Source: Neomegalonema perideroedes DSM 15528
GTDB lineage: Bacteria; Pseudomonadota; Alphaproteobacteria; Rhodobacterales; Rhodobacteraceae
DNA length: 64,000 nt
Direction of reading: 5' to 3'
NCBI RefSeq assembly: GCF_000374145.1
Contig: NZ_KB893653.1
Span: 505,495 to 569,494 of the forward strand
Shown: positions 1 through 64,000 of the stretch, in pieces
How positions within the stretch are numbered: position 1 is the stretch's first letter
How the letters are laid out: each line of letters starts with the position of its first letter
Translations under genes and position numbers: made by a program
Notes under the pieces: generated by a model
What the model was told of the DNA's origin: nothing
Database searches by the model: none
Seen by the model: only the letters and a program-made list of their open reading frames with translations

Positions 1-1
1 G

Positions 2-217
2 GATGCGCCGTCGCAACCACCGGCACCGCCGCCCGATTGGCGCGAGGCACCGCTGTTCGTCATGCGCCCGGCCGACACGCAAGTTGTCGCCGCGCCGCCG
101 TCCGAGGCGCAATCCGGCGAAGCCCGCGCGACCGTTCCGGCGCGCGATCCCGCCAATGCGGAGCCGCAGGACGGCAGCATTTTCGTGGCAAGCGCCAGCG
201 ACGGCGGAAGGCCATGA
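2..217 (+). CDS. C-terminal end of an unidentified proline/alanine-rich protein (5' cut by window edge)
   Basis: Reading from base 2 gives 71 open codons ending in TGA at 215-217. The peptide begins DAPSQPPAPPPDWREAPLFV and ends FVASASDGGRP, which is low in complexity and rich in Pro and Ala. It looks like the tail or linker of a larger secreted or envelope protein; conjugation proteins such as VirB10/TrbI have linkers of this kind, but nothing here proves it. Base 1 is inside the gene, so the start lies outside the window. The other two frames are also open for a while, so the frame choice rests only on composition and the sensible stop. It may belong to the same older mobile element as the damaged recombinase downstream. 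Confidence 0.35.
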   Translation, partial: DAPSQPPAPPPDWREAPLFVMRPADTQVVAAPPSEAQSGEARATVPARDPANAEPQDGSIFVASASDGGRP

Positions 218-512
218 GGCTGGCGTTCCCGCGCTCAGCGGCGCTCATTCCGTTGTCCAGTCATGCAGGTTTTTGCCCGGCTGGATTCCCGGCAGGAGGG
301 GCAGAAAAGGCAGAAAGGGCGGAGGGCAAGATTAAAGAAGACGGCACCATATGGAGCCGCTTCTGGAAATTGTTGTTGTCTGCACACTGGTTAGGTGGCT
401 GGTTCCGGCACCATGGTTTTGAGGGGCCGCGTGCCGCGATTTCGCGCAAAGCCATGGCTTCGCAGGGTTTCGAGCGGCACCATAGGCCCATATCGGCCTG
501 TTTTCGGCGGCT
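218..512. other. Gap upstream of the broken recombinase
   Basis: No convincing gene is visible in these 295 bases. In the frame of the downstream recombinase there are stops at 333-335 and 420-422 and another shortly before the recombinase-like sequence begins, and no frame encodes a resolvase catalytic domain. A short imperfect inverted repeat sits at about 412-465: CCATGGTTTT is mirrored by AAAGCCATGG around a GC-rich centre. The recombinase was probably broken by a deletion or rearrangement whose edge lies near 490-515. Confidence 0.4.
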
Positions 513-731
513 TTGGCTGGCGTCAAGCTGTTGTCCATCACGCAGGAAATGGGCGACGACCCCATGCACGTCATGATGCGGCAGATCATGGCGCTATTCG
601 ATGAATATCAGTCGAAGGAGAACGGCAAGCACGTCATGCGGGCCTTGAAGGAGAATGCGCGGCAAGGCTTCTGGAACGGCTCCCTTCCTCCCATCGGCTA
701 CCGTGTTGTCGATGCCGAGCAGCGCGGCGCG

Positions 732-794
732 AAGAAGAAGAAGAAGAAGAAGAAGAAGAAGAAGAAGAAGAAGAAGAAGAAGAAGAAGAAGAAG
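732..794 (+). repeat. Perfect (AAG)21 trinucleotide microsatellite
   Basis: Sixty-three bases are uninterrupted AAG, in frame with the recombinase remnant and encoding 21 consecutive lysines between QRGA and LEIDP. In this recombinase family the same spot normally carries about three to five lysines, as I recall the family. The run therefore looks like an expansion of a short AAG seed by slippage. Purity at every unit suggests it is recent, actively varying, or an assembly/sequencing artefact. Confidence 0.95.
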
Positions 795-1855
795 CTGGAG
801 ATCGACCCACTCCATGCCGATACCGTGCGGCTGATCTTCCGCCTTGCATCGGAAGGAGACGGCAATTCCGGCCCGATGGGCGTCAAGAGCATCGTCAATC
901 ACCTGAACAAGCACCGCATGTTCACCCGCAACGGCGGGCGTTGGGGCATCGGCCAGCTTCACCGTGTCCTAACCCGGCTTACCTATATCGGCGAGCATCG
1001 CTTCAATCGCCGCTCCAACAAGGGTGTGGTGAAGCCCGAGGACGAAATCGTCACCGTCCCGGTGCCGCCGCTGATCGACCTTGAGATATTCGAGGCCGTT
1101 CAGAATCGCTTGAAGGTCAACAATCCGAAGGTGACGCCGCCGCGCGTCGTCAGCGGCCCGAACCTGCTGACCGGCATTTGCTATTGCGGCAATTGCGGAG
1201 GCGCGATGACGCTGCGCACGGGCAAGAACGGCCGCTATCGCTATTATGCCTGCTCGATCCGGGCGCGGCAGGGCGAAACCGGCTGCAAGGGCCGCGCGAT
1301 CCCCATGGACAAGCTCGACCGCATGGTTGTGACGCATATCGAGGAAAGGCTACTCGACCCCGAGCGGATCGAAGACGTTCTCGCCTCGCTTCTGGATCGC
1401 CGGCAGGAAGGCGTCGAGCGGCGCAGCCAGCATATCGCCGAGTTGAACCATCGCGCGGCCGAGGCCGACAACCGCCTCAAGCGCCTCTACGATGCCATTG
1501 AAGCCGGTTCGCTCGATCCGGCCGAATCCGCCCTTGGCGAGCGCATCGCGGGACTCACGGCGCTTCGGGATCAGGCGCGGGCCGACGCCGCGCGGACCGA
1601 AGCCATGCTCGCAAGCTCCACCCACCAGCGCCTCACCGGGGCGGCCGTGCGGGAACTGGCGAGCGAAGCACGAAGCAGGCTCCGGCTCGGAATGGGCGGC
1701 TATCGGCGGGAGCACGTCCGGGCCTTTGCACAGCGTGTCGAGGTCGCAGACGACGCAATTCGCATCATGGGATCGAAAACGGAGCTGCTGAAGACGCTTA
1801 TTGCTGGCCAAGGGCGGCAATCGGCGGCGATTGGCGTGCCCAGAGGCGGTCTGAA

Positions 1856-1870
1856 ATGGCGGAGAGGGTG
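1856..1870. other. Left attachment core (copy of tRNA-Ser 3' end)
   Basis: The sequence atggcggagagggtg is identical to 13836-13850, the 3' terminus of tRNA-Ser plus one base. Identity breaks on both sides (A versus T before, T versus G after). The core lies inside the reading frame of the recombinase remnant and 92 bp before the integrase promoter. A 6-bp inverted repeat, GGCGGA/TCCGCC (1858-1863 and 1871-1876), straddles its right edge. Confidence 0.85.
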
Positions 1871-1961
1871 TCCGCCATACTGGTATTCGCTCATGTTCGC
1901 GGCAATTCCATATCATACTGTTTTCAATGTGATAAATCATCCGTATTTTTCATAATGGTTC

Positions 1962-1990
1962 TTGTTCGTTCTCTATCGTTCGTCTAAAAC
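1962..1990 (+). promoter_or_regulatory. Candidate sigma-70 promoter of the integrase
   Basis: TTGTTC (1962-1967) and TAAAAC (1985-1990) are separated by 17 bp in an otherwise AT-rich stretch. A start about 7 bp downstream would put the paired TGTGGGAA repeats at the beginning of the transcript and the integrase ATG (2025) about 28 bp further on. Integrase bound to its arm sites could then repress its own gene. This is pattern matching only. Confidence 0.4.
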
Positions 1991-2000
1991 CGCGTTCAAG

Positions 2001-2020
2001 TGTGGGAACGAATGTGGGAA
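2001..2020 (+). repeat. Paired TGTGGGAA repeats, left end (candidate integrase arm sites)
   Basis: TGTGGGAA occurs at 2001-2008 and 2013-2020, a 12-bp period, immediately upstream of the chosen integrase start. The same pair with the same 12-bp period recurs at 13763-13782 near the right end. Short repeats near both ends of a tyrosine-integrase element are typical of arm-type binding sites. The second copy may also act as the Shine-Dalgarno (GGGAA) for the integrase. Confidence 0.6.
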
Positions 2021-2024
2021 CGCA

Positions 2025-3170
2025 ATGCCTCTCTCCGCTCGAAAAGTCGAAACGGCGCAGCCCGGAAAATATGGCGACGGACAGGGCCTGACGCTCTTCG
2101 TCAAACCCAGCGGCGCCCGCTCTTGGGTGCTGCGCTATCAACTCGCCGGAAGGCGCCGGGATCTCGGCTTGGGGGCTTGGCCGGAGATCACGCTGGCCCG
2201 CGCCCGCGAAAAGGCTCTGGAGGCCCGCCGCATGATCGCCGAAGGGCGCGATCCTCTCGCCGAACGCGCCAAGGCTCGCCGCCTGACTTTCGCCGCCGCC
2301 GCAAAGGCTCTGATCGAAAGCAAGCGCTCCGGCTGGAAGAACGCCAAACACGCCGAACAATGGTCTTCGACGCTGGAAGCCTACGCCTTCCCGATCCTCG
2401 AAGCTTTCGACGTGCGGCGGGTCGAGACGGCGGAGGTTCTGGAGATCCTGCGCCCGATCTGGACGGAAAAGCCGGAGACCGCAAGCCGTCTGCGCCAGAG
2501 GATCGAGGCGGTTCTCGACTACGCCGCCGCCATGGGCGCGCGCGAAGGCCTCAACCCGGCGCGCTGGAAAGGGCATCTGGATCATCTTCTTCCCAAAGCC
2601 TCGAAGGTGAAGGAGGCGGGGCATCATGCAGCGCTGTCCTTCAGGGAGATCGCCGCTTTCATGGCGGATCTGCGCCAGCGCGAAGGGGTGTCGGCTCGGG
2701 CGCTGGAGTTCGTGATCCTGACCGCCGCCCGCTCGGGTGAAGTGAGGGGGATGCGTTGGGGCGAAGTGAATTTGGAGGAGAAGCTCTGGATCGTCCCGCC
2801 TGAGCGCATGAAGGCGAGCAAAGAGCATCGCGTTCCTCTGACAGCGGCGGCCTTGGCGGCGATGGGCGAGCCGGGCGCGGCTGACGCCTTGATTTTCGGA
2901 AGCCAGACGAAGCTCGGCGCGCCTCTGAGCGATATGAGCCTGAGCGCGGTGCTGAAGCGGATGGGACGCGAGGAGATCACGGTTCACGGCTTCCGCTCGA
3001 CCTTCCGCGATTGGGCGGGCGAGACGACCGCCTTTCCGCGTGAAACAATCGAGGCCGCTCTGGCGCATCGCCTCAAGGACAAGGCGGAGGCGGCTTACGC
3101 ACGCGGCGATCTTTTGGCGAAAAGGCGCGATCTCATGGAGGCTTGGGAACGCCATATGTTCGCCAGTTAA
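2025..3170 (+). CDS. int: P4-type tyrosine integrase
   Basis: This 381-residue site-specific recombinase integrates and excises the island at tRNA-Ser. Residues 1-85 form the arm-binding DUF4102 domain (ARKVETAQPGKYGDGQG), about 90-180 the core-binding domain and about 200-381 the catalytic domain. Catalytic residues are visible: R236 (TAARSGEVR), H321 and R324 in HGFR, H348 in AHRL and the nucleophile Y358 in AEAAYARGD. An upstream ATG at 1962 would add 21 unrelated residues across the arm repeats. The ATG at 2025 matches the usual family start (M-x-L-x-ARKVE) and follows GGGAA. The gene lies next to the left att core and reads into the element. The length is normal and nothing is missing, so it is probably active. 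Confidence 0.93.
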   Translation: MPLSARKVETAQPGKYGDGQGLTLFVKPSGARSWVLRYQLAGRRRDLGLGAWPEITLARAREKALEARRMIAEGRDPLAERAKARRLTFAAAAKALIESKRSGWKNAKHAEQWSSTLEAYAFPILEAFDVRRVETAEVLEILRPIWTEKPETASRLRQRIEAVLDYAAAMGAREGLNPARWKGHLDHLLPKASKVKEAGHHAALSFREIAAFMADLRQREGVSARALEFVILTAARSGEVRGMRWGEVNLEEKLWIVPPERMKASKEHRVPLTAAALAAMGEPGAADALIFGSQTKLGAPLSDMSLSAVLKRMGREEITVHGFRSTFRDWAGETTAFPRETIEAALAHRLKDKAEAAYARGDLLAKRRDLMEAWERHMFAS

Positions 3171-3248
3171 TTGCCTACCCAAACGCGCGCATAAGGACGA
3201 ACCTGCACGGCGATTCACGGATTTTAACTATGATTCGGAGCCGCGTTT

Positions 3249-4445
3249 ATGGCCAAGGACATACGCAGCACGCTGCGCAACGCGCCGCCTCAAGCCCTCA
3301 AGGTCTATTTCGAGAGCGTGGCGCCGGAGATCGCCGCAACGCTTGACGGCGAAGCCCTCTCGCGTGCGGCACTTGAGCAATTGATGGAGAAGATCGATCA
3401 AGCGCCGGAGGAACTGGCGGCGCTGATCTACAGCGATTGCGATCTGATCGAACAGATGCGCGACGCCAAGGGCCTGAATTGCATGCGTGGTCTTTATCTT
3501 CTTGATCAGGAGACGCAGGCCTTCTTTAACGAGCAAGAGGATCCGCGCGGCTGCGCTCTGCACCTGATCGCACGGAGCCGAAAGGCCTTCGAGACGGCGC
3601 ATGCGATTTTCTATGCTGAACGCCTTTATCACGGCAAAGACTGGAGCGGTTTCCTGCTCTCAGGCGTCGCTACTTCTCGGGAGTGGATCACGGATAAAGC
3701 TCTTCAGGAGCGTTTCCGCCTGCGCGTCGAAAAAATCCTGAGGGCGCGACGCGACGGACGCCGCCGCTGCAAGGTCGAATGGTTCGCCCGGCTCCGCAAA
3801 GAAGAGGAAGCGCTTCAGATTACGATCCATCAGGAGGATTTCGCGCGCCGGGAAACCGCTTTCGATGAGAAGGACGAACTCACCTCACAGACGCGCCGCC
3901 CTGTCGTCGAGGCCTGCATCGTCTTCAATCCTGCGACGGGCGATCTCGAAGTTTGCGCCAAAGGCGGAAGAGACCTTCGTGAAGAGATCAGCCGGGCTTT
4001 CTGCGACGTTCTGGGGCCTGAGGTGGGGCGCGCTTCCCGTCTTCCCCGCAGATTGAATCTAGATCGCCTCATGACGATGACGCATTTCCCTCTGAAGGCG
4101 GAGGACGGCGTTGAACGCGTGTCGCTGGAGGCGCTCTCTTTCATCATGTCAGACGCTGAAGCGATGAAAACGACGCTGGAAGGGCGAGCCGAACCTGTGG
4201 AGGGCGCTTTCCACAGGCACCTGAAAAATCTGCTTGGCGGCGATCCGGAGGAGCGGATTTCTCAGGTGCGGGCGGCGAACCTGCGCCTTGTTCTTCGACC
4301 CTCAGAGGAAGGGGCCAGAGCGCGTGAGCCAGTGCTGAAGTTAAAAACGCCCAATCTCACCAACCTGCGCGATTTGCGCGAGGAAGAGCAGGAATTGGCG
4401 CGGGAACTGATGGAGCGTTGGGGCCTCTATGCTCAATCGGGCTAA
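3249..4445 (+). CDS. Unknown protein A of a two-gene island cassette (398 aa)
   Basis: I do not recognise this family. The 398-residue product is soluble, charged and mostly helical in appearance, with no signal peptide, membrane segment, Walker motif or clear zinc site. The first ~180 residues are Ala/Leu/Glu-rich and end in a basic stretch (KILRARRDGRRRCKVEWF). The middle (about 190-260) alternates hydrophobic and polar residues like a beta-rich domain, and the C-terminus is a Glu-rich helix. The ATG at 3249 has GGAG about 8 bases upstream. Its end overlaps the start of the next gene by 17 bp, so the two products are probably made together. The pair sits between integrase and AlpA, where small islands often keep cargo; defence or element control are possible but unproven. 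Confidence 0.7.
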   Translation: MAKDIRSTLRNAPPQALKVYFESVAPEIAATLDGEALSRAALEQLMEKIDQAPEELAALIYSDCDLIEQMRDAKGLNCMRGLYLLDQETQAFFNEQEDPRGCALHLIARSRKAFETAHAIFYAERLYHGKDWSGFLLSGVATSREWITDKALQERFRLRVEKILRARRDGRRRCKVEWFARLRKEEEALQITIHQEDFARRETAFDEKDELTSQTRRPVVEACIVFNPATGDLEVCAKGGRDLREEISRAFCDVLGPEVGRASRLPRRLNLDRLMTMTHFPLKAEDGVERVSLEALSFIMSDAEAMKTTLEGRAEPVEGAFHRHLKNLLGGDPEERISQVRAANLRLVLRPSEEGARAREPVLKLKTPNLTNLRDLREEEQELARELMERWGLYAQSG

Positions 4446-5307
4446 TCCAAGGCGCGGCGCTCTGCGCATCCTGCTCCGTCTGCTGGAAGGCGAGGCCTCC
4501 CGCTTTCCACGAAGAAGCGGGGCTGCGGCTGATGATTTCGAGAATCTGATTCAGGCGGGCTTCCTGACGGAGGATAACCTCGTTTATTCGACGATTTGCG
4601 ACGAATGCGGGGAAGGCGAAGCCGCCTTGGTTGAGGTCAGGAATGGGCGAACTGGAATCCTCTGCGGGATCGAGGGCTTCGTCGAACGCGATCCGGAGAG
4701 CCTCGCCGCCTTCCGTTTGGAACGCGACGGTTTCGCGCGGGCGCTGCGAGAGGCTCTGACCGAAGGGGAGGAGGGCGGGGCTTCTTTCTCGAAAATTTCG
4801 GATCATCTTTGGCGTTTGGGCGGATTCTCGCGGGGCGGCGCTTCGGGAACGGCCTTTTTGGCTTTGCGGCTGAAAACTCCTGATGACTTCGTGTTCTTGG
4901 ATCAGGCGATCACCTCACGGCCTCGCCCCTCCGTCGGCGCCGTGTTCACGCTCCAGAGAGAGGCTTCGCCCGGCTTGAGACTGTCTCTGGGTTATCGGCT
5001 GATCCCTTGCGCAGAAGCCCTCCAGTTGACTGAAGACGGCCTTCGTCTGCGCATCGCCGCTTTGGCGGAGGCCTTCCCGGAGATTGCGAGGTTCTCTTCG
5101 GAGCTTCGGGATCGGGGGCGCCCCGGAAAATCGGTGGAAACGGGGCGCGTGATCCGCCATTTGCAGGAGCAAGGTTCTTGGCCGAAAGGGACGAACGCTT
5201 GCATTCGTGCAATTCAAGAGGCTTGGAGCGAGGTGAATCCCGCATCTGAAATTCCTGCGATCTCAACGCTTAAAGATCACCTCAGGAAACTCGCCTCCAT
5301 AGCCTGA
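4429..5307 (+). CDS. Unknown protein B of the cassette, with CxxC-type motif (292 aa)
   Basis: I do not recognise a named family. The N-terminal ~55 residues look like a winged-helix (RRGALRILLRLLEG ... FENLIQAGFLTEDNLVYS). They are followed by a short cysteine motif, TICDECGEGEAALVE, and a further Cys in GILCGIEGFVERDPE, a pattern like a small zinc-binding or treble-clef fold before a helix. The C-terminal ~80 residues are charged and end in a region resembling a DNA-binding tail. Translation starts inside the end of protein A (17-bp overlap), which suggests coupling. A 56-base hairpin follows the stop closely. DNA binding is a reasonable guess; the role is unknown. Confidence 0.7.
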   Translation: MLNRANPRRGALRILLRLLEGEASRFPRRSGAAADDFENLIQAGFLTEDNLVYSTICDECGEGEAALVEVRNGRTGILCGIEGFVERDPESLAAFRLERDGFARALREALTEGEEGGASFSKISDHLWRLGGFSRGGASGTAFLALRLKTPDDFVFLDQAITSRPRPSVGAVFTLQREASPGLRLSLGYRLIPCAEALQLTEDGLRLRIAALAEAFPEIARFSSELRDRGRPGKSVETGRVIRHLQEQGSWPKGTNACIRAIQEAWSEVNPASEIPAISTLKDHLRKLASIA

Positions 5308-5311
5308 TCTC

Positions 5312-5367
5312 AGGCGGACGGAAAAGAGGGCGGAAAACCATTTTCCGTCTCCTTTTTCCGTCCGCCT
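5312..5367 (+). other. Long nested hairpin after the unknown gene pair
   Basis: A perfect 14-bp outer stem (aggcggacggaaaa at 5312-5325 against 5354-5367) encloses a 7-bp inner hairpin, cggaaaa-cca-ttttccg (5331-5347). The intervening bases pair partly, giving nearly one continuous stem with a 3-base loop. There is no T-tract after it, so a simple intrinsic terminator is doubtful. It lies 4 bases after the stop at 5307 and before the AlpA gene. It could be a transcript-end stabiliser, a structured RNA or a protein-binding inverted repeat. Confidence 0.65.
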
Positions 5368-5413
5368 GCTTCGTCGTCCCATGCGCTGGCATTCAACCAA
5401 GCGTGAGGACGCC

Positions 5414-5653
5414 ATGACGAACGAATTCAACCTGAAATCTGACCAATCCCTTGCGCCCCTTGCGGTTTCCCCCGCCGAGGCGGCGCGTCTGGCGGGCGTG
5501 GGGCGCACCACGCTTTACGCCGCCCTTTCGGCGCGGCGGTTGCGGAGCTTCAAGCTCGGCAAGCGCCGCCTGATCTCCATGGCCGCCCTGCGGGAGTGGC
5601 TGGAGGCCTGCGAGGCCGCCCAGATCGAGGAGCCGCGCCATGTCGAGGGCTGA
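5414..5653 (+). CDS. AlpA/MerR-like helix-turn-helix excisionase or regulator
   Basis: This 79-residue protein carries a winged helix-turn-helix of the AlpA/excisionase type: VSPAEAARLAGVGRTTLYAAL forms the helix-turn-helix and SFKLGKRRLISMAALREWLEA the wing and last helix. Such proteins activate integrase or act as excision factors in P4-like elements. An ATG at 5381 in the same frame is less likely; the ATG at 5414 has GAGGA about 6 bases upstream and starts just before the conserved domain. Its end overlaps the primase start by 14 bp, which couples excision control to the replication genes. Confidence 0.85.
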   Translation: MTNEFNLKSDQSLAPLAVSPAEAARLAGVGRTTLYAALSARRLRSFKLGKRRLISMAALREWLEACEAAQIEEPRHVEG

Positions 5654-6530
5654 GGCTTTGACTAAGGCGCTCGGGGGGCGTTGGTCGGGCGGATCGGGCC
5701 TCGCCTGCTGTCCCGCCCATGAGGACCGCTCGCCCAGTCTCTCCCTTCGCGAAGCCGGAGACGGGCGGCTTTTGCTGAATTGCTTCGCCGGGTGCGATTT
5801 CGCGGCGGTGCTGGCGGCGCTCAAAGCGCAAGGTTTGATCTCGGGCGAAGTCCGCCCCGATCCCGAAGCGCAGACCCGGCGCCGCGAAGAGGAGGCCCGG
5901 AGGCGGGAGGAGCGGAGCCGCTGCGGCGATTGGGCGGCGCGGATCTGGGCGGAGAGCTTGCCGATCTCCGAAACTCAGGCTGAGGCCTATCTCCGCAAGC
6001 GCGGCGTCCTCGGACCATTGTCGCGCAATCTGCGCCATCATTCCCGCCTGAAGCATCCCTCCGGCTGCTTCGCGCCCGCTCTGCTGGCGCGGATCGAGGG
6101 CGCAGAGGGCTTCGCCTTGCATCGGACTTGGCTCGATCCTCAGGGCGCGCCCGCGAAGATCGGAGCCTCGCCGCAAAAGGCGATGCTGGGTCCGGCGCGG
6201 GGCGGCGCCGTGCGGCTGCGCGAGGGCGGATCCGGGTTGCTCGCTGTGGCTGAGGGGATCGAGACGGCGCTGGCCCTCGGGCGGGCGCTGGAGCCGGAGG
6301 CCGCTCTCTGGGCGGCGCTTTCGACTTCGGGGATGAAGGGCCTGCGCCTCCCTCATCAAGCGGGGGCGCTGCTGATCGGTCTTGACGGGGACGCGCCCGG
6401 AAGGGCGGCGGGCGCGGCTTTGGCGCATCGCGCGGTGGGTTTGGGCTGGCGGGTGCGGCTGGCTGATCCGGGCGAAGGGCGGGATTTCGCCGATCTGGCG
6501 GCCTTGGCGGATGGAGGCGGGCATGGCTGA
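5640..6530 (+). CDS. Toprim-domain DNA primase of the island
   Basis: This 296-residue primase has an N-terminal zinc finger like the DnaG CHC2 module (C24-PA-H27 with C48-FAG-C52) and a C-terminal Toprim domain. The Toprim catalytic residues are E205 in AEGIETALA and D249/D251 in GLDGDAPG. Between them lies an Arg/Glu-rich linker (about 80-95). It would lay down RNA primers for replication of the excised element, working with the helicase encoded next. Its start overlaps alpA by 14 bp and its stop overlaps the helicase start by 8 bp (ATGGCTGA). The domain order is typical of phage and island primases rather than of chromosomal DnaG, which is about twice as long. Confidence 0.88.
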   Translation: MSRAEALTKALGGRWSGGSGLACCPAHEDRSPSLSLREAGDGRLLLNCFAGCDFAAVLAALKAQGLISGEVRPDPEAQTRRREEEARRREERSRCGDWAARIWAESLPISETQAEAYLRKRGVLGPLSRNLRHHSRLKHPSGCFAPALLARIEGAEGFALHRTWLDPQGAPAKIGASPQKAMLGPARGGAVRLREGGSGLLAVAEGIETALALGRALEPEAALWAALSTSGMKGLRLPHQAGALLIGLDGDAPGRAAGAALAHRAVGLGWRVRLADPGEGRDFADLAALADGGGHG

Positions 6531-8304
6531 GGATCTGATCCGCGCCGCTCTGGAGGAGGCGCAGAGCTTCAGGCCCGCCCGTCCCGACGGGCTGCTGAAT
6601 CCGGAGGCGTGGCCTTATCGTCTCACGGAGGCGGGCGTTCAGAAGCGCCAGAAGGTCGGGGACGAACTGCAATGGCGCCTCTTCGCACCTCCTCTGGAGG
6701 TGCTGGCCGATCTGCGCGACGGCGAAGGGCGCGGCTGGTCCCGGCTGGTCGGTTTCAGGGATCGCGACGGGCGGCGCCATGAGATCCCGCTCGCCATGGC
6801 GGAGATCGGCGCCGGACGCGGGGCGGAACTGCTCGCCCTGCTGGCCTCGGGCGGGTATGAGACGCCGATCCAGTCCACCGCGCGCTCCGATCTGCTGAAC
6901 TGCATCATGCAGGCTCGTCCCGCCGCGCGGCTGCGCAAGGTCGAGCGCCTCGGCTGGCATGGCGGAGCCTATGTCTTGCCGGATCAGGTGATCGGGGCGC
7001 CGCAGGGCGAGCGGATCGCCTTCCAGCCGCCCGGAGATTTCGAGCACGCCTTCCGGGCGGCGGGGTCTTTGGAGGGCTGGCGCGAGGAGATCGCCGCGCC
7101 TTGCGCCGGAAATTCTCGGCTGGCGCTCTCGCTCTGCATGGGCTTCGCCGCGCCGCTGCTGGCGCTTCTGGAGGAGGAGGGCGGCGGGGTCCATCTGCGC
7201 GGAGGCTCCTCGCTCGGCAAGACGACCGCGCTCAACGTGGCGGCGAGCCTCTGGGGCGGCGGCGAGCCGGGCTATGTCCGCTCATGGCGCGCGACCTCCA
7301 ACGCTTTGGAGGGCGTGGCGCTCGCCCATAACGACGGACTGCTCTGCCTTGACGAACTCGGAGAATGCGACCCCCGCGCGGCGGGCGAGGCGGCCTATAT
7401 GCTGGGCAACGGTATCGGCAAGGGCCGGGCCTCGCGCTCGGGATCGGCGCGGGCCGTGGCGCGCTGGCGGCTGCTCTTCCTCTCGACCGGAGAGCTTTCG
7501 CTTTCCGACAAGATCGCGGAGGCGGGCGCGGGCAAGCGGGCGCGGGCGGGTCAGGAGCTGCGCTTTCTGGACCTCCCTGCGGATGCGGGGGCGGGCCTCG
7601 GGATCTTCGAGCGCTTGCCGGAGGGCCGGGCGCCGGGGGATTTCTCCAAGGCGCTGAAGGAGGCCGCGCGGCGTCATCGCGGATGGGCCGGGCCTGCTTT
7701 CGTCTTGTGGATCGCCTCGCGCCGGGAGGAGGTGCGGGAGGCGGCGAAGGCCTTCATGGCCGAATTCCTGCGGCGCGCGACCTCTGAGAAAACGGCGGGT
7801 CAAGCTGGCCGGGCGGCGCGGCGCTTCGCTCTGATCGGGGCTGCGGGCGAGCTGGCGCGGGAGGCGGGGATCTTGCCTTGGCCTTCGGGCGAGGCGCTCC
7901 GGGCGGCGGATCTCTGCCTTCGGGTCTGGCTGGAGGAGCGCGGCGGGGATGGATCCGCCGAAGCGCGGGCGGCGGTCGAGCAGGTGCGGAGCTTCCTCGA
8001 AGCCCATGGCGCGAGCCGCTTTCAATCGGCGGAGGTTTCGGGCGAGCGGGTGATCGAGCGTCTGGGCTTCTGGCGTCCGGGACCGGAGGGCGCCCGCGAA
8101 TATCTGGTTCCCGCCTCCAGCTTCAAGCGGGTCTTAGCGGCGGGCCATGATCCGAAGCTCATGCTTCAAGCCCTCAAGGCGGCGGGGATCCTCCGGACGG
8201 AGGGCGAGGCTCTGGCGGCGCAATCGATTTACATCGGCGCGGAGGGGCAAAGCATGCGCGTCCATGTGCTGCGGCTGAGAGAGGAGGGGCCGGATCATGG
8301 CTGA
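6523..8304 (+). CDS. DUF927-type replicative helicase/ATPase
   Basis: This 593-residue protein belongs to the DUF927 group of primase-associated helicases. Residues ~25-220 form the N-terminal part, followed by an ATPase with Walker A at about 228-235 (GSSLGKTT) and Walker B at about 273-279 (LLCLDELGE). A sensor-like LFLSTGELS follows. It probably unwinds the excised element for the adjacent primase. An ATG 141 bp earlier in the same frame lies wholly inside the primase gene. The ATG at 6523 has GGAGGC just upstream and the 8-bp stop-start overlap typical of coupled genes. The next gene starts with the same overlap sequence at 8297. Confidence 0.87.
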   Translation: MAEDLIRAALEEAQSFRPARPDGLLNPEAWPYRLTEAGVQKRQKVGDELQWRLFAPPLEVLADLRDGEGRGWSRLVGFRDRDGRRHEIPLAMAEIGAGRGAELLALLASGGYETPIQSTARSDLLNCIMQARPAARLRKVERLGWHGGAYVLPDQVIGAPQGERIAFQPPGDFEHAFRAAGSLEGWREEIAAPCAGNSRLALSLCMGFAAPLLALLEEEGGGVHLRGGSSLGKTTALNVAASLWGGGEPGYVRSWRATSNALEGVALAHNDGLLCLDELGECDPRAAGEAAYMLGNGIGKGRASRSGSARAVARWRLLFLSTGELSLSDKIAEAGAGKRARAGQELRFLDLPADAGAGLGIFERLPEGRAPGDFSKALKEAARRHRGWAGPAFVLWIASRREEVREAAKAFMAEFLRRATSEKTAGQAGRAARRFALIGAAGELAREAGILPWPSGEALRAADLCLRVWLEERGGDGSAEARAAVEQVRSFLEAHGASRFQSAEVSGERVIERLGFWRPGPEGAREYLVPASSFKRVLAAGHDPKLMLQALKAAGILRTEGEALAAQSIYIGAEGQSMRVHVLRLREEGPDHG

Positions 8305-8680
8305 AAATCTCAAGGCGCGGCTGCTTGCGGCCTTTGGTGAAAAGCCGCGTGAGGCGCGTGAGAAAGGTGAGACGCCGCCCAAGGCGCTGATCTCTCAGGA
8401 AAAGGCGCTCACGTTTCCGCCCGGCGCCGTCTCACATTCTCACATTTTCGGCGGGAAGCCGGATCCGGGGGTTTGTGAGGATAAATCTCAGAAAAATCAA
8501 CCATCTGCTGATGATCTCACGTTTCTCACGTTCTCACGCGAGGCGGCGGCCCTGCGCCGGATCCTTGATGATGAAGCTTTCTGCGCCTTCGAGGAGCGGG
8601 CGGCGATCCTCGAATATGAGGCGGGCCTTTCCCGCGCGGAGGCGGAGCGGCGCGCCGCTGAGGAGTGGCTCCCCCCATAG
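8297..8680 (+). CDS. Small unknown protein coupled to the helicase (127 aa)
   Basis: This gene starts within the helicase stop (ATGGCTGA overlap, 8297-8304), so it is almost certainly translated. The product is 127 residues long. Its N-terminus is basic (MAENLKARLLAAFGEKPREA), a Ser/Pro-rich middle follows, and a C-terminal helical segment (about 78-125) reads ALRRILDDEAFCAFEERAAILEYEAG, then SRAEAERRAAEEW. That last segment resembles the short C-terminal tails found in island replication accessory proteins. No catalytic motif is visible. A C6-ATA-G6 hairpin overlaps its stop codon. Confidence 0.65.
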   Translation: MAENLKARLLAAFGEKPREAREKGETPPKALISQEKALTFPPGAVSHSHIFGGKPDPGVCEDKSQKNQPSADDLTFLTFSREAAALRRILDDEAFCAFEERAAILEYEAGLSRAEAERRAAEEWLPP

Positions 8681-8685
8681 GGGGG
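8671..8685 (+). other. C6-ATA-G6 hairpin across a stop codon
   Basis: Six C, ATA, six G form a perfect 6-bp GC-only stem with a 3-base loop. The stop codon TAG (8678-8680) of the preceding gene lies in the loop and right arm. No T-run follows. It may slow ribosomes or protect the 3' end, or separate the replication genes from the next gene. Confidence 0.5.
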
Positions 8686-8829
8686 CGGATTAAGGATGGG
8701 GCGGAGGCGGCGAAGACCGCGCCTCCCCGTCGCGCGCGCGGCTGCAGGTTTCGAGGAAAAATCCGGAAGGGGCTTTCCACCGATCAACCCGGTTTGCGCC
8801 TGATGATTTCGAGAAACTTGGAGGCCCCC

Positions 8830-9420
8830 ATGGGCGGATGGAATTCAGGCGGCGGACGCGATGCGCCGCGTGAGGATCATTTTTTGCGGCTGGATCTCTC
8901 CCGGCTGAAGGCTCTGGGCTTTCTCAGGCCTCATTGGCGTCAAAGCCTGATCTGGACGCGCGGAGGTCGCAAAGAGGGGGATATCGTCATAGAGAGTTAT
9001 CCGGATCATCTGATGCTGATCTACCGGACGCGGCGCAACGGGGGCGAATGGCGGAGCGTCTGCGAGCGGGTTTCGCTCGCCTTCACAGAGCCGCATTACG
9101 GCGGGCGGCGGATCTGGATGCTCTGTCCCGGCTGCGGGGCGCGCAAACGCACGCTCTGGGGATCGGAGCGCTTCCTTTGTCGCGCCTGTCATGGGGGCGT
9201 GACCTATGAGAGCCAGTATGCCGACCGGATGGAGCGGAAGCTGACGCGGATCCAGAGCCTCCGGCGCAAGCTGGGCGGCGAAATCAGCCTCGCATGGCCC
9301 TTCCCCGAGCGCCCGAAACGCATGCGCCTCGCGACCTATGAGCGGATGAAGGAGGAGGAGGCCCGCCTCCGCGAAGAGCTGGACCGCCTCACCATCGAAA
9401 AATTCGGATGGAGCCTCTGA
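8830..9420 (+). CDS. Conserved island protein with a zinc ribbon (196 aa)
   Basis: The product begins MGGWNSGGGRDAPREDHFLR and contains a CPGCGARKRTLW ... CRACHGGVTYESQYADRMERK segment, a two-knuckle zinc ribbon at about residues 99-122. A basic helix and PKRMRLATYERM follow near the end. Proteins with this MGGWNSG start and terminal MRWATYERL-like motif recur in alphaproteobacterial islands as conserved hypotheticals; I know of no function. Upstream in-frame ATGs exist, but the ATG at 8830 has GGAGG about 7 bases before it and fits the family start. It ends 11 bp from the convergent antitoxin gene. Confidence 0.75.
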   Translation: MGGWNSGGGRDAPREDHFLRLDLSRLKALGFLRPHWRQSLIWTRGGRKEGDIVIESYPDHLMLIYRTRRNGGEWRSVCERVSLAFTEPHYGGRRIWMLCPGCGARKRTLWGSERFLCRACHGGVTYESQYADRMERKLTRIQSLRRKLGGEISLAWPFPERPKRMRLATYERMKEEEARLREELDRLTIEKFGWSL

Positions 9421-9431
9421 AAGCCCCCGCC

Positions 9432-9722
9432 TCAGGCCGCGAGCCTCTTCAGCATGGCCTCCGGATCGGCGTCGATCAGGCGGAGCAAGGCCCGCGCCGG
9501 GCCTTGAGGAACGCGGCGCCCCTGCTCCCAATTCTCCAGCGTGCGCCGGGAGACGCCGATCCGCTCCGCGAATTCCCGCTGGGTCAACCCGGTTGCGGCG
9601 CGGATGCGCGCCACGTCGAAGGCGGCGGGGATATGCGCCTTGAGATCCGGAACCTTCTTCCCGCCCAGATGCGCCTCGACTTCAGTGAGGCCGCGCATCA
9701 CGCTCTCGAAAACTTCACCCAT
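9432..9722 (-). CDS. Antitoxin with helix-turn-helix (HigA/NadS-like)
   Basis: This 96-residue protein has a C-terminal XRE-type helix-turn-helix, GLTQREFAERIGVSRRTLENWEQGRR, followed by GPARALLRLID. It is the standard DNA-binding antitoxin of RelE/HigB-type modules. It lies after the toxin gene, the reverse of the classical antitoxin-first order but typical for HigBA. The ATG at 9722 is chosen because GGAGG lies just upstream. The stop of the toxin overlaps it by 8 bp (ATGGGTGA). An ATG at 9734 would use that Shine-Dalgarno as codons. It probably represses the operon together with the toxin. Confidence 0.85.
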   Translation of the reverse strand: MGEVFESVMRGLTEVEAHLGGKKVPDLKAHIPAAFDVARIRAATGLTQREFAERIGVSRRTLENWEQGRRVPQGPARALLRLIDADPEAMLKRLAA

Positions 9723-10068
9723 CGGAGCCTCCATAGGTCAGGCCGATCCGCGAAGCGGCGGCGCTTAAGGCGTTCTGCTCGGCTTTGGTCAGAGCCGCTT
9801 TCGCGTTCTTGGCGTAAATCGTGATGAGGAAAACCGGGAGATCCGGCGAGCGGAAAAAATGGATCGTGCGATATCCGCCGCTTTTCCCGCCGTCCGGTCG
9901 AGGGATCCGCGCCTTGAACAGGCCGCCGCCAAGCGCGACGCCCAAGGCCGGATCCGCCGCGAAAAGCCCGACGATCCGCGCGCGCTCCTCCTCGGAAACG
10001 CCCGCCGCCTTGGCGGCGCGGATGAATTCCCCCGTTTCGACGACGGTATGCAGCGCGACTCCAACCAT
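9715..10068 (-). CDS. RelE/HigB-family toxin
   Basis: This 117-residue toxin resembles ribosome-dependent mRNA interferases of the RelE/HigB-2 kind. The signature run is GGKSGGYRTIHFFRSPDLPVFL followed by TIYAKNAKAALTKAEQNAL, which covers the central beta-strands and the C-terminal helix. It would cleave mRNA in the ribosome A site when the antitoxin is lost and so stabilise the island. The gene overlaps the antitoxin by 8 bp and is preceded by a promoter-like pair whose -10 box ends only 5 bp before the ATG. Individual catalytic residues cannot be assigned with certainty. Confidence 0.85.
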   Translation of the reverse strand: MVGVALHTVVETGEFIRAAKAAGVSEEERARIVGLFAADPALGVALGGGLFKARIPRPDGGKSGGYRTIHFFRSPDLPVFLITIYAKNAKAALTKAEQNALSAAASRIGLTYGGSDG

Positions 10069-10073
10069 GCCTC

Positions 10074-10103
10074 ATTCTACGCCATTGGCGGAGTTCAGAG
10101 CAA
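10074..10103 (-). promoter_or_regulatory. Candidate promoter of the toxin-antitoxin pair
   Basis: On the minus strand TTGCTC (10103-10098) and TAGAAT (10079-10074) are 18 bp apart. The -10 box ends 5 bases before the toxin ATG at 10068, so transcription would start at or beside the start codon and give a leaderless or near-leaderless mRNA. A GGCGG/CCGCC inverted repeat spans the -35 and spacer and could be an operator. Confidence 0.45.
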
Positions 10104-10126
10104 GCCGCCAGAATCAGAAAACGGAA

Positions 10127-13100
10127 TCATGAGATGGGGGCGAAACGCCCATCCTCCAGCGCATGAGCTTGAGCGAAGCCCACGAGCGCCTTGAGCGTCT
10201 CTTGCACCTTCTCCGCTTTGACGCGCTGGAAATGCGCTGTGATCGTCTCCGCCTTGAGCGGTTCGGGGGCGGCCTGCAAGACGGCCCGAACCGCCTTCAT
10301 CTGCTCCAGCATCTCCGCAGGCCAAGGCGTCTTTTTCGCCGCTCCGCCCGTCTGAGGCCTCACAAGATCCATTTCTCCGGTTTTGCGGGCGGCGTCTCCG
10401 CCGGAGGGATTCTGATATTTCGGCCTCAGCCAAAGGACTTGGCCGCGCGCCTCTTCATCGGCGCGGGCGTGGTTCAAGGCCACAAGGCGCTTGAGGATCT
10501 CCGGCTCCGCCAGATCCGCAGGCCAGCCATAGGCGGCGGCGGTCGCGGCGTCGATTTCATCATGAATCTGACGCAAAATCCCGATCAGGCCCTGATCGTA
10601 AATGGTTTTCGCCTTGCCCTCGATCAGCTCTCCGGCGCGCAGGGCGGCGAGCACATTATACATCTCCGTCAGCGTCAGCTTAGGATGCAGCTTCTGCCGA
10701 GCCTTCCGATGAGCGTCCAATTGCTCGCCAAGCTCGGCGAGGCGCGCCCGATGGTTTTCAGCGAGCGGCGGGAAGGGGAAGGGATCGAAACATTGGGATT
10801 TTGTGTAAACGGGTCGATCCTCCAATGTTCCGCCCGTCTTGAGCGCCCAGAGGACATGAATGCGGCTGGAGAGAATCGCCAGATGCTCCGCGCTGTCGAG
10901 CGCGATGGCGATCAATCTGTTGTCAGGCAAAATCTGCGCGTCGAGGAATTGAAAAACCCGGTGCTTCGCCGTCTCCACTGTGGCGATATAGCGGGGCAGA
11001 CCTCGAAGCGCGGTCCGCATTTCTCTGCGAGGCCCGCCGAAAGCCCACCAGTTTTCGCGAATGCCTTTATCGCGATTCGCATCCCGCTCCGGCTTCACAT
11101 GATCCAGAATATGCTGATAGACCTCGGGAAATTTGATCTGAACCTCTTTCGCCGTGAGGCCGAATAGATCGATCACCATGACGCCGCGCGAAAGTCGCGT
11201 GAAATCCATGCCGTTCAGATAGGGGCGGATATGGGCCTCAAGTCCTGGAACTCGCCCAAGACCCAAGGATTTTGCGGCGTTGGGCGTGACGATGAAGCCC
11301 GCGCCATGCAGCTTGACGCCCGGCGAAGAGAGAGCCTCATTCGCACACAAAAGAAGGATGTTGGTCAGATCCGCCCCGATCTGAAGATTGGCGAAGATCT
11401 TGCCACGCTGCTCGGCGAGCGTCACCGCGATTCCGCTGTCTTCGACCTCCGTCTCGCCTTCAGACATGACAGTCAGCAAAAGCCCATCCCGGCTTCCCCG
11501 CTCGGCGGCGGTCATGGAGATGCGCACGGCGGCGCCCCCTGTCGAATCCACCCAAGGATGATCCGGAATCGCATAGATCAGCGTTAAAGGCCGCTTCTGG
11601 TCGTTCAGGAAAGGCTCCAGAACGCGGCGGTTGAAGGTCTGGCGCAGGCTGTTGGTGGCGACGAAGCCGAAACGCGCGATCAATCCGGCCTGCGCGAGCT
11701 GCGCCGCTTTGTTCCACCAGAACATGACGAAATCGGCGGATCCCGGCATATCCGGCCAAGCCTTGCGCAGGGCCTCCGTATAGCCGTCGCCCAGAGCCTC
11801 GCGCATCCGGCTCGCCCCGATGAAAGGCGGGTTGCCGATCACCACATCCGCTTTCGGCCATGAGGCGGCGCGCGGGGCCTTGTAATCCAGCACCGGAACC
11901 CGCGCGGCGGGATCGGGAATCTCGGCGCCCGTGCTCGGATTGAGGATCAGGCTCACGCCGTCCCAACGGGTGACGGGCTGGCCCTTGTCGTCAAGGCGCG
12001 GGACGGGCTTTCCGGTCGAGGCCAGAACGGCGTCGCGGGTTTCGACGTTGCGGAAATCCCGGAGGATCGGCTCCGAAGGCTTGGCGTCCTTGAAAAGCCG
12101 GAAATGCTGCTGAAGCGAGCCGATCCAGAGCACAAGCTCCGCGACCGCCGCCGCCCATGGATTGACCTCCAGACCAAGGAATTGCTCGGGGCTGACCGTC
12201 TCGCCGGAGAGGCCGAAATCCGCATCCCGCAATTGCGCCCGCAATTCGTTCACTTCGCCTTCGAGGCGCTTCATCTCCTCCAGCGCCACATAAAGGAAGT
12301 TGCCGGAGCCGCAGGCGGGATCCAGCACCTTCAGAGCGCAAAGGCGCTTGTGGAAATCCTGAACGACCTTGCGGGCCTCCTCGATCTCGTCCTTCTCCGC
12401 CAGAGCGAGGGCGGCGCCCTTGGCGGTCATCCAATCTTCGCGCAAAGGATCGATGAGGACGGGACGCACAAGCCGCTCGACATAGGGCCGGGGCGTGTAA
12501 TGGGCGCCGAGCTTATGGCGCTCCTTGGCGGCGAGGGCGCGCTCCAGAAGGGTTCCGAAAATCGCAGGCTCGACCTGGCTCCAATCGGCCTCCGCCGCCC
12601 CGATCAGCAAGCCGAGCTGTTCGGAGCGCAAGGGAAGAGCCTGCGTCTCCTTGAAGAGAAAGCCGTTGAAGCGGCTGACCTGCTTGCGAAGACTGGTCGA
12701 GAAGCCGCCTCCGTCCATCTTCTGCCAAAGCTCCGTGACGAGAGGCGGGAAGCTCTCAGGCACTCCGCGCGCGGCGCGCAGCAGCTCCTTGAAGCTGTCC
12801 TTCGGCAAAAGCTTCACGTCTTCGGCGAACATCGTGAAGAGGCAACGCATCAGGAAGCGCGCCACGACCTCGGAAGGATGGCCGTCCTTCTCCAGACTCA
12901 CGGCGAGAAGGGAGAGATGCGTGGCGATCTCCCGCGTCACGCGGGCGGCTTCGCGGCTGCGGTCCAGAGAGAGGGGATCCGTCCAGATCGCCAGAAGGCG
13001 GGCGCGGATCTCGGGATTGAGCAGATCCTCCAGCTTGATGCGATAGCTTTGAGGATCGGGGAAAGGCGCGTAGTTCTTCCCGATCAGAGAGAAATCCGCG

Positions 13101-13585
13101 TAAACGTCGATGATATGCCCGATATCGACTGCGATGATGAAGGGCGGCCAGCCGTGATTCTTGGGCAAGGCCTTCGCATATTTCTCGGCTTGGGCGCGGG
13201 CCTTCCACATGGCCGCGTCGAAGCTTGAGGAGGTGCGCGCCACTTTGCCGGACTTGGGGCCGGACTTCGGAGCGAGCAAGGGCAGTTGAGGGAGATCGGC
13301 GGGCTTCTCAGGTTTGGCGCTTTGCTTCGCCTCCAAGACGAAGCAGCCGCGCTTATAGAGGTCTATGAAGCCCGAAGAGGTGGCGCCGCCCGCGTGATGG
13401 AAGGTCACCCGCTTTTCAAAGACGTAATCATCTTTAAGGCCGTTGGCGGGATCATGGGGCGGCGCGCCCAGAAGCGCGGCGAGTTCGATCAGGAAGCTCT
13501 GATAATTCGCCCGTTCGCTGGCGCTTGAAGCCGCCCAACGCTTGATGAACTTCGCCGCCTGCGCATTCTCGTCGTCAACGGACAC
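10127..13585 (-). CDS. MmeI-like single-chain restriction-modification enzyme (type IIG/IIL)
   Basis: The 1152-residue protein combines nuclease, methyltransferase and target recognition in one chain. Near the N-terminus a PD-(D/E)xK site is complete: D75 in GFIDLY and E85-x-K87 in FVLEAKQ. The adenine methyltransferase has SAM motif I DPACGSGNF (422-430) and catalytic motif IV NPPF (585-588). The following ~400 residues should hold target recognition, and the last ~100 form an extra helical tail. The enzyme would methylate host DNA and cut unmodified invaders. Translation starts at GTG (13585) with GGGGGAG upstream. It lies at the tRNA-proximal end of the island, reads inward, and is followed 58 bp later by the toxin-antitoxin genes. 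Specificity cannot be read from the sequence. Confidence 0.88.
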   Translation of the reverse strand: MSVDDENAQAAKFIKRWAASSASERANYQSFLIELAALLGAPPHDPANGLKDDYVFEKRVTFHHAGGATSSGFIDLYKRGCFVLEAKQSAKPEKPADLPQLPLLAPKSGPKSGKVARTSSSFDAAMWKARAQAEKYAKALPKNHGWPPFIIAVDIGHIIDVYADFSLIGKNYAPFPDPQSYRIKLEDLLNPEIRARLLAIWTDPLSLDRSREAARVTREIATHLSLLAVSLEKDGHPSEVVARFLMRCLFTMFAEDVKLLPKDSFKELLRAARGVPESFPPLVTELWQKMDGGGFSTSLRKQVSRFNGFLFKETQALPLRSEQLGLLIGAAEADWSQVEPAIFGTLLERALAAKERHKLGAHYTPRPYVERLVRPVLIDPLREDWMTAKGAALALAEKDEIEEARKVVQDFHKRLCALKVLDPACGSGNFLYVALEEMKRLEGEVNELRAQLRDADFGLSGETVSPEQFLGLEVNPWAAAVAELVLWIGSLQQHFRLFKDAKPSEPILRDFRNVETRDAVLASTGKPVPRLDDKGQPVTRWDGVSLILNPSTGAEIPDPAARVPVLDYKAPRAASWPKADVVIGNPPFIGASRMREALGDGYTEALRKAWPDMPGSADFVMFWWNKAAQLAQAGLIARFGFVATNSLRQTFNRRVLEPFLNDQKRPLTLIYAIPDHPWVDSTGGAAVRISMTAAERGSRDGLLLTVMSEGETEVEDSGIAVTLAEQRGKIFANLQIGADLTNILLLCANEALSSPGVKLHGAGFIVTPNAAKSLGLGRVPGLEAHIRPYLNGMDFTRLSRGVMVIDLFGLTAKEVQIKFPEVYQHILDHVKPERDANRDKGIRENWWAFGGPRREMRTALRGLPRYIATVETAKHRVFQFLDAQILPDNRLIAIALDSAEHLAILSSRIHVLWALKTGGTLEDRPVYTKSQCFDPFPFPPLAENHRARLAELGEQLDAHRKARQKLHPKLTLTEMYNVLAALRAGELIEGKAKTIYDQGLIGILRQIHDEIDAATAAAYGWPADLAEPEILKRLVALNHARADEEARGQVLWLRPKYQNPSGGDAARKTGEMDLVRPQTGGAAKKTPWPAEMLEQMKAVRAVLQAAPEPLKAETITAHFQRVKAEKVQETLKALVGFAQAHALEDGRFAPIS

Positions 13586-13762
13586 TTACAGACTCCCCCG
13601 CATGCAACGCCCCCGCCCTCGTCTCCCATATTTCGGCGGCGCCGTCTCTAGTCTTTGGGGCGCAGGGCCTGAGAAGGCGCGGAGGCTCCATCATGAGCGT
13701 TGCGGAGGGGCTGCGAATCTAGGGGAGGAGCGAGAAAAACCGCCCAACAATCCCCCGCAGAA

Positions 13763-13782
13763 TGTGGGAATATATGTGGGAA
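13763..13782 (+). repeat. Paired TGTGGGAA repeats, right end (candidate integrase arm sites)
   Basis: TGTGGGAA at 13763-13770 and 13775-13782 repeats with a 12-bp period, the same arrangement and strand as 2001-2020. It lies 54 bp from the right att core in an AT-rich stretch (13741-13835) that otherwise holds no gene. The stretch 13586-13760 shows nothing I can name. Confidence 0.6.
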
Positions 13783-13835
13783 TGATTTTTCTCAAATCTA
13801 TTTTTCCCAATAAAAACAATAACTTATTGGAATAT

Positions 13836-13850
13836 ATGGCGGAGAGGGTG
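13836..13850. other. Right attachment core at the tRNA-Ser 3' end
   Basis: The sequence atggcggagagggtg matches 1856-1870 exactly. It covers the encoded CCA, discriminator base and acceptor 3' arm of tRNA-Ser (minus strand) and one base beyond. The tRNA is intact at this junction. Confidence 0.85.
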
Positions 13851-13926
13851 GGATTCGAACCCACGATACCCTTGCGGGTATTCCGGTTTTCGAGACCGGC
13901 GCGATCGACCACTCCGCCACCTCTCC
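13837..13926 (-). tRNA. tRNA-Ser(CGA)
   Basis: The 90-base minus-strand gene begins GGAGAGGTGGC and ends CCTCTCCGCCA with an encoded CCA. Acceptor arms GGAGAGG/CCTCTCC pair fully. The anticodon stem-loop CCGGT-CTCGAAA-ACCGG gives anticodon CGA, which reads UCG serine codons. The long variable arm (ATACCCGCAAGGGTAT) marks a class II tRNA, and the T-loop is GGTTCGAATCC. The 3' end is the integration target of the neighbouring element. Confidence 0.97.
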
Positions 13927-14160
13927 GCGGGGTCGAGCCTATCAAGGCCGCGCTCCAATGCCAGATCCGCGCGCCGATTGCAAGCGCCTTCCAGCCTCCG
14001 AAGCTCGCAGGCCGTCGCGGCGAGAGGAACCTGAGGCCGAGGCCCCGCAGGATCTGGCGCGCCGACGAGAAACAGCCTACCACCACAGCCGACGGCGTCG
14101 GCCAAAGCCGCGCCGACGAGCGCAGGCGGTCCCACAGGCGGGGACTTCAGGAGGCGAGCC

Positions 14161-15198
14161 ATGTTCTTCAAAAGCGACAACACCGCAGGCGCCGCGCCCG
14201 AGATCCTCGCGGCTCTGGCCGAGGCGAACCAAGGCCATGACCTCAGCTATGGCGAGGACGCCCTCACCGCCCGTCTGGAGGCGCGGCTCGCAGAGATCTT
14301 CGAGCGCCCTTGCGCCGTCTTTCCGGTGGTCACGGGCACGGCGGCCAACAGCCTCGCCTTCTCCGCCATGACGCCCCCTTGGGGCCTGACCTACGCCCAT
14401 GAGACCGCGCATGTGATCATGGACGAATGCGGCGCTCCTGAAGCCTTCGCCGGAGGCGGCAGGCTCGCGCCTCTGCCGGGGCCGCAAGGCAAGATCGATC
14501 CGGAGGCCCTCGCGCGGGCCTTGCTGGCCGCTCAAAGCCATGGCGTCCATCAGAACCGTCCGGCGGGGCTGACCCTCTCCAACCTCACGGAATGGGGCGG
14601 GCTCTGGCGGCCCGGGGAGATCGCCGAGGTCGCCCGCATCGCCCATGAAGGCGGACTCAAGGTCCATCTCGACGGCGCGCGTTTCGCCAATGCTCTGGCC
14701 GCGCTGAACGTCTCGCCCGCCGAAGCCTCATGGAGGGCGGGCGTCGATCTGCTCTCCTTCGGCGCCACGAAAAACGGCTGTCTGGCGGCGGAGGCTCTGG
14801 TGGTCTTCGATCCGGCTCTAGCCGAGAACATGGCCTATCGGCGCAAAAGGGCGGGTCATCTGCTCTCGAAGCAGCGCTTCGTCTCGGCGCAGATGCTGGC
14901 TTGGCTGGAGGGCGGGCTTTGGCTGCGTCTGGCGGCGCGGGCCAACGCCATGGCGGCGCTGCTGGCCGAGGGGCTGAGGGCTCTGCCGGAGACGCAGGTT
15001 CTCGGCGAGGTCCGGGGCAATATGATCTTCGTCACGCTGCCGCGCGCGACTCATGAGCGGCTTCAGGCGGCGGGCGCGCGCTATTACCTCTGGGCCGAAG
15101 AGGCGCCGGATTCGCCCGAGGTCACGATTCGGCTGGTGGCCTCCTTCGCCGCTCAAGAGGCGGAGGTCGCGGCCTTCCTCGCGGCGGCGCGGGGCTAG
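14161..15198 (+). CDS. Low-specificity threonine aldolase family PLP enzyme
   Basis: This 345-residue fold-type I PLP enzyme would cleave L-threonine or allo-threonine to glycine and acetaldehyde. The N-terminus FFKSDNTAGAAPEI matches the family start. D171 in HLDGAR contacts the cofactor ring nitrogen, and K204 in SFGATKNG is the Schiff-base lysine. AGGA-GG before the ATG (14161) is a good Shine-Dalgarno. The length is normal. The gene stands alone between tRNA-Ser and a convergent gene. The 234 bases upstream hold a repeated GCGCCGACGAG (about 14058 and 14109) and otherwise nothing recognised. Confidence 0.88.
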   Translation: MFFKSDNTAGAAPEILAALAEANQGHDLSYGEDALTARLEARLAEIFERPCAVFPVVTGTAANSLAFSAMTPPWGLTYAHETAHVIMDECGAPEAFAGGGRLAPLPGPQGKIDPEALARALLAAQSHGVHQNRPAGLTLSNLTEWGGLWRPGEIAEVARIAHEGGLKVHLDGARFANALAALNVSPAEASWRAGVDLLSFGATKNGCLAAEALVVFDPALAENMAYRRKRAGHLLSKQRFVSAQMLAWLEGGLWLRLAARANAMAALLAEGLRALPETQVLGEVRGNMIFVTLPRATHERLQAAGARYYLWAEEAPDSPEVTIRLVASFAAQEAEVAAFLAAARG

Positions 15199-15233
15199 AG
15201 CCTTCTCCAGCGAAGCGGCGATCCTCAAAGAGG

Positions 15234-15644
15234 TCAGGGCGTTTCGGGCTTGATTCCGACCAGCCGGGCGAGTCTCTGAAGCAAGGGCCTGATCCGCAGG
15301 AAAACCGCGTAAAGCCCGCGCATGATCCAAGAGAGCGGCGGGGCGTTCATCGCCCGGCCCAGCCATGCGAGCCGCGGCAGGCGCTCCATCAGCCCGGCGA
15401 AGGCCGGGACGCCTTCGAGGATCTCGCCTTGTTCGTCCCGGACATGCAGGCGGCTGAGGGCCTTATCTTTCTCCAGCCCTTTCAGATCCTCTTCGGAGGC
15501 GAATTGAAGATTGATCCAATCGATCTCCTCGCCGCCCGCCTGAGCGCGATAAAACCGCACCTCGGTGGTGCAGATGGGACAGGCGCCGTCGTAATACACC
15601 GTCAGGCGCCGTTCCGCCCCCTCTCCGACCGTCGATTCAACCAT
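15234..15644 (-). CDS. DCC-family (DUF393) thiol-disulfide-like protein
   Basis: This 136-residue protein belongs to the DUF393/DCC family, named for its DxxCxxC motif, seen here as YYDGACPICTTEVRFYR. The fold is thioredoxin-like with the CPIC pair as likely redox centre; physiological substrates are not known. The rest is a short helical domain ending in basic residues. A longer reading from 15755 would add an unrelated basic stretch. The ATG at 15644 has GGAGGAG three bases upstream. It is convergent with the aldolase gene. Confidence 0.82.
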   Translation of the reverse strand: MVESTVGEGAERRLTVYYDGACPICTTEVRFYRAQAGGEEIDWINLQFASEEDLKGLEKDKALSRLHVRDEQGEILEGVPAFAGLMERLPRLAWLGRAMNAPPLSWIMRGLYAVFLRIRPLLQRLARLVGIKPETP

Positions 15645-15751
15645 GATCTCCTCCCCGGCGCCTCTGGTCTTGAAGGCCCGCCTCAGTCTTCCCGAGCCGC
15701 AGGCCCCTCGCCAGCGCGATTTATCTTGAATTTGAGCCATCTCCCCACGGA

Positions 15752-16570
15752 TCACCCTTTCAGGAAAGCGGAGAGGGTCTGAGCGATCTCGTCCTTATGG
15801 CTGGCGAGCAATCCATGCGGCCCGCCTTTGATTTCATGCAGCTCCGCGCCCTTGATCCCCTTGGCGGCGGCGCGGCCGGAGATCTCGATGGGCACGATCT
15901 GATCGTCGTCGCCATGAATCACGAGGGTCGGAACCTTGAAGGCCGCGAGATCGGGCCGGAAATCGGTCGTCCCGAAGGCTTTGACGCATTCCACCGTGCC
16001 GCGCAGACCCGCCTGCATGGCCATGTTGAAGGTCCAGCGCAGAACCTCCTCGCTGACCGAGGTCTTGCCGAAGCCGTAGAAGGCTTTCGCGAATTCGGCG
16101 AAGAATTTCGGACGGTCGGCCCGGATTCCGGCGATCATCCCCTCGAAGACCTCCTGCGGGACGCCTTCGGGGCGATCCTCGGTCTTGAGCAGGCCGGGCG
16201 CCACCGAGCCGATCAGCACGGCCTTGTCGACGCCCCGCCCCTTATGCCGCGACATATAGCGGGCGATCTCGCCGCCGCCCATGGAGAAGCCGACGAGCGT
16301 GGCGTGCTTCTCGGAATCGGTCGCCTCCAGCACCGCCGCGAGGTCGTCTGAAAACGTGTCGTAGTCATAGCCGGACCAAGGCTGATCCGAGCGCCCGAAG
16401 CCGCGCCGATCATAAGCGACGACCTTATGGCCCGCCTCCGCGAGGGTCAGGGCCAGATCGTCCCAGGTGTCCGAAGAGAGCGGCCAACCATGGATCAGCA
16501 CGACCGGGCGGCCCTCGCCCCAGGTCTTAACGTAAAGCTTCGCGCCGTCCCTGGCCTTCACGCGCGCCAT
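15752..16570 (-). CDS. Alpha/beta hydrolase, non-heme chloroperoxidase/esterase type
   Basis: The 272-residue protein is a classic alpha/beta hydrolase. The oxyanion strand VVLIHGWP is near residue 24, the nucleophile elbow GFSMGG has S96, the acid is in HGDDDQIVP (around 221-223) and the base is H252 in GGPHGLL. Close relatives are annotated as non-heme chloroperoxidases or arylesterases; peroxidase activity is often a side reaction, so the natural substrate is open. It is complete, cytoplasmic and lacks a signal peptide. It stands alone on the minus strand. Confidence 0.87.
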   Translation of the reverse strand: MARVKARDGAKLYVKTWGEGRPVVLIHGWPLSSDTWDDLALTLAEAGHKVVAYDRRGFGRSDQPWSGYDYDTFSDDLAAVLEATDSEKHATLVGFSMGGGEIARYMSRHKGRGVDKAVLIGSVAPGLLKTEDRPEGVPQEVFEGMIAGIRADRPKFFAEFAKAFYGFGKTSVSEEVLRWTFNMAMQAGLRGTVECVKAFGTTDFRPDLAAFKVPTLVIHGDDDQIVPIEISGRAAAKGIKGAELHEIKGGPHGLLASHKDEIAQTLSAFLKG

Positions 16571-16677
16571 ATTCAGACCCTCCCAGAAATTTTCTTTCCG
16601 CGAAGATACACGAAATCCTCGCTGAAAGGCAGGGGGTTTCAGGGAGAGCGGCGCGGAAGACTCCTCTTAAAGTAGAA

Positions 16678-16701
16678 GGGCGCCCTCCTTGGAGGACGCC
16701 C
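16678..16701 (-). terminator. Candidate terminator after alaS
   Basis: On the minus strand GGGCGTCCTCC-AA-GGAGGGCGCCC forms an 11-bp stem with one wobble pair and a very tight loop, followed by a T-containing stretch (TTCTACTTT). It lies 28 bp beyond the alaS stop. Confidence 0.6.
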
Positions 16702-16728
16702 CTGAATTTCCAAGGAGATGACGCCCCC

Positions 16729-19386
16729 TCAGCCCGCCAGTTCGGCCAATTTGGCTTTGACCGCCGCGAAGGCCTCGGGCGCGAGGGCCGCGTCTTCGCC
16801 GCCGCCCTGAGCCGCGTCGGGACGTCCGCCGCCGCCCTTGCCGCCGAGCGCCGCCACCGCCGCGCGCACCAGATCCACCGCCGAGATCTTCGCGGTCAGA
16901 TCCTGCGTCACGCCGACGGCCACGGTGGGCTTTCCGCCCTCCTCGGCGATGAGCGCCACCACGCCGGAGCCGAGCTGCGCCTTTTGCTCGTCGAGGATGC
17001 TGCGCAGCTCCTTGCCCGAGACGCCCGAGAGCAGCCGCGTCGCCAGCTTCACCCCGGCGATTTCTTCAGCCTCCGGCGCGGAGCCGCCGCCCGAACCCGC
17101 GAGGGCGAGCTTCTTCTTGAGATCGGCGGCTTCGGCCTGAAGGGCCTTGCGCTCTTCGAGCAGCGCCTCCAGCCGCTCGACGAGCTGGCCCGGCTGAGCC
17201 TTGAGCAGGGCCGCCGCCGCCTTGAGGCGCCGGTCCTGAACCTCCAGATGCTCCAGAGCCGCCGCGCCGCTCAGGGCCTCGACGCGGCGCACGCCCGCCG
17301 CCGTCGCGCCCTCGGAGACGATCTTGAAGGCGCCGATCTCGCCCGCCCGGCCCACATGCACGCCGCCGCACAGCTCGATGGAGTAGATCCCGCCGCCCGC
17401 CTTGCGCCCGACCGAAACCACGCGCACTTCGTCGCCGTATTTCTCGCCGAAGAGCGCGCGGGCGCCCTCGGCCACGGCCTCGTCGGGAGTCATGACGCGG
17501 GTGGTCACGACGTCGTTCTGGCGGATATAGGCGTTCACCGCCTGCTCCACGGCCGTGAGGTCGTCGGTGGTCATGGCCTTGGGATGCGAGAAGTCGAAGC
17601 GGAAGCGGTCGGCCGCCACGAGCGAGCCCTTTTGCGCCACATGATCCCCGAGCTGCTCGCGGAGGGCCTCATGGAGGAAATGGGTCGCGGTGTGATTGGA
17701 GCGGATCTTGCCGCGCCGTTCGTGATCCAGCTCAAGCCGCGCGGCCTGTCCGACGCGGATTTCGCCGGAGGCCACTTCGCCGAGATGGGCGAAGACGCCG
17801 CCCGCCTTCTTCGCCACGCCCGAGATCTTCAGCTTGCCGCCCTCGGTGGAGAGGACGCCGTGATCGGCCTCCTGACCGCCCATTTCGGCGTAAAAGGGCG
17901 TTTGGTTCAGCACCACGCTTCCGGTCTCGCCCGCCTTGAGGCTCGCGACCTGAGCGCCCTTGGCGTCGAGCAGCGCGAGGATCTGGCCTTCGGCGATCTC
18001 GGTCTCATAGCCGAGGAACTCCGTCGCGCCGTGCTGGTCCTTGAGGTCGAACCAGACCGATTCGTCGGCGGCCTCGCCCGAGCCCGCCCAAGCCGCGCGG
18101 GCTTTGGTCTTCTGCTCGGCCATGGCGGATTCGAAGCCCTTCAGATCGACGCTGCGGCCCTTCTCGCGGAGGGCGTCTTGAGTCAGATCGAGGGGGAAGC
18201 CGTAAGTGTCGTAAAGCTTGAAGGCCGCCTCGCCGGAAAGGGGCTGGCCCTCGCCGAGCTTCGCCAATTCGTCGTCGAGCAGGCGCAGGCCGCGGTCCAG
18301 AGTCTTCTGGAAGCGCTGCTCCTCCAGCTTGAGCGTCTCCTCGATCAGCGGTTTGGCGCGGATGAGTTCGGGGAAGTGGTCGCCCATCTGACGCGTCAGA
18401 GCGGGCACCAGACGCCACATCACCGGATCCTGCGCGCCCAGCATATGGGCGTGGCGCATGGCGCGGCGCATGATCCGGCGCAGCACGTAGCCGCGCCCTT
18501 CGTTGGAGGGCGTCACGCCGTCGGCGATGAGGAAGCTCGTCGCGCGCAGATGGTCCGCGATGACGCGATGGTGGAATTTGCCCTGTCCGTCGGGATCGCC
18601 GCCGGTGGCCTCGGCGCTGGCGAGGATCAGGCTGCGCATAAGGTCGGTGTCGTAATTGTCGTGCTTGCCCTGAAGCACGGCGCCCACGCGCTCCAGACCC
18701 ATGCCGGTGTCGATGGAGGGGCTGGGCAGGTTCAGCCGCGAGCCGTCGGCCTGCTGCTCGAACTGCATGAACACGAGATTCCAGATCTCGATGAAGCGAT
18801 CGCCGTCCTCGTCGGGCGAGCCCGGAGGGCCGCCGGGGATATGCGGGCCATGGTCGAAGAAGATCTCCGAGCAGGGGCCGCAAGGCCCGGTCGGGCCCAT
18901 CGACCAGAAGTTGTCCGAAGTGGCGATGCGGATGATGCGCTCGTCGGGCAGGCCCGCGACCTTCTTCCAGAGATCGGCCGCCGCGTCGTCGTCGTGATAG
19001 ACCGTGACGAGGAGCTTATCCTTGGGCAGGCCGAATTCCTTGGTGACCAATTCCCAAGCCAGCGGAATCGCCCGCTCCTTGAAGTAGTCGCCGAAGGAGA
19101 AATTGCCGAGCATCTCGAAGAAGGTGTGATGCCGGGCGGTGTAGCCCACATTGTCGAGGTCGTTATGCTTGCCGCCCGCGCGGACGCATTTCTGGCTCGT
19201 GACGGCGCGTTCGTAGGGCAATTCCTCAAGACCCGTGAAGACGTTCTTGAATTGCACCATTCCGGCGTTGGTGAACATCAGGGTGGGGTCGTTGCGCGGC
19301 ACGAGCGGGCTGGACGCGACCTCCTGATGGCCGTTCTTCACGAAGAAATCGAGAAAGCTTCGCCGAACGTCGTTGAGGCTGGCCAT
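16729..19386 (-). CDS. alaS: Alanine-tRNA ligase
   Basis: The 885-residue protein charges tRNA-Ala with alanine in the cytoplasm. The catalytic domain opens with [20 protein letters not shown] and carries the class II motif 2 region [10 protein letters not shown]. The editing domain has the zinc ligands in [12 protein letters not shown] and [13 protein letters not shown], which remove mischarged serine or glycine. A coiled-coil C-Ala/DHHA1 domain follows, with [18 protein letters not shown] near the end. Full length and all domains are present. A terminator-like hairpin follows. The next gene upstream on the same strand is 36 bp away. Confidence 0.98.
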
Positions 19387-19422
19387 AGCTCAAGGCTCCA
19401 TCAGGAAAGAGAACGGCGGCTT

Positions 19423-19974
19423 TTACCTCGCGCAGGAGGAACTGTCCAGAAAGGCGGGGCGGGGGGCCTCTTGCGCCGCCCTCCGGCGCCAGGCCGCCAG
19501 ATGCGCGTTGAGGAGCCCGGCCAGATCTTTGGCGGAATAGCCCTCGTAACTGACCGGCAGGTGGTCGTCTCCCCCGGAGAGGGCCTTGTTCGCTCTTCGC
19601 AACAGGCTTTGCGGCTGCGCGCCCTCCCTATAGGCCCAGATGACCATCGCCGCCCCTTTCATGGAGTAGACGAAGAAGCCTTTTTCCGCGATGTCGGCGA
19701 AAGCGATCCGCCGCCGCCCCTTGAAGCCGTCGCTGAGCTCCATGCCCTCCGCATCGAGGCTCAGGCTGCTGCGGCCCGGAAGAAGATGCGACGCCGCCGC
19801 CGCTCCGCAGAGCAGGAAAAACGCCGCCCCGCCATATTTCAGGAGCTGCTCGGAGGGGGTCGTTTCGGGGAGCAGCAGGCCGCCCAGAGCGAAAGCGAAG
19901 CTCCCAAGCGTGAGCAGGATCGTCTTCGTCTTGTTCGCCTTCAGAAGCATCGGCGAAGCCTCAGGCGCCTCCAT
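19423..19974 (-). CDS. Small two-helix membrane protein, STM3941-like
   Basis: This 183-residue protein begins with a charged N-terminus and two hydrophobic segments (TILLTLGSFAFALGGLLL and YGGAAFFLLCGAAAASHLL, about residues 18-60). A ~110-residue soluble domain follows, with alternating strands like the PH-fold of STM3941-type proteins (LSLDAEGMELSDGFKGRRRIAFADI). No catalytic motif is visible. The start could also be the ATG at 19950. It lies between gyrB's terminator and alaS and may share transcription with alaS. Confidence 0.7.
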   Translation of the reverse strand: MEAPEASPMLLKANKTKTILLTLGSFAFALGGLLLPETTPSEQLLKYGGAAFFLLCGAAAASHLLPGRSSLSLDAEGMELSDGFKGRRRIAFADIAEKGFFVYSMKGAAMVIWAYREGAQPQSLLRRANKALSGGDDHLPVSYEGYSAKDLAGLLNAHLAAWRRRAAQEAPRPAFLDSSSCAR

Positions 19975-20054
19975 GATCCTCTCCCTGAAATCCCATCGCT
20001 GAGGAGGCGTTCATTCTGCGCGGCGCCCCTGAGGCGCGCAAGCCTGACGACGAA

Positions 20055-20076
20055 GGGCGCGGATGTCTCCGCGCCC
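20055..20076 (-). terminator. Hairpin between gyrB and the upstream genes
   Basis: GGGCGCGGA (20055-20063) pairs perfectly with TCCGCGCCC (20068-20076) around a 4-base loop. On the minus strand it lies 45 bp past the gyrB stop, though the following bases (TTCGTCG) are only weakly T-rich. Confidence 0.55.
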
Positions 20077-20120
20077 TTTCGCAAAATCCTCCAAAGTCCG
20101 GTTCTGAAGTCTGGGCGGCC

Positions 20121-23172
<3,052 letters not shown>

Positions 23173-23328
23173 GACGAGACGTCCGGCGCGACGAGAAGCC
23201 CCGCGCGCAAGGGGGCGCGCCGGGAGCTGAGGCGCGGTCAGGCGATGAGGTGAAGAGGAGCGATGCGGGAGATTAGCTTCTCCGGCGCGAAAAGCGAGTC
23301 CCCCCTCTCGCCGTTGCGCGGAGGCGTG

Positions 23329-23357
23329 AAAAAACCCGCGTCCGGGGAGGACGCGGG
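23329..23357 (-). terminator. Rho-independent terminator of the TonB receptor gene
   Basis: On the minus strand CCGCGTCC/GGACGCGG form the core of a 9-bp stem with a short loop, followed by TTTTTT (plus-strand A-run 23329-23334). It lies about 75 bp past the receptor stop at 23431, after a second hairpin. Confidence 0.85.
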
Positions 23358-23375
23358 GTCGAGTCTGCGCATGCC

Positions 23376-23401
23376 CGAAAGCGCCCTTTCGGGCGCTTTC
23401 G
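23376..23401. other. 11-bp perfect hairpin downstream of the TonB receptor gene
   Basis: CGAAAGCGCCC (23376-23386) pairs with GGGCGCTTTCG (23391-23401) around TTTC. It has no T-run on either side and precedes the strong terminator at 23329-23357, so it may protect the 3' end of the receptor mRNA. Confidence 0.6.
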
Positions 23402-23430
23402 TCGGAGAACGTCGGAAGATCAGGCGAAGC

Positions 23431-25800
23431 TCAGAACTTCACCTCGCCCGTCAGAGTGAGCAGACGGCCCGGCGCCATATTGGCGAAAAGTCCGACATGG
23501 GAGCCGTCGTAGATCTTTTCGTCGAAGACGTTGTTGGCGTTGAGCCGAAGCGTGAAGTTGTCGTTCACCTCATAGGAGGCCATCAGATCCACGCGGACGT
23601 GCGAGGGCAGCTCCAGCGTGTTGGCGTCGTTGGCGAAGCGGTCGGACATATAGCTCACGCCGCCGCCCATGGTCAGCTTCGGAGTCACGTCGTAGGTGGT
23701 CCAGATGCTGGCGCTGTGCGGGGCGATGTATTTGGCCTTATTGCCGTCGTTGGCGCCGGCGCCGTCGTCCTTGATGCGGGAATCGACGTAGGTGTAGCCC
23801 GCCGAGACGCGCCAGCGGTCGGTGATCTCGCCGCGCAGGCCCAGTTCGAAGCCCTTGGCCTCGCTGTCGCCGACGAGGGCGACCAGACCCGTGGTCGAAT
23901 CCGTGGCGCGCTGGTTGGTCTTCTGGGTGTAGAAGGCCGCCGCCGTGGCGCCGAGCCGACCGTCGAGGAAGTCCCATTTCACGCCCGCCTCATAGCTGCG
24001 GGTTTCCTCGGGATCGAGGTTGACGGTGTTGTTGTTGAGGCCGCCGCCCGCCGCGCCGTCGGCGCCGCCGGACTGGCCCGCCGTCTCGCCCGAGGGATTC
24101 GAGGAGGTGCCGAAAGCCACGTAGAGGCTGCCGTCCGGGGTCGGCTTATAGACGAGGCCCGCCTGATAATTCCACATCTTCGAGTGGTTTTCGAGCGCGC
24201 CGCTGGAGACCTTGTAGTCGTCGTAGCGCAGGCCGAGGTTCAGCAGCCACTGGTCGTTGAACTTCAGGGTGTCGAAGACATAGGCCGAGACGGTCTTGGT
24301 GCGGGTCGGATCGCCGTAATCGCCGCGGACGGCCTGAATCCCGAAGGGCGTCCAGGGATCGGGGTCGTAGAGGCTGGTCGGGTCGATGTTGCCCGAGGCC
24401 AGATTCGCCGATTGCAGCTTGTCGCGGGTGAATTCGAGGCCGAAAGCCAGGTCATGGGCGACGGGGCCGGTGTCCAGCTCATAAGTGAAGTCGGTGCGGT
24501 TGCCCCAGGAGACGTTGCGCCGCGCCGAGCTGCGCAGATTGCGGTCCACCAAAAGGCCGTTCGCCGCGTTCACCGTCGGGCGGGTGATGGCGTATTCGTT
24601 CGTGCCGCGATTATAGGAGAAGACGTTTTGCGCCGTCAGGCCGCTTTCGAATTCATGGCGGAGCTTGAAGGTGCCGATGGTGGTCGTCACGTCGCGGAAG
24701 TCGCGGTAGGCGGAGCCGTAGAAATTATCCCGGTCGATGTCGTCGATGGGGCGGAAGGGATCGTCCTTGGTGGCGACGCGGCCGGGTTCTCCGCGCGCGT
24801 CGCGCCAATAGGATTCGGTCTGGAAGGGGACGCCCAGATCCGGCATCTCCTCGGATTTCGAGTGGTAGAGGCTCAGCACGGCCTGAGTCGGGCCGTGCAG
24901 GCCCCAGGCCACCGAGGGCGCTATGCCGATGCGGCGCTCGTCGCGGGGGCCGCGGCCGGGGATGTCGGCGTCGTGATACAGCGCGTTGAGGCGCAGAGCC
25001 ACGTCGTTCTGAGGATTATAGTAATTCGCGTCGATGGTCTGGCGCAGATAGGAATCCGCGCCCAGAGTGCTGTTGCTGTGGAGGAAGGTCTCGTCGGCGG
25101 GTTGCTTGCTGACGATGTTCAGAGAGCCGCCGGTCGAGCCGCGCCCCGTATAGGCCGAGCCGGGGCCTTTGGAGACCTCGACGGCCTCGGAGTTGAAGCT
25201 CTCATAGGCCGAACGGCCGAGGCTGCGCTGACCATCCACGAAGATGTCGGTGCTGGCTTCGAAGCCGCGGATGAAGGGGCGGTCTCCGACCGGGGTGCCG
25301 CCCTCGCCCGAGCCCAGCGTGATGCCCGGCGTGGAGCGCAGCACCTCGGCGAGCGAGGCCTGTCCGCGCTCTTCGATCTCGCGCTGGGTGATGACGGTGA
25401 TGGTCTTCGGGGTGTCGAGCAGGGGCTGGGTGAAGGTCGGCGAGGCGACGCCGTCCACCTTGTATTCCTGCATGTATTGCTGCGGCGCCGGAGCCTGAGA
25501 CCGGACCTCCGTTCCCGTCAGATAAATGGGTTCGAGGGGGATCGTCTGCTGCGGCTGAGGCGTCGCGGCGGGCTGGAGGACGGGTTGAACCGGAGTCGGC
25601 GCGGCGACATAGGCGGGCGTCGCGGCGGGCAGGGGCGCCCGAACCGTCGGATCGGCGAGGAGGGCGGGCTCCGGATGGAGCCCCGTCGTCTGGGCCAGCG
25701 CGGCGGGGGCCGCGATGGCGGAGGCGGCCATCAGCATCGGCAAAAGGCCGAGGGTGATGTTGCGGGATTCGCGCGAATCCGTCGGATCGGTTTGAGGCAT
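23431..25800 (-). CDS. TonB-dependent siderophore receptor (Fiu/FhuE-like)
   Basis: The 789-residue outer-membrane receptor has a signal peptide (LGLLPMLMAASAIAAPAALA), a Pro-rich spacer and a plug domain (DTPKTITVITQREIEERGQASL, then PFIRGFEASTDIFVDGQR and GPGSAYTGRGSTGGSLNIV). The beta-barrel ends in a terminal Phe (LTGEVKF), as outer-membrane proteins do. It imports a ferric siderophore, probably of the catecholate or hydroxamate type, with energy from TonB-ExbBD, which is not in this window. A longer reading from 25944 adds a basic non-signal stretch; the ATG at 25800 puts the signal peptide at the right place. Iron control is expected, and a GATAAT-containing AT-rich patch lies at 25952-25957. 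A strong terminator follows. Confidence 0.92.
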   Translation of the reverse strand: MPQTDPTDSRESRNITLGLLPMLMAASAIAAPAALAQTTGLHPEPALLADPTVRAPLPAATPAYVAAPTPVQPVLQPAATPQPQQTIPLEPIYLTGTEVRSQAPAPQQYMQEYKVDGVASPTFTQPLLDTPKTITVITQREIEERGQASLAEVLRSTPGITLGSGEGGTPVGDRPFIRGFEASTDIFVDGQRSLGRSAYESFNSEAVEVSKGPGSAYTGRGSTGGSLNIVSKQPADETFLHSNSTLGADSYLRQTIDANYYNPQNDVALRLNALYHDADIPGRGPRDERRIGIAPSVAWGLHGPTQAVLSLYHSKSEEMPDLGVPFQTESYWRDARGEPGRVATKDDPFRPIDDIDRDNFYGSAYRDFRDVTTTIGTFKLRHEFESGLTAQNVFSYNRGTNEYAITRPTVNAANGLLVDRNLRSSARRNVSWGNRTDFTYELDTGPVAHDLAFGLEFTRDKLQSANLASGNIDPTSLYDPDPWTPFGIQAVRGDYGDPTRTKTVSAYVFDTLKFNDQWLLNLGLRYDDYKVSSGALENHSKMWNYQAGLVYKPTPDGSLYVAFGTSSNPSGETAGQSGGADGAAGGGLNNNTVNLDPEETRSYEAGVKWDFLDGRLGATAAAFYTQKTNQRATDSTTGLVALVGDSEAKGFELGLRGEITDRWRVSAGYTYVDSRIKDDGAGANDGNKAKYIAPHSASIWTTYDVTPKLTMGGGVSYMSDRFANDANTLELPSHVRVDLMASYEVNDNFTLRLNANNVFDEKIYDGSHVGLFANMAPGRLLTLTGEVKF

Positions 25801-26193
25801 GAAGAAGCGTTCCCCATTTGAGGCGTCGTTGCGGCGACGAATCGAAGTTTGGGGGCTGGGGCTGGAGGGCGCGCGAGGGCTCCGGAGCGGCCGGGCGTCT
25901 TGCGGCGGCCTGTGTCTGGCTGAGCCGGGCGTCGATGTCTTCACGCAAGAAGATAATCCTTTTGAGCTGCGTCAAGACAAAATCCTGCCGGACGGAACGG
26001 TCGTCGCGGATTGTGGCCCGGGGGCGTCTTTATGGCGGAAATCCGGCGGAATCCGGGCGAGGCGCCGCCCCCGGACCCGAGTTCGCCGCCCTTAACCGAT
26101 CCCTAAGCCGCATGAGGTTGGATAGGCTCTGAAGATTTTCGCCCGAGACTGTCGCCCGAGACTGTCGCCCGAGACTGTTGAAAGACGGACCCC
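25801..26193. other. Divergent intergenic region (receptor / deacetylase)
   Basis: These 393 bases contain no convincing gene. An AT-rich patch at about 25945-25985 includes GATAAT (25952-25957) and, on the minus strand, TTGACG, and is the likely receptor promoter and iron-control site. It matches a Fur box only in one half. Three exact 13-bp repeats lie at 26140-26178 next to the deacetylase start. Confidence 0.5.
26140..26178 (+). repeat. Three exact 13-bp tandem repeats before the deacetylase gene
   Basis: CGCCCGAGACTGT occurs three times head to tail at 26140-26152, 26153-26165 and 26166-26178, ending 15 bp before the ATG at 26194. The repeats cover the space where the 5' leader should lie, and the usual Shine-Dalgarno is weak here. 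Confidence 0.9.
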
Positions 26194-28356
26194 ATGACCA
26201 AGTCCCGGATCGAGCCTCTGCAAGAGGCTATGGCCGAGCCCCCCGTCGAGTCCTCCGCGGAGCCCATCCTCGAAGATGAGTGGACGGAGGACGATTGGGG
26301 CGAAGAGGAGGCCGCGCCGCCCGTCGCCCGCCGCCGCGCCTCCGGGGGGCGGGGGCGCTGGCGCGCTTTCGCCCTTGGAGCCGCGGGCGGCGCCGCGCTG
26401 CTCGCGGGCTTCGCGCTGCTGGGCGGCGGAGAGGGCGGGCGCGACCGCGCGCTGAGTCCCGAGGTCGCGGCCTCCTTCGCGGCGCCTCCGCCTTTTTCTC
26501 AGAACGGCGCCGCCGCGCCCTCCGCCCGCCGTCTGACGGAGGCGCCGCCGCTGCGGCCGCCCGGAGGCGGAGAAGGATGGGAGCCGCTCGTCACCGGCGA
26601 CATTCCTCCGCGCGCCGCCGCGCGCCTTCCGCCGCCTCCGGCCTTCGCGCCGCCGGGAGATTGGGAGCAGGGTTGGGCGCCCATGGAGCTGGCCGAGGAT
26701 TTCGCGCCGCCTCATCTGGCGCCGCCTTTATCCTCCCGATCCGCGTCCTCCGCGCCCGCTCTCGGAGATCTGGAGCCTCAGATCGAGGCGGGGCTGGCGG
26801 AGGAGGCCCCCCCTAACGCCGCCCTCAACGCCGCCGGGCCGCCCGCCGATCCGGGAGCGCCCGAAGCCATGCGTCTGGAGACCGCGCTGCTGGCGCCTCC
26901 GGGCGCGGAGCCCGCGCCGGTCCTCGATCTCGCGGCGCCTCCTCCGCCCGCCGCCGCCCTCGCGCCGGAGCCTGAGCCTTCCGCCGCCCCCGAAGCCGAG
27001 CCGGAGGCCGCGCCGAAGGCCGAATCCGGACCCGTCGATTCGCCGGCGCCGCGGCCCAAGCCTCCGAAGCCCGAACACGCCGCCGCCCCCCTTTCCGCGC
27101 CCTCTCTGGCGCCCCCTCTCGCGCCCTCTCTGGCGTCGGAGCCCGGCGCCGATCCCGACGTCTATTCGCCGCCCTCTCCTCTGCGCGCCGCCTCGGTCGA
27201 AGCCGCGCCTTCTCCGCGCGGCGGAAGAGGCGGATGGAGCTCGCGGCTGAAGCTGGAGGGGGGCCCCGAAATCGCCTTGGCCGCCGCGCCGCCGCCGCCG
27301 CTCCATGATCCGGCGCCTGCGGGCTCCGCGCCGATTCATGATCCCGGCCTTGCGGCTTCGGCGCCGCTCCATGATCCGGAGCCGATCCGCGTCGCCGCGC
27401 GGGAGGCTCCCGAACCGACGGGATCCGAACCGCCGCCGATGATCTCCGCCGCGGTCGAGTTCGGGGGCGGGTTCGGGGAGGAGTTCGGGGCCGAGTTCGG
27501 CCCTGAGATCACTTCGGAGGCCTTCGCGGCCATGGCCCTCGCGCCGGACGCTCTGGAGACGGGCGATCTGCCTCAGGTGCGCCGGGCCCCCATCGACCGC
27601 CCCGACGACGGGCCTTTCTCGGCGCGTTCGGAGACTCCCGCCGCCGCGCCCGCGCCGCGTCGCCGAGCCGCGGAGCCGGCTCTGCCGCCCGACGCGCCGC
27701 GCGCCATGGTGGTTCTGACCGCCCTCGGGCTGCATGAGGCCGTGACTCTGCGGGCCATGCGCGAGACTCCCGACGCCGTGGCTCTGGCCTTCGCCCCCAT
27801 CGGACGCCGGGTCGAGGATCGCGTGGCGAGTCTGGGGGCGGCGGGCCGCGTGGCTCTGGTCGAGGCCCCCATGGAGGCCATGACCCGCAGCTCCACGCCG
27901 GAGGAGATCACCCTCGCGACGGGCGTCGCGGCGGAGGAGAATCAGGCGCGTCTGGCGAAGGTGCTGGCGGTCGCGCCCAAGGCGGCGGGAATCTCGACCT
28001 ATATGGGCGCGCGCTTCACCGCCGATCAGCAGGCTCTGGCGGGCGTCCTGCCGTTTCTGGCGGGGCGCGGGCTCTTCGTGCTGGAGAATCAGCCGACCAA
28101 CCGCAGCCTTCTGCGCGATTCGGCGCGGGGGGCGGGCGTGCGCTACGCCGCCGCTCCGATGGCCCTCGACCGCGAGCGCAGCGCGACCGCCATCCGCACG
28201 GCTCTGGCGCAGCTGGAGCGCCGCGCTCTGGCCGACGGCGAGGCCGTGGGCGTCATGGCGGTCTCCAACGAGGCGCTGGACGCTCTGGCGCTCTGGACCG
28301 AAGGGCTCGCCTCCCGAGGCGTGCGGCTCGCGCCGCTCCGCGAGGCGCTGGAGTGA
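26194..28356 (+). CDS. Divergent polysaccharide deacetylase (DUF610/YibQ type), membrane-anchored
   Basis: The 720-residue protein has an acidic cytoplasmic N-terminus (about 1-50), one membrane helix (AFALGAAGGAALLAGFALLG, about 58-78), a ~430-residue linker of Pro/Ala/Glu low complexity, and a C-terminal domain from about 505. That domain has AMVVLTALGLHEAVTLRAM, ALAFAPIGRR and STYMGARFTADQQALAGVL, and matches the divergent polysaccharide deacetylase family. The family often lacks full metal-site conservation, so activity on peptidoglycan or other glycans is uncertain. It lies just upstream of rppH, an arrangement I recall from Rhodobacterales. The start has no strong ribosome-binding site and is preceded by three 13-bp repeats. 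Confidence 0.82.
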   Translation: MTKSRIEPLQEAMAEPPVESSAEPILEDEWTEDDWGEEEAAPPVARRRASGGRGRWRAFALGAAGGAALLAGFALLGGGEGGRDRALSPEVAASFAAPPPFSQNGAAAPSARRLTEAPPLRPPGGGEGWEPLVTGDIPPRAAARLPPPPAFAPPGDWEQGWAPMELAEDFAPPHLAPPLSSRSASSAPALGDLEPQIEAGLAEEAPPNAALNAAGPPADPGAPEAMRLETALLAPPGAEPAPVLDLAAPPPPAAALAPEPEPSAAPEAEPEAAPKAESGPVDSPAPRPKPPKPEHAAAPLSAPSLAPPLAPSLASEPGADPDVYSPPSPLRAASVEAAPSPRGGRGGWSSRLKLEGGPEIALAAAPPPPLHDPAPAGSAPIHDPGLAASAPLHDPEPIRVAAREAPEPTGSEPPPMISAAVEFGGGFGEEFGAEFGPEITSEAFAAMALAPDALETGDLPQVRRAPIDRPDDGPFSARSETPAAAPAPRRRAAEPALPPDAPRAMVVLTALGLHEAVTLRAMRETPDAVALAFAPIGRRVEDRVASLGAAGRVALVEAPMEAMTRSSTPEEITLATGVAAEENQARLAKVLAVAPKAAGISTYMGARFTADQQALAGVLPFLAGRGLFVLENQPTNRSLLRDSARGAGVRYAAAPMALDRERSATAIRTALAQLERRALADGEAVGVMAVSNEALDALALWTEGLASRGVRLAPLREALE

Positions 28357-28438
28357 CCGGCGGAAAAGGGAGGAAGGACTTGCCTTGCGGGGCGGGAGGG
28401 AGGAGTCTCCGCGCGCAGCCATGAAGGAGCCGCCCGCC

Positions 28439-28933
28439 ATGACCTCCGCCCCGCCGGAACGCGATCTCTCTCTTTACCGCCCCTGCGTCGGACTGGCGCT
28501 GATCAACCGCGAAGGTCTGGTCTTCGCGGGCCGCCGCCTCGACGCCCCCGACGCCTGGCAGATGCCGCAAGGCGGCTTCGACAAAGGCGAGACGGCCCTC
28601 GAATGCGGCTTGCGCGAACTCCGCGAAGAGACCGGCGTGAAGAAATCCCGCGTCGAGCTGCTGGCCTCCACCGAAGACTGGATCTGCTACGACCTGCCGG
28701 ATCATCTCATGGGCAAGGCTTGGGGCGGGAAATGGCGCGGCCAGAAACAGAAATGGCTGGCTCTGCGCTTCCTCGGCGAGGATTCCGAGGTGGACATCAC
28801 GCAAAAGCCGGTCGAGTTCTCGGAATGGCGCTGGATGCGGGCCGAAGCCTTGATCGCCGACATCGTCTCCTTCAAACGCCCGGTCTATGAGGAGGCGCTG
28901 CGCCGCTTCGCGCCCTATCTCAAGCCTTCCTGA
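28439..28933 (+). CDS. rppH: RNA pyrophosphohydrolase
   Basis: The 164-residue Nudix enzyme removes pyrophosphate from 5'-triphosphate RNA and starts mRNA decay. The Nudix box is complete: GGFDKGETALECGLRELREE followed by TGV. YRPCVGLALIN at the start and WRGQKQKWLALRFLG in the middle are typical of RppH. In-frame ATGs also exist at 28385 and 28421. The ATG at 28439 lies nearest the conserved region, with AGGAG about 9 bases before it. It follows the deacetylase gene by 82 bp. Confidence 0.92.
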   Translation: MTSAPPERDLSLYRPCVGLALINREGLVFAGRRLDAPDAWQMPQGGFDKGETALECGLRELREETGVKKSRVELLASTEDWICYDLPDHLMGKAWGGKWRGQKQKWLALRFLGEDSEVDITQKPVEFSEWRWMRAEALIADIVSFKRPVYEEALRRFAPYLKPS

Positions 28934-29141
28934 AGGAGGGTCGGAGCCGAAAGCGGGGCTGCGGCTTGACGCCGCGCGCTCCGCCCGCGAATGTCTTCGA
29001 CGAAAGTCGCAGAAAAGCGGCTTCGCCCCTGTACAACGGGCGAGGCCCGGACATGATCCCCAAGCGGCGGCCTCCCTCGGCGGAGGCGCCTCGGGAGGCG
29101 TGACGGGCTCTGCGCCCGAAGGACCTCAAGAGGAAGCGCCC

Positions 29142-31448
29142 ATGCCAGCCCCCACGCCCGAAACGGATCTCGACGCCCGCGCCTTGGCCTATCATGAGCA
29201 TCCGCGCCCCGGAAAGCTGGCGATCCACGCCACCAAGCCCCTCGCCACTCAGCGCGACCTCTCCATGGCCTATAGTCCCGGCGTGGCGGCGGCCTGCCGG
29301 GCCATCGCGGCCGATCCGCTGACGGCGGCGCGCTACACCGCGCGGGGAAACCTCGTGGCGGTGATCTCCAACGGCACGGCGGTGCTGGGCCTCGGCAACA
29401 TCGGGGCTTTGGCCTCCAAGCCGGTGATGGAGGGCAAGGCGGTCCTCTTCAAGAAATTCGCCGACATCGACGTCTTCGACATCGAGATGAACGCCGATGA
29501 TCCGCAAAAGCTCATCGAGGCGGTGGCGGCGCTGGAGCCCACCTTCGGCGCGATCAACCTTGAGGACATCAAGGCCCCGGAATGCTTTCAGGTCGAGCGC
29601 GAACTGAAGGCCCGGATGAACATTCCCGTCTTCCACGACGATCAGCATGGCACGGCCATCGTGGTGGGCGCCGCCGTGACCAACGCCTTGGAGATCGGCG
29701 GCAAGGCCATCGAGAGCCTGAAGGTGGTCTCGACGGGCGGCGGGGCGGCGGGCATCGCCTGTCTTGAGCTGCTGGTGGCCTTGGGCGTCAAACGCGAGAA
29801 CATCCGGCTCTACGACATCGGCGGGCTGGTCCATCCCGAGCGCGACGACCTCAGCCCGGAGAAAGCCCGCTTCGCCCAGCCCGGCCCCAAGCCCGAACTC
29901 GCCGAGGCGCTGAAGGGCGCGGACGTCTTCCTCGGACTCTCGGCGCCGGGGCTGCTGACGGGCGAGATGGTCAGGGACATGGCGCCTCAGCCGATGATCT
30001 TCGCTCTGGCCAATCCCACGCCGGAGATCATGCCCGACGTCGCCCGCGAGGCCCGGCCTGACGCCATGATCGCCACAGGGCGCTCCGATTTCCCGAACCA
30101 GATCAACAACGTCCTCTGCTTCCCCTTCATCTTCCGGGGCGCCCTCGACGTCGGCGCGCGCGAGATCAACGAAGAAATGAAGATGGCCGCCGTGCGGGCC
30201 ATCGCGGAATTGGCCCGGGCCACCGCCGCCGCCGAACTCGCCAACGCCTATGAAGGCGAGGATCTGCGCTTCGGACCCGAAAACCTCATCCCCAAGCCCT
30301 TCGATCCTCGTCTGCTGGAGGCCGTGGCGCCCGCCGTGGCTCAGGCGGCCATGGATTCGGGCGTCGCCACGCGGCCCATCGAGGATTTCGCCGCCTATCG
30401 CGAGCATCTGGCGCGCTTCGTCTATCGTTCGGGCTTCCTGATGAAGCCGGTCTTCGCGCGGGCGCGGGGTTTGGAGAAGCGCGTGGTCTACGCCGAGGGC
30501 GAACATGAGCGCGTCCTGCGGGCGGTTCAGGCCGCCATCGAGGAGAAGCTGGCGAAGCCGATCCTCGTCGGGCGGCGCAAGGTGGTCGAGGCGCGCTGCG
30601 AGAAATTCGCGCTCAAGATCCGCCCCGACGTGCATTTCGAACTCTGCGATCCCGAGGATGATCCGCGCTATGGCGAATATTGGCGCGGCTATCACGCTCT
30701 GACCGAGCGTCAGGGCGTCTCGCCCGACGCCGCGCGTCAGATCATCCGCACCAACACCACGGCCATCGCGGCGATGATGCTCCAGCGCGGCGAGGCCGAC
30801 GCCCTCGTCTGCGGATTGGCGGGCCATTACCTCTGGCATCTGAAATATCTGGAATCGGTGATCGGACGCCGCGCCAGCGCCTGCCGTCTGGCGTCTCTGA
30901 CGGCGGTGATCACGCCTAAGGCCACGGTCTTCATCACCGACGCCTACGCCGCCTCCGAGCCCTCCGCCGAGGATCTGAGTCAGATCACGCTGATGGCGGC
31001 TCAGGAGATGCGGCGTTTCGGCGTGGAGCCCAAGGCGGCCTTCGTCTGCGGCTCGAATTTCGGCGCCCGCGACACCCCCGGCGCTCTGAAGCTGCGCAAG
31101 ACGGTCCGCCTCCTCGACGAGATCGCGCCGGATTTCGAATATGAAGGCGAAATGCACGTCGACGCGGCCATGGATCCGACGGTGCGTCAGCGGATCTTTC
31201 CGAGCTCGCGCCTGCAGGGACCGGCCAATCTGCTGGTCTTCCCGAATCTCGACGCGGCGCATGCGGCGGTGAATCTGCTGGTCAGCATGGCCGACGGTCT
31301 GAGGGTCGGGCCTTTGCTCATGGGTCTGAACAAGCCCGCCCATATCGTCACGCCGACCACCACGGCGCGGGGCATCCTCAACGTGACGGCGCTCGCCGCC
31401 GTGGACGCCGCCTATCACGACCGCCGCGAGGAGCAGGCGGCGGAGTGA
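29142..31448 (+). CDS. maeB: NADP-type malic enzyme with phosphotransacetylase-like domain
   Basis: The 768-residue protein oxidatively decarboxylates malate to pyruvate. Residues ~1-430 form the malic enzyme part, with the MaeB-type start [19 protein letters not shown], the substrate region [35 protein letters not shown] and the nucleotide fold [17 protein letters not shown]. Residues ~435-768 form the phosphotransacetylase-like domain ([31 protein letters not shown]). In this two-domain class the C-terminal part is regulatory rather than catalytic. The ATG at 29142 has AGAGGAA upstream and fits the family start; an earlier in-frame ATG overlaps rppH. Confidence 0.95.
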
Positions 31449-31491
31449 AGCTTTGGAGGCGGGGGAGGGCGGAGCCTCCCCCGTCCCGTTT

Positions 31492-31893
31492 TTAGGGGTG
31501 AGGCTCGGCCTCGCCATGGGCCTTGAGCCAAGCCTCAAGCTGAGCGATCTCGGCCTCCTGCGCCTTGATCACCTCTTCGGCGAGGGCGCGCAGCTCGGGA
31601 TCCTTCCCATATGTCAGCAGCGTGCGGGCCATCTCCACGGCGGCCTGATGATGCGGGATCATCTGCGCGGCGAAATCGGCGTCGGCGTCGCCGAGCGAGG
31701 GCGTCCCGTGCATGTCCGCCATCATCTTCGTCATGGCCGCGCCATATTCCGCGAAGGCGGCTTCGGCGGGCGAGGCTTCGGCCGCCGCAGGGGCGGCGGC
31801 GTGGGCGCCATGGGCGGAATGATCCTGAGCCGAGGCCGGGGCGGCGCTCAGGCTCAGGCCGAGCAGCAGGGCGGGGAGAAGGGCGCGGGACAT
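31492..31893 (-). CDS. Secreted DUF305 protein, possibly metal-binding
   Basis: This 133-residue protein has a signal peptide ([21 protein letters not shown]) and a mature His-rich start ([16 protein letters not shown]). The DUF305 core has [30 protein letters not shown] and [23 protein letters not shown]305 is a ferritin-like four-helix domain often found with copper handling; the HH in MIPHHQAA and the Met-rich helix fit metal binding, but the role is not shown. AAGGAGG four bases before the ATG decides the start at 31893. It follows rsmA by 20 bp on the same strand and may be the last gene of that operon. Confidence 0.85.
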
Positions 31894-31913
31894 GGGGCCT
31901 CCTTGGGGCTGAT

Positions 31914-32795
31914 TCAGGCGCGTGTGGCGGCGAAGGCGCGGGCGAGGGCGCAGAACTCCTCGACGCTGAGGGTCTCCGCCCGGCGCTGAGGATCGATCCC
32001 GACCGCCTCCAGCAGAGGCGCGGGCTCCACGCCGAGAGATTTCAGGCTCTGACGCAGCATCTTGCGGCGCTGGCCGAAGGCGGCGGCGGTCACGCGCTCC
32101 AGCGCGGAGAGATCCGCCTCCGCGAGGGGCTTTTCGCGCGGCCGGATCCGCACCACCGAGCTGGTGACCTTCGGCGGCGGAAAAAAGGCGTGAGGCGAGA
32201 TGTCGAAGACGATCTCGGCCTCCGTCCGCCAGCCCGCGAGAACTCCGAGCCGCCCATAGCCGGAATCTCCCGGCCCGGCGACGATGCGCTCGGCGACCTC
32301 CTTCTGGAACATCAGCGTGAGCGAGGACCAGAAAGGCGGCCATTGCGGCGCCGTCAGCCAGCGCACGAGCAATTCCGTGCCGATGTTATAGGGCAGATTG
32401 GCCACGATCTTCACGGGCGCCGTCAGATAGGGCGCCGGATCGAATTTCAGCGCGTCGCCGTCCACGACCTCCAGACGCCCCGGCGCGGCGGCCTGAATCT
32501 CCGCGAGGGCGGGCAAAGCGCGTTCGTCGCGCTCCACGGCCACCACCTTGCGCGCGCCCGCCAGCAGCAGAGCCCGCGTCAGGCCGCCGGGGCCGGGGCC
32601 GATCTCCAGCACGTCGCAGCCGGTCAGATCTCCCGCCGCCCGCGCGACGCGTCCGGTGAGGTTCAGGTCGAAGAGGAAATTCTGCCCCAAAGCCTTCTTC
32701 GCCGCCAGTTCATGGCGTCCGACCACCTCGCGGAGCGGCGGCAGAGCATGCAGGGCCTCGGCGTGGGCGGCGAAGTCGGGGGTCTCGGTCACCAT
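31914..32795 (-). CDS. rsmA: 16S rRNA dimethyladenosine transferase
   Basis: The 293-residue enzyme (KsgA) dimethylates A1518 and A1519 of 16S rRNA late in 30S assembly. The family opening [18 protein letters not shown] is intact. The SAM site is [16 protein letters not shown] and the catalytic motif is [17 protein letters not shown]. The C-terminal domain with [15 protein letters not shown] is complete. The ATG at 32795 overlaps the end of the upstream kinase gene by 7 bp (ATGGTGA), which indicates coupled translation. Confidence 0.96.
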
Positions 32796-33685
32796 TCCTC
32801 CAGAGCGTCCACGGCGGCCTTGCCGCGCCGGGCCATGATGAGCGCGCCCTCCAGAGCGTCGGCCTTGGGCTCGACGACGCGGGCGAGCAGCGCCTCCGGC
32901 AGCATGGGCTTCAGGCGCCGCGCGATGGAGCCGTGCAGGACCACGCTCGGCGCGCCCCAGTCCAGAGCGATCCGCGTCAGCCGCGCGCATTCCTCCACCG
33001 AACGCGCCACCACGCCGCGGGCGGGAGCGTCGCCCTCCTCGGCGAGATCGAAGATGAGCCGCGCGTAGCGGCCGAATTCGCCGGGCGTGGCGGTGGCGGC
33101 CCAGAATCCCATGTCGCGGGGATCGCCGCCGAAATCCTTCAGCAGGGCCTCCGCCAGACGGCCGCCCTCGACGTCGCCGTCGGCGGCGCGCATGGTCAGA
33201 TGCACGGCGCGGCGGCCCATGTCGGCGCCTGATCCGAAATCGTCGCAGGCGAAGCCCCAGCCGCCCGCCTCGCGATAGCGGCCCCGCGCGAAGACGCCGC
33301 CCACGCAGCCCGTGCCGAAGATCACCAGCCCGCCCTCTTCGCCGCCATGGGCGCCGAGACAGGCGGCGTGTCCGTCGGTGCCGAGCACCGTGCGGGCGAA
33401 GGGCAGGCCCCGCGCCCGGAGCCGCTCGCGGGCGCCGCGCATGGGCGCCCCTGAAAGCCCGAGCCCCGCCGCCACGTCGCGGATCGCCTCGGGCGGCAGG
33501 CCTGCGCGCTCGACGCAGAGCCGCGCCGCCTCCAGAATCGAGGCGTGGGAGGCGGAGCCGTCTCCGGTGGCGATGGCGCCCATGCCCGCCTCGGCTTCGG
33601 AGAGCTTGCGGCCCGCGGAATCCGTGAGCCGCGCCCGGCTGCCCGTGCCGCCGCCGTCGAGGCCGAAATAGAGCGTTTCGCCCAT
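32789..33685 (-). CDS. BadF/BcrA-type ASKHA kinase, probable glucosamine or N-acetylglucosamine kinase
   Basis: The 298-residue protein has the ASKHA ATPase fold. The phosphate-1 loop is [15 protein letters not shown] near the start, the phosphate-2 region is [15 protein letters not shown], and [16 protein letters not shown] follows. This is the pattern of bacterial N-acetylglucosamine/glucosamine kinases such as GspK. It would phosphorylate an amino sugar from cell-wall recycling or chitin. The substrate is inferred from family resemblance. It overlaps rsmA, so the two are translated together despite unrelated roles. Confidence 0.82.
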
Positions 33686-33778
33686 GGTGGTGTCTCTCCC
33701 GAAAAGTCTTTTCGCGCAGGAGTAACCGGGCGCGGGGCGGCGTCAAGCGGATTCAAAGCGCTCTGAGGCTCTCCGGCG

Positions 33779-33805
33779 CCTCAGGCCGGGGGCCTCAGGC
33801 CGGGG
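33779..33805 (-). repeat. 14-bp tandem duplication at the histidine kinase stop
   Basis: On the plus strand CCTCAGGCCGGGGG (33779-33792) is followed at once by CCTCAGGCCGGGG (33793-33805). The kinase stop codon (33795-33797) lies in the second copy, and the first copy repeats it downstream in a different phase. Confidence 0.75.
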
Positions 33806-35267
33806 CCTGCGGGGCGGGCAGCGCGACGACCACCCGCGCGCCCGGCCCGGCGTCCTCGATGCGCGAGGAGCCGCCATGCGACTCGGCCACCGCCCGCACG
33901 AAGGCCAGTCCGAGCCCCACGCCCTCCTCGGCGCGGCTCGGGTCCAGCCGCGAGAAGCGCGAGAACACCGCCTCGCGTTTGTCGGGCGGCACGCCGGGGC
34001 CGCGGTCGGAGACCGAGATCTCGGCGCGGTCGCCGCGCCGGGCCAGCTTGAGCGTCACCTCAGGCGCCCGCCCGGAGCTCTCCGGGGGGCGGCCGTAATG
34101 CAGGGCGTTCTCGATGAGGTTGGCGACGGCCTGTCCGATCAGCGCCCGCTCGCCCCGCACCCGCAGATCCGGCGCGATGTCGAGCTTCAGAGCGAATCCG
34201 GCCTCCTCCAAGACGGGCTCGTAAAGCTCGGCGGCGTCGGCGACGGCCTGGCTCAGGTCGATTTCAGGATGCTCGGCGCTGACGCCGCGCTGAGTCTTCA
34301 GCCGCGCGATGGAGAGGATCGCCCGGAAGACCGCCAGAAGCCGGTCGGCCTCCTGCACGCATTCCTCCAGAGCGGCGCGCAGATCCGGCTCGGCGGCGGA
34401 AGGCGCCTGCAAGGCCCTTTCGGCTCGCGCCCTGAGCCGCGTCAGAGGGGTGCGCAGATCATGGGCCACGTCGTCGGTGACCTCGCGCATGGCCTCCACC
34501 AGCCGCTCGATGCGGTCGAGCATCTGATTCAGCGTGATGGTGAGGCGCTCCAGCTCGTCGTCATAGCCGACCAGCGGCAGACGGCGCTTGAGGTCGCCGG
34601 TCATGATGTCCTGAGCGGCGCGGCGGGCGCGCTCGACGCGGCGCATCATGCGCTGAGCCGCGACGGCGCCCCCCACCAGCCCGAGGGCCGTGGTCACGCC
34701 GAGGCCGCTCAGCATCATGCGGAAGAGGGTGTCCTTCACGCGCCGGTGCTGATTGCGGTCGCGCCCCACCACCAGAGCCAGAGAGGAATCCAGCGGCGTG
34801 TAGAGCGCGATCACCTGACGGACGTGCGGGCCCCCGGCGCCGGAGGACTCCGAGGGCGGCAGCAGCGCGCGAATCCAGCCGTAATCATTGGGCTGGCCAT
34901 ATTGCAGAAGATCGGTCTTGAAGGCGCCGTCCGCCAGCTTGCGGGCGGGGGCTCCGTCCGCGGCGGGGCGGTAGAGCTGATAGATGGCCTCCTCGCGGGC
35001 TTCGTCGCGGGCGTGCATGATGGGCAGGATCTCCGCCAGAGCGAGGCTGAGGTTCTGCTCTCCGGCGGCTTCTCCGGCGGCGGTCTTATAGCGCCGGGCG
35101 AGGGCGTCGGATTCGGCGCTGATGGCCGCGCGCATCTCCTTCTCCAGCAGCTGGTCGGCGGCGGCGTAGGAGAAGATGAAGACGAGCGAAATCACGCTCA
35201 CCACCATGGCCGTATAGCCGAGGGCGAGCCGGAAGACGTAGGAATCGAGGAATTTAAGCCTCGCCAT
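33795..35267 (-). CDS. Two-component sensor histidine kinase
   Basis: The 490-residue inner-membrane kinase has a first membrane helix near residues 14-36 (LGYTAMVVSVISLVFIFSYA), a ~150-residue periplasmic sensor, a second helix near 188-210 and a HAMP domain. The phosphoacceptor His lies in DVAHDLRTPLTRLRARAERA. The ATP site has NLIENALHYGRPPESSG, VSDRGPGVPPD and GVGLGLAFVRAV. It should phosphorylate the regulator encoded just upstream, whose gene overlaps it by 14 bp. The sensed signal is unknown; the DegP-like protease gene upstream hints at envelope stress. Confidence 0.92.
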   Translation of the reverse strand: MARLKFLDSYVFRLALGYTAMVVSVISLVFIFSYAAADQLLEKEMRAAISAESDALARRYKTAAGEAAGEQNLSLALAEILPIMHARDEAREEAIYQLYRPAADGAPARKLADGAFKTDLLQYGQPNDYGWIRALLPPSESSGAGGPHVRQVIALYTPLDSSLALVVGRDRNQHRRVKDTLFRMMLSGLGVTTALGLVGGAVAAQRMMRRVERARRAAQDIMTGDLKRRLPLVGYDDELERLTITLNQMLDRIERLVEAMREVTDDVAHDLRTPLTRLRARAERALQAPSAAEPDLRAALEECVQEADRLLAVFRAILSIARLKTQRGVSAEHPEIDLSQAVADAAELYEPVLEEAGFALKLDIAPDLRVRGERALIGQAVANLIENALHYGRPPESSGRAPEVTLKLARRGDRAEISVSDRGPGVPPDKREAVFSRFSRLDPSRAEEGVGLGLAFVRAVAESHGGSSRIEDAGPGARVVVALPAPQAPA

Positions 35268-35937
35268 CGGCGGTCAGCATATAGCCCGCGCCGCGCACGG
35301 TCTTCAGAAGCTGCGGCTCGAAGCCCTTGTCGATCTTGGAGCGCAGCCGCGAAATATGCACGTCGATGACGTTGGTCTGAGGATCGAAGTGATAATCCCA
35401 GACGCTTTCGAGCAGCATGCTGCGGGTGACGACCTGGCCCGAATGCCGGAGCAGCTCCTCCAGCAGCTTGAACTCGCGGGGCTGGAGGTCGATTTTGACC
35501 CCCGCGCGGACGACGCTGCGCGCGAGGAGATCCATCTCCAGATCGGCCAGACGCAGTCTGGTGACCGCCGCTTCGGGCGTCCGCCGCCGCGCCAGACCCT
35601 CGACGCGGGCCAGAAGCTCGGGGAAGGCGTAGGGTTTGACGAGATAATCCTCCGCGCCCGCCCGCAGCCCCTCCACGCGGTGATCCACCTGATCCAGCGC
35701 CGTCAGGAAGAGGGCGGGCGTGTCGCAGCCCATGGCCCGCAGCCGCTTGAGCATCTCCAGCCCGTCGAGCCCCGGCATCATGCGGTCCACGATCAGGGCG
35801 TCGTATTGGCCCTTGGAGGCGCGTTCCAGACCGTCGATTCCATCTTTGGCCCAATCGGCTTCATGGGCGCGTTCGCGCAGGCCGCCGACCAGATGCTCGG
35901 CGGCGCGGGCGTCGTCCTCGATGACCAGAATGCGCAT
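35254..35937 (-). CDS. OmpR-family response regulator
   Basis: The 227-residue regulator has a receiver domain with the acidic pocket (VIEDDARAAEHLV) and phosphoacceptor D51 in VDRMMPGLDGL. A C-terminal winged-helix follows, with LQPREFKLLEELLRHSGQVV and HISRLRSKIDKGFEPQLLKT plus VRGAGYML. It is complete and overlaps the sensor gene by 14 bp. The protease gene ends 140 bp upstream on the same strand, so the three genes may form one transcription unit. Confidence 0.93.
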   Translation of the reverse strand: MRILVIEDDARAAEHLVGGLRERAHEADWAKDGIDGLERASKGQYDALIVDRMMPGLDGLEMLKRLRAMGCDTPALFLTALDQVDHRVEGLRAGAEDYLVKPYAFPELLARVEGLARRRTPEAAVTRLRLADLEMDLLARSVVRAGVKIDLQPREFKLLEELLRHSGQVVTRSMLLESVWDYHFDPQTNVIDVHISRLRSKIDKGFEPQLLKTVRGAGYMLTADGEA

Positions 35938-36077
35938 GACGGGGCGGGTCTCCTTTGCGAAGCCCGCGCGCTTCTCCCGGAGGATTCGGGCGGAGGCTGC
36001 GGGATCTCTCCGCCCGAGATAAGCCTCCGGGGGCGCAAGCTCAAGGCCGCGCCCCCCAAGAGCCTCGCCGGCGCCGC

Positions 36078-37565
36078 TCAGGAGCCGCCGAGCGGCAGCG
36101 CGACGAAGAGCGCGCGCTCGTCCTCGGGCTTGGCCAGCTGGATCAGCAGCGCCTTGCGGCCTTCGGCCTGAGCCGCGCGGATGGCGTCGGCGGCCTCGGC
36201 GGCGGTGGAGATCTCCGCGTCGCCCACCCCGAGGATGCGGTCGCCGACCTCGATTCCGGCCTCTTCGGCGGCGGAGTCGGGGCGGACCTGATCCACCACC
36301 ACGCCGCCGTTCTCACGGTCGTTGCGCAGAGACAGCCCGAGGCGCGCGCCTTCGCCCGTCGCGGCGGCGGGCGCCGCGGCGACCTGCTCGCCCTCTTCGC
36401 CGGGCAAGGAGCCCAGTTCGATGGAGACGCTGCGCCGCTCGCCCCCGCGGATGATCTCGACGGCCTGAGTCTGGCCGGGGCGCTGAGAGCCCACCGCCCG
36501 CGAGAGCCCCCGCGCGTCCTCGATGGGGACGCCGGCGAAGGAGACCACCACGTCCCGCACCTTCAGACCGGCCTTTTCGGCGGGGCTGGAGGGCTCGACA
36601 TGGGAGACGAGCGCGCCTTTGGCGTCGGCTTCGAGGCCCAGGCCCTCCGCGAGGGTGGCGGAGAGCGGCTGAATCGCCACGCCCAGCCATCCGCGTTCGA
36701 CGCGGCCGTTCTCCTTGAGCCCGTCGATCACCTCGCGGGCCATATTGGCGGAGATGGCGAAGCCGATGCCCACGTTGCCGCCCGAGGGCGAGAAGATCAC
36801 CGTGTTCACGCCGATGACCTCGCCTTGCAGGTTGAAGGCGGGGCCGCCGGAGTTGCCGCGGTTGATCGGGGCGTCGATCTGGATGAAGTCGTCGTAGGAG
36901 CCGGCGCGGATGTCGCGGCCCACCGCCGAGACGATGCCCGCCGTGGCCGTGCCGCCGAGGCCGAAGGGATTGCCGATGGTCACCACCCATTGCCCCACGC
37001 GGGCCTTGGCGCTGTCGCCGAAGCGGACGAAGGGGAAATCCTCGCCCTCGACCTTCAGCAGAGCCAGATCGGTGCGCGGATCGGCGCCGACCAGCCGAGC
37101 GGGCAGCTCGCGGCCGTCCTCCAGCTGGATTTTGATCGTCGCGCCGTCTTCGATCACATGGTTGTTGGTGACGACGTAGCCGTCGGCGCTCACGAAGAAG
37201 CCCGAGCCTTGGGCGCTGCCCCGGCGGCTCTCCGGCTGAGCGCGGCGGTCGCGGTCGGCGAAGGGCGAGCCGCCGCGGCCGAAGCGGTCGAAGAATTCGC
37301 GCAGCTCCGGCGGCAGTTCGCCGAAGCGGTCGAGGCCGCCGCCTCCGCCGTCGCCGCCGCGCGCGCCGCTCTGAGCCGTGGGTCCGCGCATCTCGACGCT
37401 GATGCTCACCACGGCGGGGCTCACCGCCTCGACCACGTCGGAGAAGTCGGCGGGGGCCGCCGTCAGGGGGATGGAGGGCAGCTGCTCGGCCAGGAGGGGC
37501 AGGGGAGCGGCCCCGAGGGCCAAAGCGGCGGCGAGCGCGGAGCGGAGCGGAAGGGACTTGCGCAT
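36078..37565 (-). CDS. DegP/Do-type periplasmic serine protease
   Basis: The 495-residue protease has a signal peptide (RSALAAALALGAAPLPLLA), a trypsin-like domain and two PDZ domains. The catalytic triad is H136 in NNHVIEDG, D166 in RTDLALLKV and S239 in RGNSGGPAF. A Gly-rich, RFG-containing loop (about 68-105) matches the LA loop of Do-family proteins. PDZ1 (about 270-370) and PDZ2 (about 390-490) follow. It degrades or refolds damaged envelope proteins. Upstream in-frame ATGs add a basic stretch without signal character, so 37565 is chosen. Confidence 0.92.
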   Translation of the reverse strand: MRKSLPLRSALAAALALGAAPLPLLAEQLPSIPLTAAPADFSDVVEAVSPAVVSISVEMRGPTAQSGARGGDGGGGGLDRFGELPPELREFFDRFGRGGSPFADRDRRAQPESRRGSAQGSGFFVSADGYVVTNNHVIEDGATIKIQLEDGRELPARLVGADPRTDLALLKVEGEDFPFVRFGDSAKARVGQWVVTIGNPFGLGGTATAGIVSAVGRDIRAGSYDDFIQIDAPINRGNSGGPAFNLQGEVIGVNTVIFSPSGGNVGIGFAISANMAREVIDGLKENGRVERGWLGVAIQPLSATLAEGLGLEADAKGALVSHVEPSSPAEKAGLKVRDVVVSFAGVPIEDARGLSRAVGSQRPGQTQAVEIIRGGERRSVSIELGSLPGEEGEQVAAAPAAATGEGARLGLSLRNDRENGGVVVDQVRPDSAAEEAGIEVGDRILGVGDAEISTAAEAADAIRAAQAEGRKALLIQLAKPEDERALFVALPLGGS

Positions 37566-37925
37566 GATGCTTTTCCTGGAATCCTCGAAAGGGCGAAGAT
37601 GGGCCTGCGGGGGGGGCCGGGCCTGCGGTCCGCCCTGAAACTCGCTGGTAAGATCGGGTCTGCGCGCCCGCATGTCGAGGGGCGCAGGCTTCTTCGGCTT
37701 CACATTTCACGTGATCTTTCGAGAGCTCGCCGCGATTGCGCCTCCCGCGCGCGCCGCGCGCCGCGACGCTTTGCGCCCATCGGCCCGGTTGTCAAGCATC
37801 GCGGGCCGCGCTATGGCTCACGGAGGACGCGCGCCCGCCGCGGGCTTTGGGATTCTGGGGCCGCAGGTTCGGGCGTTCTTGCAGAGCCTCGGCGCATCGC
37901 CGAAGCTTCGGGGAGGGAGTGACGT
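37566..37925. other. Divergent intergenic region between degP-like gene and ctaD
   Basis: These 360 bases hold no gene that I can support. A promoter-like pair TTGTCA (37789-37794) and TATGGC (37812-37817), 17 bp apart, points toward ctaD and would give a leader of about 100 bases. AGCTTCGGGGAGGGAGTG just before 37926 supplies the Shine-Dalgarno. No clear promoter for the protease was seen. Confidence 0.45.
37789..37817 (+). promoter_or_regulatory. Candidate ctaD promoter
   Basis: TTGTCA and TATGGC are separated by exactly 17 bp, about 110 bp before the ctaD ATG. The -10 box is a partial match. No regulator site is evident. Confidence 0.35.
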
Positions 37926-39587
37926 ATGGCGCACGCGACGGGCGTCGAGCATGAGGGGCATGGCCACGCCGAAGGCCACGCTCATGACAAGCCGGGATTC
38001 TTCACCCGCTGGTTCTGCTCGACCAATCATAAAGACATTGGAATCCTGTATTTCCTCGTGGCGGCGGTCGTGGGCTTGGTCTCCGTCGCCTTCACCATGT
38101 ACATGCGTCTGGAGCTGATGCAGCCCGGCGTCCAATACATGACCAACGCCGACGGCACGCCCAACGGCAACCTCTGGAACATCATGGTGACCGGCCACGG
38201 CATCCTGATGATGTTCTTCGTGGTGATTCCGGCGCTCTTCGGCGGCTTCGGCAACTACTTCATGCCGCTGATGATCGGCGCGCCGGACATGGCCTTTCCG
38301 CGCCTGAACAACCTCAGCTTCTGGCTTTACGTCTGCGGCAGCGCGCTGGCGGTTCTGGCGAGCGTCATCAGCTTGATGGACACCTCCCAGACGGGCATCG
38401 GCGTGGGCTGGGTGCTCTACGCGCCGCTTTCGACCTCAGGCTCGCCGGGCATGGCGATGGACATCGCGATCTTCGCGGTCCACGTTTCGGGCGCCTCGTC
38501 GATCTTGGGCGCCATCAACATCATCGCGACCTTCCTGAACATGCGCGCGCCGGGCATGACCCTGCATAAGACGCCGCTCTTCGCGTGGTCGATCTTCATC
38601 ACGGCCTTCCTGATCCTGCTCTCGCTGCCGGTTCTGGCGGGCGCGATCACCATGCTGCTGATGGACCGCAACTTCGGCACGCATTTCTTCGATCCCGCCG
38701 GCGGCGGCGATCCGATCCTCTATCAGCATCTGCTGTGGTTCTTCGGCCATCCCGAAGTCTACATGATCATCGTTCCGGGCTTCGGCATCATCAGCCACGT
38801 CATCGCGACCTTCTCGAAGAAGCCGGTCTTCGGCTATCTCGCGATGGTCTACGCCATGGCCTCCATCGGCGTTCTGGGCTTCGTGGTCTGGGCGCACCAT
38901 ATGTATACGGTGGGCATGTCGGCCGACACCCAAGCCTACTTTATGATCGCCACCATGGTGATCGCGGTGCCGACGGGCGTGAAGATCTTCTCGTGGATCG
39001 CCACCATGTGGGGCGGCTCCATCGAGTTCCGCGCGCCCATGCTCTGGGCCATCGGCTTCATCTTCCTCTTCACCGTGGGCGGCGTGACCGGCGTGGTGCT
39101 GAGTCAGGCGGGCGTGGACCGCGCCATGCACGACACCTATTACGTCGTGGCGCATTTCCACTACGTGATGTCGCTGGGCGCGATCTTCTGCATCTTCGCC
39201 GGCTATTACTACTGGGTCGGCAAGGTGACCGGCCGCCAGTACATCGAGTGGCAGGGCAAGCTGCATTTCTGGATGATGTTCATCGGCGCGAACCTCACCT
39301 TCTTCCCGCAGCATTTCCTCGGGCTCGCGGGCATGCCGCGCCGCTACATCGACTATCACGAGTCCTATGCGGGCTGGAACATGGTGTCCTCCATCGGCGC
39401 CTTCATCTCCGGCGCCTCCTTCCTCTGGTTCTTCTACGTCATGTGGTCGACCGCCACGAAGGGCGAGAAGGTCGGCGCGAATTACTGGGGCCCCAGCGCC
39501 GACACGCTGGAATGGACCCTGCCTTCGCCGCCGCCGGAGCACACCTTCGAGGTGCTGCCGGTGATCGCGGACAACCCGCACCACTGA
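37926..39587 (+). CDS. ctaD: Cytochrome c oxidase subunit I (aa3 type)
   Basis: The 553-residue subunit carries heme a, heme a3 and CuB, reduces oxygen and pumps protons across the inner membrane. About twelve membrane helices are visible. The HPEVY motif ([15 protein letters not shown]) gives the CuB His cross-linked to Tyr, and HFHYVMSLG gives the heme a3 and heme a ligands. [10 protein letters not shown] near the N-terminus is universal. The first 25 residues are His-rich ([14 protein letters not shown]), which may bind copper or simply be a lineage trait. The other oxidase subunit genes are not adjacent. A strong terminator follows. Confidence 0.98.
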
Positions 39588-39596
39588 CGAGACCCG

Positions 39597-39628
39597 CCGC
39601 CCCCGGAGCCCGCTCCGGGGGCGGTTTT
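39597..39628 (+). terminator. Rho-independent terminator of ctaD
   Basis: A perfect 12-bp stem CCGCCCCCGGAG / CTCCGGGGGCGG with loop CCCG is followed by TTTT. It starts 10 bp after the ctaD stop and separates it from the DUF2244 gene. Confidence 0.9.
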
Positions 39629-39661
39629 CCTCAAGGGGAGACCCGGAAGCGGGAGACGGGG

Positions 39662-40177
39662 ATGGACCTCGGGACGCCCTTGCGCGAAATGACCATCTGG
39701 CCGCACCGCTCTTTGCAGCGGCGCGGCTTTTTCGTGGTTCCGGCGATTTTCGCCGGGGCGGCTCTGGTCGCGAGCGCGATGATGTTCTTCGCCCCCGGCG
39801 CTCTGCGGAGCGGGGGGCTGCCGATCCTCGCGACGGCGCCTTTCTTTCTGCTGGTTCTGGGCGGGATCGTCTTCGCCCTGCGGCGCAACGACCGCGACCG
39901 GGCGCGGCAATATGAGCGCCTCGCGATCTACAAGGACAGGCTCCGGCTGGACCGCATGGACGCCCGCGGAAGGCTCAGCCGCTGGGAGGCGCCCTTAGGC
40001 ATGGTGCGGCTGACCACCCGCGAGGAGCCGGTGCGCGGCCTTCTGCTGATCCTGCGCGCCGGAGAGGCCGAGACCGGCGTGGGCGATTTCCTCTCGCCCG
40101 CCGAGCGTCCCGCTCTGGCCGAGGAGCTGCGCGATCTGCTCGCCGAGGGGCGCCGCCGCGCCGCATGGCGGAGCTGA
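39662..40177 (+). CDS. DUF2244 membrane protein
   Basis: This 171-residue protein has two membrane helices (about 24-42 and 54-70: FVVPAIFAGAALVASAMMFF and LATAPFFLLVLGGIVFALRR) followed by a basic cytoplasmic domain with short strands (YERLAIYKDRLRLDRMD ... SRWEAPLGMVRLTTREEP). This matches DUF2244, often found beside cytochrome oxidase genes in alphaproteobacteria; its function is not known to me. The ATG at 39662 follows GGGAGACGGGG. The ctaD terminator lies between, but read-through is possible. Confidence 0.82.
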   Translation: MDLGTPLREMTIWPHRSLQRRGFFVVPAIFAGAALVASAMMFFAPGALRSGGLPILATAPFFLLVLGGIVFALRRNDRDRARQYERLAIYKDRLRLDRMDARGRLSRWEAPLGMVRLTTREEPVRGLLLILRAGEAETGVGDFLSPAERPALAEELRDLLAEGRRRAAWRS

Positions 40178-40240
40178 CCCGACTTGACCGGGGCGCGGAT
40201 TCCGGGCTCAAAGGGCGCGGGAGCCATAAGGAGAAGACGC

Positions 40241-41296
40241 ATGATCACCCTCGGATACGCCGCCCAGAACGCCGAATCCCCCTTGCGTCCCTGGAGCTTC
40301 CAGCGCCGCGACCTGCGCCCCGACGACGTGGCCATTGAGATTCTGTATTGCGGCGTCTGCCATTCCGACCTCCACACCGCCCGCAACGACTGGGGCGGGA
40401 CTTTGTATCCCTCGGTGCCGGGCCATGAGATCGTCGGGCGCGTGACGGCGGTCGGCGCGCAGGTCTCGGGCTTTAAACCGGGCGACATGGTCGCGGTGGG
40501 GACGCTGGTCGATTCCTGCCGGAGCTGTCCGGCCTGCGCCTCGGGCGAGGAGCAATTCTGCGTTCAGGGCGCCGTCGGCACCTATGGCGGCCGCGACCGC
40601 GCGACGGGCGAAACCACTTATGGCGGCTATTCGGCGGCCATCGTGGTGCGCGAGTCCTTCGTTCTGCCTTTGCCGGAGGGGCTGGATCCCGCCGTGGCCG
40701 GACCCATCCTCTGCGCCGGAATCACCGTCTGGTCGCCGCTCAGGCGCTGGGAGGCCGGGCCGGGGACCAAGCTCGGGGTGATCGGAATCGGCGGGCTCGG
40801 CCATATGGCGATCAAGCTCGGCGCGGCGCTCGGGGCCGAGGTGACGGCGATCACCACCTCCGCCGCCAAGGCCGAGGAGGCCGCCCGGCTCGGGGCGGCG
40901 CGGACTCTGGTCTCCAAAGACCCCGAGGCGCTCAAAGCCGCCGCCGGGAGTCTGGATCTGATCATCGACACGGTTCCGGTGAAGCATGACCTCTCGCCCT
41001 ATCTGCCTTTGCTGGGGCGCGACGGGACTCTGGTGATCGTCGGCATGATCGGCCCCACCGAGCCTTTCCACACCGGCCTTTTGCTGCGGGGACGGCGGCG
41101 GATCTCCGGCTCGGCGGTGGGCGGAATCGCCGAGACCCGCGAATTGCTCGCTTTCTGCGCGGAGAAGGGCGTGGCGCCCGACGTGGAGATGATCGAGATG
41201 CAGGGAATCGAGGCGGCCTTCGCCCGCATGGAGAAAGGCGACGTCAAATATCGCTTCGTCATCGACATGGGGTCTCTGAAGCGCGAAGCGGCCTGA
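40241..41296 (+). CDS. Zinc-dependent alcohol/aldehyde dehydrogenase (YahK/CAD type)
   Basis: The 351-residue medium-chain dehydrogenase reduces aldehydes with NAD(P)H. The catalytic zinc ligands are Cys in GVCHSDLHTARND, His in GHEIVGRV and Cys later. The structural zinc has four Cys in SCRSCPACASGEEQFC. The Rossmann motif is GVIGIGGLGHMAIKLG. It is closest to the YahK/cinnamyl alcohol dehydrogenase group; NADPH preference is inferred from that group. AAGGAG before 40241 decides the start over an earlier ATG. Confidence 0.9.
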   Translation: MITLGYAAQNAESPLRPWSFQRRDLRPDDVAIEILYCGVCHSDLHTARNDWGGTLYPSVPGHEIVGRVTAVGAQVSGFKPGDMVAVGTLVDSCRSCPACASGEEQFCVQGAVGTYGGRDRATGETTYGGYSAAIVVRESFVLPLPEGLDPAVAGPILCAGITVWSPLRRWEAGPGTKLGVIGIGGLGHMAIKLGAALGAEVTAITTSAAKAEEAARLGAARTLVSKDPEALKAAAGSLDLIIDTVPVKHDLSPYLPLLGRDGTLVIVGMIGPTEPFHTGLLLRGRRRISGSAVGGIAETRELLAFCAEKGVAPDVEMIEMQGIEAAFARMEKGDVKYRFVIDMGSLKREAA

Positions 41297-41461
41297 GGCC
41301 CCCCGCTTGAGGCTCTGACGTCGCCGCGGGGGGAATCCTGCGGCGATGTTCGCAAGAGGATTGCTTTTCGCGTCCGTTTTCGCCATGCCTGCCCCCCCGA
41401 AGCGGTTTTAAAAGGCGTCTCGCCCGCAGCGGCGGCGCGCCGGATCTGAAGGGAGGCGGCC

Positions 41462-42859
41462 ATGGCGTCGGATTCGCAAGAACCTCAGCGCGACCTCCGG
41501 GAAGAGGAGGAGGTCGAGTCCCACGGCCTGACCGAGGAGACCGTCGAGGCGGTCATCGAGGCCCTCGCCGCCGATGACGACGCGGCGGTGGGCGAGATCC
41601 TCGGCGAGGAGCGGCCCGAGGACGTGGCCGATCTTCTGGAGCAGCTCAAGCCCGACGACCGCCGCCGCGCCATCCGCGCGCTGGAGCCCGAACTCGCCGG
41701 CCCCGTGCTCACCGAGCTGGACGAAGGCGCCCGCGACGACGCTCTGGAGGCCATGGAGCCCGAAGCCATCGCCCGCGCCGTGGGCGAGCTGGAGAGCGAC
41801 GACGCGGCTTATCTGCTCGAAGATCTCGACGAGGAGCGTCAGCAGGAGATCCTTCAGGCCCTCGACGCGGGCGACCGCCTCGCCATCGAGCAGACCCTCG
41901 TCTATCCCGAGGATTCCGCCGGACGCATGATGCAGAAGGCGCTGGTGGCGGCGCCGCTCTGGTGGACGGTCGGAAGCCTGCTGGATTATCTGCGCCGCGC
42001 CAAGGACGTGCCTGAGGATTTTTACGCCGTGGTGGTGGTGGACCCGGCGCATAAGCCGGTGGGTCTTGCGCCGCTCGGGCGGCTCGTGACCCATCTGCGC
42101 GACGAGCGTCTGCAAGACGTCATGCAGACGGAGTTCCACAGCTTCAAAACCTCCGACAGCGCCAAGGACGTCGCTTACGCCTTCAATAAATACCACCTTG
42201 TCACCGCCCCCGTGACGGACGAGGCCGGGCGGCTCGTCGGCGCGATCATGATCGACGACGCCGTGGCCACCATGGAGGAGGAGGCGGAGGAGGATCTGCT
42301 GCGCCTCGGCGGCGTGGGCGACGAAGAAATCTCCGACTCCACCCGCGAGACCCTGCGTCAGCGCCTGCCCTGGCTGGGCGTCAATCTGCCGACGGCCTTT
42401 CTGGCGGCGGCGGTGATCGCGCTGTTCGAGGACACCATCGGCAAGCTGACCGTCCTTGCGGCGCTGATGCCCATCGTGGCCTCGATGGGCGGCAACGCGG
42501 CCACGCAGACGCTGACCGTGACCGTGCGCGCCCTCTCGGCCAAGGAGCTGACCCGCACCAACGCCAAACGCATCATCCGCCGCGAATTGCTGGTGGGAAT
42601 CTGCAACGGCCTGATCTTCGCGATTCTCGTGGGGACGGTCGCGGCGCTCTGGCAGAGCAATCTGAAGCTCGGCTTCGTGATCGCGGCGGCGATGATGGCC
42701 AATTTCCTCACGGCGGCCATGGCGGGGATTCTCATCCCCATGCTGCTGGACCGCATGAAGGTGGATCCGGCGGTGGCCTCGGGCGTCTTCGTGACGACCC
42801 TCACCGACGTGGTGGGCTTCTTCGCCTTCCTCGGGCTGGCCACGGCCTTTCTCTTGTGA
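41462..42859 (+). CDS. mgtE: Magnesium transporter MgtE
   Basis: The 465-residue Mg2+ channel has a helical N domain (about 20-140, with ALEPELAGPVLTELDEGARDD), a CBS pair (about 150-275, ending near GAIMIDDAVATMEEEAEED) and five membrane helices (about 300-465). The pore-forming helix region SMGGNAATQTLTVTVRALS and the C-terminal VTDVVGFFAFLGLATAFLL-like segment are typical. The cytosolic domain senses magnesium and closes the pore. The length is normal. A stop-to-stop gap of 3 bp separates it from the convergent CoxG gene. A C-rich/G-rich pair near 41304-41330 could terminate the upstream gene. Confidence 0.95.
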   Translation: MASDSQEPQRDLREEEEVESHGLTEETVEAVIEALAADDDAAVGEILGEERPEDVADLLEQLKPDDRRRAIRALEPELAGPVLTELDEGARDDALEAMEPEAIARAVGELESDDAAYLLEDLDEERQQEILQALDAGDRLAIEQTLVYPEDSAGRMMQKALVAAPLWWTVGSLLDYLRRAKDVPEDFYAVVVVDPAHKPVGLAPLGRLVTHLRDERLQDVMQTEFHSFKTSDSAKDVAYAFNKYHLVTAPVTDEAGRLVGAIMIDDAVATMEEEAEEDLLRLGGVGDEEISDSTRETLRQRLPWLGVNLPTAFLAAAVIALFEDTIGKLTVLAALMPIVASMGGNAATQTLTVTVRALSAKELTRTNAKRIIRRELLVGICNGLIFAILVGTVAALWQSNLKLGFVIAAAMMANFLTAAMAGILIPMLLDRMKVDPAVASGVFVTTLTDVVGFFAFLGLATAFLL

Positions 42860-42862
42860 AGC

Positions 42863-43360
42863 TCAGCCGATGAGCCGCCTCCAGAGGCTTTTCCCCTCGG
42901 AAGGCGGCTCCTCGACGGGCCTTCCTTCGAGGATGCGGGCGAAGCGCTCGAAGAACTGCGCCGCCATCCTGCGCGCGAAACCCTCGACCAGACCCAGCCC
43001 GATCTTCGCCAGACGCCCCGTCACTTCGGCGCGCAGCGCGTAATCCAGCCTCGCGCCGTCGTCTTCGGGCGAAATGGAGACGTCCGCCGCGCCCTCGGCG
43101 TGGCCCGCCGCGCCTCCGACGCCCTTGCCCACCAAGGTGTAGCTCTGGGGCGGATCGAGATTCTCCAGCGAGAGCTCGCCCGTGAAGCTGGCCGACAAAG
43201 GCCCGATCCTCTGAACCACCACGGCCTGAAACCGCGTGGGGCCGAGCCGCTCGAAGCTTTCGCAGCCCGGCAGACAGGCTTTGAGGATCTCCGGATCGTT
43301 CAGCGCCTCCCAGACTTTGTGCGGCGAGGCTTGGATCCGGCGCGAATCTTCGATGCGCAT
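42863..43360 (-). CDS. CoxG-like SRPBCC protein
   Basis: The 165-residue protein has the CoxG fold (SRPBCC, carbon monoxide dehydrogenase subunit G family): MRIEDSRRIQASPHKVWEAL starts it and NDPEILKACLPGCESFE follows. In CO oxidizers CoxG anchors the dehydrogenase to the membrane, but many bacteria have CoxG-like proteins without CO metabolism, and no coxMSL genes are here. The last ~20 residues (PPSEGKSLWRRLIG) form a basic tail that could touch the membrane. Confidence 0.85.
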   Translation of the reverse strand: MRIEDSRRIQASPHKVWEALNDPEILKACLPGCESFERLGPTRFQAVVVQRIGPLSASFTGELSLENLDPPQSYTLVGKGVGGAAGHAEGAADVSISPEDDGARLDYALRAEVTGRLAKIGLGLVEGFARRMAAQFFERFARILEGRPVEEPPSEGKSLWRRLIG

Positions 43361-43500
43361 GAGGCGGGAGGCTCCTTTGAAGTTCAGGGACGCGACGCCC
43401 GATCATATGCGGCCCGCGAGGGCGGCGCGCAAGCCGCGCTTGACGGCCTCGCGGCGAGGCTTCAGGCTCTGCGCCGCGGTTTCATCTGGAGGAGGGCGGC

Positions 43501-44421
43501 ATGGCGCAGCCGGGATTTCTGGGGCGGGTTCTGGCGGCGGGCGCAAAGGCGGCGAGGGCCAATCTGCCGCTGATTCTGCTCTGCGCGCTGGTCTTCGCGC
43601 TCGCTCAGCATCTGATCATCCGCATGCAGGTCTCCACGCTCACGGAGACGGCCGAGGCGCTGAGGAGCGCCGGAGCAAGGGAGGAGATCATGATCTTCCC
43701 CTCGGGCGGAGGCGCTTTGACGATGCTGCTGCAGGCCGTGGTCTATCTCTTCCTTTACGTGGCTTTGCTCTTCGGCTCCCACGCCGCGATTCTCTACGGC
43801 GGCGAGCCGCGCCCCGGATTCGGCCATTTCGCCCATGCGCCGGGTCGGCTGGGGAGTTTCTTCTGGCGGATGATCGTGGTCGGCTTCCGGATCTTCCTCG
43901 TCCTGCTTCCGCTCTCCTTCGCCTTCGGGCTGATTCTCAGCCTCTTCATCAATAACCCGAATGCGGTTTTAGGCCTGCTGCCGATCCTGGGCTTCGCGGC
44001 CATAGTCGCGCTTCTGATCATTTCGGCGCGTTATGGTCTGGCGCTTCCGGCGGCGGTGGCCGACGACGCGGATCTCAGCGTCGCGGCGGCGGTGGAGCGC
44101 TCGCGGCCTCGTCTGAAGGACATGGTTCTGGCGATGCTGGTCGTCGGCGTGGGCTTCTTCCTGCTGCAATTCCTGCTGGGGATGCTCTTCGGCGCCTTAG
44201 TGTCGGGACTGGCCGGGCTTCCGGCTCCGCAGAGGCCGGATGCGGCCTTTTTCGAGGCGGCCGCGGAGAATCTGCGCGCCTTGCGGGCGCAGCCGCTGTT
44301 CTGGGTCTATGTCTTCGTCAACGGCGCGCTTGGGCTGATCGGCGCGGTGTATTACGCCGCCGTGCTCTCGGTGGGCTATCGCGACGCCGCCGAGGAGGGC
44401 TTGGCCCGTCCCCGGACCTGA
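43501..44421 (+). CDS. Multi-pass membrane protein of unknown function
   Basis: This 306-residue protein has about six hydrophobic segments (for example NLPLILLCALVFALAQHLII, LQAVVYLFLYVALLFGSHAA, GFRIFLVLLPLSFAFGLILS, LGLLPILGFAAIVALLIISA, LVVGVGFFLLQFLLGMLFGA and a last one near 268-292). The order and spacing resemble the glycerophosphoryl-diester-phosphodiesterase membrane domain or YciC-like proteins, but no diagnostic motif is visible. GGAGG before 43501 supports the start. A 17-bp imperfect tandem repeat lies at its stop. Confidence 0.75.
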   Translation: MAQPGFLGRVLAAGAKAARANLPLILLCALVFALAQHLIIRMQVSTLTETAEALRSAGAREEIMIFPSGGGALTMLLQAVVYLFLYVALLFGSHAAILYGGEPRPGFGHFAHAPGRLGSFFWRMIVVGFRIFLVLLPLSFAFGLILSLFINNPNAVLGLLPILGFAAIVALLIISARYGLALPAAVADDADLSVAAAVERSRPRLKDMVLAMLVVGVGFFLLQFLLGMLFGALVSGLAGLPAPQRPDAAFFEAAAENLRALRAQPLFWVYVFVNGALGLIGAVYYAAVLSVGYRDAAEEGLARPRT

Positions 44422-44451
44422 GCGCGCGGAAAGCCTGAACGCGCAGAAAGA
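44418..44451 (+). repeat. 17-bp imperfect tandem duplication at a stop codon
   Basis: CTGAGCGCGCGGAAAGC (44418-44434) is followed directly by CTGAACGCGCAGAAAGA (44435-44451), with three differences. The stop of the membrane-protein gene (44419-44421) lies in the first copy. The second copy leads into the AAGGAG of the SDR gene. Confidence 0.65.
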
Positions 44452-44463
44452 AGGAGCGCCCGC

Positions 44464-45210
44464 ATGTCTCAGAAACCCGTGGTCTTCGTCACCGGCGGCG
44501 GCCGGGGGATCGGCGCGGCGGTGGTCCGGCTCGCGGCGGGGAGGGGCTGGGCGGTCGCCTTCAGCTATCGCGAGGATTCCGCAGCCGCCGAGGCCCTCGC
44601 GGCGGAGATCCGGGCGGAGGGCGGCGAAGTTCTGGCGCTGCGGGGCGACGTCGCCGATCCCGGCTTTCCCGCTCCGGCGCTCGACCGCATCGCCGCCGAA
44701 CTGGGGCCGGTCACGATGCTGGTCAACAACGCCGGGATCACCGGGCGCATCGGGAATTTCGCCGATATGCCCATGGAGGTCATGCGCCGCACCTTCGAGG
44801 TCAACGTCTTCGGATTGATGGGCCTGACTCAAGAGGTAGTCCGGCGCTGGCGGGCGGCGGGGATCGAGGGGCGGATCGTCAATCTCTCCTCGACCGCCGC
44901 GACCAGCGGCGCGCCGGGCGACTACGTCCATTACGCCGCGAGCAAAGCCGCCGTGGACGCCTTCACTCTGGGGCTGGCCAAGGAATTGGGGCCGCTCGGC
45001 GTCAGGGTCAACGCGGTCTCGCCGACCGTGACCCGCACCCGCATCCACGCCGACGGCGGCAAGCCCGAACGCGTCGAGGCGGCGGCTGGGCGCATCCCCT
45101 TAGGCCGCGTCGGCGAGCCGGAGGAGAGCGCCGAGGCCGTGATCTGGCTGCTTTCCGAGGAGGCGCGCTTCGTCTCCGGCTCGATTCTGAAGGTTTCGGG
45201 TGGCGGCTGA
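44464..45210 (+). CDS. Short-chain dehydrogenase/reductase
   Basis: The 248-residue SDR enzyme has the cofactor loop TGGGRGIG near residue 10, NNAGITG (about 87-93), the catalytic Ser in NLSSTAATSG and YVHYAASKAA with the YxxxK pair. The sequence VFAFSYREDSAAAEAL-like region after strand 2 (SYRED) has an Arg that favours NADP. The C-terminus (ARFVSGSILKVSGGG) is typical. The substrate is unknown; relatives act on sugars, acyl chains or xenobiotics. Its stop abuts the convergent HIT gene with no spacer. Confidence 0.87.
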   Translation: MSQKPVVFVTGGGRGIGAAVVRLAAGRGWAVAFSYREDSAAAEALAAEIRAEGGEVLALRGDVADPGFPAPALDRIAAELGPVTMLVNNAGITGRIGNFADMPMEVMRRTFEVNVFGLMGLTQEVVRRWRAAGIEGRIVNLSSTAATSGAPGDYVHYAASKAAVDAFTLGLAKELGPLGVRVNAVSPTVTRTRIHADGGKPERVEAAAGRIPLGRVGEPEESAEAVIWLLSEEARFVSGSILKVSGGG

Positions 45211-45645
45211 TTAGCCGATCAGCTTCGCCCGCAGCTTCTCCGCGATTCCGGCCAGTTCCTCGGCGGGGGGCTGCGGGGGCAGATGAAAGGCCTCCGGCCC
45301 CTCGCGGAGATAGATCTCCGAACTGACGTCATGCTGATGCAGCATCGGCACGAGATGGGCGTGAGCATGCGGCACATGAATGCCGGTGAAGACCATCCCC
45401 ACGCGCTCGACGCCGGTGATCTCCTTGAGGCTCCGCCCGACGGCCTGGCTCACGGCGAAGACCCGCGCGCCCAAGGGCTCCGGGATCTCCTCGAACCAGA
45501 CGTGATGGTCTTTCGGAATGACCAAGGCATGGCCGGGCCGGATGGGATGAATGTCGAGGAAGGCGAGGATCTCCTCGTCTTCATAGATCTTATGGCAAGG
45601 GATCTCTCCCTTGACGATCCGGCAGAACAGGCAATTTTCAGCCAT
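45211..45645 (-). CDS. HIT-family nucleotide hydrolase
   Basis: The 144-residue protein has the Hint-branch signature: a Cys-containing start (ENCLFCRIVKGEIP) and the triad HVPHAHAHLVP (HxHxHxx). Such enzymes hydrolyse adenosine phosphoramidates or dinucleoside polyphosphates. Residues ~1-110 form the conserved fold, and the last ~30 are a helical tail. It follows sufS by 21 bp on the same strand and may be the last gene of the suf operon. It ends exactly at the SDR stop. Confidence 0.9.
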   Translation of the reverse strand: MAENCLFCRIVKGEIPCHKIYEDEEILAFLDIHPIRPGHALVIPKDHHVWFEEIPEPLGARVFAVSQAVGRSLKEITGVERVGMVFTGIHVPHAHAHLVPMLHQHDVSSEIYLREGPEAFHLPPQPPAEELAGIAEKLRAKLIG

Positions 45646-45666
45646 GGCTTCCCCCCTGAAGCAGCC

Positions 45667-46887
45667 TTAACCTAACAGCCGACGGCAGGTCTTCAGCCCC
45701 GCGATGAGGGCGTCCACCTCTTCGGGGCTGCTGTACATGCCGAAGGAGGCGCGGCACGTCGCCGTGACTCCGAAGCGCTTCATCAGCGGCTGAGCGCAAT
45801 GATGCCCCGCCCGCACCGCGATGCCGGATTGGTCCAGAATCGTCGACATGTCATGCGGATGCGCCCCCTCCATAGTCATGGAGAAGATCGCGCCCTTATC
45901 GGCGGCGTCGCCCTGCACTTCGATCCAGTTCAAAGCGCTGAGCTTCTCGCGGGCCAGATCGCGGATGCGCGCCTCATGGGCGGAGATCTCCGCCATGCCG
46001 ACGCCTTCCAGATAGCGGATCGCCTCGGCCAGCCCGATGATCGGCATGATCGGCGGCGTGCCCGCCTCGAAGCGCAAAGGCGGATCGGCGTAGGTCACGT
46101 TCTCCAGAGTCACCTCGCGGATCATGTCGCCGCCGCCCTTGAAGGGCCGCATCTCGGCGAGGCGCTCCTGTTTGCCGTAAAGCGCGCCAGAGGCCGAAGG
46201 CCCGTAAAGCTTATGCCCGGTGATCGCGTAGAAATCGCAGCCGATCTCCGCGACGTTCACCGGACCATGCACCGCCGCTTGGCTGCCGTCGAAGAGGATC
46301 GGAACGCCCTTGGCGTGGGCGATCTCGGTCGCGCGTCTGGCGTCGACCTTGGTTCCGAGCACGTTGGACATATGGGTCAGCGCCACGAGCTTCGTCTTGG
46401 GGCCTATGGCGGCTTCGAGCTGATCATAACGCAGCTCGCCCGAGTCGGTCACGTCCACCCAGCGCAGGACCGCCCCCTGCCGCTCGCGCAGGAAATGCCA
46501 AGGCACGATGTTGGCGTGATGCTCCATCACGCTGAGCAGGATCTCGTCGCCGGGCTGGATGCGCGGCGCCGCCCAGCCGTAGGAGACGAGGTTGATCGAT
46601 TCCGTCGAGCCGGTGGTGAAGACGACCTCATCCTCATGGGCCGCTCCGAGGAAACGCGCGATCACCGCCCGCGCGCCTTCGTATTTCTCGGTGGCGAGGT
46701 TCGAGAGATAATGGAGCCCGCGATGGACGTTGGCGTATTCATGGGCGTAGCCCTCGGCCATGGCCTCGATGACGCGGCGGGGCTTTTGGGCGCTGGCGCC
46801 GCTGTCGAGGTAGACCAGAGGCCGCCCGTGGATCTTCAGATCGAGGGCCGGGAAGTCGCGTCGGATCGCGGCGAGGTCGTAAGCCAT
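45667..46887 (-). CDS. sufS: SufS-type cysteine desulfurase
   Basis: The 406-residue PLP enzyme takes sulfur from cysteine for iron-sulfur assembly. The PLP lysine lies in FYAITGHKLYGPSASGALYG and the persulfide Cys in RAGHHCAQPLMKRFGV, the short-loop type that needs a partner such as SufE or SufU. VYLDSGASAQKPRRVIEAM is the SufS start. It is the seventh and next-to-last gene of the suf cluster, 27 bp after the YIP1 gene. A second cysteine desulfurase is encoded near the head of the operon. Confidence 0.95.
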   Translation of the reverse strand: MAYDLAAIRRDFPALDLKIHGRPLVYLDSGASAQKPRRVIEAMAEGYAHEYANVHRGLHYLSNLATEKYEGARAVIARFLGAAHEDEVVFTTGSTESINLVSYGWAAPRIQPGDEILLSVMEHHANIVPWHFLRERQGAVLRWVDVTDSGELRYDQLEAAIGPKTKLVALTHMSNVLGTKVDARRATEIAHAKGVPILFDGSQAAVHGPVNVAEIGCDFYAITGHKLYGPSASGALYGKQERLAEMRPFKGGGDMIREVTLENVTYADPPLRFEAGTPPIMPIIGLAEAIRYLEGVGMAEISAHEARIRDLAREKLSALNWIEVQGDAADKGAIFSMTMEGAHPHDMSTILDQSGIAVRAGHHCAQPLMKRFGVTATCRASFGMYSSPEEVDALIAGLKTCRRLLG

Positions 46888-46914
46888 GAGGGGCCTCTTC
46901 AGAAAAGAGAAGAC

Positions 46915-47472
46915 TCAGGCGGGGGCCGCCTGCAGCATGGAGAGCATCAGCATGCCCAGCAGCAGCGCGGCCGAGGCCACCGCCGCCATGGTCGCCGCGA
47001 GGCTGCGATAGGCTTGGGCTTCAGCCACATAGGCCGCCAGCAGCGCGAAATTCGCCACGAAGGCGAACATGGCCACCAGAGGGATCGGAATCAGGCTGAG
47101 CGGCGTCAGCAGCGCGGAGATCAGCGTCCACCAAGCCGCCACCGAACGCCCTTGCTCGGGCGTGGCCGCGCCTCCGGTGAGGCGTCCCGCCAGATTGATC
47201 AGGCCGGAGACCAGCCCATATTGCAGCAGAGTCGCCAGAACGAGGCCGAAGTAAAACCCGCTCTTGCCGAGCTGCGTCAATAAAGCCTGAGTCTCCGGAG
47301 AGGAGGCGAAGAGAAGCCGGAAGACCAGAGCGTTGATCAGGCCGCCTGCGGCGACCATCAGCCAACGCTCGTTCGGTCCCCAATTCTCCGCCAAACCGCG
47401 CCGCATGGAGCGGCGCGGGGCGAGGAAAGCCTCGCGCAGCCGCGCGAGGAAAGGATCCGTCTCAGGCCGCAC
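46915..47472 (-). CDS. YIP1-like membrane protein in the suf operon
   Basis: The 185-residue protein has about five hydrophobic segments from residue ~42 on (for example WLMVAAGGLINALVFRLLFA, GFYFGLVLATLLQYGLVSGL, LIPIPLVAMFAFVANFALLA). It resembles the YIP1 family in the same position of other alphaproteobacterial suf clusters. No in-frame ATG fits: the first one would lie far inside sufD. A GTG at 47472 starts VRPETDPFLARLREAFL and overlaps the sufD end by 11 bp, so a GTG start is inferred. Its link to iron-sulfur assembly is unknown. Confidence 0.72.
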   Translation of the reverse strand: MRPETDPFLARLREAFLAPRRSMRRGLAENWGPNERWLMVAAGGLINALVFRLLFASSPETQALLTQLGKSGFYFGLVLATLLQYGLVSGLINLAGRLTGGAATPEQGRSVAAWWTLISALLTPLSLIPIPLVAMFAFVANFALLAAYVAEAQAYRSLAATMAAVASAALLLGMLMLSMLQAAPA

Positions 47473-48721
47473 GCCCCCGGGCCTCCATCCAGCGCGCGAC
47501 CTGCGCCCGCATGACGTCCTGAAGGGCTTCGTCCTCGATCTCAAGGATGGCGTCGTCGATGAAGGCCGCGGTGAGCAGAGCCTCCGCCTCGGCGTGAGGC
47601 ACGCCGCGCGCTTTGAGATAAAACAAGGCGTCGGCGTCCAGAGCGCCGGAGGTCGAGCCATGCGAGCATTTCACGTCGTCGGCGTAGATCTCCAGCTCCG
47701 GCTTGGCGTTGAACTCGGCGCGCTCGCCGAGCAGAAGCGACTGGCTCATCTGATAGCCGTCGGTCTTCTGCGCGATCTGCGCGACGTAGATCTTGCCCTG
47801 AAACACCACATGCGATTCCCCCGCCAGAGCCGATTTGACGATCTGGCGGCTTTCGCAATGGGGCGCGTCATGATGGATGAAGAGGGTGGTGTCGCTGATC
47901 GACTTGCGGTCGCCCAAGACGCCCTGAGCCACATGCGCCCAGCCCTTTTCGCCGCTGAGGCGCAGATAGGTCTCGTTGCGGGTCATGCGGCCGTCGGAGC
48001 TGAGGGTGAAGCCCTTATAAATCGCCTCCGCCCCGAGATCGGCGAAGACATGGGCCACGCCCGCGCGCGCCTCCGGCTGCTCGGTCTGGAGCCGCAGATG
48101 ATGGAGCTGCGCGCCTTTGGCGAGCCGCGCCTCAATCACCACGCCGCCCGCCAGAACGCCCGATTCAAGGAGCGTCAGCTTGGCGCCCTCGGGGAGATCG
48201 ACGGCGATGCGGCTTTGCGTGGCGCCGTCGGCGGAGAGATGGCGCAGATGGAGGATTCCGCCGTCCTGACCCTCGGCGACCCGAACCGCGAGGCCCGTGC
48301 GCGCCACCGCCGTGTTCCAGGCCGCCAAAGGACGCGGCGCGCGGAATTGGCCTTGAGCCTCAAGCTCGCCGTAGAACTCCAGCGCCCAGGGGGCCTTGTC
48401 GATCAGACGCAGATCGAGGCTCTCCGCGCTCGCAGCCGGAAGATGCGGGACGCCCTCGGCGAACTCCACGACCACCGGATCAAAGGCGGCGAAGGGATCC
48501 TCCTGCTCGGCCTTGCGCAGAGGCTGGGCCTCCAGCAGAGGAGCCGGGCGGGCGTAGCGCCAATATTCGTCGCGAGGCTTGGGGGCTCCGCCCAGCTCCA
48601 AGAAGCGGGCGAAGGCTTTCTCGCGCGCCGGAGCCAAAGCCGCCGCTCCGGCGATCTGGGATTCCTCATGAGCGGCGCGCCAAGGCGCCAGCTCCTCCAC
48701 GGGCTTTTGCACGGCGCTCAT
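47462..48721 (-). CDS. sufD: Fe-S scaffold subunit SufD
   Basis: The 419-residue protein pairs with SufB and SufC in the scaffold complex. The beta-helix core is visible, with ALAGESHVVFQGKIYVAQIA and KPELEIYADDVKCSHGSTSG, which contains the conserved DxxKCSHG. The C-terminus (ALLTAAFIDDAILEIEDEAL) is the SufC-binding region. The ATG at 48721 lies 1 bp after the sufC stop; an ATG 30 bp earlier lies within sufC. Confidence 0.94.
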   Translation of the reverse strand: MSAVQKPVEELAPWRAAHEESQIAGAAALAPAREKAFARFLELGGAPKPRDEYWRYARPAPLLEAQPLRKAEQEDPFAAFDPVVVEFAEGVPHLPAASAESLDLRLIDKAPWALEFYGELEAQGQFRAPRPLAAWNTAVARTGLAVRVAEGQDGGILHLRHLSADGATQSRIAVDLPEGAKLTLLESGVLAGGVVIEARLAKGAQLHHLRLQTEQPEARAGVAHVFADLGAEAIYKGFTLSSDGRMTRNETYLRLSGEKGWAHVAQGVLGDRKSISDTTLFIHHDAPHCESRQIVKSALAGESHVVFQGKIYVAQIAQKTDGYQMSQSLLLGERAEFNAKPELEIYADDVKCSHGSTSGALDADALFYLKARGVPHAEAEALLTAAFIDDAILEIEDEALQDVMRAQVARWMEARGRAA

Positions 48722-48722
48722 C

Positions 48723-49481
48723 TCAGGCCGCCTTTCCGAGAATGCCCGCATAGCCCTCGTTCTCGACCTGCAAGGCCAGCTCCGGCCCGCCGGTCTTCAC
48801 GATGCGGCCGTCCGCGAGGATATGCACCACGTCCGGCTTGATGTGGTCGAGCAGGCGCTGATAATGGGTGATGACGAGGAAGGCCCGGTCCGGCGAGCGC
48901 AAAGCGTTCACGCCCGAGGCCACCAGCTTCATGGCGTCCACGTCGAGGCCGGAATCAGTCTCGTCCATCAGGCAGAAGCGCGGCTGAAGAACCGCCATCT
49001 GCAAGATTTCATTACGCTTCTTCTCGCCGCCCGAAAATCCGACGTTCACGCCGCGCTTGAGCATGTCGGCGGAGATCTCCAGCTTGGCGGCTTCGCCGCG
49101 CACCAGCTTGAGGATCTCGGCCGCCGAAAGCTCGGGCTCGCCGCGGGCCTTGCGCTGGGCGTTGAGAGCCGTGCGCAGGAAGGTCATGTTGCCGACGCCG
49201 GGAATCTCGACCGGATATTGAAAGGCGAGGAACAGCCCCGCCGCCGCGCGGGCGTCCGGGTCCATATCCAGCAGATCTTCGCCGTCGAGGGTCGCGGAGC
49301 CTGCGGTCACTTCATAGCCGTCGCGCCCGGCGAGGATATAAGAGAGCGTCGATTTGCCCGAGCCGTTCGGCCCCATGATGGCGTGGACCTCGCCCGCCGG
49401 AACCTCCAGCGAGAGGCCCTTCAGGATGACCCGCTCCGGCTCTTCCTCAAGGCGCGCATGGAGGTTGTCGATCTTCAGCAT
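48723..49481 (-). CDS. sufC: Fe-S assembly ATPase SufC
   Basis: The 252-residue ABC-type ATPase drives conformational change in SufBCD. Walker A is GPNGSGKST, the Q-loop region is LFLAFQYPVEIPGVGN, the signature is GFSGGEKKRNEILQM and Walker B is CLMDETDSGLDVDAM, with the SufC-specific D-loop. The start at 49481 (LKIDNLHARLEEEPER) lies 1 bp after the cupin stop; longer readings lie within the cupin gene. Confidence 0.96.
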   Translation of the reverse strand: MLKIDNLHARLEEEPERVILKGLSLEVPAGEVHAIMGPNGSGKSTLSYILAGRDGYEVTAGSATLDGEDLLDMDPDARAAAGLFLAFQYPVEIPGVGNMTFLRTALNAQRKARGEPELSAAEILKLVRGEAAKLEISADMLKRGVNVGFSGGEKKRNEILQMAVLQPRFCLMDETDSGLDVDAMKLVASGVNALRSPDRAFLVITHYQRLLDHIKPDVVHILADGRIVKTGGPELALQVENEGYAGILGKAA

Positions 49482-49482
49482 G

Positions 49483-49997
49483 TCATTCCCCGTCCCAATA
49501 ATCGATCCAGTCGCCCCGCCTTCCGGCGACCTTGAAAGGCGCGCTGGCGTAGCCTCCGCCGGCCCCGTGCCGATGCGCGGCGATGAACTTGCCGCTATCG
49601 GGATATTCCAGAATCTCCGCGTCATGCGAGGTGGAGATCATGAGATAGGCGAGGGGCCCCGCGCCTGTGTTGATGAGTTGATGCGCCGTCTCTGCGCCGC
49701 CCGCCGGGGCCGCGCAGAGATCGCCCGCCTTCACGGGATATTCCGCCGCTCCATAGCGATAAACGCCCTCGCCTTCGAGGATCACGAAGAGCTCCTCGTT
49801 GACATGGTGGTTATGAAAAGGAAAGCCCCGCTTGCCCGGCGGCACGACCGCATAGCCGCAGCCGATCTGCTTCGCGCCGATGAGCGGCCCGAGCCGGGCG
49901 CGCTCGATGTCGAATTTCTCGCCATGGCGCTCACGGCTGCGGGGGGCCTCGGCGGCGCAGACCACCGGGCCGCGCGCCGGAGACTTCTGCTCCGTCG

Positions 49998-50001
<4 letters not shown>
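49483..50001 (-). CDS. Cupin-domain protein between sufB and sufC
   Basis: The 172-residue protein has a conserved cupin barrel: [20 protein letters not shown] is motif 1 with three His and a Glu, and [20 protein letters not shown], ending in His, is motif 2. Metal-dependent activity or sensing is possible. The start at 50001 overlaps the sufB stop by 4 bp (ATGA). Cupins appear here in several alphaproteobacterial suf clusters; what they do is not established to my knowledge. Confidence 0.85.
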
Positions 50002-51548
<1,547 letters not shown>

Positions 51549-51567
51549 ATCAGCTTCCTTTGCGGCT

Positions 51568-52647
51568 TCAGGCCGCCGCTTGCGGGGTGGGACGGCGCTT
51601 ATGCAGGCCAGTCCAGATCTCGATGAATCGATCGACTTCGGCGTCCGTGGTGGTCGGGCCGAGGCTGACGCGGATCGCGCCTTGCGCCAGAGCCTCAGGA
51701 ACGCCCAGAGCCTTCAGCACATGGCTGGCCGCCACCTTGCCCGAGGAGCAGGCCGAGCCCGAACTCACCGCGACTCCCGCCAGATCCAGCTGCATCATAT
51801 GGGTGTCGGAGCGCCAGCCCGGAAGGGCGAAGGCCGAGGTGTTGGGCAGACGCGGGCCCTGCGCCGCGAAGATCGCGGCCTCGGGCGCTTCGGCCTTGAG
51901 CGCGGCCTCCCAGCGGTCGCGGCGGTCGCGGACCTGCGCCCAGACTCCCGCTTCGAGATCGCGTTTCGCGGCTTCGGCGGCGGCGCCCATGCCCGCGATC
52001 CCGATCAGGTTTTCGGTGCCGGAGCGGCGGCGCGATTCCTGTCCGCCGCCCTTGAGCAGCGGCTCGATCTCCACGCCTTCGCGCAGGATCAGCGCGCCGC
52101 AGCCCTTGGGGCCGCCGAATTTCGAGGAGGAGAGGACCGCCGCCCGGAAAGGCGCGGCGTCGAAGCGCCAAGCGATCTTGCCCATGGCCTGAGAGGCGTC
52201 GAGGAAGACCTGAGCCCCCGCTCGCGCGGCGGCTTCGGCCTGCTCAAGGCGGATGGCTCCGGTCTCGCCCTCGGCGGCGGCGAAGGCGAGGAGGCGGCCT
52301 TCCGCCCGGGCCTGATCCTCGGAGATTTCAGGATCGCGCCAAGCCATCGCGCAGGAATGCAGATCCGGCGGCCCCCAAGCCTTCAGCCCGCCCGGCGGAT
52401 TCGCCAGCATCATGGCCGCAGCCTCGGTGGCCCCGCTGGTGAAGACCACCTCGGAGGGCTTGCAGCCGGCCAGAGCCGCCAGCCGCTCGCGGGCGGTTTC
52501 GAGGATGGCGCGCGCGGCGCGGCCCTCGGCGTGGACGGAGGAGGGATTCCCCGCCGTCTCCATGGCCGCGAGCATCGCGCTCTTCGCTTCGGGGCGAAGA
52601 GGCGCGGCGGCGTTCCAATCCAGATAAAGGCGCGGAAGGCGGCTCAA
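51568..52647 (-). CDS. IscS/NifS-like cysteine desulfurase, TTG start
   Basis: The 359-residue PLP enzyme is of the IscS/NifS class. [20 protein letters not shown] starts it, the PLP Lys is in [16 protein letters not shown], and the long-loop persulfide Cys lies in [17 protein letters not shown]. It donates sulfur to the Suf machinery or to tRNA thiolation. No ATG lies near the conserved start; TTG at 52647 overlaps the iscR stop (TTGA) and has GGAGGAGGG upstream, so TTG is the likely start. An ATG further up is out of family and within iscR. It coexists with SufS in the same operon. Confidence 0.87.
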
Positions 52648-53126
52648 GCCTGTCCCTCCTCCATGAGCAGGGCGGCGAAATCGGGCATGGCGGGGCATCC
52701 GGCCACGCGCTCGCCCACCACGTCGGCGAGGGAGGTCTGGCTCAGGAAGACGTGGACATGGCTCGACAGCCGCTCCCAGAGGTTATGCGTCAGACAATGG
52801 GTCTTTTTGCCGCTTTTATCCATGGTGCAGCCTTCGCCCATGGCGCCGCTGCATTGGGTGGCGCGCAGGCTCTCCTCGACGGCGGTCATGACCTCGGCGA
52901 TGTTGATCTCCGAAGAAGGGCGCGTCAGCAGATAGCCGCCGCCGGGGCCGCGGAAGCTCTCGACCAGCCCGGCCTTGCGCAGCTTGAGGAAGATCTGCTC
53001 CAGATAGGCCAGCGAAATGTCGCGCCGCTCGGAGATGTCGGCGAGCGCCACCGGCGCCCCCGGCGGCTGAAGAGCGATGTCGGCGAGGGCGGTCACGGCG
53101 TAGCGGCCTTTGGTGCTCAGTTTCAT
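52644..53126 (-). CDS. iscR: Rrf2-family Fe-S regulator IscR
   Basis: The 160-residue regulator has a winged-helix N-terminus (MKLSTKGRYAVTALADIALQ, then RRDISLAYLEQIFLKLRKAG) and a cluster-binding loop with C92, C100 and C111 followed by LTH. The spacing (7 and 10 residues) is wider than in E. coli IscR, so the ligand set should be checked. It probably represses this operon when carrying a cluster. The Met at 53126 is the family start; an ATG at 53312 would read through the promoter. It is the first gene of the suf operon. Confidence 0.92.
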   Translation of the reverse strand: MKLSTKGRYAVTALADIALQPPGAPVALADISERRDISLAYLEQIFLKLRKAGLVESFRGPGGGYLLTRPSSEINIAEVMTAVEESLRATQCSGAMGEGCTMDKSGKKTHCLTHNLWERLSSHVHVFLSQTSLADVVGERVAGCPAMPDFAALLMEEGQA

Positions 53127-53268
53127 TCTTGCTTGTCTTTCCAGAGCGAGAGGTGAGCGGCTGAGTTGACCCGGAGCGCGGCGACGACTACTTGACAAGG
53201 GCTTGACGTCGGCGGCGTCGCGGCTGTGGCGGCCCGGCGTTTCGGGCGTCGGCCAGCGACGCCTGAAA

Positions 53269-53285
53269 TTTAGAATAACTCTAAA
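53269..53285. promoter_or_regulatory. Irr-box (ICE-like) operator of the iscR-suf operon
   Basis: TTTAGAA-TAA-CTCTAAA (53269-53285) matches the iron control element TTTAGAA-N3-TTCTAAA with one mismatch. Irr, an alphaproteobacterial Fur-family protein tuned by heme, binds such sites. It overlaps the -10 of the inferred minus-strand promoter, which implies repression of suf. The identification is by motif only. Confidence 0.65.
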
Positions 53286-53306
53286 ATGCCGGAGCGATTT
53301 CGTCAA
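53278..53306 (-). promoter_or_regulatory. Candidate promoter of iscR-suf
   Basis: On the minus strand TTGACG (53306-53301) and TAGAGT (53283-53278) are separated by 17 bp; the -10 lies inside the Irr box. Two CTTGAC repeats 11 bp apart (53191-53196, 53202-53207) in the leader could be a further regulator site. Confidence 0.5.
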
Positions 53307-53371
53307 GAACATCGCGCCGCCGCGCCGCCCTCGCGGGGACGGGCGACGGATGCGCCGAATGCGGAGAATCC

Positions 53372-54034
53372 ATGCCTGAAGTCACGTTCCCCGGCCCGGA
53401 AGGGCGTCTTGAAGGGCGCTATCAGCCCAGCAAGACCAAAGACGCCCCCATCGCGCTGGTGCTGCATCCGCATCCGCAGCATGGCGGCACGATGAACAAC
53501 AAGGTCGTGTATAACCTTTATTACGCTCTGCATGATCTCGGCTTCTCGGTTTTACGCTTCAACTTCCGGGGCGTGGGCCGCAGCCAGGGCGAGTACGACC
53601 AGGGCGTCGGCGAGCTTTCCGACGCCGCTTCGGCGCTGGACTACCTCCAGACGATGAATCCCGCCGCGCCGCAATGCTGGGTGGCGGGCTTCTCCTTCGG
53701 CGCCTGGATCGGGATGCAGCTTCTGATGCGCCGCCCGGAGATCGTGGGCTTCGTCTCCATCTCGCCGCCGGCGAATCTCTACGACTTCTCCTTCCTCGCG
53801 CCTTGCCCGGCCTCGGGGCTGATCGTCAACGGGATGAACGACCGCGTGGCCCCGCCCGAGGACGTGGCCCGGCTGGTGGCCAAGCTGCGCACGCAGAAGG
53901 GCGTGGTCATCTCCCATGAGACGCTCGAAGGGGCGAATCACTTCTATGAAAAGGGCATGGAGGACATGCTCGGGCTGGTGAAGGGCTATGTCGGCCCCCG
54001 GCTCGGCGATCTCTCGGCGCCTGCGGCCTCTTAA
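53372..54034 (+). CDS. Alpha/beta hydrolase of the COG2945 group
   Basis: The 220-residue protein has the alpha/beta hydrolase fold with HPHPQHGGTMNNKVVYNL near residue 32 and SVLRFNFRGVGRSQGEYDQG, marks of the COG2945 family. The nucleophile elbow is AGFSFGAWIGMQ, the acid lies in NGMNDRVAPPEDV and the His in EGANHFYEKGMEDM. Substrates of the family are unclear. It is divergent from iscR with 245 bp between; the Irr-box region lies there. Confidence 0.87.
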   Translation: MPEVTFPGPEGRLEGRYQPSKTKDAPIALVLHPHPQHGGTMNNKVVYNLYYALHDLGFSVLRFNFRGVGRSQGEYDQGVGELSDAASALDYLQTMNPAAPQCWVAGFSFGAWIGMQLLMRRPEIVGFVSISPPANLYDFSFLAPCPASGLIVNGMNDRVAPPEDVARLVAKLRTQKGVVISHETLEGANHFYEKGMEDMLGLVKGYVGPRLGDLSAPAAS

Positions 54035-54139
54035 GCGGGGCTGAAGCCCAAGCGGGGAGGGCGGCCGAAAGGCGCCCCCCTCCCGTCTCAAGCTCCGGCT
54101 CCGGGGCCTGAGCGGCGCGCCCGTCGGACCCTGCGGATC

Positions 54140-55066
54140 TCAGACCTTGCGGATCAGGGTGCCGCCGCCCGTGGGGGTGAACAGCTCCAGCAAGGCGGCG
54201 TGCGGCGCGCGCCCGTCGAGGATCGCCACCGCCTTCACCCCGAGATCCAGCGCGTTGAGCGCCGTGCGCACCTTCGGGATCATGCCGCCGCTGATGACGC
54301 CCGAGGCGATGAGATCCTCGGCCTCCTCGCGGGTGAGGTTGGTCAGCAGCTCGCCGTTCGCGCCCTTCACGCCCGGCACGTCGGTCAGCAGCAGGAGGCG
54401 CTCGGCGTTCATGGCCGCCGCCACGGCGCCCGCCGCGAGATCGGCGTTGATGTTGTAGGTCTCGCCCTCGCGGCCCACGCCGACCGGCGCCACCACGGGA
54501 ATGAAGCCCGCCTTGATCAGCACCTCCAGCACTTCCGGATTCACCTCGACCGGATTGCCGACGAGCCCGATGTCCAGCGCCCGCTCGATGTTGGATTCGG
54601 GGTCGCGGGCCTTCTGATACATCTTTTCGGCGACGATCAGCCGGGCGTCCTTGCCCGCCAGACCCACCGATTTGGCGCCCGCCGCCCCGATGGCCGCGGC
54701 GATCTCCTTATTCACCTTGCCCGAGAGCACCATCTCGACCACCTCGACGGTGGCGGCGTCGGTGATGCGCATCCCCGCGACGGTCTCGGTGCGGATGTCG
54801 AGGCGCTTCAGCATCTCGTTGATCTGCGGGCCGCCGCCGTGCACCACCACCGGATGCGCCCCCGCCAGCTTCATCAGAGCCATGTCGCGGGCGAAATCAG
54901 CCATGGCCTTGGCGTCGCCCATGGCGTGGCCGCCGAACTTCACCACCACCACGCGTCCGGCGTAGCTCTGGAGATAGGGCAGGCCCTCGGCCAGCGTGCG
55001 CGCGGCGATCTGCAGGTCGTCGCGCGAGGCGAGGGGGGAGGCGGGCGGAACGGACGTCTGAGACAT
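54140..55066 (-). CDS. argB: Acetylglutamate kinase
   Basis: The 308-residue enzyme phosphorylates N-acetylglutamate in arginine synthesis. [12 protein letters not shown] carries the catalytic Lys, [16 protein letters not shown] the substrate loop, and [20 protein letters not shown] the Asn/Asp region. [20 protein letters not shown] contains the Asp that orients the transition state. The ATG at 55066 gives [12 protein letters not shown]; longer readings extend into low-complexity sequence. No other arg gene is adjacent. Confidence 0.95.
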
Positions 55067-55343
55067 GATGCGGACGAAGCCTCCGGAAGGCGTGGCGGAA
55101 GGGCGCGGCGCCGGACGGCGCGGCGGAGCGGAAGGCCTTGTGTTTAGCCCCCCCTGAGAAGGCTGAAAACCGAATTTCGCGTCCTTCGCGGCCCCTTCCG
55201 GCCTCCTCGCGGCCCTCTCGCGGCTCCCTTGCGGCGGCGGCGCGCCCTTGGGGCGACCATTCTTTAAGGTTCCGGGCCTATCCTCCCGACGTCGGACGCC
55301 TCGTCTTTGGGCGGCCGCGCGGCGGTATGGGGAGCGGAGAGAC

Positions 55344-57125
55344 ATGTCGAGCATTCTGGCGCAGGCCCGCGATCGCGATCTGAACGCTGAGGACGCGCCT
55401 TATTACTTCAACTCCGCTCACTGGCGCGCCATCGACGGCGCGCTGCAAGGCGTCGCGGCTCGACTCGGCCTGATCGTGATCTCCGGCCCGACGGGTTCGG
55501 GCAAATCCACCGTGATGCGCGCCATCACCCAGCAGGCGGGCGACTCCATCCGCTTTCTGACTCTGCCTTACGCCAATCTCGGCGTGATGGAGTTCGTCAA
55601 CTTCATCGAAAAGGGCTTCGACGCCGCCAAGGGCGTGCCCGACGCCCGCAGCAACGCCGAGGCCGTCAAGCGCTTCACGCTCATGCGCGCCGAGGCGGGC
55701 GAAAGCCTCGTGATCCTCATCGACGAGGCTCAGAATCTCTCCGAGGAGGTGCTGGAGAATCTGCCGCGCCTTCTGCGCTTCGGCGCCGATAAGAAGGGCC
55801 GTCCCATCGGTCTGCAATTCGTGCTGATCGGCGGCGACGAGCTGACGCGCAAGCTCTCGGAGCCGCGCTTCGACGGCGCCCGCGCCGCCGTGGGGGCGCA
55901 TTTTCAGCTCCGCAACTTCACGCGCTCCGAAATGGAGGCCTTCCTCAAACGCCGCCTCGCGCCCATCGCGCGCATGACCAGCGAGCCCATCACGCCCGAA
56001 GGCGTGGACGCTCTGGCGCTCTATACGGCGGGCAATCCGCGGCTTTTGGGCATGGTCTGCGCCCATGCGATGCTCTTCGCCGCCGAGACTCCCGGCCGCT
56101 CCATCGATCAGGACATGGTCGAAGAGGCCGCCAAGGCGCTCATGCTGGAGCCCAAGCCGGAAGGCCCGCCCGTCGACGACGAGCCGCATGGCGAGCCGCT
56201 GCTCCACGCCGCGCCCAAGATCGAGCTGAATTTCGGCGACGGCGCCGACGACGCCGACGAGGCGCCCGAGGAGGACGAGGACGAAGATCCCGACGTCTGG
56301 AGCGAAGGCGACCGCTCCTTGCGCCGCCGCCGCAAGCAAAGCGTCTCCGAGCAGCTCGGGGCGAAGGTCAAAGGTCTGGTCGGCAAGCGCGAGATCTTCG
56401 AGGACGGGCGCAAGAAGACCGCCGCCTCCAACGGCGCTGGCCGCAAGGGCGGAGTCCGTCGTCCGCGCACCCGCGCCCGGGGCCGCGGCCGCGACGCCAT
56501 GCGCTGGGGCGTGCGGGTCGGCGTGATTCTGGCGGCTCTGGCCGTGCTGATCGGGCTGAGCGGCCCGGCCGGCCGGGCCTATGACGCCGTGAGCGGCTCC
56601 ATCGTCGCCTGGCTGGATCCGCCTCCGGCGCCGACGCCCATCGGCCTCGGGGTCGGCGTGGACGGCGCGCTCGCGGAGGCCAAGCCTCAGGAGCCGGGGA
56701 TCATGCAGGCGGTCAAGGGCGTTTTGCTGCGCGGCGTGGACACGGTGCAGCTCTGGCTCTTCGGCGCGGTGGACGCCCCCATCATGGAGGCCTTCAATCT
56801 GCCGCTCGGCGAGATGCGCAAGATCCTCATGCTGAGTCTGGTGGACACCGATCCGCTCACGGCTTCGGCGGCCTACGCCCTCGACGGCGAGCGCTATTTC
56901 GAGATGAGCCAATATATCGAGCCGCGCAGTCAGAACGCCTACGATTCCTATCGCCGCGCTCTGGCGCTCGACGAAAACAACGAAGTCGCCAAACGCGGCG
57001 TGGAGCGGCTCGCGGGGATTTACGAAACCCTGTCCGAGAAGGCCCGCGCCGACCGCGACTGGAACACCGCCAATCTGCTCTATGCGCGGTCGGTCTCCAT
57101 GCGCGACCTCGCGCCCATCCGCTGA
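55344..57125 (+). CDS. ExeA-like AAA ATPase with membrane anchor and TPR-like tail
   Basis: The 593-residue protein starts with an ExeA/GspA-type ATPase: Walker [10 protein letters not shown] (about 48-56), Walker [13 protein letters not shown] (about 126-137), and an arginine-rich sensor region ([13 protein letters not shown]). Then come an Asp/Glu-rich linker (about 295-320), an Arg-rich segment, one membrane helix ([20 protein letters not shown], about 390-409) and a periplasmic C-terminus ending in a TPR-like pair ([20 protein letters not shown]). ExeA proteins help build secretion pores across peptidoglycan, but no secretin or GspB gene lies here. The start follows GGGAGCGGAGAG. Confidence 0.8.
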
Positions 57126-57148
57126 GGCGCGTCGGAGGCGCCTGACCG

Positions 57149-57172
57149 GGCCGCCCCCCGAGCGGGGCGGCC
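57149..57172 (+). terminator. Candidate terminator after the ExeA-like gene
   Basis: GGCCGCCCC (57149-57157) pairs with GGGGCGGCC (57164-57172) around CCGAGC. Only TTG follows, so termination would be weak. Confidence 0.5.
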
Positions 57173-57292
57173 TTGTCCGCCCTCTGCGCGCGGATTCCCT
57201 CGGGCCCGTCGCCTTGACGCGGCCTGCGCCGCCCTCCACCTTCGGAGAAGGCGGCGCCTCGTCGCCTGCGGTTCTCTGAGCGGGGAGGCGGC

Positions 57293-58546
57293 ATGAGCGC
57301 GCAGCGGCAGGTTTTGACCTGGGGTTTTCTGCTTCTTGTCTTCGTCGGGTTGTTTCTGCTGCTGGGCGCGGTGATCACGCCTTTTCTGGCGGGCATGGCG
57401 CTGGCCTATTTCCTCGACCCGGTGGCCGATCGTCTGGAGCGGCGCGGATTTTCGCGGCTCTGGGCGACGGCGCTGATCACCATCCTGCTGCTGACGAGCG
57501 TGATCCTCTTCGGCGCTCTGGTGGGTCCGGCCATCGCGGCGCAGACGGCGGGGCTGATCGAGAGCGTTCCGGGCTGGTTCGCCTCGGCCCGCGACTGGGC
57601 CATGGGGCTGCTCGGCTCGACGGGGCTTCTGGAGCGGCTGAACGTCGATTTAGGCTCGGGCGGCGCGGACGTCGGCTCGACCGTCGGCTCGACGCTGGCC
57701 AGCGTGGGCGACGCCGCCGCCACGGGCGGCGTGCAGATCGCGAAGACCGTCCTGAGCGGCGGCGCGGCTTTGGTCGGCGCGGTCGCCAATACGGCCATCG
57801 CTTTGGTGGTCGCCTTCTACATGCTCCTCGACTGGGACCGCATGGTGAAGGCCATAGACGCCTGGCTGCCGCGCGACCATGCTCCGGTCATCCGTCGGCT
57901 GGCGCGCGAGATCGACGCCGTGCTGGCGGGATTCGTGCGCGGACAATTGCTGGTCTGCCTGATTCTCGGAACCTATTTCGCCATCGTCCTGACTTTGGTC
58001 GGGCTGAATTACGGCTTGCTGATCGGCATTTTCGCGGGTCTGATCTCCTTCATCCCCTTCGTGGGCTCGGCGACGGGGCTTCTGCTCTCGGTGGGCGTGG
58101 CGCTCAGCCAGTTCTGGGGCGACTGGATCATGGTGGCGGCGGTGGCGGGCGTCTTCCTCTTCGGCCAATTGGTCGAGGGGAATTTCCTCTCGCCCAAGCT
58201 GGTGGGCGACCGGGTGGGCCTGCATCCGGTCTTGCTGATCTTCGCCTTATCGGCCTTCGGCTCGCTCTTCGGCTTCGCGGGGATGCTCATCGCGGTGCCC
58301 GCGGCTGCGGCCATCGGCGTTCTGGCCCGCTATGCGCTGGAGCGCTATTTCGAGAGTCGGCTCTATAAGGGCGACGCGCCCGACGCTCAGGCCGAGGCCG
58401 ACGCCGCCGCCATGATCGCGGCGGTGACGAAGGATCAGGATAAGGCCGAGGCCGCCGCCGTGGTGGCCGCGGTCATGACCGACGTGGCCCGCGAGGCCAA
58501 AGGCGACGACGCGGTCGGGCCGCCGCCCAAAACCTCGCCCTCCTGA
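57293..58546 (+). CDS. AI-2E/PerM-family membrane transporter
   Basis: The 417-residue protein has about eight membrane helices. PFLAGMALAYFLDPVADRLERR near residue 25 and the loop plus helix LIGIFAGLISFIPFVGSATG are typical of the AI-2E (PerM/TqsA) family. SPKLVGDRVGLHPVLLIFAL is the conserved C-terminal region. Members export autoinducer-2 or exchange ions; the substrate here is unknown. A ~70-residue Ala/Asp/Glu-rich cytoplasmic tail follows. GGGGAGGCGGC upstream of 57293 is the ribosome-binding site. Confidence 0.88.
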   Translation: MSAQRQVLTWGFLLLVFVGLFLLLGAVITPFLAGMALAYFLDPVADRLERRGFSRLWATALITILLLTSVILFGALVGPAIAAQTAGLIESVPGWFASARDWAMGLLGSTGLLERLNVDLGSGGADVGSTVGSTLASVGDAAATGGVQIAKTVLSGGAALVGAVANTAIALVVAFYMLLDWDRMVKAIDAWLPRDHAPVIRRLAREIDAVLAGFVRGQLLVCLILGTYFAIVLTLVGLNYGLLIGIFAGLISFIPFVGSATGLLLSVGVALSQFWGDWIMVAAVAGVFLFGQLVEGNFLSPKLVGDRVGLHPVLLIFALSAFGSLFGFAGMLIAVPAAAAIGVLARYALERYFESRLYKGDAPDAQAEADAAAMIAAVTKDQDKAEAAAVVAAVMTDVAREAKGDDAVGPPPKTSPS

Positions 58547-58572
58547 GCTTGGCCTTAAGAGCGAGGGCCTTC

Positions 58573-58601
58573 TCGTCATGAGAACGTCATAATCAGGTCG
58601 T
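58573..58601 (+). promoter_or_regulatory. Pho-box-like triple repeat upstream of ppk1
   Basis: TCGTCAT (58573-58579), ACGTCAT (58584-58590) and a degenerate AGGTCGT (58595-58601) occur with an 11-bp period. PhoB binds 7-bp CTGTCAT-like repeats with 4-bp spacers. The site lies 58-86 bp before the ppk1 ATG, a good place for activation under phosphate starvation. Confidence 0.55.
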
Positions 58602-58658
58602 TAGCCCTTGGAGCCGACGGCCTCTCCCGGTTCCCAAGATTCGCACAGGCAGGACGCC

Positions 58659-60869
58659 ATGAGCTTTGACGCCTCCGTTTCGACCGCCCTCGTTCCCGCC
58701 GCTCCGGCGGAGAGCTTCGGCGTCGGCCCCGTCGCCCCGGATGATCCCGCGCGCTTCTTCAATCGCGAACTCTCCTGGCTGGAGTTCAATCAGCGGGTGC
58801 TGGAATCGGCGCAGAACCCGGAGCATCCGCTCATGGAGCGCCTGCGCTTCCTCGCGATCTCCGGCAGCAACCTCGACGAATTCTATACGGTGCGCGTGGC
58901 GGCTCTGCGGGGCCTGCTGCGGCGCGGAGTCAGCACCCGCAGCGTGGACGGGCTCGCCCCCGCCGAGCAGCTCGCGCAGGTGGACCGCCGCTGCCGCGAG
59001 CTGATGGAGGCGCAGCAGCGCGGCTGGACCTCTCTGCGCGACGAATTGGAGGCCGCCGGAGTCTCGGTGGTGGGCGCCGAAGGAATCTCGGCGGAGGACC
59101 GCGCTTGGGCGCGCGAGCGCTTCATGTCGGAGATCTTCCCGGTCCTGACGCCGCTCGCGGTGGACCCGGCCCATCCTTTCCCCTTCGTGGCGAACAAGGG
59201 CTTCGGATTCATGCTGGATCTGAAGCGCAAGATCGGCGGCGCCTCCATGCGGGCGCTGCTGCTGATTCCCTCGCAGCTGCGCCGCTTCCTGCGCATGCCC
59301 GACGCGCCCGGCGCCGAAGGCGTCTCGCCGCGGCCTTTGCGCTTCATGTCCATCGACAGCATCATCGACCTGAATCTCGACCGGGTCTTCCCCGGCTATG
59401 AGGTGCAGTCCGAAGGCGCCTTCCGCATCCTCCGCGATTCCGACATGGAGGTCGAGGAGGAGGCCGAGGATCTCGTCCGCGAATTCGAGACCGCGCTCAA
59501 GCGTCGCCGCCGGGGCGGGGTGATCCGCCTGACCGTCACCGCCGAGACGCCCGATTATCTCCGCGAGATGCTCGCCAAGGAGATGATCGTGGGCACGGAG
59601 GAGATGATCGTCGTGGACCGGATGATCGGCGTGGCCGATCTCTCGCAGCTCATCTCCGACGACCGCCCGGATCTGCTCTGGCGCCCCTACACCCCCCGCG
59701 CCCCCGAGCGCGTGCGCGACCATCACGGCGACATCTTCGCCGCGATCCGGCAAAAGGACATGCTCGTCCATCATCCCTATGAGACCTTCGACGTGGTGGT
59801 GAACTTCGTGCGTCAGGCCGCCGAGGATCCGGACGTGGTCTCGATCAAGCAGACGCTCTACCGCACCTCGCATCAGAGCCCCATCGTGGACGCCCTCTGC
59901 GCCGCCTCCGAGGCGGGCAAGTCGGTCACGGCTTTGGTGGAGCTGAAGGCCCGCTTCGACGAAGCCGCCAACATCCGTCAGGCGCGGCGTCTGGAGCGCG
60001 CGGGCGTGCAGGTGGTCTACGGCTTCATGGATTGGAAGACCCACGCCAAGATCAGCATGGTCGTGCGCCGCGAGCCGCAGGGCATGGCCTATTACACCCA
60101 TTTCGGAACGGGCAATTATCACCCGATCACGGCGCGCATCTATACGGATCTCTCCTTCTTCACCTGCGATCCGGCCTTCGGCCGCGACGCGGCGCAGATC
60201 TTCAACTACATCACCGGCTACGCTCAGCCCGAGGCTCTGGAGGAGCTGGCCTTCGCGCCGCTGACTCTGAAATCCACGATGCTGGACGGAATCCGCGCCG
60301 AGGCCGCGCTCGCCCGCGAGGGGCGTCCGGGCCGCATCTGGGCCAAGCTCAACGCCGTCACCGAGCCCGAGATCATCGACGCCCTTTACGAAGCCAGTCA
60401 GGCGGGCGTGAAGATCGACCTCGTGGTGCGGGGCATCTGCGCCTTGCGTCCGGGGATTCCGGGGCTCTCCGAGAACATCCGCGTGAAGAGCGTGGTGGGG
60501 CGCTTTCTGGAGCATTCCCGCATCATCTGCTTTGGAAACGGCTATAAGCTGCCGAGCAAATCCTCGAAGGTCTACATCTCCTCGGCGGATTGGATGGAGC
60601 GCAATCTGAACCGGCGCATCGAGACTCTGGTCCCGATCCTCAATCAGACCGTGCGCGATCAGATCCTGCTTCAGGTCATGGCGGCCAATCTGAAGGACGT
60701 GGCCAATAGCTGGATCTTGCGTCCTGACGGCTCCTATGTCAAAGCGGAGTCCTCCGGCGAAGGCGCGCCCTTCAACTGTCATGAGTTCTTCCTGAACAAC
60801 CCCAGCCTGTCGGGACGGGGCCGCGCCGGAATCAAGGACGCGCCGCGTCTTGAGGCGGCGCGCGACTGA
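58659..60869 (+). CDS. ppk1: Polyphosphate kinase 1
   Basis: The 736-residue enzyme makes polyphosphate from ATP. FFNRELSWLEFNQRVLESAQ opens the N domain, and NLDEFYTVRVAALRGL is the helical region. The autophosphorylated His is at residue ~481 in YYTHFGTGNYHP, with NYHPITARIYTDLSFF after it, and a second conserved His lies in VVGRFLEHSRIICF. SSADWMERNLNRRIETLVPI near the end binds phosphate. The ATG at 58659 follows AGGA and begins MSFDASVS; a start 51 bp earlier lies close to the Pho-like repeat. Confidence 0.96.
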   Translation: MSFDASVSTALVPAAPAESFGVGPVAPDDPARFFNRELSWLEFNQRVLESAQNPEHPLMERLRFLAISGSNLDEFYTVRVAALRGLLRRGVSTRSVDGLAPAEQLAQVDRRCRELMEAQQRGWTSLRDELEAAGVSVVGAEGISAEDRAWARERFMSEIFPVLTPLAVDPAHPFPFVANKGFGFMLDLKRKIGGASMRALLLIPSQLRRFLRMPDAPGAEGVSPRPLRFMSIDSIIDLNLDRVFPGYEVQSEGAFRILRDSDMEVEEEAEDLVREFETALKRRRRGGVIRLTVTAETPDYLREMLAKEMIVGTEEMIVVDRMIGVADLSQLISDDRPDLLWRPYTPRAPERVRDHHGDIFAAIRQKDMLVHHPYETFDVVVNFVRQAAEDPDVVSIKQTLYRTSHQSPIVDALCAASEAGKSVTALVELKARFDEAANIRQARRLERAGVQVVYGFMDWKTHAKISMVVRREPQGMAYYTHFGTGNYHPITARIYTDLSFFTCDPAFGRDAAQIFNYITGYAQPEALEELAFAPLTLKSTMLDGIRAEAALAREGRPGRIWAKLNAVTEPEIIDALYEASQAGVKIDLVVRGICALRPGIPGLSENIRVKSVVGRFLEHSRIICFGNGYKLPSKSSKVYISSADWMERNLNRRIETLVPILNQTVRDQILLQVMAANLKDVANSWILRPDGSYVKAESSGEGAPFNCHEFFLNNPSLSGRGRAGIKDAPRLEAARD

Positions 60870-60937
60870 CCGAAGCGCGCCTCCGAGCCTGCGAAGCTCC
60901 AAGCGGCCGCCGAGGCCGCTTTGGAGCGAAAGGCGAG

Positions 60938-61282
60938 ATGATGGCCGAAATCGAACGCATGGGCGCAGCGAGCTTCGAGCGGCTGACGCCGCAGGAGGTC
61001 GCGGAGCGTCTGGCTCAGGGCGTCCGGGTGGTGGACGTGCGCGAGCCGGGCGAATATGAAGCCGCCCATATCGAGGGCGCGGAGCTGGTCCCGCTCTCGA
61101 CCTTCGACCCCGACGCCTTCCCGCCCGATTCCGAAGTGGTGTTTCATTGCCGTTCCGGGGGGCGCACGCGGCGTCTGGCCGAGGCGCTGACCGCGCGCGG
61201 CTGGACTCAGGTGACGCATCTGGAGGGCGGCATCCTCGCTTGGGACGAGGCGGGGCTGCCGGTGGTCCGGCCGGCGGATTGA
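60938..61282 (+). CDS. Single-domain rhodanese
   Basis: The 114-residue sulfurtransferase has the rhodanese fold: VVDVREPGEYEAAHIEGAEL, then the active-site C71 in FHCRSGGRTRRLAEAL and the end HLEGGILAWDEAGLPV. The active-site loop CRSGGRT is the usual six-residue type. It moves sulfur from thiosulfate or persulfides to acceptors; the partner is unknown. Two adjacent ATGs (60938, 60941) are both possible. It follows ppk1 by 68 bp and is closed by a strong terminator. Confidence 0.9.
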   Translation: MMAEIERMGAASFERLTPQEVAERLAQGVRVVDVREPGEYEAAHIEGAELVPLSTFDPDAFPPDSEVVFHCRSGGRTRRLAEALTARGWTQVTHLEGGILAWDEAGLPVVRPAD

Positions 61283-61337
61283 GCTTGTCCGGCGCAGCCG
61301 CTCCGGCTTCGCCTCGTGAAATTCGGAGTTCTGGAGA

Positions 61338-61367
61338 AGGCGGGCGCCGCGGCGGCCCGCCTTTTTT
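61338..61367 (+). terminator. Rho-independent terminator after the rhodanese gene
   Basis: AGGCGGGC (61338-61345) pairs with GCCCGCCT (61355-61362) around a 9-base GC-rich loop and is followed by five T. The 327-base gap 61283-61609 holds this terminator, an AT-rich stretch, the FNR-like box and nothing that codes. Confidence 0.9.
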
Positions 61368-61473
61368 CGTGGTTTTGCGGGCGGCGCCCTGAGTCTCCGA
61401 GAAATTAGGTCAGGATAAGAGACTCAATTCTGAGGGGTCTTCTGAAAAAAAACGTCGCAGGTTCGGAAAAATC

Positions 61474-61487
61474 TTGATTTAGGTCAA
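61474..61487. promoter_or_regulatory. FNR/FnrL-like box upstream of gltD
   Basis: TTGAT-TTAG-GTCAA differs from the FNR consensus TTGAT-N4-ATCAA at one base and fits the FnrL form TTGAY-N4-RTCAA. It lies 123 bp before the gltD ATG. A TTTTATG shortly after (about 61497-61503) may be the -10, which would place the box at about -35. Confidence 0.5.
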
Positions 61488-61609
61488 TCTTGCTGTCTTT
61501 TATGCGCGGGCGAGATCGCGTTAAAAAACGCGCCCGCAAGTTCGCCGAGGCCGCCCCAAAAGCGACGCGTCCGGACTTCGACGGCTCATGGGACAGGAGA
61601 CCAGCAGGC

Positions 61610-63070
61610 ATGGCCGGCCAGAAGATGTTGAAGTTCGTCTCGCGCGAACGCCAGAGCCCCGACAAGAGATCCGCCGCGGAGCGCTCCGAGGATTTCGACG
61701 AGATTTATCGCGCCTTCGCCGCCGTCAAGGCGGAGGAGCAGGCGAGCCGCTGCTCGCAATGCGGCGTGCCGTTCTGTCAGACTCATTGCCCTTTGCATAA
61801 CAACATCCCGGACTGGCTCATGCTCACCGCCGAGGGGCGGCTTGAAGAGGCCTATGAGCTCAGCCAGGCCACCAACAGCTTTCCCGAGGTCTGCGGCCGC
61901 GTCTGCCCGCAGGACCGCCTCTGCGAGGGCAATTGCGTGGTGGAGTTCTCCGGCCATGGGGCGATCACCATCGGCGCGGTCGAGAAATACGTCACCGAAA
62001 CCGCTTGGGAGAAAGGCTGGGTCCAGCCGCCCAAGCCCCGCGGCGCCGAGCGTTCGGAAAGCATTGGAATCATCGGCGCGGGCCCGGCGGGTCTGGCGGC
62101 GGCGGAGCGTCTGCGGCGCAAGGGCTTTCAGGTCGTCGTCTACGACCGCCATGACCGCGCGGGCGGGCTGCTGACCTACGGCATTCCCGGCTTCAAGCTC
62201 GAAAAACATGTGATCGAGCGGCGGATCGCAAGCTTCGAGGAGGCGGGGATCGTCTTCCGCCTGAATTGCGAGATCGGCAAGGACGTCAGCTTCGCGGATC
62301 TGCGCTCGCGTCACGACGCGGTGCTGATCGCCACGGGCGTTTATCAGGCGCGCGATCTCGGAGGTCCCGGCTCGGGCCTGCCGGGCGTCGAGAAGGCGCT
62401 GGATTACCTCATCGCCTCCAACCGCAAGAGTTTCGGCGACGCCGTTCCCGCCTTCGACGAGGGCCGCCTCGACGCCAAGGGCAAGCATGTGCTGGTGGTC
62501 GGCGGCGGCGACACCGCCATGGACTGCGTGCGCACGGCGATCCGTCAGGACGCGGCTTCGGTGCGCTGCCTCTATCGCCGCGACCGCGAGAACATGCCGG
62601 GCAGCCAGCGCGAGGTCGCCAACGCCGAAGAAGAGGGCGTGATCTTCGAATGGCTCTGCGCGCCCAAGGCCTTCATGGGGGCCGCCGAGGGCGGCGACCG
62701 CGTCGAGGCGATGAAGGCCGTGCGCATGCGCCTAGGCGAGCCGGGGCCGGACGGCCGCCGCGCGCCGGAGGAGGCGCCGGGCTCGGAATTCCTGCTCGAA
62801 GCGGATCTGGTCATCAAGGCCCTCGGCTTCGATCCTGAGCCGCTGCCGCAGCTTTGGGACGCGCCGGATCTCGAAACCACGCGCTGGGGCACGGTCAAAG
62901 CCGATTTCCGCAGCAAGATGACCAATCTGCCGGGCGTCTTCGCGGCGGGCGACATCATGCGCGGGGCTTCTCTGGTGGTCTGGGCCATCCGCGACGGCCG
63001 CGAGGCCGCCGACGCCATCATGGCCTATGCGGATCAGCGCGCCCAAGCCGCAGGCGTCGCCGCCGAATAA
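61610..63070 (+). CDS. gltD: Glutamate synthase small subunit
   Basis: The 486-residue subunit passes electrons from NADPH to the large subunit for glutamate synthesis. N-terminal Cys motifs for two 4Fe-4S clusters are visible: SRCSQCGVPFCQTHCPLHNN and EVCGRVCPQDRLCEGNC. The FAD fold IGIIGAGPAGLAAAERLRR and the NADPH fold VLVVGGGDTAMDCVRTAIR follow, and the C-terminal FAEGDIM-like motif reads FAAGDIMRGASLVVWAIRDG. The ATG at 61610 fits the family; earlier in-frame ATGs (61490) add an unrelated basic stretch. The stop lies in a 13-bp triplication. The large subunit follows 114 bp later. Confidence 0.96.
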   Translation: MAGQKMLKFVSRERQSPDKRSAAERSEDFDEIYRAFAAVKAEEQASRCSQCGVPFCQTHCPLHNNIPDWLMLTAEGRLEEAYELSQATNSFPEVCGRVCPQDRLCEGNCVVEFSGHGAITIGAVEKYVTETAWEKGWVQPPKPRGAERSESIGIIGAGPAGLAAAERLRRKGFQVVVYDRHDRAGGLLTYGIPGFKLEKHVIERRIASFEEAGIVFRLNCEIGKDVSFADLRSRHDAVLIATGVYQARDLGGPGSGLPGVEKALDYLIASNRKSFGDAVPAFDEGRLDAKGKHVLVVGGGDTAMDCVRTAIRQDAASVRCLYRRDRENMPGSQREVANAEEEGVIFEWLCAPKAFMGAAEGGDRVEAMKAVRMRLGEPGPDGRRAPEEAPGSEFLLEADLVIKALGFDPEPLPQLWDAPDLETTRWGTVKADFRSKMTNLPGVFAAGDIMRGASLVVWAIRDGREAADAIMAYADQRAQAAGVAAE

Positions 63071-63097
63071 GGCCGCCGAATAAGGTCGCCGAACGAG
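63059..63097 (+). repeat. Threefold 13-bp repeat across the gltD stop codon
   Basis: GCCGCCGAATAAG occurs at 63059-63071 and 63072-63084, with a degenerate third copy GTCGCCGAACGAG at 63085-63097. The gltD stop TAA (63068-63070) is in the first unit, and a second TAA follows 13 bp later in another frame. Confidence 0.85.
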
Positions 63098-63184
63098 ATT
63101 TCAGCCGCGCCCTTCAGGCGGCGCGGCGATCCGATTTTCCCCAAGGGGCGGCGCGAAGCCCCCCTCAGGCTGAAAGAGACCGTC

Positions 63185-64000
63185 ATGGCTCAGGATTTCA
63201 CCCTTCCCGCGAATTGGTCGGAGACCCATGAGGCCGAGCGCCGCAAGCTCGCCGAGACCGGCATGTATCGCCTTGAGGACGAGCGCGACAGCTGCGGCGT
63301 CGGCTTCGTGGTGGCCATCGACGGCAAGCCCCGCCGTGAGGTGGTCGAGAACGCCATCGCCGCGCTCAAGGCGATCTGGCATCGCGGCGCCGTCGACGCC
63401 GACGGCAAGACCGGAGACGGCGCGGGCATTCATGTGCAGATCCCGCAGGAGTTCTTCCGCGAGCATGTGCGGCGCACCGGACATGAGCCTCTGCCGGGAC
63501 GTCTGGCGGTGGGGCAGATCTTTCTGCCGCGCACCGATTTCGGCGCTCAGGAGGCCTGCCGCACCATCGTCGAATCCGAAATCATCCGGATGGGCTATTA
63601 CATCTACGGCTGGCGTCAGCCGCCGGTGAACGTCTCGATCCTCGGCGAGAAGGCCAACGCCACCCGCCCCGAGATCGAGCAGATCCTCATCGGCGATCCC
63701 AAGGGCGTCGACGACGAGACTTACGAGCGCGAGCTTTACATCATCCGCCGGCGCATCGAGAAGCGCGTGGCGGCCTCCTCCATCGCGGGCTTCTACGTCT
63801 GCACGCTGTCTTGCCGCTCGATCATCTATAAGGGCATGATGCTCGCCGAGCAGGTCGCGGAGTTCTATCCCGACCTCAAGAACGAGAGCTTCGCCTCCAG
63901 CTTCGCGATCTATCACCAGCGCTATTCGACCAACACCTTTCCGCAATGGTGGCTGGCGCAGCCCTTCCGCATGCTCGCGCATAACGGCGAGATCAACACC
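63185..64000 (+). CDS. gltB: Glutamate synthase large subunit, N-terminal part (cut by window end)
   Basis: From the ATG at 63185, 272 codons are open to the window edge. The product has the class II glutaminase domain of GOGAT. After a 36-residue propeptide-like start, C37 in DSCGVGFVVAIDG is the nucleophile that becomes N-terminal after processing. WHRGAVDADGKTGDGAGIHV and YHQRYSTNTFPQWWLAQPFR, then HNGEIN, are the conserved glutaminase motifs. It releases ammonia from glutamine for the synthase site. The gene follows gltD and should be in the same operon; the order gltD-gltB is opposite to that of E. coli. The FMN/synthase part lies outside the window. Confidence 0.95.
   Translation, partial: MAQDFTLPANWSETHEAERRKLAETGMYRLEDERDSCGVGFVVAIDGKPRREVVENAIAALKAIWHRGAVDADGKTGDGAGIHVQIPQEFFREHVRRTGHEPLPGRLAVGQIFLPRTDFGAQEACRTIVESEIIRMGYYIYGWRQPPVNVSILGEKANATRPEIEQILIGDPKGVDDETYERELYIIRRRIEKRVAASSIAGFYVCTLSCRSIIYKGMMLAEQVAEFYPDLKNESFASSFAIYHQRYSTNTFPQWWLAQPFRMLAHNGEINT

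Follow-up and report, generated by a model that had tools for sequence, protein, structure and literature searches.

The locus lies within a stretch of 64,000 nucleotides, here called the window, and comprises a truncated gene of the large serine recombinase type, with a long AAG tract in its reading frame, transfer-region DNA joined to its front, a tRNA-Ser attachment-site remnant at its end and an integrated element beyond it (Table 1). Pfam assigns the Recombinase (PF07508) and zinc-ribbon (PF13408) domains to the window protein, both over the Pfam cut-offs, and finds no Resolvase catalytic domain (PF00239) in it; the intact relative L020 displays all three, including PF00239. Without the catalytic N-terminal domain the window protein cannot be an active large serine recombinase. 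The best fold matches in the PDB are large serine integrases and, indeed, the Recombinase and zinc-ribbon domains as well as the fold are common to the remnant and the phiC31, Bxb1 and SP-beta integrases, all large serine recombinases, from which the remnant differs by the missing catalytic domain.

Comparison at the DNA level reveals that homology with the recombinase relatives begins mid-gene, at 518/519 of the window, and that the preceding transfer-region homology stops at 524, the two sources overlapping by a few bases that read GGCGTC in the window. Positions 18-524 are 90.3% identical to a Pseudomonas plasmid stretch located between merR and a DUF3363 gene; in other plasmids this stretch bears the annotation of a lytic transglycosylase gene. 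RepA-like, DUF2840 and DUF736 genes are present upstream on the contig. Judged from these junctions, the locus may be the decayed form of an integrative or plasmid-like element whose recombinase gene would have lost its front to a deletion. As a separate observation, the genes of a type I restriction-modification set (HsdM, specificity subunit and HsdR) are found farther upstream, and a GmrSD-type gene also lies upstream of the remnant (L130:374-6882 and L130:9844-11112).

Table 1. Features of the recombinase remnant and its surroundings, in window coordinates.
Feature	Position	Strand	Basis
Plasmid/ICE transfer-region DNA: end of lytic transglycosylase gene and stretch preceding DUF3363 gene; not recombinase	18..524	+	DNA alignment
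Truncated large serine recombinase ORF, 480 aa if TTG at 513 is the start (putative start)	513..1955	+	Pfam, ORF
Fusion junction, transfer-region DNA to recombinase	518..524	.	Ends of the two homologies
Perfect (AAG)21, 21 Lys codons, replacing the five-codon K-M-K-K-K of nearest relatives	732..794	+	Sequence, relatives
Mosaic 3' end of remnant, other subclade	1720..1870	+	Sequence comparison
Attachment-site remnant ATGGCGGAGAGGGTG	1856..1870	+	15-bp identity to tRNA-Ser(CGA) 3' end
Tyrosine integrase of ~12-kb element; neighbour, outside tract	1962..3170	+	
tRNA-Ser(CGA), presumed original target, with ~12-kb element now between tRNA and remnant	13837..13926	-	

The tract occupies window positions 732-794 as an uninterrupted (AAG)21, read in frame within the ORF 513-1955 as 21 lysine codons. 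Tandem Repeats Finder delineates it at 731-794 with period 3, 21.3 copies and 100% match. The original prediction of a perfect run of 21 lysine codons inside a recombinase gene is thereby borne out for the run and for the recombinase family, while the notion of a whole gene gives way to a remnant devoid of its catalytic domain. When the window is shuffled 100 times with its dinucleotides preserved, the expectation for an AAG run of at least five units is 0.00; as an unbroken tandem series of a short unit that chance does not account for, the tract fits a microsatellite. It is located in the interior of contig 1 (1.52 Mb) and is the sole AAG run of at least seven units in the 3.41-Mb genome (17 contigs). 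Since the genome contains no other long AAG run, the expansion represents a local event; mutS and mutL are both intact, and from these genes and the lack of further long AAG runs no genome-wide slippage defect is evident.

We also assessed how exceptional such a run is, using two partially overlapping samples, of 385 genomes from the same class and of 399 from the phylum. AAG runs of at least 10 units were recovered in four genomes of the former (21 units here; 10, 11 and 12 in the others) and runs of at least 13 units in two of the latter (21 here, 16 in the other). Across both samples (AAG)21 is the longest AAG run; long AAG runs are not unheard of in bacteria, and the tract is nonetheless unusually long for a bacterium. 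An (AAG)16 run, apparently non-coding, is found at L139:1501-1548 in a second genome of the same class. Among characterized systems, the (CCG)n of Mycobacterium tuberculosis Rv0050 (PMC3176237) is likewise an in-frame triplet run in a bacterial coding gene that has been attributed to slippage; it has however 7-10 units and varies among strains, whereas the present tract has 21 AAG units, in one genome and in a truncated mobile-element gene. The vlhA genes of Mycoplasma gallisepticum (PMC6258824) are associated with the same repeat, GAA being another register of AAG, mostly with 6-12 units, but these tracts are positioned upstream of the genes and affect promoter activity, while the one described here is inside the reading frame of the remnant.

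The relatives permit the state before expansion to be delineated. The homologous segment is exactly five residues long in all 68 relatives with a readable site (KMKKK in 23, KTKKK in 22, KVKKK in 14, the remainder similar), which sharpens the earlier expectation of a short Lys-rich linker and implies a net gain of 16 codons in the window copy. Its commonest DNA version, AAGATGAAGAAGAAG, present at 21 of the 68 loci, is also that of the nearest relatives, which read AAG-ATG-AAG-AAG-AAG at the site of the tract. In none of the 68 is the second codon of the segment AAG, there are at most three consecutive AAG codons, and no intermediate tract lengths occur among them; the tract itself is carried by one genome only. 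The possibility that L028 represents a contig broken at the tract was rejected, its sequence reading KMKKK.

Structurally, the AlphaFold model has low confidence overall (mean pLDDT 57.7). Two strands, 63-68 and 92-97, are predicted where the recombinase domain begins, separated by a disordered loop at residues 71-90 with pLDDT below 50. In this model the lysines seem to extend the loop of a hairpin, and the fold could survive an in-frame insertion in such a predicted loop.

What is left of the frame runs open for 480 codons, and the changes that separate it from the nearest relatives are mostly synonymous, with a dN/dS of ~0.15, suggesting that the gene was constrained until recently and that most of the divergence predates the decay. 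The motif VLTRRTYIG is changed to VLTRLTYIG in the window copy, the second arginine being kept in all 58 relatives displayed, and the loss of this conserved residue, outside the mosaic end, fits a recent relaxation. Amino-acid changes make up 14 of the 28 codon states unique to the window copy, mostly at codons 404-428; we rejected this excess as a sign of relaxed selection because the cluster originates from the mosaic 3' end. There, at 1720-1870, the affinity of the sequence shifts to a different subclade of this recombinase family, with an identity at 1779-1838 of ~95% to L062, L063 and L065 as opposed to ~65% to L020. The body of the recombinase and its last 150 bp thus belong to different subclades, and attachment-site ends appear to have been exchanged between elements.

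We consider it probable that the tract is a young microsatellite without function, which slippage has expanded in a large serine recombinase gene that is dead and lacks its 5' part. Starting from an ancestral AAG-ATG-AAG-AAG-AAG, a deletion would have brought transfer-region DNA up against the interior of the gene at the expense of the catalytic serine domain, and with the truncation the selection on segment length would have been lost. A pure run of five or four AAG could then have arisen, by one T-to-A substitution turning ATG into AAG or by loss of that codon, and replication slippage, repeated or in one larger jump, may have extended it to 21 units. Slippage as the mechanism, truncation preceding expansion and the absence of function are what we infer, and the purity of the tract points to a recent expansion. 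Loss of function alone is not the cause, as L010, which has a stop codon, and L039, which lacks a recognisable catalytic start, are damaged too and remain unexpanded. Among the three options originally put forward, the best supported is that of a relaxed repeat in a dead gene, considering the deleted catalytic domain with its junction at 518-524, the exchange of the conserved arginine for leucine and the invariant segment length in the relatives.

An artefact of sequencing or assembly, with the length of a shorter tract inflated or misfixed, is an unlikely source of the run. The tract is known from a single assembly, is found in no other relative, and two scans of viral contigs returned no match to the expanded version, all of which is compatible with an artefact. 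On the other hand, a tract of 63 bp fits within common short reads and easily within long reads, it is embedded in a 1.52-Mb contig although unresolved repeats more often break or collapse, and the nearest relatives offer no seed run of four or five units, so that some real sequence change is required regardless. Expansion in a still-intact recombinase, or gene conversion from another AAG-rich locus, with the truncation occurring afterwards, strikes us as rather improbable. The mosaic 3' end does demonstrate that recombination has acted on the gene, but a donor for conversion is missing in a genome without another AAG run of seven or more units, and the invariant five-residue length in relatives, nearly all of them with a catalytic domain, suggests that intact enzymes do not tolerate such an insertion.

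A phase-variable tract had also been proposed. On/off phase variation is unlikely because gain or loss of a three-base unit leaves the reading frame unchanged; neither the unit nor the position of the tract is such that it would switch a frame or a promoter, no promoter-like site was found near the tract or upstream of the frame, and this option is not supported. A related idea is that of a functional contingency locus or tuner, in which tract length adjusts the DNA affinity of a truncated attachment-site-binding protein that competes with intact recombinases. The open frame, the retained DNA-binding domains, two more homologues with long open frames in the same genome and a lysine-rich loop that could contact DNA are compatible with such a role, which we nevertheless regard as very improbable: beyond the absent frame switching and promoter-like site, an arginine of a conserved motif is lost, and no second genome carries the tract, leaving no sign of maintained variation. 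The most specific form of the idea, in which the remnant is expressed, has a polylysine loop of variable length, still binds at tRNA-Ser attachment sites and disturbs the intact recombinases in the cell, is scarcely to be expected. Purine mirror repeats can in principle form triplex DNA. At the level of translation, iterated AAG in E. coli is reported to slow ribosomes while decoding stays correct, unlike AAA, on which ribosomes slide (PMC4363877).

Provided that the tract is real, a slippage-expanded microsatellite in a dead gene would constitute an extreme case of bacterial microsatellite birth, with the pre-expansion state available from 68 relatives and the mismatch-repair genes intact, and it could offer a natural setting for testing AAG slippage beyond model plasmids. 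The siting of this recombinase clade at tRNA-Ser 3' ends may however matter more than the tract. The 15 bp of ATGGCGGAGAGGGTG at 1856-1870 are identical to 13836-13850, the 3' end of tRNA-Ser(CGA), placing an attachment-site remnant beside the gene in a family whose members abut tRNA-Ser genes. Indeed, for 46 of the 59 relatives L020-L078 ARAGORN detects a tRNA-Ser gene that adjoins the recombinase gene at its 3' end and runs on the other strand; its anticodon is CGA, TGA, GGA or GCT and it usually has the same locus coordinate (e.g. L020:3557-3646). Two plasmid copies have the same adjacency. A Paracoccus phage with a serine recombinase has been placed at a tRNA-Met gene (PMC6536676). The ~12-kb element that occupies window 1871-13836 encodes, besides its tyrosine integrase, excisionase-like and primase-like proteins, and has 15-bp identical ends.

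Element-side conservation among the relatives ends with TGGCGGA, the reverse complement of the tRNA-Ser 3' end TCCGCCA, and in L023, L046 and L050 it continues instead into TGACRTCYAACCTTCTC. The window's own genome has no match, at up to two mismatches, to a left-end repeat of the serine-recombinase element. A search for the TGACRTCYAACCTTCTC motif in 21 genomes or records located, at other places, copies having one or two mismatches that immediately follow a tRNA-Ser-like TGGCGGAG...GGGCC in L164, L165, L167, L176 and L182, and more weakly in L163; these copies, following partial tRNA-Ser ends, are placed as expected of left ends and represent candidates for them.

Follow-up and report, generated by a model that had tools for sequence, protein, structure and literature searches.

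An undescribed gene pair of prophages and satellite-like islands, with a predicted CENP-N/RdgC-type fold in its first protein

Analysis of a 64,000-bp stretch of the Neomegalonema perideroedes DSM 15528 genome (hereafter the window) revealed two adjacent genes, A and B, which constitute an undescribed pair found in prophages and satellite-like islands. The favoured reading, to which we give nearly an even chance, is that the two products form an obligate two-subunit DNA-binding complex, a core control module of prophage- and satellite-like elements that tunes the switch from the dormant to the active state. This proposal combines observed properties of the genes (their existence, linkage, overlap, fusion, position and selection) with a modelled fold of A; DNA binding, the role of B and the switch function are what we infer.

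The initial annotation had placed two reading frames with a 17-bp overlap between an integrase and AlpA, and both are present, with a tyrosine integrase upstream and an AlpA-type HTH_17 protein downstream (Table 1). Comparison with a sister genome (MAG Neomegalonema STC_130) gave dN/dS ratios of 0.08 for A and 0.25 for B, which indicates that both are genes under purifying selection, and homologues of both were found in many genomes. As had been suspected, no family can be named for either protein: there was no significant Pfam, NCBIfam or PADLOC match, and Pfam searches with 39 members of A and 43 of B returned chance matches only. The ATE_N and Cep57 Pfam matches of B were sub-threshold and were rejected. 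The sole match of A, over its full length, was to phrog_37634 (E = 3.8e-33), annotated as 'unknown function', which was matched by 18 of the 27 A, B and fused members scanned; the B protein of the window had no significant match in PHROG. Searches of PDB sequences with profiles of A and B gave no credible match.

Table 1. Features of the window that are relevant to the A-B pair
Feature	Position	Strand	Description
Island end far from tRNA	1856-1870	.	15-bp direct repeat of the tRNA-Ser 3' end, ATGGCGGAGAGGGTG
Tyrosine integrase	1962-3170 (likely start 2025)	+	PF22022, PF13356, PF00589
Gene A	3249-4445	+	398 aa; open reading frame, phrog_37634, model (pLDDT 80), Foldseek, dN/dS 0.08
Gene B	4429-5307	+	292 aa; open reading frame, model (pLDDT 74), linkage to and fusions with A
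Strong hairpin/palindrome between B and alpA	5311-5368	+	fold z-score -7.3; directly after the B stop codon
AlpA/excisionase-like HTH_17 protein	5381-5653	+	PF12728, E 2.4e-11; phrog_66, E 4e-7
Toprim/DUF7146 primase-type protein	5640-6530	+	
DUF927 helicase/primase	6523-8304	+	PF06048, E 4.6e-73
Two small island genes without family	8297-8680, 8665-9420		second has a CxxC...CxxC zinc-ribbon-like stretch
Island cargo	9432-13585		XRE/RelE toxin-antitoxin pair and 1152-aa MmeI-like restriction-modification enzyme
Other island end, 3' end of tRNA-Ser(CGA)	13836-13850	.	exact 15-bp repeat

A single-sequence search detected A in 8 of 101 relatives, and profile searches detected it in 59 of 397 genomes of the same family (about 15%) and in 31 of 398 sampled genomes of the phylum (about 8%). 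Neither tblastn of GenBank phages nor single-sequence scans of IMG/VR gave a match to the single A and B proteins; scanning IMG/VR with an alignment yielded 98 confirmed loci, 80 of which were fetched. A plasmid search gave one match.

The members of the pair belong together. Among the first 88 loci, B adjoined or was fused to A in every one, and in 85 the two genes overlapped, a count that uses longest-ORF starts, the start codons not being proven; overlaps derived from aligned starts were 8-26 bp in the loci checked. A search of these 397 genomes with B alone gave 65 matches that reached its N-terminal or central part, and 59 of these had an A match no more than 2.5 kb away on the same strand. 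One of the remaining six was a false match, and the others were accounted for by a contig end, fragments and diverged or decayed copies; the false match, an apparent B without A in genome G055, lies inside an unrelated enzyme and was discarded. B directly follows A in essentially every intact locus, and the independent occurrence that would have spoken against the initially proposed pair was not seen. In 16 fetched loci A and B form one chain of about 580-820 aa with both profiles in order, which lends further support to the proposal of an undescribed pair. Taken together, fusion, overlap and co-occurrence make it very likely that A and B form a physical complex.

The host island measures 12.0 kb between the tRNA-Ser(CGA) repeats. 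In the sister genome the same island, also of about 12 kb, resides in a different gene, tRNA-Ser(GGA), with tRNA-end repeats at both ends. The elements characteristic of P4-like and PICI-type islands (integrase, AlpA, primase-helicase and att repeats) are all found, and no structural (capsid) genes were recognised in the 12 kb; judged from its sequence, it is built like a capsid-less satellite (P4- or PICI-like) or integrative element. A serine recombinase reading frame (513-1955) begins outside the island and crosses its tRNA-distal end repeat, so that the C-terminus of the recombinase is island sequence; the same frame contains a pure (AAG)n run (731-795) encoding about 21 lysines.

The hairpin between B and alpA recurs in related islands. 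A 10-pair stem of different sequence is located at the same place in eight of them (L013, L138-L142, L144 and L145), with 92.5% of cells paired compared with at most 60% in slid controls, and with 11 two-sided (compensatory) changes against a shuffled mean of 5.3. It could be an RNA attenuator or a DNA (dimer) operator, both being retained since a palindrome could also serve as an operator for a dimer.

The pair occurs in two main settings. In the first, represented by the IMG/VR loci, ImmA/XRE genes are located no more than 3 kb upstream in 39 of the 43 loci with enough sequence, and an AlpA-like HTH gene (59/67) and an AAA_24 gene (48/54) lie downstream, after which come genes for a DUF669-like protein (by reading), a ResIII helicase, a PD-(D/E)XK nuclease and an AAA_25 protein. 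Genes for serine recombinases and DUF2924 proteins often lie nearby; other upstream neighbours, assigned by sequence reading, are LexA-like, WYL and UmuC/DinB-like, and RecA is also among the neighbours. In loci L208 and L200 the pair stands beside UmuC/DinB-like genes, and L208 also has a RecA gene (by reading), a possible link to DNA damage. The second setting, which includes the window, comprises tRNA-Ser islands with a tyrosine integrase, AlpA and variable restriction-modification genes, which are MmeI-like in the window, a Res-type helicase in L013, type ISP in L203 and type I-like in L205 (by reading). The initial annotation regarded the gap between integrase and AlpA as a frequent cargo slot, a view that synteny does not support: the pair persists whether the integrase is of the serine or the tyrosine type, and alongside differing cargo, and its constancy beside AlpA while integrase and cargo change argues for core machinery rather than cargo.

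The fused class has other surroundings, with a recognised repressor or ImmA neighbour in 0 of 14 loci and AlpA in 1 of 16; the window island likewise has no recognised repressor or ImmA neighbour of the pair. In one case, a complete-looking prophage, genes for gpA terminase, a lambda-type portal and a tape-measure protein lie downstream of the fused copy. Downstream of the fused genes in L156-L171 there is a recurrent 81-aa Cys-rich protein, weakly similar to phage Mu Com, and also a 240-aa protein whose end resembles sigma-70 region 4. In L172 (positions 9989-14670; Candidatus Tenderia plasmid CP013100) a bacterial ubiquitin-like operon of Multi_ubiq, JAB and ThiF/E1 genes begins immediately after the pair, all of them annotated as hypothetical. 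The islands L138-L144, consisting of A, B, AlpA, an HTH gene and an integrase, were considered as minimal five-gene elements; the term 'minimal' was dropped, since no end repeats of at least 12 bp were found around them and a restriction-type helicase lies upstream of A in L013.

The initial annotation left the choice between defence and element control, and of the two it is element control that is better supported. A defence or superinfection-exclusion module, in which A would sense or grip foreign DNA and B would act as effector or regulator, appears unlikely, albeit with a real chance of being right. Such a role would have parallels in the Rex systems of lambda and actinophages, which exclude other phages (PMC11077077); the same islands carry restriction-modification and toxin-antitoxin genes, AbiE-type toxin-antitoxin genes adjoin the pair in some phages, and on one plasmid a multi-ubiquitin/JAB/E1 operon directly follows it. 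However, no PADLOC family was found in 27 diverse members (PADLOC 2.0.0), no effector domain is recognisable in B, and the place of the pair in the core stays the same while the defence genes around it vary.

An AlphaFold2 model of A, built from an alignment of 25 sequences, reached a pLDDT of 80 and a pTM of 0.65. In it, roughly 126 N-terminal residues form a helical part and beta-rich domains follow, so that the beta-rich middle noted from the sequence is seen in the predicted structure; the basic segment noted there is also present (RARRDGRRRCK, at about 165-176). In a Foldseek search of the PDB, ranks 1-13 were all occupied by CENP-N/Chl4, Iml3/CENP-L or RdgC, with E values of 1.7e-5 to 1.7e-2 and probabilities of 0.89-1.00, and the probability of the next match was 0.14. 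The best match was CENP-N (7pkn_N; E = 1.7e-5, probability 1.00), and E. coli RdgC (2owl) was found with E = 4.9e-4 and probability 0.99; two viral proteins of unknown function also matched with probability 1.00. Iml3/Chl4, RdgC and lambda RexA have one DNA-binding fold in common (PMC4080450, PMC11077077), and A is predicted by the model to belong to this CENP-N/Chl4-Iml3-RdgC class, which includes RexA. TM-scores to CENP-N and RdgC are low (0.25-0.45) and rmsd values are large, which limits the assignment to the fold class and does not extend it to details. RexA was not among the best 50 matches of A, while RdgC and Iml3/Chl4 were. Profile comparison (hhalign) of A with RdgC and with RexA gave no signal, a null result that is uninformative, since RexA and RdgC compared in the same test likewise gave none.

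It is highly improbable that the likeness to CENP-N and RdgC is spurious, produced by a model of low accuracy, and that A-B does something unrelated, acting for instance as an enzyme or a scaffold. Only 25 sequences were aligned, TM-scores stay below 0.5 and there is no support at the sequence level, which would fit an artefact; against this, all 13 best matches fall into one previously known fold class and are followed by a sharp drop. A more far-reaching idea, that A is the closest prokaryotic structural relative yet of CENP-N, ahead of RexA and RdgC, and that the lineage of such a switch protein of phages and satellites, with its N-terminal helical domain, could be the source of eukaryotic CENP-L/N, is very unlikely.

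The fold also bears on a role as an accessory of replication, recombination or partition, comparable to RdgC, a RecA modulator, or to an origin- or centromere-binding complex. The RdgC matches of A, and the fact that CENP-N is a centromere protein, agree with such a role, as does the gene order: primase/helicase genes directly follow the pair in the window, L203 and L205, as genes for AAA_24, helicase and PD-(D/E)XK proteins do in phages. We nevertheless regard it as quite unlikely: no primase/helicase gene was recognised near the pair in islands L138-L144 by an inspection short of a domain-by-domain scan, partition is not needed by chromosomally integrated elements, and the gene order beside repressor and AlpA fits regulation better.

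B consists of an N-terminal helix/strand domain, a CxxC...C stretch, a central mixed alpha/beta part and a C-terminal three-helix HTH-like tail. The winged-helix-like start ascribed to it from the sequence is partly borne out, in that the small N-terminal helix/strand domain of the model (pLDDT 74) is compatible with a winged helix. The Cys motif was correctly noted (C57-x2-C60 and C79); it is restricted to the window-like clade, and the phage clade has a D-H-D-D stretch there. Foldseek returned nothing better than E = 0.06 for B, and RNase-H-like names among the weak matches were set aside. No recognisable effector domain (nuclease, nucleotidase, NADase or membrane) was found. The C-terminus of phage-clade B is co-linear with OmpR C-terminal domains (hhalign P = 0.0012; controls 0.06-0.4) and by this profile comparison resembles the OmpR winged helix; window-clade B lacks this domain and has instead a shorter helical tail together with the CxxC...C stretch. 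The last 90 residues of phage-clade B recur in a distinct protein family of unknown function that is widespread and has members of 227-253 aa (L246-L249 and L253, from genomes G430, G609, G559, G472 and G566).

In the proposed DNA-binding control complex, A would probably grip duplex DNA through the RdgC/RexA/CENP-N-type scaffold, without much sequence specificity, as a dimer or as an A-B assembly. B would place the complex or contact the repressor/AlpA circuit through its terminal HTH, which may differ by clade, being an OmpR-like winged helix in phages and another helical tail in islands. Encoded between repressor/ImmA and excision/replication genes, the complex would tune the passage from the dormant to the excising or replicating state, much as lambda RexA does for the CI-Cro switch; RexA lies next to the repressor and makes the lytic state more stable (PMC11077077). 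Other phages might be excluded as a side effect. This switch reading is supported by the fold of A, the position of the pair, its linkage and fusion, and the OmpR-like C-terminus of phage-clade B. Counted against it are the low TM-scores, the absence of a sequence signal and of RexA from the best 50 matches, the net charge of A (-6, not strongly basic), the absence of a repressor neighbour in the fused class and the window island, the lack of a structural match for B, and the absence of the OmpR-like domain from the window B.

If correct, the switch reading would make a testable module for the control of prophages and satellites out of an undescribed, sometimes fused pair. It would also widen the Rex question, namely whether the RdgC/RexA/CENP-N scaffold serves mainly the lysogeny switch or phage exclusion, and carry it to many elements with a non-membrane partner. 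With its predicted fold, A would extend the fold class of the inner kinetochore proteins CENP-L/N by a prokaryotic branch.

Among known systems, the pairs most similar to A-B are lambda RexA-RexB (PF15969) and the Rex-like pairs of actinophages, which also are two adjacent genes beside a prophage repressor and of temperate-phage origin. Repressor adjacency was observed for A-B in 39 of 43 IMG/VR loci, though not in the window island or the fused class. A is predicted to fall into the RdgC/RexA fold class, to which RexA belongs by its solved structure; A differs in its extra N-terminal helical domain. A search for the RexA family (PF15969) in 39 A members at an E value of 5 gave no match, while the lambda RexA control was found at 1e-97. 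RexB is a four-helix membrane protein, whereas B is soluble with HTH-like ends and is not a RexB-type membrane protein, its maximal 19-residue hydropathy being 0.68 compared with 2.39 for lambda RexB. Unlike RexAB, A-B is sometimes fused and is also carried by satellite-like islands. The pair may work like Rex, yet it is not a member of RexAB, given that A does not match the RexA family and that B is no membrane protein.

RdgC (PF04381) is a housekeeping gene that stands alone, with no partner like B, and A had neither a Pfam nor a profile-profile match to it. The inner kinetochore proteins CENP-N/Chl4 and CENP-L/Iml3 are eukaryotic and have no sequence similarity to the pair; the Pfam CENP-N/Chl4 family was absent among the matches of 39 A members, and B is unlike CENP-L. 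The structural search does find a CENP-N-type fold in the model of A (Foldseek E = 1.7e-5), with a TM-score of only 0.3-0.45. In CENP-N a helical domain stands before the beta-rich part, and A is alike in this order. The tests placed A-B in no known family; it is an undescribed Rex-like pair of prophages and satellite-like islands.
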